Below, piece after piece: positions 1-36,956 of a stretch of DNA of 36,956 nt (position 1 is the stretch's first letter; every line of letters starts with the position of its first letter). Both the position numbers and the translations under genes were made by a program. This DNA is from Candidatus Abyssobacteria bacterium SURF_5 (GTDB lineage: Bacteria; Abyssobacteria; SURF-5): assembly GCA_003598085.1 (NCBI GenBank), contig QZKU01000017.1, positions 1-36,956 of the forward strand. The letters run 5' to 3'. The notes under the pieces are model-generated. The model worked only from the letters and a program-made list of their open reading frames with translations, did not search any database and was not told the origin of the DNA.

Positions 1-220
1 CCGCACATCCCTTGGCTTTATGACTTCAAACTCGACTTTCGATTCAAATGAAGAGATGAAAATGTAAAATAAACTGTTTCAATAAAATCTCTGCGAAAGG
101 AGGAATCCAGGGTCTGGACCTGGAACCCATACATATTGGATAAATAACCCGTCCGATGTGGATTGCCTCTGACGAATGTATTTTCCCCCGGGTATTCCAC
201 TGTTTGCTTTGTTTTCCGCC

Positions 221-265
221 TTGTGATATACGTCACAGAACGGTCTCTGTCGAATTCGCTATAAT
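221..265 (+). promoter_or_regulatory. CRP/FNR/HcpR-type operator plus -10 box
   Basis: Positions 222-237 read TGTGA-N6-TCACA, a perfect CRP-family half-site pair (TTGTGA-N6-TCACAG over 221-238). A consensus TATAAT lies at 260-265. A transcript starting about 6-7 bases after the -10 would begin at 271-272, putting the palindrome centre (229.5) near -41.5, the classic class II activator position. There is no good -35 box, as expected for an activator-dependent promoter. The regulator could be CRP, FNR or HcpR-like; half-sites alone do not decide this. The -10 is so close to the ATG at 272 that the mRNA may be leaderless. Confidence 0.7.
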
Positions 266-271
266 TAAGTT

Positions 272-901
272 ATGGAAATGCCCAAAGAAAAGGAAGTAAC
301 CGAAGTCATCACGTGCCGGGCGGGCGCCATGGGATGCCCGATGGGCGTGATAGACGTCAAGGCGGTGGCCGAGAGGCTGCAAGCCGTTCTGGACGAACCC
401 CGCTTCAAGCAGTGCCTTGCCGAACTGCTGGAAGGCCCGTTCAAATATCACAGCCAGTTCTGCGCCGCCGTGTCTGGCTGTCCGAATGCATGCATCCAGC
501 CGCAGATTCGAGATTTCGGCGTCATCGGCCGCGCCCGGATAGGATTTGACGAGTCCAATTGTACCGGATGCGGGATGTGCGAGGAAGCTTGTAAGGAAGG
601 TGCGCTCGTTTTGGTCGAGGGAAAACCGGAGATCGACTCGAGCCGCTGTATCGGCTGTTCCGACTGCGTCCGGGCCTGTCAATCCGATGCGCTTTCAGTG
701 ACCGGCCGGAAACACGAGGTGATCGCGGGCGGCAAGCTGGGGCGCCATCCGCGCCTGGCAGAGACTCTGGGCGAATTCGAGGCCGTCGAAGAGGTGGTTC
801 AGCAATTTCGCCGCATGATCGAATTCCTCCTCTCCCACGCGCGAAAAGGCGAACGCCTCGGCGCACTGCTCGATCGGATGAAGTCCGAATCGACTTCCTG
901 A
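272..901 (+). CDS. AsrC-like sulfite/nitrite reductase half with two 4Fe-4S ferredoxin clusters
   Basis: A 209-residue cytoplasmic iron-sulfur protein. Cys15 and Cys22, followed by FKYHSQFCAAVSGCPNAC (Cys70-x3-Cys74), resemble the siroheme/4Fe-4S cysteine pairs of sulfite and nitrite reductases. Two ferredoxin motifs follow at Cys97/100/103/107 and Cys126/129/132/136. The order then continues with GGKLGRHPRLAE (about 153-164), a signature of the C-terminal half of anaerobic sulfite reductase subunit C (AsrC) and NirA-type enzymes. It is much shorter than AsrC (over 300 residues) and lacks the N-terminal half-domain, so siroheme catalysis is doubtful; an electron-transfer or redox-scaffold role is possible. 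There is no clear Shine-Dalgarno before 272; Met3 at 278 is an alternative start. It is a stand-alone gene, convergent with the operon ending at 938, behind a CRP/FNR-type site. Confidence 0.8.
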   Translation: MEMPKEKEVTEVITCRAGAMGCPMGVIDVKAVAERLQAVLDEPRFKQCLAELLEGPFKYHSQFCAAVSGCPNACIQPQIRDFGVIGRARIGFDESNCTGCGMCEEACKEGALVLVEGKPEIDSSRCIGCSDCVRACQSDALSVTGRKHEVIAGGKLGRHPRLAETLGEFEAVEEVVQQFRRMIEFLLSHARKGERLGALLDRMKSESTS

Positions 902-937
902 GACCCTCGAGTTAGTCGCCGGCTGAACCAAAATGTT

Positions 938-1390
938 TCACAGCATCTGTTCCCGCCTTGGCAGATATTCCATATGAAAATGCGTATCGGAAAGGTTGCT
1001 GATTTCAAAACCCATCCGCCGGTATAGCTCGTGAGCCGGATTTATCCTGAAAACCTGCAGTCGAAGCGGAAGCCCGCTGTCGTCCGCCTCCCGAATGAGC
1101 TTCTTGATGAGACATTTCCCGATCCCCCGGCGCTGAAAGGCAGGCACAATGGCAACGTTAACGAGAAGGATATGGTCAGGATGTCGATCCACTCGAATTG
1201 AACCAACCGGGGCACCTTCCATTTCAATAATCTGAGTATTCTCCAGATTCAGCTTTTCAAAAAAACGCTCGCGCTGTTCCTCCTCGTGCCATCCCCACAA
1301 TTCTTCCACATACGCCCGCATCACTTCACGGTGCAAGCGCCAGAGGAAATCGGTGTCTTGATCAGTTGCGGAAACAAGGTTGACTTTCAT
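938..1390 (-). CDS. GNAT family N-acetyltransferase
   Basis: A 150-residue single-domain acetyltransferase of the GNAT fold. The acetyl-CoA pyrophosphate-binding motif A is clear at about 82-96 (VAIVPAFQRRGIGK, Q/R-x-x-G-x-G/A pattern). Motif B residues follow near NPAHELYRRMGFE (about 118-130), where the conserved Tyr-x-x-x-G-Phe occurs. The N-terminus (ATDQDTDFLWRLHREVM) matches small GNATs acting on unknown amines. The substrate cannot be named. It is the last gene of the minus-strand operon that begins at def, nine bases after the PHP gene, with an AAGG ribosome-binding sequence before the ATG. It converges on the Fe-S gene with a 36-bp gap and no obvious terminator. Confidence 0.85.
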   Translation of the reverse strand: MKVNLVSATDQDTDFLWRLHREVMRAYVEELWGWHEEEQRERFFEKLNLENTQIIEMEGAPVGSIRVDRHPDHILLVNVAIVPAFQRRGIGKCLIKKLIREADDSGLPLRLQVFRINPAHELYRRMGFEISNLSDTHFHMEYLPRREQML

Positions 1391-1399
1391 CAGAAGGCC

Positions 1400-2455
1400 T
1401 TATGCGAGATAGATCGGGTTGGAATAGATCCACGCCCTCGTCTTGCCGCGCGGGCGGGGCAGGTGCAATTCGACGCGATAGGGTCCCGGGGAGTCGGGCT
1501 TGAATGACGAAGAAGTCGAAAGCTCTTCCTTCACAATCCGGCCTGAATGGATGAAGCGGATATGCGCGCGCGCCGGAGATTTGACAACGAGTACCGGCGA
1601 ATCCGCCAAAGAGCCGTCGTCGCCCATCTCGGTTATGCCGCTCTTGGGTTCGGCATAGAAGCGGAACCCGCGCGCATTCTCGAAGAGGCTGTTGCCGACG
1701 AAACAATGACCGTGCCGCAGTGCGTCATAAATCGCCTGTTTGGCTGCCTGAAAATCTTCAGGAAGTTCGCCGTTCAGCAGGATGTGCGTATTCACCGCGC
1801 GGCACGCGTACTCGTAATCGAATATCTTTCCGCGAATGAGGCCCAGCAGCGCCTTCACATTCATCCCGTGGTTGTCCGAGGTGCCTATCGCGACCACCTT
1901 GCGCGTCTGGAGCAATTCATCCCATTTGGCCATTGCATCCCTGAGAGGATCGAGATCCGCGGCTCCAATGTTGTAATAGTAATACAATCCCAGCGGGTAG
2001 TTGCGGGCATTGCCTTTCCAGATGGAAGAAAAATTCCAGATGCTGATGCCAGTGTAGCCGTTCACATCCCAGCGCAGCCAATTGAACGCGGCGCCGCCGT
2101 CGTGCAGCGGACTTCCAAGCTCGTACGGGTGTGCGATGAAGCCGAATCCGCCCTCGCGATTGACCGCATCGATCACGTTTTGAGGCTCAGCCGTATCATT
2201 CGGGATTTCATCCTTAATATTGTAAGCAAGGTAATGATTGTAGCGCTCGTTGATCTCGCAGCCCACGAGAACCGCCACACGATCGCGCCAGCCCTCCTTG
2301 CCTTCCTTCAGTCCCCGGAGCGTGAAGTGGTCGTTGATCCCGACGAAGTGAATCCCCGCGCGCCCCGCCGCGGCCGCGATCTCCTCTATCGTCGATGTGC
2401 CGTCCGAATAGGTCGAGTGGATGTGCAAGTTTCCAATATATTCTCTATCGAGCAT
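1400..2455 (-). CDS. PHP domain metal-dependent phosphoesterase-like protein
   Basis: A 351-residue protein of the PHP (polymerase and histidinol phosphatase) superfamily. Metal-binding motifs appear in order: HIHSTYSDG near residues 11-19, NDHFTL near 40-45, AHPYEL near 109-114 and GTSDNH near 191-196. These are the usual trinuclear-metal ligands, so the active site looks intact. The C-terminal 100 residues (SPARAHIRFIHSGRIVKEEL and following, ending with a YSNPIYL strand) look like a beta-rich accessory domain found in CehA/McbA-like PHP proteins. Substrate unknown; phosphoesterase or hydrolase activity is inferred. It sits 18 bp downstream of the radical SAM gene and 9 bp upstream of the GNAT gene, so it is co-transcribed. 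No signal peptide is visible. Confidence 0.85.
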   Translation of the reverse strand: MLDREYIGNLHIHSTYSDGTSTIEEIAAAAGRAGIHFVGINDHFTLRGLKEGKEGWRDRVAVLVGCEINERYNHYLAYNIKDEIPNDTAEPQNVIDAVNREGGFGFIAHPYELGSPLHDGGAAFNWLRWDVNGYTGISIWNFSSIWKGNARNYPLGLYYYYNIGAADLDPLRDAMAKWDELLQTRKVVAIGTSDNHGMNVKALLGLIRGKIFDYEYACRAVNTHILLNGELPEDFQAAKQAIYDALRHGHCFVGNSLFENARGFRFYAEPKSGITEMGDDGSLADSPVLVVKSPARAHIRFIHSGRIVKEELSTSSSFKPDSPGPYRVELHLPRPRGKTRAWIYSNPIYLA

Positions 2456-2473
2456 GAGCGTTTCCCGTTTGTC

Positions 2474-3901
2474 CTATGTCAGTACCGTTGCCTTTGCCAT
2501 CTTGACGTGCCACAGAAAGTCGGAAATACTCCGGACCGAATGAAGTCTTTTCAGAATGTATCCGGGACGCAGGTAGAACCGCTGGTATGCCGACTTCAGC
2601 GTCTCTTGCAGATACTCGCGCGTGACATCGCCGTGCTCGAACATGGGCACCGGCTCCGCCAGCTTCCCTTCGCTCAGCACATACTCTCTCCAGTAATCGA
2701 ACGGAATCAAACCGTCTGCAAGCGCGCGATCATACATGTCCGTGCCGGGGTAGGGTACTACTATGGAGTAATAGGCGAAGTCCGGATTGAGCCGAAGCGA
2801 GAGCTTGATCGTATTTTGAATCGACTCGCGCGGCTCGCCCGGCGCGCCAATCATAAAGTAGCCGAGAATCCTGATACGGGCGTCGCGCGTCCAGGCAAAC
2901 GCCTGCTCCACCTGCTCGATCGTGATGTTTTTCCGAAACTGTTCGAGTACCGCCGCCCCGGCCGATTCGACTCCGTACGAGATGCGCGAGCAACCCGCCC
3001 GCTTCATCAATTTCAGCAGATCGCTCTCCACGCAGTCGACGCGCGTGCGGCAGTCCCATCGGAATCGAAGGCCGCGCTCGAGAATCTTTTGACAGATGTC
3101 GGCCGCCCGCTTCTTCGAGGCGGTAAAGGTATCGTCATAGATCACGATCTCGCTGCAACCGAATTTGTTTACCAGTTCTTCCAACTCGTCAACAACACTT
3201 TCAGGATTTCGCGGCCGGTAATGCCCGCCCCGAATGTAGCGCTCGCAAAAAGAGCAGCGGAACGGACAGCCGCGCGCGGTCATTATCGACGAAGCCTTCC
3301 GACTCTCAGTCGTCATGTCGAAATAATGATCGTTCGGCAGGAGGTCGCGAGCGGGAAAAGGGATTCGGTCCACCGCCATCGGCTCGGGTTCACAACTTCG
3401 AATGACTCCCTCGCCATCACGGTAAAGAAGTCCATTTATTCCGGACGCCGGCCCGCCGCCGGAGAGCGCGTCGAGCAGCTTAACGAAGGAGACTTCGGCT
3501 TCACCCTCGATCGCATAATCAAAGGCCGGATTCTGCGCCGTCAGCTCCGGCATGATCGTCACCTGCGGCCCACCAACCACAACTATCGGGGGCGGACTCA
3601 GCCTCTTCAACTGCCGCGCGATGTGCGTGACAATCGGAAACAGCGGTGTCACGCACGTGATGCCGACAATGTCCGGCGCAAGAATTCGTATTTTGGCAAG
3701 AACCTCTTCCGGCCCGAGGCGAAGCGCATTCGCATCGATTATCTGAACCTCGTGAGAGGCGCGGCGCGCCATCGCGGCTAAGTACGCGAGCCCGAGCGGC
3801 GGCAAAACCCGTACCTGCTTCACGAATGTGCGCGCACCGAAGCCGACGCCGTTTTCCGTACCGGCGATCAGTTCGGGCGGATTGACAAGAACAACCTTCA
3901 C
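2474..3901 (-). CDS. B12-binding domain radical SAM protein
   Basis: A 475-residue protein with an N-terminal cobalamin-binding Rossmann domain (KVVLVNPPE at the start, GITCVTP and VVVGGPQVT further in) followed by a radical SAM domain. The cluster motif is TARGCPFRCSFCERY (CxxxCxxC) at about residues 209-223. The downstream MIGAPGEPRESI and VPYPGTDMY segments are typical of this large superfamily, which includes methylases and lipid- or hopanoid-modifying enzymes. The DxHxxG motif for base-off B12 is not seen (DANALRLG instead), as in many relatives. The start is GTG overlapping the ABC ATPase stop by four bases (GTGA), with GGGGAG upstream. Substrate unknown. Its neighbours are a BtuD/FecE-type ATPase and a PHP hydrolase. 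Confidence 0.88.
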   Translation of the reverse strand: MKVVLVNPPELIAGTENGVGFGARTFVKQVRVLPPLGLAYLAAMARRASHEVQIIDANALRLGPEEVLAKIRILAPDIVGITCVTPLFPIVTHIARQLKRLSPPPIVVVGGPQVTIMPELTAQNPAFDYAIEGEAEVSFVKLLDALSGGGPASGINGLLYRDGEGVIRSCEPEPMAVDRIPFPARDLLPNDHYFDMTTESRKASSIMTARGCPFRCSFCERYIRGGHYRPRNPESVVDELEELVNKFGCSEIVIYDDTFTASKKRAADICQKILERGLRFRWDCRTRVDCVESDLLKLMKRAGCSRISYGVESAGAAVLEQFRKNITIEQVEQAFAWTRDARIRILGYFMIGAPGEPRESIQNTIKLSLRLNPDFAYYSIVVPYPGTDMYDRALADGLIPFDYWREYVLSEGKLAEPVPMFEHGDVTREYLQETLKSAYQRFYLRPGYILKRLHSVRSISDFLWHVKMAKATVLT

Positions 3902-4704
3902 GAGCCGCTCCCCCGCCGGGTGTATCCGTCCGGATGTATTGGAAGGACATACGGTCGTCCTGTTCTTTCATCTGCGCGAACGACCACGTCGGCCTCGTAC
4001 ACCTCGCGCACGATCTCGGGCGTGATCGCCGATTCCGGCCTCCCGTCGAATTTCAATCGGCCCTGCTTGAAAACAAGGATACGCTCGCAGTAGTGCGAGG
4101 CCAGGTTGAGATCGTGCGAGACGGCGACAATCGTCATTTTCCGCTCTCGATTGAGGCGCGTGAGAATATCGTAAATGTCGACCTGATGCTTGATGTCGAG
4201 GAACGCCGTCGGCTCGTCCAGCAGCAAAATGGCCGGCATCTGCGCGAGAGCGCGCGCGATAATAACGCTTTGCCGCTCGCCGCCGCTCAGTTGCGTGATC
4301 GGGCGGTCGCCCAGGTGAGCGATCCCGATCATCTCCATCGCTGCGTCGACGATGGCGAAATCTTCATCCTTCTCGAGAACCGAGCGCAGGTGCGGCGCGC
4401 GGCCCATGAGAACGACTTCTCTCACCGTAAACGGAAAGATAATGATGGATTCCTGCGGCACAACGGCCACTTTCCGGGCAAGCTCGCGGGCCGACAGCGA
4501 ATGAATATCAGCGCCGTCGATACGTATCTGCCCGCTCAGCGGCTTCAGCACGCGCGTCAGCAGATTGAGGAAGGTCGTCTTGCCCGAGCCGTTTGGACCC
4601 ACAAGGCCGACAAATTGGCCGCTCTCGATGCTCATATTCAGATGATCGAATAGCGGTTTTGCTTCATATCCGAAAACAACGTCTTTTGTCTCGATTACAG
4701 GCAT
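3898..4704 (-). CDS. ABC transporter ATP-binding protein, FecE/BtuD/HmuV type
   Basis: A cytoplasmic ATPase of about 268 residues from the ATG at 4704; a GTG at 4740 would add 12 residues overlapping the xer gene and is less likely. Walker A is GPNGSGKTT near 36-44, the Q-loop is VVPQES, the signature LSGGERQS is near 140, Walker B is ILLLDEPTAF near 162-171 and the H-loop is VSHDLN. The arrangement and VYEADVVVR near the C-terminus match ATPases of iron-siderophore, heme and cobalamin importers. No permease or substrate-binding protein lies nearby, so it is an orphan subunit here. Translational coupling with the B12-binding radical SAM gene hints at a cobalamin or corrinoid link, but this is inference only. 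Confidence 0.88.
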   Translation of the reverse strand: MPVIETKDVVFGYEAKPLFDHLNMSIESGQFVGLVGPNGSGKTTFLNLLTRVLKPLSGQIRIDGADIHSLSARELARKVAVVPQESIIIFPFTVREVVLMGRAPHLRSVLEKDEDFAIVDAAMEMIGIAHLGDRPITQLSGGERQSVIIARALAQMPAILLLDEPTAFLDIKHQVDIYDILTRLNRERKMTIVAVSHDLNLASHYCERILVFKQGRLKFDGRPESAITPEIVREVYEADVVVRADERTGRPYVLPIHPDGYTRRGSGS

Positions 4705-4721
4705 TATTGATCGGCGGGAAT

Positions 4722-5615
4722 TCAGCCGCGCGGATGGCACCGCAGATGAGTCTCCCGCAGCCTATCGGTGCTTACATGGGTGTATATTTGCGTGGTCGCA
4801 ATATCGGCGTGGCCGAGCATCTCCTGGATCGACCGCAGGTTTGCTCCGCCGGCCAAAAGGTGCGTCGCAAACGAATGGCGCAGCGTGTGCGGAGTGATTT
4901 TCTTTCGGGGCGAGATTTGCTTGATATAGCCGCGGATCATTTTCCAGCACCCCTGCCGTGAAAACGAGCCCCCCAACCGCGTCAAAAAAACCGTTTCGCC
5001 CGTGGGATCGGGCGCAGTCGCAAGGTAAGACCTCAGTTTCCGGATGGCGACTTCGCCGATCGGAATCAGGCGTTCCTTTCCGCCTTTCCCGCGACATTTA
5101 ATGAAGCCGATATCGAGGAACAGGTCCTCGCGGCGAAGACCGATCAACTCGGAAAGCCTTAACCCCGCAGAATACAACAATTCGAGCATCGCCGCATCCC
5201 GCACGCCGTGAGCGTCAGCCGGATTCGGCTGTGCAAGCAGGCGATCGACCTCCTCCACCGTCAGGGCCTCCGGCAGCTTCTTCCAGACCTTGAACCGATC
5301 AAGATTCGAGGTGCAGTCGGCCCGGAGAAAACCTTCGCGGCAAAGGAACCGGTGGAATTGCTTGATTGCCGCCAGGTGACGCTCCATTGAACGTGTCGAG
5401 AGCCCGCGGCTCCTCAGGCTGAACAGGTACTCGCGGATATTAAACGGCTGCACCTGCGCGATATCGAGAAACAGGGTTTCCTCCAAAAATTCGCGGTAGC
5501 GCGCCAGGTCATAGCCATAGGAGAGAACTGTGTTGCGCGAATATCCTTTCTCGATCGTGAGCCAGTCCAGGAAGCGCTGAATCCAGTCTTCCAACCCGCC
5601 ATTTTCGCCCTGCAT
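4722..5615 (-). CDS. xerD: Tyrosine recombinase XerC/XerD
   Basis: A 297-residue site-specific recombinase of the usual Xer length. The N-terminal SAM-like core-binding domain (about 8-95) is followed by the catalytic domain with a complete active site: Arg153 (GLRLSE), Lys177 or Lys180 (CRGKGGKER), His243 and Arg246 (HTLRHSFATH), His269 (LGHAD) and nucleophile Tyr278 (QIYTHV). The family resolves chromosome dimers at dif; as the only Xer in the window and beside recR, a housekeeping role is more likely than phage integration. XerD versus XerC cannot be fully settled. The ATG at 5615 has GGGAG five bases upstream, and it lies 20 bp after recR. Confidence 0.9.
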   Translation of the reverse strand: MQGENGGLEDWIQRFLDWLTIEKGYSRNTVLSYGYDLARYREFLEETLFLDIAQVQPFNIREYLFSLRSRGLSTRSMERHLAAIKQFHRFLCREGFLRADCTSNLDRFKVWKKLPEALTVEEVDRLLAQPNPADAHGVRDAAMLELLYSAGLRLSELIGLRREDLFLDIGFIKCRGKGGKERLIPIGEVAIRKLRSYLATAPDPTGETVFLTRLGGSFSRQGCWKMIRGYIKQISPRKKITPHTLRHSFATHLLAGGANLRSIQEMLGHADIATTQIYTHVSTDRLRETHLRCHPRG

Positions 5616-5635
5616 CTGCTCTCCCGATCAGGTAC

Positions 5636-6235
5636 TCACATTTCTCTGCGCCCCTCGAGCGCGTGGGAAAGAGTCGAATTGTCGGCAAACTCAAGATCGC
5701 TGCCGACCGGAACCCCCTGCGCGATTCGGGTCACCCTTACATTCAGCGGCTTGAGCATCTCGCGAATGTACATCGCGGTGGCCTCGCCGCTGGTATTCGG
5801 ATTTGTGGCCACGATGACTTCACTTACCGATTGCGGCGTTATTCGCATCAGCAATTCTTTCAGGCGTATCTGGTCGGGGCCGACCCCGTCAAGCGGCGAA
5901 ATAGAACCGTGCAACACGTGAAACAACCCGCGAAATTTGCCGCCCCTTTCGATCGATGCCGCGTCGCTGGGCTTCTCGACGACGCAGATGATCGATCGAT
6001 CGCGCCGTTCGTCCGAGCAGATGGCGCAGGGATCGCTTTCGGTGATATTGCAGCACACCGAGCACAGGCGCACCCTCTCTTTGGCGTCAATGATAGCTTG
6101 CGCCAAGCGCGTCGCCTCGTCCCGTCCAAGGTTAATAATGTAAAAAGCCAGGCGCTGGGCGCTTTTCGGCCCAATGCCCGGCAGGCGGCGGAACTCTTCA
6201 ACGAGCCGCGCGATTGCACCGCCTTCGGTCTTCAT
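5636..6235 (-). CDS. recR: Recombination mediator RecR
   Basis: A 199-residue protein, the normal RecR length. It acts with RecO (and RecF) to load RecA at gapped DNA. The helix-hairpin-helix region is at about 12-35 (FRRLPGIGPKSAQRLA). The zinc finger cysteines are Cys58, Cys61, Cys70 and Cys73, and the Toprim domain starts at IICVVE (catalytic-type Glu86) and continues through HVLHGSISPLDGVGPDQI. The start codon overlaps the def stop by four bases (ATGA), so translation is coupled. The frequent dnaX neighbour is absent here; recR instead follows peptide deformylase. Confidence 0.96.
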   Translation of the reverse strand: MKTEGGAIARLVEEFRRLPGIGPKSAQRLAFYIINLGRDEATRLAQAIIDAKERVRLCSVCCNITESDPCAICSDERRDRSIICVVEKPSDAASIERGGKFRGLFHVLHGSISPLDGVGPDQIRLKELLMRITPQSVSEVIVATNPNTSGEATAMYIREMLKPLNVRVTRIAQGVPVGSDLEFADNSTLSHALEGRREM

Positions 6236-6753
6236 GTATTACCGTTCTTCCCTTCAAATGCCTCCGCGAGCGCACGAAGTTGCGGCGTGAGTAACTGCCT
6301 TCGCGTCTCGCCGATTCGGTCAATGAAAAGCACCCCGTTCAGATGATCAATCTCGTGCTGGACAGCTCGGGCGAGCATGCCTTCCGCTTCCAGAATTCGG
6401 CTCTCGCCGTCGCGGTCGATAAAGGAAACCTGTACGCGCTCGGCCCGCTTTACATCGCCAAAGATCTCGGGCAAGCTCAGACAGCCCTCCTCAGTTTCGA
6501 CCAGTCCTTCACGCTTCGTAATCTGAGGGTTTATCATGATGTAAACCGGCTGGTTATCTTCCCGTAAATCGATCACCAGCAGCCTCCTCGAGATGCCGGC
6601 TTGCGGCGCTGCAAGCCCAATCCCCCGGTTCTCATACATCAGGGTAAACATCTCTTCGGCCGTTTGTATCAACTCTCCGTCCACATTCTTGACAGGCTCC
6701 GCCTGTTTGCGAAGAATCGGGGCCGGATAAGTAGTCAACTGAAGTTTCGACAT
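6232..6753 (-). CDS. def: Peptide deformylase
   Basis: A 173-residue metalloenzyme that removes the formyl group from the N-terminal Met of new proteins. All three signature motifs are intact: GIGLAAPQ at 44-51, EEGCLSLP with metal ligand Cys91, and QHEIDHLNG with ligands His133 and His137 and catalytic Glu134. The length is typical. GAGGGAAG precedes the ATG, and an extended -10 promoter lies 30-60 bp upstream. It is the first gene of the minus-strand operon running to the GNAT gene; its usual partner fmt is not in the window. Confidence 0.96.
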   Translation of the reverse strand: MSKLQLTTYPAPILRKQAEPVKNVDGELIQTAEEMFTLMYENRGIGLAAPQAGISRRLLVIDLREDNQPVYIMINPQITKREGLVETEEGCLSLPEIFGDVKRAERVQVSFIDRDGESRILEAEGMLARAVQHEIDHLNGVLFIDRIGETRRQLLTPQLRALAEAFEGKNGNT

Positions 6754-6783
6754 AATCTCTTCCCTCTAAAATCTTCTCAACTT

Positions 6784-6813
6784 ATTCTAGCACATGCTTT
6801 TGAGCGATTGCAA
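6784..6813 (-). promoter_or_regulatory. Sigma70-type promoter for the def operon
   Basis: On the minus strand TTGCAA (6813-6808) and TAGAAT (6789-6784) are separated by 18 bases, with a TG one base before the -10 (extended -10). The predicted start is about 6777, leaving a short leader before the def ATG at 6753. It is back-to-back with the promoter of the lipoprotein gene. Confidence 0.6.
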
Positions 6814-6839
6814 CAGAATTGACAGCCACTGATTTCCCA

Positions 6840-6869
6840 TTGACCGGTCGGTTTTGCCAGTGCTACAAT
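6840..6869 (+). promoter_or_regulatory. Sigma70-type promoter for the lipoprotein gene
   Basis: TTGACC (6840-6845) and TACAAT (6864-6869) are 18 bases apart, with TG-C before the -10 giving an extended -10 element. The predicted start is near 6876, about 60 bases before the ATG at 6938. Confidence 0.6.
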
Positions 6870-6937
6870 AATGGTAGCAACAAAAAAAGAAAATGGACAC
6901 GGACAATGGATTGCTGCAGCCAAGGACAATAAGGATA

Positions 6938-7354
6938 ATGTCAAGAAAAATTCTGCCGGTCTTGCTCCTTCTTATCTTCTCCGCCGGATGCGCTCTTTTT
7001 GACACAGCAGACGAAGAACGCGAACTTCTTCCCGTACGAAATGTAAAAGCGGTTCCGTTTCCCGTCCGCCCGCTGGAATTCAAGAAAACCGACATCAGAC
7101 AGGACAAGGATCTGCTGATTATCTCAGGTTCCGTCGAAAATGTCTCCTACTCGCCGGTTGCCGGTGTCGTCGTTCGTGCGGTCGTCTTTCTCGCGACGGA
7201 TCAAACGACCGAGGCCGTACATGTGCCGGCCGTTCCATCTGTTCTGCAGCCGGGCGAGAGTGCCGAATTCTTCACTACCGCCCTCGTCGACCAGCCCGTG
7301 AGCCAGGTCGAGCTGCATCTGCAGTGGGAATCGTATTATCCGCCGGGACTCTGA
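6938..7354 (+). CDS. Small lipoprotein with FxLYD-like domain
   Basis: A 138-residue exported lipoprotein of unknown function. The ATG at 6938 gives a textbook signal: positively charged MSRK, a run of leucines and a lipobox-like SAGC ending at Cys18, the predicted lipidated residue. An earlier in-frame ATG at 6893 would bury this signal and is rejected. The mature part (about 60-135) has the alternating strand pattern DLLIISGSVEN, VVVRAVVFLA and VELHLQWE, resembling FxLYD/DUF3426-type beta-sandwich domains. It is transcribed alone, divergently from def. Confidence 0.75.
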   Translation: MSRKILPVLLLLIFSAGCALFDTADEERELLPVRNVKAVPFPVRPLEFKKTDIRQDKDLLIISGSVENVSYSPVAGVVVRAVVFLATDQTTEAVHVPAVPSVLQPGESAEFFTTALVDQPVSQVELHLQWESYYPPGL

Positions 7355-7442
7355 ACCGTCCGCAGTTCCCCTTGAAGTGTGTCAACCTTTATTCGCAAAC
7401 ATGTCCCGGAACCTAAGCGGAAGGAAGGATTAAGTAAGGATT

Positions 7443-8438
7443 ATGGATGAAAGAAGCCATTTGATGTCGATCATTGCCCAGTCGCGCGCGTTCTGGGAAG
7501 CGCGGATACTGCTTACCGCGGCCGAATTGGATGTTTTCGAGCCGGTGCTCAAGACCGAGAAGACGGCTGAAGCCGTCGCGCAGGAACTGAATGCCGACGC
7601 ACGTGGAACCGAGATGCTGCTTGATGCGGTCGCCTCACTCGGGCTCCTGGACAAGAAGAAGGGGAAATTTCGCGTGCGGCCGGGCTATGAAAAGTTCCTC
7701 GCCAAATCTTCACCCGAAACCATTTTGCCGCTGCTCATGCACATGGCGCATCTGTGGGATCGCTGGGGTAGGCTGACTGATATAGTCTGTAAAGGGGCAG
7801 AGGACGTCATGGGAGCTCCCGGCGAGCGAGACGAGGAGAGCCTGAATGCATTTATCGGCGCTATGCACGCGCTCGGGCGCCGAATGGCCGACGAAGTCGT
7901 CTCCCGGCTCGACCTGAAAGGGCGAAAAAAACTGATCGACGTCGGCGGCGGCTCCGGCGTTTATACCATCGCGCTGCTCAAAGCCGCACCGCAGATGCGG
8001 GCAACCGTTTTCGATTATCCAGCCGTCATCAAAATAGCAGAAAAGAAGCTGGCTGAGGAAAAGCTATCGGACCGCGTCGAACTGGTGCGCGGCAATTTCT
8101 ACAAGGATGCGCTGCCGAGCGGCCACGACCTCGCGCTGCTGTCGGCTATCATCCACCAAAACAGCCGAAAACAAAATGTCGACCTCTATAGGAAGGTATA
8201 CGACGCGCTCGTGCCCGGCGGCATGATCGTCATCCGCGACTACGTCATGAACGAAGAACACACACAGCCGCCGGACGGCGCCTTTTTCGCCATCAATATG
8301 CTCGTCAATACCGAAGGCGGCGGCACCTATTCATTCAGCGAGATCAGCGAAGACCTCCACAATGCCGGATTCCGTGAAGCGAAACTGCTCCATCACGCCG
8401 AGATGGACAGCCTCGTTACCGCCCAAAAAACTCAGTGA
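7443..8438 (+). CDS. SAM-dependent O-methyltransferase, acetylserotonin/TcmN class
   Basis: A 331-residue class I methyltransferase. The N-terminal winged-helix dimerisation domain (about 8-95, MSIIAQSRAFWEARILLTAAEL through LLDKKKGKFRV) is followed by the SAM-binding domain: motif I LIDVGGGSG near 164-172, the acidic adenosine-binding segment VFDYP near 189-193, and HDLALLSAIIHQN with a His near 238 at the position of the catalytic base in this family. The C-terminal PGGMIVIRDYVMNE segment is characteristic. It probably methylates a hydroxyl on a small aromatic or polyketide-like compound or quinone; the substrate is unknown. AAGGA lies just before the ATG. No biosynthetic partners are adjacent. 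Confidence 0.87.
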   Translation: MDERSHLMSIIAQSRAFWEARILLTAAELDVFEPVLKTEKTAEAVAQELNADARGTEMLLDAVASLGLLDKKKGKFRVRPGYEKFLAKSSPETILPLLMHMAHLWDRWGRLTDIVCKGAEDVMGAPGERDEESLNAFIGAMHALGRRMADEVVSRLDLKGRKKLIDVGGGSGVYTIALLKAAPQMRATVFDYPAVIKIAEKKLAEEKLSDRVELVRGNFYKDALPSGHDLALLSAIIHQNSRKQNVDLYRKVYDALVPGGMIVIRDYVMNEEHTQPPDGAFFAINMLVNTEGGGTYSFSEISEDLHNAGFREAKLLHHAEMDSLVTAQKTQ

Positions 8439-8512
8439 GTATTCGAGCGCCTGATAGCATTACGGTGGGCCGACTTTTGGAAGAGTGAGAATTCAAAATC
8501 TAAAATCGGTAC

Positions 8513-9994
8513 TCATGGTCCCAGATACAGCGGCAGCCTGACTTCATACGATAACGGCAATTTGCTCCGAAGCTCCTCGAAGTCCAGCGCAAATAACGGG
8601 CTGATTTCAATCGCACCGAGAACGTTTCCCTGTTTATCACGTGGAACGGGCGCGCCGGCATCATTCAGCCATTTCGCATAAAGCCGTACCATCAGATCGC
8701 GCGCTGTCTGCGGGCTATCCTCGCCCTCCGCATTTTTCACCGGCGCAAACTCCTCGTTTCGATCGACCTCCATCACTACCGTTTTTTCAGCCAAACTGAG
8801 CGCGTCAAAGACGAACATCTCGAATTTCAGCCCGTTTTTCTTGCGCGGTTTGACCAGCTTGCCCTCGGACGAAAGGTGGGGAATCGCCTTCTCGGCAATG
8901 TGGAAGGGCAGCGTGTTTTCTTTTAGGTTTAACCGCTCGACGAAATCGACGTTCAGCACGTGAATCGCAATGCTGCCCGCCGAAAACCGGAGCGACCCGT
9001 CAGGATTTTTCGCATATCGCTGTTCATCCGACAGATCACTGTACTCGATCACCGTCGTCTTGCCGTTTACCTGGCAGATCACGCCGACTTTCTCCTCGGC
9101 GTCGCGCTTGGCGGTAACCTTCGCGGACATCTCCGCCCCCGCTTCGATGTGGTAACCGAGGAAAACCGGATCGGCCAGATTGATAAGCACATTGTCCACC
9201 TGAAAATAAAAGATATACTTTATGCCGCGCCTTTTCATGTCGTCGAGCGCGCCTGATCGCTGCAAGGCGAAAATCGAGCCGCCATGCCCGTTCGGGCTGG
9301 TGAAGATGTGATCCTTCGCATCCAGGACGAGCTTCCCCTCGAAATCAAGTGCCGGCATCATTCCCTGGCAAAAGTAAAAGATATTGGCAGGATCGAGACC
9401 GAAGTTGCGGTTTTTCTCGAAAAACTCGCGTGTGGGCCGGTCATTACTCTCACTCGTCATGATGTAGAAAGGGATGGAGCGGCCATGGCGTTTCGACAAC
9501 GCAAGGATTTTCTCGGCATGCGTCTGGAATATCGGTTTTCGTTTTACCGGCGTGATCTCCATGGCCCCTTTCGGCACGTCCACACCCAGCCGGGTCGCCT
9601 GCCCGCCCGCCACCACGAAAGCCGCCACTTCCCCGGCTTGCAACGCCTTCTCGCCGATCCGCCGCGCTCCCAGGTGCAATACCGACTCCTCCTCGCTCTT
9701 CGGCAACCCGATTACCGCCGCCGGCGTGATCTCCTGCAAGGACGGAGCAGGCGCCTTTTCGCGCCGGCTTCGGTACAAATCGCTCAGATAAGCAATATCG
9801 ATGAGAGAGATCTGTTGCAGCAGGCTTTGTTTGCCTGCGTCATCAAGCGTATGCCACCACTGGAAAACATGGCCATGGCCTGCATTGATTACAGCCTGTA
9901 TCAAGCGCTGCATCTGCGGGTCGGAGTGTCGCACCTCCGCCGGCGCGCCTGCTTTACCAGACGTCTTTCCGGATGAGCTTTTGCTCGAGTACAT
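8513..9994 (-). CDS. UAP1-like UTP:sugar-1-phosphate uridylyltransferase
   Basis: About 493 residues from the ATG at 9994. It closely resembles eukaryotic-type UDP-N-acetylglucosamine pyrophosphorylase (UDPGP family): nucleotide-binding VVAGGQATRLG followed by PKG, then CQGMMPALDFEGK, SPNGHGGS, FYFQVDNVL and EKVGVICQVNGK in the UAP1 order. It should make a UDP-sugar (UDP-GlcNAc or a related sugar) from UTP and sugar-1-phosphate. The start is uncertain: homology begins near the Met at 9913, the ATG at 9994 overlaps the HEAT gene by 41 bp, and a TTG at 10045 has a strong GGAGGAG upstream but a 92-bp overlap. The N-terminus before MQRLIQ is basic and low-complexity. It converges on the methyltransferase gene with a 74-bp gap and no clear terminator. 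Confidence 0.88.
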   Translation of the reverse strand: MYSSKSSSGKTSGKAGAPAEVRHSDPQMQRLIQAVINAGHGHVFQWWHTLDDAGKQSLLQQISLIDIAYLSDLYRSRREKAPAPSLQEITPAAVIGLPKSEEESVLHLGARRIGEKALQAGEVAAFVVAGGQATRLGVDVPKGAMEITPVKRKPIFQTHAEKILALSKRHGRSIPFYIMTSESNDRPTREFFEKNRNFGLDPANIFYFCQGMMPALDFEGKLVLDAKDHIFTSPNGHGGSIFALQRSGALDDMKRRGIKYIFYFQVDNVLINLADPVFLGYHIEAGAEMSAKVTAKRDAEEKVGVICQVNGKTTVIEYSDLSDEQRYAKNPDGSLRFSAGSIAIHVLNVDFVERLNLKENTLPFHIAEKAIPHLSSEGKLVKPRKKNGLKFEMFVFDALSLAEKTVVMEVDRNEEFAPVKNAEGEDSPQTARDLMVRLYAKWLNDAGAPVPRDKQGNVLGAIEISPLFALDFEELRSKLPLSYEVRLPLYLGP

Positions 9995-10886
9995 CGCCCT
10001 TTTCGGCGAGAATCCTGACCGATTTCTCGATCGCCGCTGCGTCAATATTCTCCTCCAAAAGAGTATTCGTTAAGGCAAAAAATTCCTTGTCGTCAATTTT
10101 TACGATTCCGATTGCCCCATAGGAAAAAGCAGGATTCAGTTTGAGAGCCCATTGATAATGCTCGGATTTGGCCGGAGCTATAACCGTGAATATCTGAACT
10201 ATCGGTGAGCCGTCCTCGTCGGTTGCACCAAATTTGAGACGCACCTTTTGGAATCTGCCGCCGGAAACAGGAACCCGAAGCAGGTATCCCGATCGCATTT
10301 TTCGCTGCGTTATCGATGCATTTCGGTCAATTATGGCTTGAACGACCTCTTCCGGCGTGAGAGAAATCCGGGCGGCGGGTCCGCAGCGAGATGAAAGTTC
10401 CCCTTGCTCCTGTTCTCCGGCTGCCTCGCTTACGGATAATTCGGGTTCTGTCTCAATCCCGCTGTCTGCTTTCGCCGCTGGAGAGAATTTTTCAGAACCG
10501 CTCAAAGGCTCTTCGCCCGAGATCCTTCGCAGCGCGGTCAGTGCAGCCTCACGAACCCAGGTGTCGCTTTCATCAACCAGCGGCTCGAGCAAACGGCGGG
10601 CTTCTTCGCCACCGATCCTGCCCAATGCCTCCGCCGCCGAACTTCTCACTTTGTAGTTGCCGGTCTTCAGCAGTTCGCCCAATGACGCGAGCGCTCGCCG
10701 GCTTCGCAGTTTCCCGAGCGCTTCGGCCGCGTATTCTTTCACCCAATCATCTTTGTCGCCAAGCGCTTCCATAAGCGCCTCTTCCGCTTTGTCCCCGCCA
10801 ATCTGACCGAGGGCGCGAGCGGCTGTGCTGCGCGAGTAATAATCGCCTGTCTTCAGTTGTTCAATAAGTGCGTCCGGGCGGGCCAT
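9954..10886 (-). CDS. HEAT-repeat protein with YbjN-like C-terminal domain
   Basis: A 310-residue protein. The ATG at 10886 has AGGAG seven bases upstream, so the longer frame from 10970 is rejected. Residues 1-125 contain about four HEAT/PBS-lyase repeats of roughly 31 residues (RSTAARALGQIGGDKAEEAL, VKEYAAEALGKL, VRSSAAEALGRIGGEEA, VREAALTALRRI). A charged linker (about 130-175) leads to a 130-residue C-terminal domain with QIFTVIAP, FSYGAIGIVKIDDKEFFAL and a helical tail, reminiscent of YbjN/type III secretion chaperone folds; this second assignment is inference. It is likely a protein-protein interaction module in the cytoplasm. Its promoter and an upstream palindrome are visible. Confidence 0.78.
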   Translation of the reverse strand: MARPDALIEQLKTGDYYSRSTAARALGQIGGDKAEEALMEALGDKDDWVKEYAAEALGKLRSRRALASLGELLKTGNYKVRSSAAEALGRIGGEEARRLLEPLVDESDTWVREAALTALRRISGEEPLSGSEKFSPAAKADSGIETEPELSVSEAAGEQEQGELSSRCGPAARISLTPEEVVQAIIDRNASITQRKMRSGYLLRVPVSGGRFQKVRLKFGATDEDGSPIVQIFTVIAPAKSEHYQWALKLNPAFSYGAIGIVKIDDKEFFALTNTLLEENIDAAAIEKSVRILAEKGDVLEQKLIRKDVW

Positions 10887-10920
10887 GTTCTGCTCCTGTA
10901 CAAGCGTGATTGTTAACCGA

Positions 10921-10949
10921 AGTATAGCAGCCGCTTCTGAGGGCGGCAA
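10921..10949 (-). promoter_or_regulatory. Promoter for the HEAT-repeat gene
   Basis: On the minus strand TTGCCG (10949-10944) and TATACT (10926-10921) are spaced 17 bases, with TG-C before the -10 (extended -10). The predicted start is about 28 bases before the ATG at 10886. Confidence 0.6.
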
Positions 10950-10953
10950 TAGA

Positions 10954-10973
10954 AACCTGCAGCGCTGCAAGTT
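10954..10973. promoter_or_regulatory. 20-bp near-perfect palindrome upstream of the HEAT promoter
   Basis: The core TGCAGCGCTGCA (10958-10969) is a perfect 12-bp palindrome, and extension to 20 bp (10954-10973) costs only one mismatched pair. It sits directly upstream of the -35 box, where an activator or dimeric regulator would bind. It could also be a chance hairpin. Confidence 0.35.
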
Positions 10974-11027
10974 GAACGCTCACAGGCGGAAAAGCTTAAA
11001 ACTCGAGGGGCTGGCATGCTCAATTCC

Positions 11028-11660
11028 TCAGGCGGGAACCGGCCTGTTGCGCCGGTACATCTCCTTCCCCCGGCTAAACTGCGCCCACAGCCCCAGCGCA
11101 AATAACATTAGCCACACCAGAAATGACAAATAAAACCAGATTCCTCCCTTCCCCGGAATCTCTCCGCTAAGAAAATTGTAGAAGAGCGCGCGGTACATCG
11201 AGATGCCGCCGCCAGAAAAAATAGAAAACAACGCAAATACCGACGCGAGCGCCCCCTGCGCCGATGTCGCCAAAATAATAATTATCCTCTGGAGCCACAG
11301 CGACAGAAACCCCCCGACAAGGCCGACGATAATTACCAGAAGCATCGGAACGGTATCATTCGTCATTCCCACTATAAAAGCCGTAAGAAACGCAAACGCG
11401 AAACCACCGATAATGAAAATGAAAGCGTAGTAGCCCATGACGCTTGCCCACGCCCCAATAAGCCCCAAAACGACGGCAATGATGAAAGCGGCTATCTCGC
11501 TTCCCAATAGGAGCCCCAGCTCATACCCCGCCGTCGCACCGACAATCAAGCCGACAGCAGCCACGAATACAATAAAGAGGCGGTATCCGAAAAAGCACGT
11601 AAACAGCCCGAACAGGAAGGCCGTGATCAACCAGACAAGCTCGATGAACTGGATATCCAA
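11028..11660 (-). CDS. Multi-pass membrane protein, TMEM198/DUF4203-like
   Basis: A 210-residue inner-membrane protein with about seven hydrophobic helices: FIELVWLITAFLFGLFTCFF, FIVFVAAVGLIVGATAGYEL, IAAFIIAVVLGLIGAW, YAFIFIIGGFAFAFLTAFIV, PMLLVIIVGLVGGFLSLWLQ, ATSAQGALASVFALF and the C-terminal YLSFLVWLMLFALGLWAQF. The glycine-rich helices and the FFGYRLF segment fit the TMEM198/DUF4203 family, whose role in bacteria is unknown. The C-terminus is basic and probably cytoplasmic (KEMYRRNRPVPA). AAGGAG precedes the ATG. It has its own promoter, divergent from greA. Confidence 0.78.
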   Translation of the reverse strand: MDIQFIELVWLITAFLFGLFTCFFGYRLFIVFVAAVGLIVGATAGYELGLLLGSEIAAFIIAVVLGLIGAWASVMGYYAFIFIIGGFAFAFLTAFIVGMTNDTVPMLLVIIVGLVGGFLSLWLQRIIIILATSAQGALASVFALFSIFSGGGISMYRALFYNFLSGEIPGKGGIWFYLSFLVWLMLFALGLWAQFSRGKEMYRRNRPVPA

Positions 11661-11714
11661 TGGCGAATTCTCCTTGTGCCTTTGCCGCTCCTTCAGGGTC
11701 GAAAGGGTTTCTCT

Positions 11715-11744
11715 TTTATATCACATGAGGCGCTTCTCTTACAA
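11715..11744 (-). promoter_or_regulatory. Promoter for the TMEM198-like gene
   Basis: On the minus strand TTGTAA (11744-11739) and TATAAA (11720-11715) are 18 bases apart. The predicted leader is about 48 bases to the ATG at 11660. Confidence 0.5.
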
Positions 11745-11788
11745 CAGAAAGGCGCAACAATGTTCCCCCTCCCGACAGCCGGCCTCTC

Positions 11789-11818
11789 TTGACAAGCCCG
11801 AGTTTCGCCAAGTATTAT
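11789..11818 (+). promoter_or_regulatory. Promoter for the Gre factor gene
   Basis: Consensus TTGACA (11789-11794) and TATTAT (11813-11818) are 18 bases apart. The predicted start at about 11825 falls at the GGGAGGG ribosome-binding site (11825-11831), giving a very short leader. Confidence 0.65.
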
Positions 11819-11837
11819 GCACAAGGGAGGGAAAATC

Positions 11838-12308
11838 ATGTCAATGTTTGAATGGATGACCAGAGAAGGGTTTGACAAACTGAAGGCCGAACTGGACCAC
11901 TTGAAAAACGTGAAGCGGCCGGAAATCGCGCGCACCCTTGAGAAAGCCCGCGCGCATGGCGATTTTCGAGAAAATGCCGAATTCGATAGTGCCAAACATC
12001 AGCAGATGCTGCTCGAGGCGCGGATAGCCCAGCTTGAGGAAAAACTTTCAAGGGGACGCATTCATGAACCCGGTCCGGGCGACGGAACAGCTCGCCTCGG
12101 CGCTCGAGTCAGGCTCCGGGACCTCAAGCGTGACGATATATTTGAATATTCGCTCGTGAGTGCCGAAGAGGCCGATGCCGGGACCGGAAAAATCTCCGTG
12201 CAATCCCCCGTGGGACGCGCTCTCCTGGGCCTGAAAACGGGCGATATAGCAGAAATTCACGTCCCGGCGGGAACGCTCCGATACGAGGTGCTGAATATCA
12301 AATTTTAG
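11838..12308 (+). CDS. greA: Transcription elongation factor GreA/GreB
   Basis: A 156-residue factor that stimulates transcript cleavage by backtracked RNA polymerase. The ATG at 11838 follows GGGAGGG by six bases; the earlier in-frame start at 11817 would sit within the promoter. The N-terminal coiled coil (about 8-75) carries the hallmark ARAHGDFRENAEFDSAK tip, with the acidic residues that coordinate the catalytic Mg2+. The C-terminal FKBP-like domain shows VQSPVGRALLGLKTGD (about 123-138) and ends EVLNIKF. The length fits GreA or GreB; GreA is the default. Confidence 0.92.
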   Translation: MSMFEWMTREGFDKLKAELDHLKNVKRPEIARTLEKARAHGDFRENAEFDSAKHQQMLLEARIAQLEEKLSRGRIHEPGPGDGTARLGARVRLRDLKRDDIFEYSLVSAEEADAGTGKISVQSPVGRALLGLKTGDIAEIHVPAGTLRYEVLNIKF

Positions 12309-12411
12309 CAGAAGACTCTTCCAAAAGCCTTGCCCGATATTTCATCCAGAAACCGCAAATTTGCGCGCGCAAAACCTTTGGGGCCGGCGCCGCCTCTTCT
12401 CATGCATTTCC

Positions 12412-12440
12412 TTGACTGGCCTGCGGATTTTTGATATCAT
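12412..12440 (+). promoter_or_regulatory. Promoter for the moeA operon
   Basis: TTGACT (12412-12417) and TATCAT (12435-12440) are spaced exactly 17 bases. Initiation near 12447 leaves a leader of about 93 bases before moeA. Confidence 0.65.
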
Positions 12441-12502
12441 TTTTACGGCGTATTGAGTAAGAGCCTTCCGTCGTCAATGAAACCCTGATGTGGCACTTCT
12501 TG

Positions 12503-12516
12503 AGCCCAAGGGGGCT
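12503..12516 (+). promoter_or_regulatory. Hairpin in the moeA leader
   Basis: AGCCC (12503-12507) pairs with GGGCT (12512-12516) around a four-base loop, followed by a T-rich TATTGTTT. It lies 23 bases before the moeA ATG and could be a weak attenuator or merely fold near the ribosome site. The conserved core of the Moco riboswitch is not recognisable. Confidence 0.3.
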
Positions 12517-12539
12517 TATTGTTTCTGTGACTGGGGAAT

Positions 12540-13760
12540 ATGATCTGTTTCGATGAAGCCCTGAAAATCGTGCTCGATTCCGTCCAGCCGACCGAGCGGA
12601 TCGAGCTTCCCTTACTGAACGCGCTCGGACTTGTGGCGGCTGAAGAAGTCGAGTCGGCCGAGCGGATTCCGCCTTTCGACAATTCCGCAATGGATGGCTA
12701 CGCTGTCCGCGCGCAAGACACAGCGGGCGCCTCGAAAGACCGGCCCGCCGAGCTTAAAGTCATCCTGAATTTGCCCGCGGGAAAGCATACCGACCGGACA
12801 GTCGGACCGGGCGAAGCCATTCGCATTATGACTGGCGCTCCTATCCCCGCAGGCGCAGATACCGTGGTTCAGGTAGAACTGACCGAGCGCCTTTCCGACG
12901 GCGCCGTCAAGATTCTGCAGGAACATGAAAAAAACAAGAATATCCGGATGGCCGGCGAAGATATTTTCATTGGACAAAAAGTCTTAACGGCGGGTGAGGA
13001 AATTACTCCCGCAAAATTGGGGCTTCTGGCTTCGATCGGCCGCGCAAACCTGCGCGTTTACCGCAGGCCGCGCGTGGCGATTCTGGCCACCGGCGACGAA
13101 CTCGTAAACCCGGGCGAGCCGCTCGCCCCAGGTAAAATCCGCAACAGTAATTCATACACCATGATCGCACAGACTCGCATATGTGGCGCCGAACCGGCTT
13201 ATCTCGGTATCGCGAGAGACACGAAGGAGGACGTGCGGGATCATATCCAGGATGGCATGTCGGCGGATGTGATTCTCACCTCCGGCGGCGTTTCCGTCGG
13301 CGATTACGATTATGTGAAGGATGCATTCCAGGAACTTGGCGTTGAATTCCGTTTCACCAAAGTTGCAATCAAGCCCGGAATGCCCACCGTTTTCGGCCTG
13401 TGGCGCGGCAAACTGGTTTTCGGGCTCCCGGGCAATCCGGTTTCTTCAATGGTTATCTTCGAGGAATTTGTCCGGCCCGCCCTGCTGAAGATGATGGGTA
13501 AATGCAAGCTTCGCAGGCCGCTGATCGAAGCCGTTCTCGAAGGAGACGTAAAGAAGAACCCCGAGCGGATGCACCTGGTCCGTGGAATAGTTCGCAGGGA
13601 AGCGGACGGATATCGTGTTTCGACGACCGGACCACAGGGTTCCGGCATCCTTCTTTCAATGGACCACGCCAACGGGATCATGATGCTTCCAAAGGGAATC
13701 CAACTGAAAAAAGGCGATCGCGTGAAGGTTCAGCTTATAACTTTGCCGGAGGTCGATTGA
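12540..13760 (+). CDS. moeA: Molybdopterin molybdenumtransferase MoeA
   Basis: A 406-residue enzyme that inserts molybdate into adenylated molybdopterin. Motifs are PFDNSAMDGYAV at about 45-56, GAPIPAGADTVV near 98-109, VAILATGDELVNPGEP near 179-194, TSGGVSVGDYDYVK near 247-260 and FGLPGNPVSSMV near 299-310; the last 70 residues form the C-terminal beta domain. The length is standard. It is the first gene of the Moco cluster, behind a good promoter. The ribosome-binding site (GGGGA two bases from the ATG) is poorly spaced, so initiation may be weak. Confidence 0.95.
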   Translation: MICFDEALKIVLDSVQPTERIELPLLNALGLVAAEEVESAERIPPFDNSAMDGYAVRAQDTAGASKDRPAELKVILNLPAGKHTDRTVGPGEAIRIMTGAPIPAGADTVVQVELTERLSDGAVKILQEHEKNKNIRMAGEDIFIGQKVLTAGEEITPAKLGLLASIGRANLRVYRRPRVAILATGDELVNPGEPLAPGKIRNSNSYTMIAQTRICGAEPAYLGIARDTKEDVRDHIQDGMSADVILTSGGVSVGDYDYVKDAFQELGVEFRFTKVAIKPGMPTVFGLWRGKLVFGLPGNPVSSMVIFEEFVRPALLKMMGKCKLRRPLIEAVLEGDVKKNPERMHLVRGIVRREADGYRVSTTGPQGSGILLSMDHANGIMMLPKGIQLKKGDRVKVQLITLPEVD

Positions 13761-13761
13761 G

Positions 13762-14274
13762 GTGGTCCCTGTAGTATCCATCGTCGGCAAGAGCGACAGT
13801 GGCAAGACCACTCTGATCGAAAAAATCATCCCGATCCTCAAGCGGCGGGGATATCGGGTCGGGACGGTAAAACACGACGTCCACGGGTTCGAAATGGACC
13901 GCGAAGGGAAGGATACCTACCGGCACTTCCACTCCGGCGCCGACGCGGTGCTGATATCTTCGCCGACCAAGCTGGCGCTTATCCGGCGGGCAGAGCGGGA
14001 AATTCCGCTGGACGAACTTGTGAAGCGCTACTATTCGGACCTGGATATCGTGATAACCGAAGGATTCAAACGGGTCAACATGCCGAAAATCGAAGTTTTC
14101 CGTTCGGTAATTCACGACCAGCCGCTGTGTACATCGGCAGATAACAGGATTGCCATAGCCAGTGACACACCGCTCGAAGTCGATTGTCCGTGGTTTGACA
14201 TCGATGATGCCGAGGCGATTGCAGATTTTATAGAACAGCACCTTTTAAAGCGTGGCAGCGGGGTTAGCTCATAA
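13762..14274 (+). CDS. mobB: Molybdopterin-guanine dinucleotide biosynthesis protein MobB
   Basis: A 170-residue P-loop GTP-binding adaptor that assists MobA in making the guanine dinucleotide form of Moco. The P-loop is GKSDSGKTT at 9-17. GTVKHDVHGFEMDREGKDT (about 33-51) and ITEGFKR near 95 are the family hallmarks. The start is GTG, one base after the moeA stop, with GGAGG inside the end of moeA, so the two are translationally coupled. Confidence 0.92.
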   Translation: MVPVVSIVGKSDSGKTTLIEKIIPILKRRGYRVGTVKHDVHGFEMDREGKDTYRHFHSGADAVLISSPTKLALIRRAEREIPLDELVKRYYSDLDIVITEGFKRVNMPKIEVFRSVIHDQPLCTSADNRIAIASDTPLEVDCPWFDIDDAEAIADFIEQHLLKRGSGVSS

Positions 14275-14402
14275 GTGCCTGAGCCAAACAATGAGAGGAG
14301 ATGCAGTCGGCGTTCGCTGACTCCATTCGATTTGTTCAGGACGACCGGCCTTTGCGCCCTGATCCCGCTGCAGACAGCTTGTGCCATTACAGGAGAGGAA
14401 CC

Positions 14403-15245
14403 ATGCACAAAATAGTGAAAACAGAATCACTTGCCCCTTCCATGTTCCTCATGGAAGTCGAGGCGCCCAAAATCGCCGCAAAGCGAAAGCCCGGCCAGTT
14501 TATCATGCTCAGGATAGACGAGACCGGCGAGCGGGTGCCCTTTACCATCTCGGATGGCAACACCGAGACCGGCACGATCACCATCGTTTACCAGGTGGTC
14601 GGCAAGACAACCGCCCAGATGGCGGCGCTCAAACCGGGCGATAGCATTCTTGACGTGGTCGGCCCGCTTGGAAAACCCACGCACATGGAGAAAGTCGGGA
14701 CGGTATGCTGTATCGGCGGCGGGACCGGCATCGCGATCGCGTATCCAATAGCAAAGGGTCTGCGTGAAGCCGGAAATAAAGTGCTCTCAATCCTCGGGGC
14801 GCGCACCAAGGAATTATTGTTTTACGAGGATCAGGTGCGCTCTATCAGCAATGAGCTGCTGGTTTGCACCGATGACGGCAGCTACGGCCAAAAAGGGCTC
14901 GTTACCGAAATGCTCAAGCAACTGATCGACCGCGGCGAGCAACTCAAACTGGTCGTCGCCATCGGCCCGGTTCCCATGATGAAGTTCGTGGCGAAGATGA
15001 CCAAAGAATACAACATCCCCACTATTGTCAGTTTGAATCCGATCATGATAGACGGCTCCGGCATGTGCGGCGGCTGCCGCGTCAGTGTCGGCGGCGCCAC
15101 AAAATTCGTTTGCGTGGACGGGCCGGAGTTCGACGCTCATCAAGTGGATTTCGAGCTGCTCACGAAGCGCCTCGCCTCATACCGAGAAGAAGAAGCCAAG
15201 TCCTATGATCTCTATAAACACAATTGCAAACTAGGCAGGGGTTGA
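14403..15245 (+). CDS. nfnA: NfnA-like ferredoxin:NAD(P) oxidoreductase small subunit
   Basis: A 280-residue FAD/NAD-binding reductase subunit. The ATG at 14403 has AGGAGAGG upstream; an in-frame ATG at 14301 adds an unconserved 34-residue tail and is rejected. The N-terminal FAD-binding barrel (FIMLRIDETGERVPFTISDG) is followed by the NAD-binding domain (CIGGGTGIAIAYPIAKGLRE) and a C-terminal [2Fe-2S] site formed by GSGMCGGC and FVCVDGPE (about 220-240). This matches the small subunit of NADH-dependent ferredoxin:NADP+ oxidoreductase or sulfide dehydrogenase (SudB). With the next gene it should couple NADH and reduced ferredoxin to NADP+ reduction by flavin-based electron bifurcation. Confidence 0.9.
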   Translation: MHKIVKTESLAPSMFLMEVEAPKIAAKRKPGQFIMLRIDETGERVPFTISDGNTETGTITIVYQVVGKTTAQMAALKPGDSILDVVGPLGKPTHMEKVGTVCCIGGGTGIAIAYPIAKGLREAGNKVLSILGARTKELLFYEDQVRSISNELLVCTDDGSYGQKGLVTEMLKQLIDRGEQLKLVVAIGPVPMMKFVAKMTKEYNIPTIVSLNPIMIDGSGMCGGCRVSVGGATKFVCVDGPEFDAHQVDFELLTKRLASYREEEAKSYDLYKHNCKLGRG

Positions 15246-15250
15246 CAGTC

Positions 15251-16705
15251 ATGGATGCGAAAGAAAGAATGAAGATTCCGCGGCACAAGATGCCCGAACA
15301 GAAACCCGAGGAGCGCCGGAAAAACTTCAATGAAGTCCCCTTCGGATATCCCGAAGACATCGCTATGGAAGAAGCCCAGCGCTGTCTCCAGTGCAAAAAA
15401 CCGTCGTGCATGAAGGGCTGTCCCGTCGAGGTGAATATCCCGGCATTCATCAAATTGGTCGCCGAAGGACATCATTGGGAGGCCATCAAGAAGATCAAGG
15501 AGACCAACAGCCTGCCCGCCGTCTGCGGAAGGGTCTGTCCGCAGGAGAGCCAGTGCGAGAGCATGTGCATCGTCGGCAAAAAGGGCGAGCCGGTGGCCGT
15601 CGGCCGGCTGGAACGTTTCGCGGCCGATTTCGAGCGCAAAGCGGGAAAAGCGGCCAAACCAGACCTCGCGCCGCCCTCCGGCAAAAAAGTCGCTGTCGTC
15701 GGATCAGGGCCCGCCGGCCTAACCGTAGCCGGCGATCTCGCCCGCATGGGCCACAAGGTGATCATTTTCGAGGCGCTCCATAAGGCCGGCGGCGTGCTCG
15801 TCTATGGCATTCCGGAATTCAGGCTGCCCAAGGAAATAGTCCAGGCGGAAGTCGATTCCCTCGTGGATCTCGGAATCGAGCTGCAACTCAACGAGGTCAT
15901 CGGAAAGGCTGATACCCTCGACGAACTCCTTCAGAACGGGTTCGATGCCATTTTCGTCGGAACGGGCGCCGGCGCTCCCATTTTCATGAATATCCCGGGC
16001 GAGAACCTCATCGGCGTCTATTCCGCCAATGAATACCTGACGCGCTCAAACCTGATGAAGGCGTACCTGTTCCCGCAATACGACACACCGATTATCAAAT
16101 CCAACGTCGTCGCCGTGATCGGAGGCGGCAACGTCGCAATGGATTCCGCTCGCACCGCGCTGCGCCTGGGCGCAAAGGAAGTCAACATCATCTATCGCAG
16201 GTCCAAAGACGAAATGCCGGCGCGCGCCGAAGAAGTGCATCACGCGGAAGAGGAAGGGATCATTTTCAATCTGCTCACTAATCCTATTCGCTACATAGGC
16301 GACGAAAAAGGCAAGGTTATTGCGGTTGAATGTCAGAAAATGGAACTGGGCGAGCCCGATCAATCGGGACGGCGGCGCCCGGTTCCCATTGTCGGGTCCG
16401 AATACATCAAGGAAGTCGACACCGTTATCGTCGCTATCGGGAACGGCCCCAATCCCCTGATCCCGAATACTACTCCCGACCTCCAACTCAACCGGAAGGG
16501 CAACATTGTCGCCAGCCTAGATACCTGTAAAACCAGCAAGCGCGGCGTCTTTGCGGGCGGCGACATCGTGCGTGGGGCCGCGACCGTAATTCTTGCAATG
16601 GGTGATGGAAAAGTTGCGGCTCGCTCCATCGACGCGTATCTGAAGGATCCGGCCTGGTGGGATCGTCCCGCCCCGGAACCGCAGCCCGAAAAGAAAAAAG
16701 AATAA
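15251..16705 (+). CDS. nfnB: NfnB/GltD-like large subunit of ferredoxin:NAD(P) transhydrogenase
   Basis: A 484-residue flavoprotein of the glutamate synthase small-subunit family. N-terminal 4Fe-4S ligands are in CLQCKKPSCMKGCP (about 45-58) and CGRVCPQESQCESMC (about 92-106). The FAD-binding site is VVGSGPAGLT near 150, the NADPH-binding site is VIGGGNVAMDSARTAL near 287, and the closing FAD motif is GVFAGGDIVRGAATVILAMG near 430. The ATG at 15251 leaves a 5-bp gap to the preceding gene; an earlier ATG at 15224 is less likely. The absence of a glutamate synthase large subunit and pairing with an NfnA-like partner favour NfnB (or SudA) over GltD. The C-terminus is Lys-rich. Confidence 0.9.
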   Translation: MDAKERMKIPRHKMPEQKPEERRKNFNEVPFGYPEDIAMEEAQRCLQCKKPSCMKGCPVEVNIPAFIKLVAEGHHWEAIKKIKETNSLPAVCGRVCPQESQCESMCIVGKKGEPVAVGRLERFAADFERKAGKAAKPDLAPPSGKKVAVVGSGPAGLTVAGDLARMGHKVIIFEALHKAGGVLVYGIPEFRLPKEIVQAEVDSLVDLGIELQLNEVIGKADTLDELLQNGFDAIFVGTGAGAPIFMNIPGENLIGVYSANEYLTRSNLMKAYLFPQYDTPIIKSNVVAVIGGGNVAMDSARTALRLGAKEVNIIYRRSKDEMPARAEEVHHAEEEGIIFNLLTNPIRYIGDEKGKVIAVECQKMELGEPDQSGRRRPVPIVGSEYIKEVDTVIVAIGNGPNPLIPNTTPDLQLNRKGNIVASLDTCKTSKRGVFAGGDIVRGAATVILAMGDGKVAARSIDAYLKDPAWWDRPAPEPQPEKKKE

Positions 16706-16717
16706 CGGGGCGGGCTT

Positions 16718-17305
16718 ATGGAATCGGCGGTTATCCTTGCCGGAGGCAAAAGCACCCGCATCGGACAAAACAAGGCGCTGCTCGACTTCGGTGGAGAATC
16801 GCTGATCGGCCGGATTTACCGCATTCTCAAGTCCGCCTTTAACGATGTCTTCGTCTCTGCAAACGACAAGGACATCTACAAATTCCTCGGCGCCCCCGTC
16901 ATCCCGGATGCGTTTCCTGGCGGGGGCTCCTTGGCCGGCATCCATGCCGGCCTCCTCGCGTGCGCGTCTGCCCACTGCTTCTTCGTTGCGTGCGATATGC
17001 CTTTCATCAATATCGAACTTATCCGCCGCCTGCACGGTCTGATCGACGGCTATGACGTGATCATTCCGGTCAGCACCGTTGGATATGAACCGCTTCATGC
17101 GTTCTATTCCCGGCAATGCCTCCCCCACATTCAACAACAGCTCGAACAGCGGAATTTGAAGGTTATCGATTTCTTCTCCCAGGTTAGAATTCGAGAAGTC
17201 AAACGAACAGAGCTTCAGGGATGCGACCCCAGCGAGCTGTCTTACTTCAACATCAACACAAAGGATAAATACGAGCTGGCGTTGCGCCGTTTGAAAACTA
17301 TGTAA
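16718..17305 (+). CDS. mobA: Molybdenum cofactor guanylyltransferase MobA
   Basis: A 195-residue nucleotidyltransferase that joins GMP from GTP to Mo-molybdopterin. The N-terminal signature is AVILAGGKSTRIGQNKALL (residues 4-22). CDMPFIN (about 90-96) supplies the metal-binding Asp, and GYEPLHAFYSR near 117-127 is the family's substrate loop. The length is normal. GGGGCGGG precedes the ATG, 12 bp after nfnB, so it is probably in the same operon. Confidence 0.93.
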   Translation: MESAVILAGGKSTRIGQNKALLDFGGESLIGRIYRILKSAFNDVFVSANDKDIYKFLGAPVIPDAFPGGGSLAGIHAGLLACASAHCFFVACDMPFINIELIRRLHGLIDGYDVIIPVSTVGYEPLHAFYSRQCLPHIQQQLEQRNLKVIDFFSQVRIREVKRTELQGCDPSELSYFNINTKDKYELALRRLKTM

Positions 17306-17357
17306 ATCCCCTGGGTTCCCTTGCAGAAATTCATCGTTTCAAGTAGAGTATTTGCTG

Positions 17358-18383
17358 ATGAGAAGAAAAGAAGCTCCTTTCGAAAACACCACGGGTCCAG
17401 ATGCCGGAAAGACTTCTCGCGATGCGCGCCGGACCGAGCGAACCATAAATTACCTCCGGATCTCGGTGACCGACCTCTGTAATTACCGCTGTATCTACTG
17501 CATGCCCTCCGGCAGAGTCCGAAGACTTCCTCATTCGGAGATTTTGTCGTTCGAGGAGATCGCCACCGTCGTCCGGGCGGCTGTCCCTTTGGGCATTAAC
17601 AAACTCAGATTGACCGGCGGCGAACCCCTTGTCCGAAAAGGTGTCCCCAAGCTCGTCGAAATGCTGGCGCGCGTGCCGGGAATCGAGGAAATCTACCTGA
17701 CCACAAACGGCTCTCTGCTCGAAAAGCTCGCGCTGCCGCTCAAAAGAAGCGGCTTGACCCGCATCAACATCAGCCTGGATTCTCTCAGGCCGGATCGCTA
17801 TCGTGAGATAACAAGAGGAGGTGACCTCGAAAAACTGTGGCGAGGAATAGCCGCAGCCGAGAAAGCCGGCTTCAGCCCGATCAAGTTGAACGTGGTCATG
17901 ATCAAGGGAATAAACGATGACGAGATCGAAGAAATAGCCGCACTGACCTTCGACCGCTCGTATGAGATACGGTTTATCGAATACATGCCGCTCGGTCCCT
18001 GCGATGTATCCGCACAATTCGTTCATGTACCGGCCGAGGAGATAAAGAGAAGACTGGCGAAACTGGGCGCTCTCATGCCCCTGCCCAAATGGAATTCGAG
18101 CGGGCCCGCCGAACGGTTTCAATTACAGGGAGCCCGCGGAACCCTCGGGTTCATTTCCGCGATGAGCCATAATTTCTGTGCTACGTGCAACCGAATCAGG
18201 TTAACTGCAGATGGCCGCTTGCTCTCCTGCCTCTTTTCGGGACAAACGGTCGAGGTGAAATCGCTTCTCCGTTCCTCGGCGCCCCCCTCCCGCCTGAAAG
18301 AAGCAATCCAGTTGGCGATCTCGTTGAAGCCGGCGGCGCGTGCGTCCACCTGCCGGAACTTCATGAATACCATAGGCGGCTGA
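17358..18383 (+). CDS. moaA: GTP 3',8-cyclase MoaA
   Basis: A radical SAM enzyme of 341 residues catalysing the first step of molybdenum cofactor synthesis. The N-terminal cluster motif is Cys41-x3-Cys45-x2-Cys48 (CNYRCIYCMPSG). LTGGEPLVRKG (SAM-binding GGE) follows. The C-terminal second cluster is Cys274-x2-Cys277-x13-Cys291 (FCATCNRIRLTADGRLLSC), and the protein ends with the catalytic double-glycine tail IGG. A TTG at 17352 is an alternative start. Positions 17321-17349 may form a weak promoter, but it scores poorly. MoaC, MoaD, MoaE and MogA are not in the window. Confidence 0.95.
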   Translation: MRRKEAPFENTTGPDAGKTSRDARRTERTINYLRISVTDLCNYRCIYCMPSGRVRRLPHSEILSFEEIATVVRAAVPLGINKLRLTGGEPLVRKGVPKLVEMLARVPGIEEIYLTTNGSLLEKLALPLKRSGLTRINISLDSLRPDRYREITRGGDLEKLWRGIAAAEKAGFSPIKLNVVMIKGINDDEIEEIAALTFDRSYEIRFIEYMPLGPCDVSAQFVHVPAEEIKRRLAKLGALMPLPKWNSSGPAERFQLQGARGTLGFISAMSHNFCATCNRIRLTADGRLLSCLFSGQTVEVKSLLRSSAPPSRLKEAIQLAISLKPAARASTCRNFMNTIGG

Positions 18384-18385
18384 TA

Positions 18386-18988
18386 GTGGCGAAAAAAGAC
18401 GATATCCGGAAGTTGAAACAAGCCGCCCGAAAAGAAAAACTGCTCTGGAGAAAATCGCTCTCGCCGGAAGAGGCGCGCGAGAAATCCCGATGCATTGCAG
18501 CCGCCCTCCGGATACTGCCTGAATACGCGGCGGCGAAATCGGTCCTCTTCTATGTGTCGGCCAAAGCAAATGAAGTCGATACGCATGCCCTTATCCAAGA
18601 GGCGCTGGAAAAGGGCGTCCGCGTGCTGGTGCCGGCGACCGACTTCGACAACCACGTTCTGAAGATCGCCGAAATTCTCGCGATGCAAGAACTGGTTCCC
18701 GGCCGCTTCGGCCTCCTCGAACCCGCCCCCGACCAGTTGCGTATTCGCACGGCCGAGGATGCAGATGTGATCATCGTGCCCGGCGTGGCTTTCGACAGGA
18801 AATGCCGCCGCGTCGGCTTCGGGGGAGGCTATTACGACCGCCTCCTCTCCGGCAGGCGCAGTCCTGCGGTGGCCCTGGCCTACGAAGGCCAGCTCATGGA
18901 GCGGGCGCCCGTGGACGCTCACGACGTGCCCGTCGATCTTCTGGTCACCGAGCGAGCCGTCTACCGCGCCGAGAAAAGCCGCGGCTGA
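18386..18988 (+). CDS. 5-formyltetrahydrofolate cyclo-ligase
   Basis: A 200-residue enzyme converting 5-formyl-THF to 5,10-methenyl-THF with ATP. The GTG at 18386 lies two bases after moaA with AGGCGG upstream; the open frame extends upstream inside moaA but that part has no homology. The N-terminal Lys/Arg helix (DDIRKLKQAARKEKLLWRK) is followed by the diagnostic IIVPGVAFD and VGFGGGYYDRLLSG (about 131-157) for nucleotide and folate binding. The folate role has no obvious link to Moco beyond sharing the transcript. Also called fau or ygfA. Confidence 0.92.
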   Translation: MAKKDDIRKLKQAARKEKLLWRKSLSPEEAREKSRCIAAALRILPEYAAAKSVLFYVSAKANEVDTHALIQEALEKGVRVLVPATDFDNHVLKIAEILAMQELVPGRFGLLEPAPDQLRIRTAEDADVIIVPGVAFDRKCRRVGFGGGYYDRLLSGRRSPAVALAYEGQLMERAPVDAHDVPVDLLVTERAVYRAEKSRG

Positions 18989-19020
18989 ATTCCCGCCTTC
19001 CCCACCCTCGCATCCTCGCA

Positions 19021-19050
19021 TTGACAAGTTTTGACGCACTGTGTTATACT
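19021..19050 (+). promoter_or_regulatory. Promoter for the phaR-phasin operon
   Basis: TTGACA (19021-19026) and TATACT (19045-19050) are spaced 18 bases. The leader is about 50 bases. The -35 region contains a repeated TTGAC (19021 and 19031), which could be an operator half-site pair. Confidence 0.68.
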
Positions 19051-19107
19051 TTCTCTTGTCGGAGAGTATTCTTTCCCCTCTTACACCTTTTTCATGGAGA
19101 AACAATA

Positions 19108-19689
19108 ATGACGAGGACGATAAAGCGTTACGCCAATCGCAAGCTTTACGATACGCAGGCCAGCCGCTACGTGGGATTGCACGATATCCTCAAGCTCATC
19201 CGATCGGATGAGGACCTGGAGGTCGTCGACAGCCGCACCGGCGAGGATCTCACCAGCGTCATCCTGGCGCAGGCAATGGCGGAAGAAGAAAAATCCAAGG
19301 GAAACGTCCTCTCACAGGATACCCTCAAAGAACTCATCAAGCGGGGCAACGAATCGCTGAACCAGTTCATGAAGAAATCGCGGTTCGCTCGCAAAGGCGC
19401 TCTGCAAATGGCTGAAGAAAGCGCCTCCAAATACTACAAGAAACTGCTGGAGTACGGCGAGGTCGACGAAGAGGAGGCCAAAAAGTATCTGCGACAGTTA
19501 TCGGACGCCGTGACCAGGCGCCGCCGCTCGATGGAGCGAGAAATCAACGAGCGCGTCAGTGATTTCGTTAAGGCAATGAAGCTGCCGACCCGCGCCGATC
19601 TTGACAGGATTTCCCGCAAAATCGATGCTATTGCTGACAAGCTTGACGCCCGAATTTCAGAAAGACCGGAGAAGAAATCGAAGAAATAG
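19108..19689 (+). CDS. phaR: PHA synthesis repressor PhaR-like DNA-binding protein
   Basis: A 193-residue protein; the ATG at 19108 has GGAGA upstream. The N-terminal 60 residues are the PHB/PHA accumulation regulator DNA-binding domain: TIKRYANRKLYDT, SRYVGLHDI and VVDSRTGEDLT. PhaR proteins bind both DNA and polyhydroxyalkanoate granules and repress phasin genes. The C-terminal 80 residues form a long charged coiled coil (MEREINERVSDF, then LPTRADLDRISRKIDAIADK) that matches the end of the next gene's product. It is followed within 9 bp by that phasin-like gene. No PHA synthase is in the window, so the effector may differ. Confidence 0.85.
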   Translation: MTRTIKRYANRKLYDTQASRYVGLHDILKLIRSDEDLEVVDSRTGEDLTSVILAQAMAEEEKSKGNVLSQDTLKELIKRGNESLNQFMKKSRFARKGALQMAEESASKYYKKLLEYGEVDEEEAKKYLRQLSDAVTRRRRSMEREINERVSDFVKAMKLPTRADLDRISRKIDAIADKLDARISERPEKKSKK

Positions 19690-19698
19690 GAGGAACCC

Positions 19699-20097
19699 AT
19701 GCCTGCGAAAGCCACCGGAAAAAGAGGGAAGACGACAAGGAAGAAACAATCCGCCGCAAAGGAGGAGAAGTGGACGTGGATGGATGTTCTCCGCACGCCG
19801 ATCCTTGCCTCGGTGGGCGCGTTCTCTATCGCGGAGGAAGGAATTGAAAAATTCGTTCGCGAGATAATCGAGCGAGGCGAGGCCAGCGAAAAAGAAGGCA
19901 AGAAAATTGTCGACGATTTCCGGAAACGCGCTCAAAGAAACCGGCGGGACCTGGAGAAGGGGATCGACGACCGCATCGAGAAAACCCTCAGAAGTTTCCG
20001 ACTCCCCACAAAAGCGGATATCCAGGCACTGGAAAAGAAACTGGATCAGCTCGAGAAAAAAGTTAATAGAGTCTCCGGGAAAGCGGCCAAGAAATAA
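19699..20097 (+). CDS. Phasin-like granule-associated coiled-coil protein
   Basis: A 132-residue protein with a Lys-rich start (KATGKRGKTTRKKQSAAK), a WMDVLRTPILASVGAFSIAEEG amphipathic segment (about 28-48), then a continuous charged helix ending LPTKADIQALEKKLDQLEKKV. This is the layout of PhaF/PhaI-type phasins that coat polyhydroxyalkanoate granules. AGGAGG lies just upstream of the ATG, 9 bp after phaR, so the pair is co-transcribed and probably autoregulated. The tail is closely similar to that of the preceding PhaR. Function on granules is inferred from family. Confidence 0.75.
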   Translation: MPAKATGKRGKTTRKKQSAAKEEKWTWMDVLRTPILASVGAFSIAEEGIEKFVREIIERGEASEKEGKKIVDDFRKRAQRNRRDLEKGIDDRIEKTLRSFRLPTKADIQALEKKLDQLEKKVNRVSGKAAKK

Positions 20098-20110
20098 ACC
20101 GGGACTTCAG

Positions 20111-20140
20111 AAAAGCGGATCGCCATGATCCGCTTTTTTT
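20111..20140 (+). terminator. Strong intrinsic terminator after the phasin gene
   Basis: The 11-base arm 20111-20121 pairs with 20127-20137 around a five-base loop, followed by a T run to 20140. The mirror-image A run at the other side lets it also serve the convergent ArsA-type gene ending at 20211. Confidence 0.9.
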
Positions 20141-20210
20141 ATGCTCGGGAATGCATCTGGAAAGAAAGGAATCCGGGAGCAATAGCCTGCCGGGTCTTGC
20201 GGGATGCGGC

Positions 20211-21374
20211 CTATTTCCTGAACACGATGTTGAGCGAGTCGCCGTCAAATTTGGCCTCGGCGATCTCGGCCTGCGCCAGACTCCGCGGCAACAAGATGTT
20301 CCGCCGGTAATTGCTGACTTCAACAATCAATTCGTCGCCTGCTACAAAGACATTCAGGTCCCTTCTGCCCGTGCCCGGAAGGTGAATCGACATGACGTAT
20401 CGCGAGTTGACCTGCTTGGTGCTGATCGGGGGATGCGTGTAAAAAACCGTGGCCGGATCGATATCTCCGAAAATGTTCTCAGCCATCGCGTGCAACAGTT
20501 TCAGGCCGACCATTTCCCGGTCGAATAGCTTCCCGGAAAACATCGGGAGCGGGTCGAAGATATCCTTTGCCTCAAGCAGATATTTCGCCTGAATCGTCCT
20601 CCATCGCGCGAAGTAAGGATCATCAATCTCTTCCGGATAAATTCTGTTGGCGATGACCGCATCAACCGTGAATCCGAAAAGATTCAGATAGCTGTACGCC
20701 CGCTGCGATTCCTTTATCACCATCTTCTCGGGATTGAAGACCAGCCTTACCGACGACTTCTGCGGGTCCGCCAGAATATCCTTCATTCCCTCGAGTTTGT
20801 GAAATAACTCTTCGACTGAATCATACACGTCATCAGTCGGCAGTGGAACTTTTGCGATGCGCTCGGCGATCGGTCGAACCGTCCTCACGATGCGGCGCTC
20901 GATGTCGAAGAACTTGTCCATGTACCAGCGGATCACGTCGGGCACGCTCAACATGCGGACGGTATTCGCCGTCGGGGCGCAATCGATAATGGCAAGATCG
21001 TACGACCCTTTTTCGGCGTATTCCTTCAGCTTCAGAAGGCTGAATAGCTCTTCCATCCCCGGGAAAACGGCGAATTCCTCGGCCATCAAATCCTCGAACC
21101 CGCGGCTCCTCAGGAATTTGGTGACGTATTTCTGGATGCGGCCCCAATTCTTCTTCAACTCTTCATTGACATTTATTTCTTCCGCCGTAAGATTGTCTTT
21201 TATTTTCTTCGGCTTCGCTCCGAGCTTGATGTCGAGGGAATCCGCAAGGCTGTGGGCGGGATCGGTGCTCATAACAATCGTGTTGTAGCCAAGCTCCGCG
21301 CACCGCACAGCCGTGGCCGCCGAAATTGTCGTCTTGCCGACGCCGCCTTTTCCCGTGTACAAAATGATTCTCAT
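20211..21374 (-). CDS. ArsA/Get3-family ATPase with C-terminal Hsp20-like domain
   Basis: A 387-residue P-loop ATPase. The ATG at 21374 has GGGAG upstream; a start at 21386 would overlap this site. The deviant Walker A is YTGKGGVGKTT at about 6-16. Switch I is STDPAHSLADSLD (about 35-47), and Walker B/switch II is LAIIDCAPTANTVRML near 125-140. The last 60 residues (YVMSIHLPGTGRRDLNVFVAGDELIVEV and following) form an alpha-crystallin-like strand set as in ArsA_HSP20 domains. Such bacterial proteins lack the ArsB pump and are likely chaperone- or targeting-type ATPases, not arsenite exporters. No ars genes are nearby. Confidence 0.88.
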   Translation of the reverse strand: MRIILYTGKGGVGKTTISAATAVRCAELGYNTIVMSTDPAHSLADSLDIKLGAKPKKIKDNLTAEEINVNEELKKNWGRIQKYVTKFLRSRGFEDLMAEEFAVFPGMEELFSLLKLKEYAEKGSYDLAIIDCAPTANTVRMLSVPDVIRWYMDKFFDIERRIVRTVRPIAERIAKVPLPTDDVYDSVEELFHKLEGMKDILADPQKSSVRLVFNPEKMVIKESQRAYSYLNLFGFTVDAVIANRIYPEEIDDPYFARWRTIQAKYLLEAKDIFDPLPMFSGKLFDREMVGLKLLHAMAENIFGDIDPATVFYTHPPISTKQVNSRYVMSIHLPGTGRRDLNVFVAGDELIVEVSNYRRNILLPRSLAQAEIAEAKFDGDSLNIVFRK

Positions 21375-21428
21375 TCCAACTCCCATGCTGCAAAGTCAAT
21401 TCTTGAAAAATGCGATTTCCACTCGATT

Positions 21429-21456
21429 ATTATAACATGTTCCACCAGAGCTTCAA
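21429..21456 (-). promoter_or_regulatory. Promoter for the ArsA-type gene
   Basis: Minus-strand TTGAAG (21456-21451) and consensus TATAAT (21434-21429) are 16 bases apart. The leader is about 48 bases to the ATG at 21374. Confidence 0.55.
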
Positions 21457-21532
21457 AGTCGTGAGGAAAGCGAAGGATCCGCATTCCCGGACAAATCTCT
21501 CTATCCCCGAAGTTTTTTCTGCCAGACCCTGG

Positions 21533-21552
21533 ATTCCTGCTTTCGCAGGAAT
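21533..21552. repeat. REP-like palindromic dispersed element
   Basis: ATTCCTGC and GCAGGAAT flank a TTTC loop, a perfect 8-bp stem, followed by GACGGGT. The sequence resembles the common intergenic repeat with a CCTGGATTCC(C/T)GC start seen in many proteobacterial and MAG genomes. It lies in the 270-bp gap between the ArsA-type gene and the GT-C genes. Only one copy is in the window. Confidence 0.55.
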
Positions 21553-21644
21553 GACGGGTTACTCTGACTTGTCGATACCGTTCTGTCATTGGCGCCAACT
21601 CCATTATAGGACGGTCTCCTAAGGAGGATTTCAGCAAAAGAGCC

Positions 21645-23261
21645 TCAACGCGCCGACTCTTCCATCCGCCTATAAACAATCAGCGGCTTCATCGCATCTG
21701 CCGTCAGATGCCGGTGCAGGTCCGGGTCGGGACGGCTCGCGCCCAAAGGAGTATCCCTTACTTCCAGCAGGTTCGCCCGGTACATATCCGCATGCGAAGC
21801 AGGAAGAGTAAGGAATGAGGCCGGGCCATAATCGATAACGCCCACGGCATTATCGCTCAAGACCCAGTTGGCCTCCCACACCTTCTCATAGCTCCTTGGA
21901 TAACGAGCGTCAATCACCTTCATCCCGGTATAAAAAATGAAGGGATAGCCCGGATCGGTCAACGCCAGCGATTCGGACTCGTACGCATTGTCCTGTAGAA
22001 AGCCGACGACATCCTCAAATGCATCCTCGTAATCGCTCGTAATGCCTGCCACAAATTCTGCGAGCGGCAAGGAAATCCGGCGGTCGCCGCGGATCGGATA
22101 CAGCGAGATAATTCCAGGAATATTGGTTGCGGCAAGAAGAAAAACGAGAAAATACCTTGCTGCCCGAGCCGGCACGTATCGCCGGAGCATCCGCGCCTCC
22201 AGCAGAAAGAGCGCCGGCATTACCGTTATCAGATATCGGAAATAGACGAATGGGAAAACGCTCAGAACGGCAAAATGGCCGCCGATCACAAAAAGGAGCA
22301 GACCGGTCTTATCACCCGGAAGCCATCGCTTCACCGGAACACGCCTCGCAATAAGCGAGATCGGCGGCAGGAGCAGCAGTATGACTGGAAAAATGTGAAA
22401 GTTCATCCGCTGTATGTAATAGAGAAGCGTGTCCGCCACTCCGCCGAACTCGACGGAACCACGCTTGCCGAGCAATCCGGAATACAGAACCCACGGCGCT
22501 ATTAACGCGCCTGCAAGCGCAAAAAACGGGAAAACCTCCCGCAGTGTCTCCCTTCGATTTTTCATTTGTACAAGAGAATGCAAACCGACGCCCGCAGCTC
22601 CACCCACAAAGCTAATGAAACTACTGTAGAACAAGAAGGCGAGGGCAACCGCCACGTGAAGTCCATACTTTTTTTCCCGCATGAAGACAAGCCGGTTATA
22701 GCCGATGATCAGCCAAATGGTGCCGAGCGCAAGCATCGAAAAATAGCGGCATTGGCGCGCATGCAAGAGGAATGGAACTGAAAAGGCAAGCAGAAGCGTG
22801 GCGACGAACGCCGTCTCCTCATCGTCGTAAAGATCGCGCGCCGCTTTTCGCATCAAAATCACAGCAAGCAGTCCGATCGCCGCAAACGGGAATCGTGCCG
22901 CGAACGTGGTTTGACCGAACACGCCCAGCGAGAGCGCCGCAACATAATAGGAAAGCCATGTGTTCCAGGTCCAGACGCCGGCATCGTTGGCTTCCCAGGG
23001 TTCCGGATATTGCGTCAGAACGTTCTTGCCATCGTCCACCAGGGGTATCCCGAATTCCAGGATGTTGCGCCCGAGGAGCGCCGTCTCCGCCTCATCGCCC
23101 CATAACAGCCGATCCGATAGATTGTAGAGCAGCAAGAAAGCCGCAGCCGCATAGAGAATCCCATACAAGAGAATAAGGCCGCATTTCCTGCTAAAGAAAA
23201 GGCGGGGCTCCTTCTTCTCGTCTTTATCTTGTCTGGGTATTATTACCTGAGAGCCGGTCAT
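21645..23261 (-). CDS. GT39/ArnT-like GT-C membrane glycosyltransferase
   Basis: A 538-residue integral membrane protein with 10 or more predicted helices. After the first helix comes the GT-C signature loop LLWGDEAETALLGRNIL (about 50-66), whose Asp-Glu pair is catalytic in PMT/ArnT-type transferases that use polyprenyl-phosphate sugars. WNTWLSYYVAAL and HARQCRYFSMLALG continue the family pattern. A 100-residue soluble C-terminal region (ITSDYEDAFEDVVGFLQDN and following) is periplasmic-like. It probably adds a sugar to a lipid or protein; the acceptor is unknown. It is 32 bp downstream of a second GT-C-like gene and presumably in its operon. Confidence 0.82.
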   Translation of the reverse strand: MTGSQVIIPRQDKDEKKEPRLFFSRKCGLILLYGILYAAAAFLLLYNLSDRLLWGDEAETALLGRNILEFGIPLVDDGKNVLTQYPEPWEANDAGVWTWNTWLSYYVAALSLGVFGQTTFAARFPFAAIGLLAVILMRKAARDLYDDEETAFVATLLLAFSVPFLLHARQCRYFSMLALGTIWLIIGYNRLVFMREKKYGLHVAVALAFLFYSSFISFVGGAAGVGLHSLVQMKNRRETLREVFPFFALAGALIAPWVLYSGLLGKRGSVEFGGVADTLLYYIQRMNFHIFPVILLLLPPISLIARRVPVKRWLPGDKTGLLLFVIGGHFAVLSVFPFVYFRYLITVMPALFLLEARMLRRYVPARAARYFLVFLLAATNIPGIISLYPIRGDRRISLPLAEFVAGITSDYEDAFEDVVGFLQDNAYESESLALTDPGYPFIFYTGMKVIDARYPRSYEKVWEANWVLSDNAVGVIDYGPASFLTLPASHADMYRANLLEVRDTPLGASRPDPDLHRHLTADAMKPLIVYRRMEESAR

Positions 23262-23293
23262 TTTTCTTCAAAAAAAACAGCAAACGGAACCGT

Positions 23294-24880
23294 CTACATC
23301 TTTGCCTTCAGCGGGACAGCCGTCATCACTACAGGTGAAAATTGGAGGAAAAGATGGCCGTCATCCATTAACTGCTGAATTCGTGCATTGTCCATCGCGT
23401 TGTCCAGCCCGAGAGCGCGATAAATCAGTTTTTCCCCGTTTATGTCCATCTCAAACAGGTTGCCCGTCGCCACAAGTTCCATATCATCCGCGGCATGTGG
23501 AAGTTTGTGTCTCAAATCGGGAATTACGGAGTTGCTGCAGATATAAAAAACTGCCTTCTTTTCATTTACCATGTACGAAGGCATGTTCACCAAATACAGT
23601 TTTTTGCCTTTACGTGGCTGAATCGATCCCGCCAGATACACTCCTTCGACTGTGCTCACGATGTTTCGCTCGATAGTCGATGCCACAGCCCAATAGGCGC
23701 GCCTCTCCAAATTGCCGGTGATACCCGCCGCCGCAACTAACAGAGATATGCCCACGTAGAGTATGTGCCGCATATTCCCCAGAAAAAGGCGCCTGTTCAA
23801 GTTGGCAAAGGCGTTTTCAAACGGATATGCGGCTGCGGCGGCCGCATCCCTTAGAAGCAATGAAAGGAAGCAGGAGAAGAATGCAAGCGGAAGACAGAAA
23901 TAACGCTCATTCGGTCCGCCGGCCGCAAGCGAAATGGCAAGCACCGATCCGAGCGAGCTGAACAGAAACAGAAAACCTGCAGCCGTCCTTCGATAAAAAA
24001 TGTAAATCAGAAATACCAGGCCCAGCGCCAGAACGAGCAAGCTGGCTTGCGTGGTCGATAAGTGCATCCCGGAGGCGATCCGGTTAAAATCGAACAGCCG
24101 AATTATGGTCTCGAACGTCAGGTGCGGGATCCGCGGAAACAATTGCGCAAACGAGAACGGAGAAAGTTGTGCGCCCACTATGCTCTTCAGCATCATCAGC
24201 AAAGCCGGAAGCAGGATCAGTAACATCGTGCGACCGAGGAATCCTTTTACCACTTGCCTTCTCCGGTCCGCCGCTGAGGATTTGAACTGCGGAAAACTGT
24301 GGAAAAGAAAATCATACAGGAACAGAACCCCGGACGTGACTATCCCCTGCTCCATGCACAGGACCGACGCAATATATGCTGCGAGGCAGAAAACCAGAAA
24401 AGCCGCCCTCTTTCTCTCCAGGTACAGGCTGTACAGAAAGAGCGAAGCTAGAGAGAAAAAAGTCATTGCGATCGTGGAAGTACACGTCTTCCAGTAGATA
24501 ACTTCCGAATGAGGAACGGCCGTTGCATAGATCAGCGCGGCAAGAAAGCCTCCTGCCAGTCCCCCCGCAATTTTCCGGAACAGAATCATCACGAGGATCG
24601 AAGAGCACACGAAGAAAAAGAAACTGACAGCCGTAAAATACGCCGGCTCGAACACGTCGAAGTATGCGGGAAGCGTTATGAAAAACAGGCCAAGAGGATA
24701 ATAATGATAAAAACAGGAAGGCTTCCACAGAATGCTTGCCTTTTCCGCGCGCACATATTCAATGAAAGCGAAATCGTCGCCGACAAAATAGAACGTGAAG
24801 CTCTCCCCGTACTCGTACAAGATTACGCAGGCAAGCAGAAAACTGAAGAAAACAAATGCCGGAAGTAATCGCCTGTTCAT
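23294..24880 (-). CDS. GT-C-like polytopic membrane protein, probable glycosyltransferase
   Basis: A 528-residue protein with about 11-12 hydrophobic helices and a soluble C-terminal 120 residues. The first extracytoplasmic loop holds YFVGDDFAFIEYVR (about 31-44), an Asp-Asp motif at the position of the GT-C acidic pair, then HYYPLGLFFITLPAYF. It resembles uncharacterised dolichyl-phosphate-mannose-type transferases found in uncultured bacteria. The acceptor is unknown. The gene looks somewhat more AT-rich than its neighbours. It is first of the pair and has its own strong promoter at 24999-25027. A Dpm/ArnC-type donor synthase is not in the window. Confidence 0.72.
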   Translation of the reverse strand: MNRRLLPAFVFFSFLLACVILYEYGESFTFYFVGDDFAFIEYVRAEKASILWKPSCFYHYYPLGLFFITLPAYFDVFEPAYFTAVSFFFFVCSSILVMILFRKIAGGLAGGFLAALIYATAVPHSEVIYWKTCTSTIAMTFFSLASLFLYSLYLERKRAAFLVFCLAAYIASVLCMEQGIVTSGVLFLYDFLFHSFPQFKSSAADRRRQVVKGFLGRTMLLILLPALLMMLKSIVGAQLSPFSFAQLFPRIPHLTFETIIRLFDFNRIASGMHLSTTQASLLVLALGLVFLIYIFYRRTAAGFLFLFSSLGSVLAISLAAGGPNERYFCLPLAFFSCFLSLLLRDAAAAAAYPFENAFANLNRRLFLGNMRHILYVGISLLVAAAGITGNLERRAYWAVASTIERNIVSTVEGVYLAGSIQPRKGKKLYLVNMPSYMVNEKKAVFYICSNSVIPDLRHKLPHAADDMELVATGNLFEMDINGEKLIYRALGLDNAMDNARIQQLMDDGHLFLQFSPVVMTAVPLKAKM

Positions 24881-24928
24881 AGAATGAGGCAGATTCGCGA
24901 CGGGTCAAGGAAGGTTCTTTTTATGCTC

Positions 24929-24957
24929 AAAATTTCTTCGCCCCGCTCAGGATGAAA
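24929..24957. repeat. Possible degenerate dispersed repeat in the GT-C leader
   Basis: The segment containing TTTCTTCGCCCCGCTCAGGA resembles the common intergenic element TTCTTCGC..CGCTCAGGATGA seen in many genomes. It lies inside the predicted 5' leader of the GT-C gene pair. Assignment rests on memory of the motif only. Confidence 0.3.
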
Positions 24958-24998
24958 AGAAAAATCCAGGGAATATGCGCGAAGGTGGAAACAATAAA

Positions 24999-25027
24999 AT
25001 TATATCGGCTCGCTCGTTCCAAGTCAA
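24999..25027 (-). promoter_or_regulatory. Near-consensus promoter for the GT-C pair
   Basis: Minus-strand TTGACT (25027-25022) and perfect TATAAT (25004-24999) are exactly 17 bases apart. The -35 box overlaps the mfd stop codon (25026-25024). Transcription would start near 24992, giving a leader of about 110 bases before the ATG at 24880. Confidence 0.72.
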
Positions 25028-28000
25028 CGTTTCGCGGCGGCAACTTGCCGGTTGGGGGCGGCCGGCTCTTCCTTGCGCTTCGTCCTGAGGATAGCCAGGC
25101 GCCGGACAACTTCGATGGAATCGCGCAGGAGCTCTTCCGGTTCGAGCTTGCCCGCCGGCATCAGCAGCCGCAATCCGCCCATAGTCTCCAAATGCAGCTT
25201 TTTGCCGAAAGTCCGCGACAGATCGGCCAGTTCGTCAGCCGTGAAATCCTTTCCGGGAGCCGGACGATACAAGATGTTGCCGCCGATCTTGCCGATGAAT
25301 TCGAGCCCGGCAGCCGCCCCCAAAACGCGCACGCGCGCGAGATCCACCAGATTTCGCGTCTCCGGCGGAATTTGACCATAGCGATCTTGTATCTCCTCCA
25401 CAATCTGGTCGACGTGAGCTTCGCTGCGCGCCAATCCTATCTTCTTGTATAGCGAAAGCTTCTGCGACGGCGACGAGACGTAGCTGTCCGGAATCAGGCT
25501 GTCCAACTCGAATTCCGCCGTCGGCAACAACAGTTTTTCCGGCTTCTCCCCCCGCAGTTCGGCCACCGCCTCCTCCAGCAGTTGGCAATACATCTCGAAA
25601 CCGACCGCGGCAATATCTCCGTGCTGTTCCGCTCCAAGGATGTTTCCCGCGCCTCGAATCTCGAGATCGCGCAGCGCAATCTTGAAACCGGAGCCCAATT
25701 CGGAAAATTCTTCGATCGCCTTCAGCCGCTTCTGCGCCACTTCGCTCAGGGCCTTATGGCCGGGGATAAGCAGATATGCATAGGCCCGATGCTTGTATCG
25801 GCCCACCCGCCCGCGCAATTGGTACAGGTCGGCCAGCCCAAATGCGTCGGCCCGATTGATGAGCATCGTGTTGACGGTCGGGATATCCAGCCCGGACCCG
25901 ATGATCGTCGTGCATGTCAGCACGTCGATCTCCTTTTCGAGAAATCTTTCCATTACCGATTGCAGTTCCCGCTCGCGCATCTGGCCGTGCGCCGTCTCGA
26001 TGCGCGCCTCCGGAATCAGCCTGCGCAGAAAGTTTGCCATCCTGTTGATCGTTTCGACCCGGTTGTGCACGAAAAAGACCTGCCCCTCGCGAGCCATCTC
26101 GCGCAAAACAGCTTCGCGGATCAGCTTCTCGTTGTACTCCGCAACCACCGTGATCACCGACAGCCGCTCCTCAGGCGCCGTATTGATCACGCTCATGTCG
26201 CGAACCCCCATGAGCGCCATGTGGAGTGTGCGCGGGATCGGAGTGGCCGTCAGCGTCAAGACATCCACCATTTTTCGAAGCTGTTTCAAGCGCTCCTTGT
26301 GAGCCACGCCAAACCGCTGCTCTTCGTCGATGACGATCAGTCCGAGATTCTTGAACGCGATATCATTCTGGATCAGACGATGTGTCCCGATCACGATATC
26401 GATTTTGCCCTCGGCGACCTCAGCCACTATCTTCTTCTGCTCGGCCGCCGACTTGAACCGGCTGAGCATCTCGACGCGCACCGGATAATCGGCGAGCCGT
26501 TCCCTGAACGTCGTGTAATGCTGCTGGGCCAGAATTGTCGTCGGCACCAGAATGGCCACCTGCCGCGAATCCATGACGCACTTGAATGCCGCCCGCAATG
26601 CAACTTCCGTCTTGCCGTAGCCGACGTCCCCGCAGATGAGACGGTCCATGGGGTGCGGGCGTTCCATATCCTCTTTCACGTCCTCAATTGCCGAAAGCTG
26701 ATCCTCTGTTTCGCGGTAGAGGAACGCCTCCTCGAATTCACCCTGCCATCGGCCGTCCTGCGAAAATTCAATCCCCGGCAGCACCTGCCGCGCGGCATAC
26801 AGGTCCAGCAACTCGCCCGCCATATCGCGTATCGCCCGCCGCACCCGCTCCTGCACGCGAAACCAGGCGGTTCCGCCCAGTTTATACAGCTTCGGCGGCT
26901 CATCATCGGAGCCGACATACTTCTGCACCAGTTGCAGCATGTTCACCGGAACGTACAGCTTGTCGCCATCCAAGTACTCGAGCACCAGGAACTCGCTTTT
27001 CTGCTCCGGCAGATAGACTATCCCGCGGTATAAGCCGATGCCATGGTTGACGTGCACAACGTAATCGCCTACGCGAAGGTCGGTGAAATTCGCGATGGGG
27101 GCGCCCCCCTTGAATTTCTTTCGCGGGCGGCGATGCGTGTACCGCTGAAAAATTTCCTGGTCGCTCGCCACCACAAGCTCGGCTTCGTCCAGAGCAAATC
27201 CGTTCTTCAGGCGGCCAAGAGTGATTAATAATTGAGTCCGCTCCTGATAGGCTGCATGGAAATGCGGATGCATGCCCGCATCCTGAAGGAGTTCCATCAG
27301 GCGCTTGCTCTCGCCCTGGTTGTTACAGACGATTACCACCTGGTATCGTTTCTGCAGCCATTCGTCAAGCTTGTCGACAAAAGCGGTCAGCCGGCCCGAG
27401 ATAGGTTCCAGCGAGTGGCATTGAACGGTGAGACCGGCGGCTTCCGAAAATCTGTCCGAGCTTTGCTTGAAACGGCTGAGGCAGAGCATCGGAAGAACGC
27501 TGCCCTGCAAAACTCCGTCGAGAGTGGCTATCGGTTCGCGTCCCATATCAAAGGCTGGAGCCGCGAGCGCCGAGCCGGCTTCGGCCTCAATGGCGAGGGG
27601 TTCATCCCATACCACCATCGCATCCTCAGGCAAATATTCAAAGAGAGTGGTCCTGTCGCCCTCGGAATCCGGCGAATCGATCCAGAAATTTCGCGGCATT
27701 ATCTCCATCTGTTGGACCTGCTCGAAGGAACGCTGCGAAAGCGGGTCGAATACCCGTATCGATTCGATCTCGTCTCCGAAAAACTCAAGCCGGTAAGGGT
27801 CCTCCGCGCATATAGGAAAGATGTCCACGATGCCGCCCCTGATGCTGAACTCTCCGCGGGTATCAATCATCGAGCGCCTGCGATAGCCGCGCTCAACCAG
27901 CGCCAGGCTGAGCTGCTCCAGCGGCCAGTTGTCTCCCGTATGCAGTGAAAGCAGCAGCGGCTCAACCCGTCCCGGCTTCGCCAGGTATTGCAGGAGCGAA

Positions 28001-28371
28001 CGTACCGGCGCAACGATGAACGGACGCTTCCTGTTCTTTGCGCTGTTCAACAACGCCCTCAATGTCAGCATCCGCTCCGAAACGTTCTGGTCCGGCGGCA
28101 AGACGTCGGATGGAGGAAGATATTCGCGAGGAGGAAACAGGTGAAGCGGCTTGTGCCGGTAAAAGCTTTCCAGATCGCCCAACGCGGTCTCCGCCGCATC
28201 CCGGGTCGAAGTGACATACAGCAACACCCGATCCGAAGCTTCCGCAAGCTCCGCCGCAAACAACCGGCGCGCAGCGCCCCACAACCCGTAGGCCCAGACA
28301 AAGCGACCGCCCCCACCGACGGATTCGGCGGCTTCTCGAAAAACTGCAGTATTTCGTACTCTCTCTATCAT
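25024..28371 (-). CDS. mfd: Transcription-repair coupling factor Mfd
   Basis: A 1115-residue ATP-driven DNA translocase that removes stalled RNA polymerase and recruits UvrA. The N-terminal UvrB-homology region (about 1-350, degenerate Walker A) is followed by the RNA-polymerase-interacting domain with DYVVHVNHGIGLYRGI (about 434-449). The translocase core has Walker A GDVGYGKTEVA near 580, DEEQ near 680, TATPIPRTLHMAL near 707 and QLRGRVGR near 852. The C-terminal TRCF domain runs from about 950. Slightly shorter than E. coli Mfd (1148). The Shine-Dalgarno is weak. It stands 106 bp downstream of dxs on the same strand, separated by a hairpin. Confidence 0.97.
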   Translation of the reverse strand: MIERVRNTAVFREAAESVGGGGRFVWAYGLWGAARRLFAAELAEASDRVLLYVTSTRDAAETALGDLESFYRHKPLHLFPPREYLPPSDVLPPDQNVSERMLTLRALLNSAKNRKRPFIVAPVRSLLQYLAKPGRVEPLLLSLHTGDNWPLEQLSLALVERGYRRRSMIDTRGEFSIRGGIVDIFPICAEDPYRLEFFGDEIESIRVFDPLSQRSFEQVQQMEIMPRNFWIDSPDSEGDRTTLFEYLPEDAMVVWDEPLAIEAEAGSALAAPAFDMGREPIATLDGVLQGSVLPMLCLSRFKQSSDRFSEAAGLTVQCHSLEPISGRLTAFVDKLDEWLQKRYQVVIVCNNQGESKRLMELLQDAGMHPHFHAAYQERTQLLITLGRLKNGFALDEAELVVASDQEIFQRYTHRRPRKKFKGGAPIANFTDLRVGDYVVHVNHGIGLYRGIVYLPEQKSEFLVLEYLDGDKLYVPVNMLQLVQKYVGSDDEPPKLYKLGGTAWFRVQERVRRAIRDMAGELLDLYAARQVLPGIEFSQDGRWQGEFEEAFLYRETEDQLSAIEDVKEDMERPHPMDRLICGDVGYGKTEVALRAAFKCVMDSRQVAILVPTTILAQQHYTTFRERLADYPVRVEMLSRFKSAAEQKKIVAEVAEGKIDIVIGTHRLIQNDIAFKNLGLIVIDEEQRFGVAHKERLKQLRKMVDVLTLTATPIPRTLHMALMGVRDMSVINTAPEERLSVITVVAEYNEKLIREAVLREMAREGQVFFVHNRVETINRMANFLRRLIPEARIETAHGQMRERELQSVMERFLEKEIDVLTCTTIIGSGLDIPTVNTMLINRADAFGLADLYQLRGRVGRYKHRAYAYLLIPGHKALSEVAQKRLKAIEEFSELGSGFKIALRDLEIRGAGNILGAEQHGDIAAVGFEMYCQLLEEAVAELRGEKPEKLLLPTAEFELDSLIPDSYVSSPSQKLSLYKKIGLARSEAHVDQIVEEIQDRYGQIPPETRNLVDLARVRVLGAAAGLEFIGKIGGNILYRPAPGKDFTADELADLSRTFGKKLHLETMGGLRLLMPAGKLEPEELLRDSIEVVRRLAILRTKRKEEPAAPNRQVAAAKR

Positions 28372-28391
28372 TTGTAAGGAAAGACACTACA

Positions 28392-28431
28392 CCCCTCCCG
28401 CAACCCAAAGGGATAGGGGGTTGCGTAGGGG
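28392..28431. repeat. Inverted repeat between dxs and mfd
   Basis: CGCAACCC (28400-28407) and GGGTTGCG (28418-28425) form a perfect 8-bp stem, extended by CCCCT (28392-28396) with AGGGG (28427-28431). There is no T run after it on the minus strand, so it is a possible processing hairpin, leader structure or dispersed repeat more than an intrinsic terminator. Confidence 0.45.
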
Positions 28432-28477
28432 ATAGCAAAAACCCGATCCTGCCGGCATTGGTAAGCCAGCGGTATTA

Positions 28478-30397
28478 TTATATCATTTTGCGGGGCGTTG
28501 TTTCGACACCGGCCTTCAGCATCTTTTTCGCCGCATCGATCAGTCCCTGCGAGCTCAGCCCGTACTTGCGCAAGAGCGCCGGGCGCGGCCCATGTTCAAT
28601 ATATTTGTCCGGAAATCCAACGATACTGAAAACGGCCGGTCTGTCCGGCTTGATCCGAACCAGCAGCTCGAGCAGGGCTGCGCCGAAGCCTCCCGCCGCA
28701 ACGCCGTCCTCGATCGTGATGATCCCTTTCACTTTCTCAGCAAGCCGGCAGTAGAAGCGCTCATCAAGCGGCTTTACAAAACGTGCATTTACCACCGCCG
28801 CGTTGATGCCCTCTTTCGCCAGTTCCTGAGCGGCAATAACCGCTTGTTCCACCATGGTCCCCAGCGCCACAAAAGCTATGTCTTCACCTTCAAGCAGCAG
28901 TTCCGGCTCTCCGGCATGTTTGGGAGCAGTCGGCTGAATGACTACTTCGGTCGAGGAGGAGCCGCGCGGATAGCGGATCGCAACCGCCCGCGGTTGCTCT
29001 TTCGCCCAGTCCAGCATCACCTTCAGCTCCTGCGTGCTGCGCGGAGACATGATGACGATATTGGGCAGGTTTCTCAAATACGCGATGTCAAAGAGGCCGT
29101 GATGCGTCGGCCCGTCGCTTCCCACAATGCCTGCACGGTCGATCGCAAAAAGGACCGGAAGATTTTGCAGGCACACATCGTGGCAGATCTGGTCGTAGGC
29201 GCGCTGGAGAAACGTCGAGTAAACGGCGACAACCGGCCGATACCCCTGGTTGGCAAGGCCGGCGGCAAAGGTCACCGCATGCTGCTCCGCGATGCCCACG
29301 TCAAAAAATCGATCGGGGAATCTCTCGGCAAACTCGGAAAGGCCGGTCCCCTCGGCCATCGCGGCGGTTACGGCCGCCACCGTCGGGTCCTTCTTCGCCA
29401 TCTCTATCAGATGCTTTCCAAAAACCTGACAGTAATGAGGCCCGTTCGGCGCATCGGTCGGCGGCGGCAGAGGTTCTCCGGTCTCGATGTTAAAGGCGCG
29501 GATGCCATGGAAACTGCTGGGCTCCGCCTCCGCATATTCATACCCCTTTCCTTTCTTCGTCAGCACGTGCAACAGGATCGGTATGCGGAAGGCCGCAAGC
29601 TTCTGCAGCGTCTCGATCAGGATGTCAAGATCGTGCCCATCGACCGGTCCGACATATTTAAAGCCAAGCTCTTCGAAAAGCATCCCCGGCTTCAGCAAGG
29701 TCGCGGCGCTCTTCTGCACGCGCTTCGCCGTCTCGAAAAGACGCGAGCCAATGGCCGGGATCCGTTTCAAGATGTATTCCACATCGCCTTTGAACCTGTT
29801 GTAGGCGGAAGCGGTTATCAGCCGGCTGAGGTAAAGCGACAAAGCGCCAACACTTTGCGAGATCGCCATTTCATTGTCGTTGAGGATGACGATCAGGTCT
29901 TTGCCCATGTGACCCACATGATTGAGCGCCTCGAAGGCAAGGCCGCCGGTCATCGAGCCGTCGCCGATCAGGGCGACCGTCTTGAATTTCTGCCCCGCCA
30001 GATCGCGCGCGCACGCGATTCCCGCCGCCGAGGAAATGCTGGTGCTGGCGTGGCCGGTGGTGAAACAATCGTACGGGCTTTCGTCGCGGTTCGGGAATCC
30101 CGCAAGGCCGCCCAGTGTGCGGAGCGTCTGGAAATCCTCGCGCCTGCCGGTTATCAGCTTGTGCGCGTATGCCTGGTGTCCGACATCGAAAATGATCTTG
30201 TCGTGCGGCGCATCAAACACGTAATGTATCGCCAGTATCAGGTCTACCGCTCCCAAACTGGATGCGAGGTGACCGCCGTGGCGCGACGTCGTTGTTATGA
30301 TCTCCTGCCGGATTTCGGTGGCAAGCTGCGCCAGCTGCGACCGCGAAAGCGCCTTTAAATCCTTGGGACAATTAATGCGATCAAGAATTCTTTCCAT
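28478..30397 (-). CDS. dxs: 1-deoxy-D-xylulose-5-phosphate synthase
   Basis: A 639-residue thiamine-diphosphate enzyme condensing pyruvate with glyceraldehyde-3-phosphate, the first step of the MEP isoprenoid pathway. HGGHLASSLGAVDL (about 40-53) supplies the catalytic His region. The ThDP motif is GDGSMTGGLAFEALN through NDNEM (about 150-180). DRAGIVGSDGPTHHGLFD (about 418-435) and MSPR follow in the transketolase central domain. AAGGTGA lies 10 bases before the ATG. It is the last gene of xseA-xseB-ispA-dxs, 21 bp after ispA. Confidence 0.97.
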   Translation of the reverse strand: MERILDRINCPKDLKALSRSQLAQLATEIRQEIITTTSRHGGHLASSLGAVDLILAIHYVFDAPHDKIIFDVGHQAYAHKLITGRREDFQTLRTLGGLAGFPNRDESPYDCFTTGHASTSISSAAGIACARDLAGQKFKTVALIGDGSMTGGLAFEALNHVGHMGKDLIVILNDNEMAISQSVGALSLYLSRLITASAYNRFKGDVEYILKRIPAIGSRLFETAKRVQKSAATLLKPGMLFEELGFKYVGPVDGHDLDILIETLQKLAAFRIPILLHVLTKKGKGYEYAEAEPSSFHGIRAFNIETGEPLPPPTDAPNGPHYCQVFGKHLIEMAKKDPTVAAVTAAMAEGTGLSEFAERFPDRFFDVGIAEQHAVTFAAGLANQGYRPVVAVYSTFLQRAYDQICHDVCLQNLPVLFAIDRAGIVGSDGPTHHGLFDIAYLRNLPNIVIMSPRSTQELKVMLDWAKEQPRAVAIRYPRGSSSTEVVIQPTAPKHAGEPELLLEGEDIAFVALGTMVEQAVIAAQELAKEGINAAVVNARFVKPLDERFYCRLAEKVKGIITIEDGVAAGGFGAALLELLVRIKPDRPAVFSIVGFPDKYIEHGPRPALLRKYGLSSQGLIDAAKKMLKAGVETTPRKMI

Positions 30398-30418
30398 GCG
30401 TGATTCACCTTGAAAAGA

Positions 30419-31294
30419 TTACATGTTCCGAGCGCCGATAAAATCGGCGATGGCAGCAAGCACCGCGGCACGCGGGCCGAAAGGCGCCAAATGCTTTTTC
30501 GCCTGGTTTAACAATCCCTGGCACTGCTGGCGAGACTGGCTTACCCCGAAAACCTTCGGATAGGTCGGTTTCCCCTGCTCCGCATCCGTGCCGGCGTCCT
30601 TGCCGGAGATTTCAGCGGGCGATTCGACATTGATTATATCGTCGGCGATCTGAAATGCAAGCCCCAGCGAGCGCCCGTACCCGGTTAATTCCTTGAGGGC
30701 TGCTTCATCCGCATGAGCAAGAATCGCGCCCATTCGCACGGCGGCGGTAATGAGAGCCCCTGTCTTGTGTGAGTGAATGTATTCCAAAGCGGGCACTGTC
30801 AACTCTTTACCGGTCCATTCGATGTCGGCAACCTGCCCCCCGATCATTCCTGCGGTGCCCGATGCCCCGGCAAGCTCGGCCACCAATTGCGCTACAAGAT
30901 CGGACGGACAGCGGCTGAGGGTTTCAAAAGCGATGGTCAGGAGACCGTCTCCTGCCAGTATTGCGATCGCTTCGCCGAATTTGCGGTGGACGGTCGGTTG
31001 TCCTCTCCGAAACTGACCGTTATCGAGTGCGGGGAGATCGTCGTGAATAAGAGAGTATGCATGCACCATCTCGATTGAGCAAGCGGCCGGCAAAACCACG
31101 GCATCCGCCCCGCCGCACACTTCGAAGGCGGCAAAGACAAGAATTGGTCTGATCCTCTTGCCGCCGGCGAAGACGCTATAGCGCATCGCCTCGCACACCG
31201 ATTTCTCCAGCCCCGCCGGCTGCGGCAGAAGATGGTCTAATTCCCGGTCGACAAGCTCCTTTTTTTCCGCCAGATACTGCTTGAGATCATTCAT
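30419..31294 (-). CDS. ispA: Polyprenyl (geranyl/farnesyl) diphosphate synthase IspA
   Basis: A 291-residue trans-prenyltransferase making farnesyl diphosphate from IPP and DMAPP. GGKRIRP (44-50) binds IPP. The first Asp-rich motif is HDDLPALDN (84-92, DDxxxxD form) followed by RRGQPTVHRKFGEAIAILAGD. The second Asp-rich motif, near 216-222, reads DDIIN in place of the common DDILD, a variant also seen in other bacterial IspA proteins; the D-to-N change may affect metal binding slightly. The ATG overlaps the xseB stop region by 8 bp, so translation is coupled. Confidence 0.94.
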   Translation of the reverse strand: MNDLKQYLAEKKELVDRELDHLLPQPAGLEKSVCEAMRYSVFAGGKRIRPILVFAAFEVCGGADAVVLPAACSIEMVHAYSLIHDDLPALDNGQFRRGQPTVHRKFGEAIAILAGDGLLTIAFETLSRCPSDLVAQLVAELAGASGTAGMIGGQVADIEWTGKELTVPALEYIHSHKTGALITAAVRMGAILAHADEAALKELTGYGRSLGLAFQIADDIINVESPAEISGKDAGTDAEQGKPTYPKVFGVSQSRQQCQGLLNQAKKHLAPFGPRAAVLAAIADFIGARNM

Positions 31295-31562
31295 CGAAGA
31301 GCGATTCCCCGGCCGCGTTTTCCTTTTTCTTGGGTTCCTCAGACTCGACGAAGGGGACTTCCTTCAGTATGTCCTCTTCATCCTTGATCAGCATCGAAAC
31401 TTTTTTTTGCGCTTGCTTCAGTTTCTTCTCGCACAGGCGCGACAGCTTGATGCCTTCTTCGAACTTCTTCAAGGTCTCCTCGAGAGAAAGGTTCCCCTCT
31501 TCCAGCTGCTCCACGATCCTCTCGAGATTGGTGAGTGCCTCTTCGAAACTCGGTTCAGCCAT
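31287..31562 (-). CDS. xseB: Exodeoxyribonuclease VII small subunit
   Basis: A 91-residue protein from the ATG at 31562, which has AGGAGGG about nine bases upstream; a start at 31583 would sit deeper inside xseA. The family core FEEALTNLERIVEQLEEG, LSLEETLKKFEEGIKL and LCEKKLKQAQKKV is complete, forming the two-helix hairpin that decorates XseA. The C-terminal 25 residues are acidic (ESEEPKKKENAAGESLFDE). It overlaps both xseA (8 bp) and ispA (8 bp). Confidence 0.94.
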   Translation of the reverse strand: MAEPSFEEALTNLERIVEQLEEGNLSLEETLKKFEEGIKLSRLCEKKLKQAQKKVSMLIKDEEDILKEVPFVESEEPKKKENAAGESLFDE

Positions 31563-32919
31563 TCGCCGATCCCTCCTGTTCAACCTGATTCACCGTGCAA
31601 GCGAGCGAGCCGCGGTGCAGTTTTACCCGAACGTGATCGCCCCCGCTCACCTCGGAACTATCGCGGATTATGGTTTTGTCCGGCTCGCGATACGCGATGC
31701 TATAGCCTCTTCCCAGAACAGCAAGCGGACTGAGCGAATCCAGCTTTGCGGCCAGGCCCCCAAGCTCGGCTTCACGCGAAGCCAGAGCGCGCTGCAGTCT
31801 CTCCGCCAGCATGCGCCCATCCGCGTGCAGCCGCTGACCAAGAAATGAGAACGCGCGTTCCGGACGCGCCGCAAGCAGCCGATTCCGCAGATTTACCGAC
31901 CTGGTCTCCAGATTCTCCAGGAACCGATCCTGCAATTCCTGCGTGCGCTCGCGGATGTCATCAAGCTGTTGTTCATATTGAACAAGCATATCGGACGGGC
32001 GGCGAAAAGCATACGCGGAAACCGCCGATTTCAGGCGGTGCCCCAGATTATCCAGAGAGGTGGAAACCGAGCGCGCGAGCGCCTGCCGAAGCCGCGCCAC
32101 ATCGGCGGCCACAGCCTCCCGCTCTTGCACAACCAGTTCCGCCGCCGCACTCGGCGTCGGCGCGCGCAGGTCGGCGACAAAATCCGAAATCGTGAAATCG
32201 ATCTCGTGTCCTACCGCGGATACCACAGGAGTCTTGCACGCGAAAAGAGCGCGAGCAACGACTTCTTCGTTAAACGCCCAGAGGTCCTCCAGCGACCCGC
32301 CCCCGCGCCCGACGATAATTACGTCGATATTCCCCAGGGCGTCCAGCACCCTTATGCCCTCGGCGATTTGCTCGGCTGCGCCCTCACCCTGGACCAACGA
32401 AGGATACAGCACCACCTCGACGGTCGAAAATCGCCGGTCGAGTACATGGAGAATATCCCGGATCGCGGCCCCCGTGGGCGACGTCACTACCCCTATTCGC
32501 TGCGGGAACAATGGAAGCGACCTTTTATGCTCGGCGGCGAAAAGACCTTCCTGGTCCAGCTTTCTTTTCAACTGCTCGAACGCAAGCTGTAGAGCGCCAT
32601 AACCGACCGGCTCGGCCCGCTCAACAATAAACTGATAGTTTCCCCGCTTCTCGTAGACACTGATTCTGCCGAAAACATTTACCTGAAGGCCATCCTGCAG
32701 TTTGAACTTCAGACGATCGGCATCACTGCGAAAAAAAACAATACTCAGTTGGCTGTGATTGTCTTTGAGCGTGCAATAAATATGGCCGGAAGCCTGTCTC
32801 CTGCAGTTCGATATCTCGCCACATACCCAGATGCGCCCGAAAAACTCCTCCAGGATGGTTTTGATGTTCCTGGTGAGTTCGGAGACGGAGAAAATATGAT
32901 CGGGAGCATAAACGTTCAT
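31555..32919 (-). CDS. xseA: Exodeoxyribonuclease VII large subunit
   Basis: A 454-residue catalytic subunit that degrades single-stranded DNA to oligonucleotides. The N-terminal OB domain (FSVSELTRNIKTILEE, VCGEISNCRRQASGHIYCTL) binds ssDNA. The catalytic core shows VVTSPTGAAIRDILHVLDRR (about 143-162), IIVGRGGGSLEDLWAFNEE (about 200-218) and AVGHEIDFTISDFVADLRAPTPSAAAE. A long coiled coil follows, then the C-terminal LGRGYSI segment. The Shine-Dalgarno is weak. An extended -10 promoter with perfect TATAAT lies just upstream, so this gene opens the operon. Confidence 0.96.
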   Translation of the reverse strand: MNVYAPDHIFSVSELTRNIKTILEEFFGRIWVCGEISNCRRQASGHIYCTLKDNHSQLSIVFFRSDADRLKFKLQDGLQVNVFGRISVYEKRGNYQFIVERAEPVGYGALQLAFEQLKRKLDQEGLFAAEHKRSLPLFPQRIGVVTSPTGAAIRDILHVLDRRFSTVEVVLYPSLVQGEGAAEQIAEGIRVLDALGNIDVIIVGRGGGSLEDLWAFNEEVVARALFACKTPVVSAVGHEIDFTISDFVADLRAPTPSAAAELVVQEREAVAADVARLRQALARSVSTSLDNLGHRLKSAVSAYAFRRPSDMLVQYEQQLDDIRERTQELQDRFLENLETRSVNLRNRLLAARPERAFSFLGQRLHADGRMLAERLQRALASREAELGGLAAKLDSLSPLAVLGRGYSIAYREPDKTIIRDSSEVSGGDHVRVKLHRGSLACTVNQVEQEGSANG

Positions 32920-32954
32920 GTCAGCAGTTCCGGAACTTCTTGATTTAACACTAA

Positions 32955-32983
32955 ATTATAACAAATAGCCACATCTTTCACAA
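32955..32983 (-). promoter_or_regulatory. Promoter for xseA-xseB-ispA-dxs
   Basis: Minus-strand TTGTGA (32983-32978) and perfect TATAAT (32960-32955) are 17 bases apart, with TG one base before the -10. The predicted start near 32948 leaves a leader of about 29 bases. Confidence 0.68.
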
Positions 32984-33036
32984 GGTTTTCGTTAAAACGG
33001 TTCTGCCTCCGCCCTACATCGGCATCTCCGTGTAGC

Positions 33037-33053
33037 GCAGGCATTTTGCCTGC
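33037..33053. repeat. Short inverted repeat, copy 1
   Basis: GCAGGC-ATTTT-GCCTGC, a perfect 6-bp stem preceded by TGTAGC. It resembles the second element at 33183-33197 and common GCAGGC/GCCTGC intergenic hairpins. Confidence 0.5.
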
Positions 33054-33182
33054 AAGGGGAGATGCTGCAAAGATGCACAAGAAGTGGTAGTAGTCTACGC
33101 CTAGGGCCAAATTTGAGAAGGAGAAAAATGATGCCTTAGACCTTCATCCCGTTGGCTGAATCCAGAAGAAGGAATGGTGGCG

Positions 33183-33197
33183 CAGGCTTCCAGCCTG
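33183..33197. repeat. Short inverted repeat, copy 2
   Basis: CAGGC-TTCCA-GCCTG preceded by GGTGGCG. Same CAGGC/GCCTG arms and five-base loop as the element 146 bp to the left, suggesting a small dispersed repeat family. Confidence 0.5.
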
Positions 33198-33359
33198 TGC
33201 TTTGGCCGGTCAACTGCCAAAAGTCCCCCCCTTGCCACATTCAATCTGAAGTTGGATATAATACACAAGCGTCAGTAAGTCTTACGGGCTTCCGCGCCCG
33301 GATTTCGGATGTTCCTCCAGCGGCGAAAGAATCGGGTTGGGAATCCTTTTTCTGAAATG

Positions 33360-33776
33360 TTACAACCGGTCTTCCGGAGGCGGACCTCCTCTCGTGCCGC
33401 GACCGCCCCAGCCGCCCCAGGCGGCAAAAACGATAATGAAAAAAATTATGATACCACCAATGATGATCCACCACCACCAGTAGTACCCGACTCTTTCCTG
33501 TTGATTCGCCGGTTCCTGGGGTTGTTCCACCTCTTCACCGGGGTATACTTGCTGGCCCTCTTCCTGTACCAGAAGCGGCTCAACTATTCCCGCCGGGTCC
33601 GGCTCAAAAATAAGAAATCGGCTCTGCGGTTCGGACCAGTAGCGCGGTGCATCAATATGAGAGGAATTCGCCGGAACCTGTTCCGGCGCTATCGCCTCTT
33701 TTCCCATGTCCATTTGTAGCAAAATAATGGGAAATAGCGCAAAAAGAAAGAGCGTTATCACTATCTTCCATGTCAT
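33360..33776 (-). CDS. Small exported protein with RFLIFEPDP motif and C-terminal membrane helix
   Basis: A 138-residue protein not matching any family I recognise. The ATG is preceded by AGGAGG at good spacing. An N-terminal hydrophobic segment (about 4-21) acts as signal peptide or anchor. The middle carries EPQSRFLIFEPDP (49-61), LLVQEE (68-73) and VYPGEEV (77-83). A Trp-rich second membrane helix (YYWWWWIIIGGIIIFF, about 98-113) is followed by a Gly/Trp/Arg tail (AAWGGWGGRGTRGG). The motif block is shared with the adjacent upstream product (33846-34115). It is co-directional with that gene, 69 bp downstream, and likely co-transcribed. Function unknown. Confidence 0.65.
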   Translation of the reverse strand: MTWKIVITLFLFALFPIILLQMDMGKEAIAPEQVPANSSHIDAPRYWSEPQSRFLIFEPDPAGIVEPLLVQEEGQQVYPGEEVEQPQEPANQQERVGYYWWWWIIIGGIIIFFIIVFAAWGGWGGRGTRGGPPPEDRL

Positions 33777-33845
33777 TGCAGAACCTCCTGGTTACCTGCA
33801 TTGCTCTCGGCTGCAAGGTGACGGCATGTGGCTTCGGTTGCGCCC

Positions 33846-34115
33846 TCAGGCATATCTCCATCCATCTGATTTCTCGACCACCTCAGGCGATGCCGGATAC
33901 ACGTCCTGGCGCTGGACGAGCATGGTCGCCGCAAGTTCCTTCGGATCGGGCTCGTATATCAGAAACCGGTATTGCGGATCCGGTTGTATGCGAATGGAAA
34001 TGGCCGAATCGGGATCCGTTGCTCTTCCGGTGTCATGATCGTTTATACTGGCTTCAACCGAAACACCCGCCATGAAAAGCACGATCATTGCCGGCACGTA
34101 ATATTTCCCCTTCAT
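33846..34115 (-). CDS. Small exported protein with RFLIYEPDP motif
   Basis: An 89-residue predicted secreted protein. The ATG at 34115 follows GGAGGAAATCTC; a start at 34202 would lack a ribosome site and push the signal peptide inward. The signal peptide is about 1-22 (KGKYYVPAMIVLFMAGVSVEA). The mature part carries DPQYRFLIYEPDP (46-58), MLVQ (65-68) and VYPASPEV (72-79), colinear with the product of 33360-33776. No lipobox and no second membrane helix. The family is not recognised; a structural or envelope-associated role is only a guess. It is divergent from the secreted OB-like gene at 34295. Confidence 0.65.
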   Translation of the reverse strand: MKGKYYVPAMIVLFMAGVSVEASINDHDTGRATDPDSAISIRIQPDPQYRFLIYEPDPKELAATMLVQRQDVYPASPEVVEKSDGWRYA

Positions 34116-34294
34116 GAGATTTCCTCCTTCTGGAACTTTCCCCGTCTGCCTGGAAGCAGGGCCTGCTAAATAAAGTTTATTCATACACCATGAAAAGAGC
34201 AAATGGTTCCCTCAATAGCAGTCGTTTCATTACAGTGTCATATTTTTAAATAAGAAGCCGTGGTTACGTTTGAATGAGATAATGGAGGTAAAAC

Positions 34295-34747
34295 ATGAAG
34301 AAGGCTATTATTGCGGGGTTCGCTATAATCATCGCGCTCGCGTTCACAGCCGATGCGTCCGCCCAGCAAATGCGGCGCGGTTGCTGGGGGCGGGCCGACC
34401 GCTACAACAGGCTGTATGATCCCGATACGGTCGTCACCGTGAGTGGAACCGTGACTGACATCGATTATTTTCAGCCGTCCGCAGGAATGGCGGAGGGGGT
34501 CCACCTGTTCTTACGGCAGCCCGATGGCACGCCAACCGAAGTGCACCTCGGCCCCAGGTGGTACATAGAGAATCAGGATATCTCGATTGATGAGGGCGAT
34601 TTCGTGGAAGTGACGGGTTCTCGTATCATGTTCGAAGGAGAGCCGGTCGTTATTGCATCATCATTACGGATGGATGGACAAGTGCTCCGGCTCCGCGACC
34701 GGCAGGGCTATCCTCTCTGGGCGGGCTGGAGACGCGAAGCCAATTGA
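34295..34747 (+). CDS. Secreted OB-fold-like protein, DUF5666-like
   Basis: A 150-residue exported protein. The signal peptide is about 1-23 (KKAIIAGFAIIIALAFTADA, cleavage after ASA). The mature domain has a compact beta-barrel pattern: VVTVSGTVTDIDYF (about 47-60), HLFLRQPDGTPTEVHLGPRWY, GDFVEVTGSRI, then IASSLRMDGQVLRLRDRQGYPLW near the C-terminus. This resembles small periplasmic OB-fold proteins (DUF5666 and relatives) of unknown function. GGAGG precedes the ATG. It ends 42 bp from the convergent CMD-family gene. Confidence 0.72.
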   Translation: MKKAIIAGFAIIIALAFTADASAQQMRRGCWGRADRYNRLYDPDTVVTVSGTVTDIDYFQPSAGMAEGVHLFLRQPDGTPTEVHLGPRWYIENQDISIDEGDFVEVTGSRIMFEGEPVVIASSLRMDGQVLRLRDRQGYPLWAGWRREAN

Positions 34748-34756
34748 TTCGAGTGC

Positions 34757-34774
34757 CGCATCACAATTGATGCG
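34757..34774. terminator. Hairpin between convergent genes
   Basis: CGCATCA (34757-34763) and TGATGCG (34768-34774) form a perfect 7-bp stem around CAAT in the 42-bp gap between convergent genes. There is no T run on either side, so it is at best a weak bidirectional terminator. Confidence 0.35.
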
Positions 34775-34789
34775 ACGAAGCGGAGCAGA

Positions 34790-35362
34790 TCACACAGAAC
34801 CTGATGCGTGGAGGAGTTCAGCGTTCTTACGCTCGAATTCCTCCTCGACGTCAACCTGGAATGTTTTAAGGAATTTCGCCACCATCGACCAATAGCCGAT
34901 GCAAAGCGTCAACTCGACGAGCGCCGCGTGATCGAGAAAGGCCGAGGTTTCCGCGAATGTCTTCGGTGAGGGCTGGTGCGAGCGGAAAAGTTCATCGGTA
35001 TATAGAAGAACAGCTTTTTCTTCACCTGTAAAGCAGGCCGAATCGCCGTAATTCTTCAAGTTCTTGATCTGTTCCATGGTCACACCGGTTTGCACGGCTA
35101 TAGATACATGATGCGCCCATTCATAGCGGGCTTCATGAAGCTGGGCGATCTTGAGAATGACAAGCTCTCGAAGGCGAGGGGAAAGGTGCGGTTTCGTGAG
35201 GAGCCTGCTGCCGAGCCGAATAAATTCCCGAACCGAGACCTCACTGTGCGCCACCATGCGATGAACATTCAGTATTTCCAGATCGCTCCTCTTGATTTTC
35301 TCGAAAAAGTCGCGCACCTTCTCCGAAGAACTGTCTATATCGGCATACGGAATTCTCGCCAT
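34790..35362 (-). CDS. Carboxymuconolactone decarboxylase (CMD/AhpD-like) family protein
   Basis: A 190-residue all-helical protein of the CMD fold. The N-terminus (ARIPYADIDSSSEKVRDFFEKI) and LSPRLRELVILKIAQLHEARYEWAHHVSIAVQTGVT (about 61-96) match the family. The AhpD CxxC redox pair is replaced by E-x-x-Y-E-W-x-H-H, so peroxidase-type thiol chemistry is not expected; lyase or decarboxylase activity is possible. LVELTLCIGYWSMVAKFLKTF closes the fold. AAAAGGGAGGG precedes the ATG. It is 27 bp downstream of the old-yellow-enzyme gene and likely acts in the same small-molecule pathway. Confidence 0.85.
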   Translation of the reverse strand: MARIPYADIDSSSEKVRDFFEKIKRSDLEILNVHRMVAHSEVSVREFIRLGSRLLTKPHLSPRLRELVILKIAQLHEARYEWAHHVSIAVQTGVTMEQIKNLKNYGDSACFTGEEKAVLLYTDELFRSHQPSPKTFAETSAFLDHAALVELTLCIGYWSMVAKFLKTFQVDVEEEFERKNAELLHASGSV

Positions 35363-35389
35363 GCTTCCCTCCCTTTTAATGCCGGCGCC

Positions 35390-36478
35390 TCAGATGGCGG
35401 AGTTTACTGAACATTGGATGCCCGGTTCTTCACCGCGCATGAAACATAACAGGCAACCGGTGCATTCAGTAACGGTTTCTACATTGCCCTCGAGCGTCTT
35501 CGTGACGAGCGCAGGATCTGCGATCAGGGCCCGACCAAGTGCGACCATGTCGGCCAGCCCCTCCTCAATCGCTGCCTCAGCGTCCCTCAGATGGAGGATG
35601 CCTCCGACGCCAATAACCGGGATGGCGACCTTTTCCTTCACTTTACCCGCCAATTTCAGAAGATTGCCCTGCGCGGCCTCCTGAAGCATGCGTGGTCCGG
35701 TATCTATCCCGCCTCCCGAGACGTGAATGATATCCAACCCGCTCTCAATAAACAAGTGTATCAGTTCGAGGCTTTCCTGCAGGGAAAGCCCTCCCTCCAC
35801 ATACTCCTCCATGCTCATCCGCAGTCCGAGAACAAAATCCTTTCCCACTCTTCTCCGGGCCCCCTCAAGAATATTGCAGACTATACGGCCTCGTTTCTTC
35901 GTGCTGCCGCCGTATTCGTCCCGCCTCTTGTTCGATGCGGGCGAGAGAAACTGATTTAGCAAGAAACTATGGGCGGCATGAAATTCCACGAGGGCGGCCC
36001 CAGCCGTTTTTGCGGCTTCGGCCGAGTGGATGAATTGACCGATGATGTCCTCGATCTCGCCCACGGCGAGCTCGCGGGGAACGACTCCTGTGGCCGGCGA
36101 GGGAATCGCGGAGGGACCGACAATATCCCCGTGCGCCAGTTCCAAATCTAGGACCCGCCCCCCATGATTGAGCTGAACGGCAGGAATCGAGCCGGCATCA
36201 AGAATCTCCCGGAAAAGCCTTCGTGCGGGAGCAATATGCCGATCCTCGAACAGGCACAAACTGTGGGTGCCCAGCCTCGATTGGGGTGAGATGCCCGTCG
36301 CGCCGACTATGGATAATCCCACTCGATTCTCAGCTATTCTCTTGTGGAATCTGATAAGCCGCTCCGTCGCCTCACCACTCCCCGAGGCAAGATTCGTCTG
36401 CACCGGCGGGAACACGATCCGGTTCGGAAAAATGACCGATTTAAGCTTCAACGGCTGGAAAAGCTGTTCAAATGGCAC
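35390..36478 (-). CDS. Old yellow enzyme-type NADH:flavin oxidoreductase with C-terminal Fe-S motif
   Basis: About 362 residues from the GTG at 36478 (an in-frame TTG at 36487 is the alternative, AAGGAGG lying just upstream of both). This is the FMN TIM barrel of the 2,4-dienoyl-CoA reductase group: LFQPLKLKSVIFPNRIV at the start, LNHGGR, EFHAAHSFLLNQFLSPASN, RRDEYGGSTKKR and the phosphate-binding IPVIGVGGI and MVALGRALIADP. The C-terminus CTGCLLCFMRGEEPGIQC resembles the 4Fe-4S ligand cluster of dienoyl-CoA reductase, but the protein stops five residues later (SVNSAI), so the FAD/NAD(P) domain is missing. Electrons must come from a separate partner. It is co-transcribed with the CMD-like gene. 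Confidence 0.88.
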   Translation of the reverse strand: MPFEQLFQPLKLKSVIFPNRIVFPPVQTNLASGSGEATERLIRFHKRIAENRVGLSIVGATGISPQSRLGTHSLCLFEDRHIAPARRLFREILDAGSIPAVQLNHGGRVLDLELAHGDIVGPSAIPSPATGVVPRELAVGEIEDIIGQFIHSAEAAKTAGAALVEFHAAHSFLLNQFLSPASNKRRDEYGGSTKKRGRIVCNILEGARRRVGKDFVLGLRMSMEEYVEGGLSLQESLELIHLFIESGLDIIHVSGGGIDTGPRMLQEAAQGNLLKLAGKVKEKVAIPVIGVGGILHLRDAEAAIEEGLADMVALGRALIADPALVTKTLEGNVETVTECTGCLLCFMRGEEPGIQCSVNSAI

Positions 36479-36498
36479 TGCTGACAAATACCTCCTTC

Positions 36499-36750
36499 TC
36501 AGCAGGATTCGGAGGGGGAAGCCTCCCCCTGATTCCTCGCAGGCATCTCGCGATGCAAGATATGGCGCACTTTCTGCAGGGACTTGTTTACCATGTCGCC
36601 CGAAGATTCGGCCAATCCACAAACCGCTTCATAGGCAATCATCCCGCCCGTAAGCGCATAAACGCTTAAAGGACGTAGACTTCTCTTCGGTAAAGGGGCG
36701 GCAACTCCCAAACCGATGCCCAGCAGCACGAGCGATGCTTTGAATTTCAT
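36499..36750 (-). CDS. Small membrane protein, DUF5132-like
   Basis: An 83-residue protein. The ATG at 36750 has GGGAGGAG upstream; the frame extends to 36819 but without a ribosome site. The pattern KASLVLLGIGLGVAAPLP (3-20), SLRPLSVYALTGGMIAYEAV (23-42) and a charged helix (ESSGDMVNKSLQKVRHIL) matches small DUF5132-type proteins with an apolar hairpin followed by an amphipathic helix. Function unknown. It is first gene of a likely operon with the old-yellow-enzyme and CMD-like genes. Confidence 0.65.
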   Translation of the reverse strand: MKFKASLVLLGIGLGVAAPLPKRSLRPLSVYALTGGMIAYEAVCGLAESSGDMVNKSLQKVRHILHREMPARNQGEASPSESC

Positions 36751-36790
36751 TGAATAACTCCTCCCGTTTCTCCGCAAAAAAGCGAACTTT

Positions 36791-36819
36791 ATTGTACCAC
36801 CGGAGGAAAAAGAACGCAA
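36791..36819 (-). promoter_or_regulatory. Promoter for the DUF5132-like/OYE/CMD operon
   Basis: Minus-strand TTGCGT (36819-36814) and TACAAT (36796-36791) are 17 bases apart, with TG-G before the -10 (extended -10). The leader is about 35 bases. The remaining 137 bases to the window end hold no gene I can support. Confidence 0.55.
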
Positions 36820-36956
36820 TTACTATTTCGTTCATCCAAAACGGAACTGGCCTCCCTCGGTCAGCGATTCCGCAAACCGGGTGGGGAATTCCCACATAAG
36901 TTCTTGAGTTGCCTTAAGTAATCCCACCAGCAGATTTCTTGAGCAAAGTCGCGATC

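Follow-up and report, generated by a model that had tools for sequence, protein, structure and literature searches.

The FESNov catalogue, drawn from environmental genomes, comprises 404,085 novel gene families, and according to the figures given with it, 23.7% of these families contain signal-peptide proteins and 32.9% contain transmembrane proteins (PMC10849945). Like the FESNov families as they are described there, the two adjacent genes considered here, termed A and B, encode short unknown proteins that appear to be exported or membrane-bound and that come from a sparsely sampled lineage (PMC10849945). Unlike A and B, which are known from one genome that holds both paralogues, the catalogue consists of curated families drawn from many environmental genomes. 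On the available sequence evidence, A and B are judged to be a real, undescribed and lineage-restricted pair of paralogues.

GlyGly-CTERM and PEP-CTERM proteins resemble A in combining a signal-like N-terminus with a C-terminal hydrophobic helix and a basic tail, and such sorting tags recur on many proteins of a genome. The gamma subunit of F-type ATP synthase has a YEPDPxxL...LL...VY string in common with the block that A and B share, but it is cytoplasmic, carries no export signal and is helical throughout the resembling stretch.

Gene order and flanks of the pair

The window, i.e., the whole stretch of DNA that was analysed, is the complete contig C17 of genome G000 (36,956 bases; the genome amounts to 5.1 Mb in 145 contigs). 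On its minus strand, B is followed by a 69-nt gap and then by A, with these features:

33846–34115, minus strand: gene B, small protein of 89 aa with predicted export, predicted to be soluble once its signal peptide is removed; shared block IRIQPDPQYRFLIYEPDPKELAATMLVQRQDVYPAS
33360–33776, minus strand: gene A, 138 aa, with N-terminal hydrophobic segment, shared block, Trp-rich predicted C-terminal transmembrane helix and Gly/Arg tail
33870–34007, minus strand: shared block of B, matching profile A2 (made from A and B themselves) at E = 6.2e-30
33522–33653, minus strand: shared block of A, matching profile A2 (made from A and B themselves) at E = 4.0e-27
34116–34145, minus strand: ribosome-binding site of B, AAGGAGGAAATCTC ahead of the ATG
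33777–33806, minus strand: ribosome-binding site of A, CAGGAGGTTCTGCA ahead of the ATG, inside the 69-nt gap 3′ of B

Each ATG start is preceded by a GGAGG site, and an alternative TTG start of B, located farther out, would give a product of 118 aa. One flank of the pair is formed by xseA-xseB-ispA-dxs-mfd (names assigned from the translations), a run conserved in both sister genomes, G001 and G002. The other flank consists of a divergent exported OB-fold-like gene, followed by a carboxymuconolactone-decarboxylase-like protein and an FMN oxidoreductase.

The phylum is sampled by three genomes (G000, G001 and G002), all of one family, and the two sisters belong to other genera than G000, with xseA 65–66% identical. 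The pair is absent from both of these genomes of other genera, where the best match to profile A2 is no better than E = 0.88. G002 keeps the order FMN oxidoreductase, decarboxylase-like protein, OB-fold gene and xseA, with roughly 7 kb of other genes, DUF2339 and DUF3999 proteins included, between the OB-fold gene and xseA. The genes upstream of xseA in G001 encode an ECF sigma factor and a large zf-HC2/FecR-domain protein (L020, 11181–14332). Since different, unrelated genes occupy the xseA flank in the two sisters, the spot is variable.

The OB-fold-like protein itself (34295–34747, plus strand), encoded divergently from B, shows weak similarity to the magnetosome protein MamS (E = 3.3e-10), its NCBIfam score of 40 bits lying far under the cut-off of 200; its G002 homologue is 40% identical and stands in conserved order. 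The carboxymuconolactone-decarboxylase-like protein (34790–35362, minus strand) has a weak NCBIfam match to ‘GroundWater_YciW’, at 44.9 bits against a cut-off of 310, and a G002 counterpart at 62% identity. Two palindromic GCAGGC-N5-GCCTG elements lie between A and xseA (33037–33052 and 33182–33197). The element occurs 27 times in forward and 24 times in reverse orientation in G000 (reversed control, 1 and 0), compared with 4 and 4 in G001 and 5 and 6 in G002; it is a REP-like dispersed repeat, particular to G000 among the three genomes, and it flanks the variable spot. Rfam gave no match anywhere in the window, and a scan of 32900–34400 for terminators and promoters returned counts close to the shuffled mean.

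Homology and coding status of A and B

BLASTP aligns A with B at E = 5e-9, with 49% identity over 37 columns, and their local score of 85 was reached by none of 5000 shuffles of B (top shuffle, 60). The common block reads (D/E)PQxRFLI(F/Y)EPDP, then seven variable residues, (L/M)LVQ and VYP; the spacing from EPDP to LVQ is the same in both proteins, and that from LVQ to VYP is off by two residues. The original prediction, in which the adjacent products align over RFLI(F/Y)EPDP, LVQ and VYP at nearly equal spacing, is borne out by these values.

In the DNA, the 23-codon ungapped block differs between A and B at 25 sites, of which 5, 6 and 14 fall at codon positions 1, 2 and 3, respectively, and 8 of the 13 identical residues are specified by different codons. 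By the Nei-Gojobori method, pS is 0.77 and pN 0.24 over the 23 codons, and 0.82 and 0.13 over the first 13; the excess at third positions has a binomial p of 0.016 and 0.009, respectively. The third-position bias and a pS far above pN therefore point to an old duplication in which the protein was kept rather than the DNA, an inference of selection drawn from one paralogue pair and 23 codons. The gene duplication that had been proposed is best described as a tandem, diverged one with a constrained common block.

A different account of the similarity is that the frames are spurious, neither gene being expressed, and that an old non-coding or antisense duplication left the resemblance behind. With 11 of 22 residues conserved, one antisense frame, whose wobble positions coincide with those of the sense frame, comes close to the sense value of 12 of 22, so that strand is not decidable by conservation alone. 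No orthologue was found in any collection searched, which also fits spurious frames, and A is neutral in synonymous codon bias (−0.011), which counts against gene status, though small genes are noisy. However, the competing antisense frame of A, at 45 codons, lacks a start codon before the block, whereas both sense genes have Shine-Dalgarno–ATG starts and positive scores per codon (+0.11 for A and +0.18 for B). The four open frames that compete with them score 0.00 to −0.16, seven other genes of the window 0.12 to 0.33 and the OB-fold gene 0.08. The A–B similarity also extends past the block, and a concentration of differences at third positions is not expected of a non-coding duplication. The start sites, the codon scores and the pS far above pN between the paralogues together support gene status for these orphans. 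Spurious frames are thus decidedly improbable, and A and B very probably constitute a real paralogous coding pair.

Protein features and resemblance to described families

Hydropathy gives B a single N-terminal hydrophobic segment, with a 19-residue mean of up to 1.75, and gives A two segments, at residues 1–26 and 96–127; the signal peptides of both were judged by eye and from hydropathy. Judged by its sequence, B resembles a Sec substrate whose mature part is short. A begins with an N-terminus of the same kind and continues with an acidic linker, YYWWWW, a hydrophobic helix and the tail GGWGGRGTRGGPPPEDRL. YYWWWW is presumed to lie at the outer interface, and the arginines suggest that the tail is inside. 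The hydropathy profiles agree with the differing ends originally described, both proteins having an N-terminal segment and A, in addition, a C-terminal membrane helix rich in Trp, followed by the Gly/Arg tail; this difference may reflect gain of the anchor by A or its loss by B. Export of both proteins in this topology is likely.

AlphaFold, run on the two-sequence alignment, gave a pLDDT of 53 for B and 61 for A. The predicted model of A has helices at 2–27 and 91–121 with coil between them; the C-terminal helix has a pLDDT of about 80, scores above 70 are limited to the two hydrophobic helices, and the shared block is coil. Because both predictions are poor, they give no fold backing for any function.

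B has no match in Pfam, NCBIfam, PHROGs or PADLOC, and A has none in NCBIfam at E ≤ 1 or in PADLOC. In Pfam, the candidates for A were Innexin (13.4 of 25 bits), placed on the hydrophobic C-terminal part, and DUF2207_C (13.6 of 33 bits), both rejected as under their curated cut-offs; the PHROGs match to phrog_16490 (E = 0.028) was likewise sub-threshold. The exact strings RFLIYEPDP and RFLIFEPDP gave no match in a literature search. The profile search that had been proposed as a check was run with both blocks (A2) and credibly matched no named, characterised domain. In line with the original remark that no family with this signature was known, none of Pfam, NCBIfam, PHROGs and PADLOC contains a credible model.

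The C-terminal hydrophobic helix of A, followed by its Gly/Arg tail, could be read as a sorting tag of the GlyGly-CTERM/PEP-CTERM type, in which case A would be cleaved and attached to the surface. Unlike proteins of that type, A matches no such model (no NCBIfam family at the threshold given above) and its C-terminal segment is unrepeated in the genome, a search of G000 with the last 42 residues returning nothing but A at E ≤ 10. The tail past the helix, at approximately 17 residues, is also longer than usual. A sorting tag is accordingly regarded as highly unlikely, and a retained membrane helix is the reading followed below.

The only solved structures matched by profile A2 are ATP synthase gamma subunits, at E = 0.018 to 0.16, which raises the question of whether the shared block is a fragment or homologue of the C-terminal helix region of F-type gamma (YEPDPxxLLxxLL...QVY). 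The match to E. coli gamma (E = 0.018) covers 31 positions, and the gamma subunit of another genome is matched at E = 0.002 per genome; a value of 0.018 is, however, marginal given the many searches made. Gamma subunits of the source genome (L052) and of its two family members have (F)EPSAEGLMQKLLPKYLQNQIY or FEPTAEELMQKLLPKYLQNQ(I/V)Y and bear far less resemblance to the block; L052 has FEPSAEGLMQKLLPKYLQNQIY at the matching stretch, so the genome's own gamma is not the closest, and the corresponding stretch of the gamma of a sister (L050) scores 4 bits, against 17 for the gamma of an unrelated genome. The PQxRFLI half of the block is absent from gamma, the prolines of A (IVEPLLVQ, VYPG) are unfit for the helix that gamma has there, and both A and B begin with export-like hydrophobic segments, unlike the cytoplasmic gamma. 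PF00231 (ATP-synt) was matched by neither A nor B in Pfam at E ≤ 1. With differing gammas in the genome and its family, the missing PQxRFLI and the helix-breaking prolines, homology to gamma was rejected as extremely improbable and the resemblance attributed to convergence.

A separate observation concerns the ATP synthase genes of G000. In addition to the standard gamma gene on contig C137, a second, divergent one (L053) of 295 codons, scoring 195 bits, is found on contig C128 at 35665–36519, which hints at a second, alternative F-type ATPase.

Distribution and putative role

Relatives of the pair were sought with whole-protein and core profiles at several thresholds. The first search of 60 genomes (E ≤ 0.1) gave a tally of 4/60, with three matches besides the window's own (E = 0.04–0.08), and a second 60-genome search gave 7/60, with seven places other than the window's own (E = 0.0015–0.099). 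In 386 genomes, the profile matched four at E ≤ 0.01, the source genome included, the three others having E values of 0.002–0.007; at E ≤ 0.001, none of 385 genomes was matched, this set being not independent, as it largely repeats the 386 among the rows listed. Reading frames were inspected for 12 of the 13 weak matches (L005, L006, L007; L009, L010, L012, L013, L014, L016; L047, L048, L049), and no small exported protein carrying the block was among them; the thirteenth, L011, has two internal stops and was left out. The best look-alike, a 67-codon frame in L048 (QQRFYIFQPDPCRIGSPLL), was rejected at E = 0.006 per genome, a level at which about 2–3 chance matches are expected in 386 genomes.

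Motif-seeded scans covered contigs of 84,980 species. The pattern RF(hydrophobic)(I/M/V)(F/Y)EPDP was found in 15 stretches of genome contigs, approximately the number expected by chance as estimated here from the degeneracy of the pattern. Nine of these are one and the same stretch in Rhodocyclales and relatives, with a composition that looks off-frame, and the remainder are pieces of unrelated frames. Three stretches in viral contigs are all unrelated. Of the pattern matches from the scan seeded with A1, 60 came from genome contigs and 52 from viral contigs; none was confirmed. A search of plasmids with B (P0001) gave three matches at E = 1–9, none credible, and a search of phages with A (P0002) gave none.

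No homologue was thus found outside the lineage in large genome, viral, phage and plasmid collections (metagenome contigs lay outside their scope), and the absence applies to named species genomes rather than to nature. The ‘family’ of the original prediction is reduced to two sequences in one genome, a third member being found nowhere searched. The pair had also been put forward as the best candidate for something undescribed; undescribed it is, with no credible model or homologue, while the superlative needs to be toned down beside a catalogue of 404,085 novel families.

The account favoured here, with moderate confidence, is that A and B are a genuine, probably co-transcribed and lineage-restricted orphan pair that arose by an old tandem duplication, both products being exported in the topology given above. 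After its release, B would be a small extracytoplasmic polypeptide, largely unstructured, and A would stay anchored in the inner membrane by its C-terminal helix, displaying the block on the outer side and keeping the Gly/Arg tail on the inner side. With a constrained part that is short, hydrophobic and bracketed by prolines, and with ends that differ between the two proteins, a shared linear binding motif is the simplest reading: the short hydrophobic RFLI(F/Y) between Pro-Asp/Glu turns might serve as such a motif, by which A and B might attach to one common extracytoplasmic partner or to one another, and the soluble and tethered copies might then compete or co-assemble at the cell surface. 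This putative shared-motif mechanism is tentative, and doubtful as it stands. A new two-part extracytoplasmic system, in which both proteins would bind one surface partner through RFLI(F/Y)EPDP and the tail of A would pass the binding state to the cytoplasm, is a quite improbable extension of it.

The adjacency of a soluble and an anchored product with a motif in common could alternatively be explained if B is a small secreted peptide, antagonistic or signalling in function, and A is its membrane-anchored immunity or receptor partner, mimicking B. Absence of the pair from the same place in relatives would fit this, as variable effector genes often behave in this way. However, there is no adjoining processing or export gene, the neighbours being xseA and the divergent exported OB-fold protein, and no defence, bacteriocin or phage model is matched, which makes a peptide and its partner unlikely.

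Under the favoured account of a lineage-restricted orphan pair, A and B are otherwise one case among the very many exported genes that are uncharacterised in uncultured bacteria, and they make no open question directly testable. Annotation noise is the usual verdict on orphan genes. In this case, the internal paralogue supplies the test of selection that orphans normally miss, and it indicates protein-level constraint on A and B.
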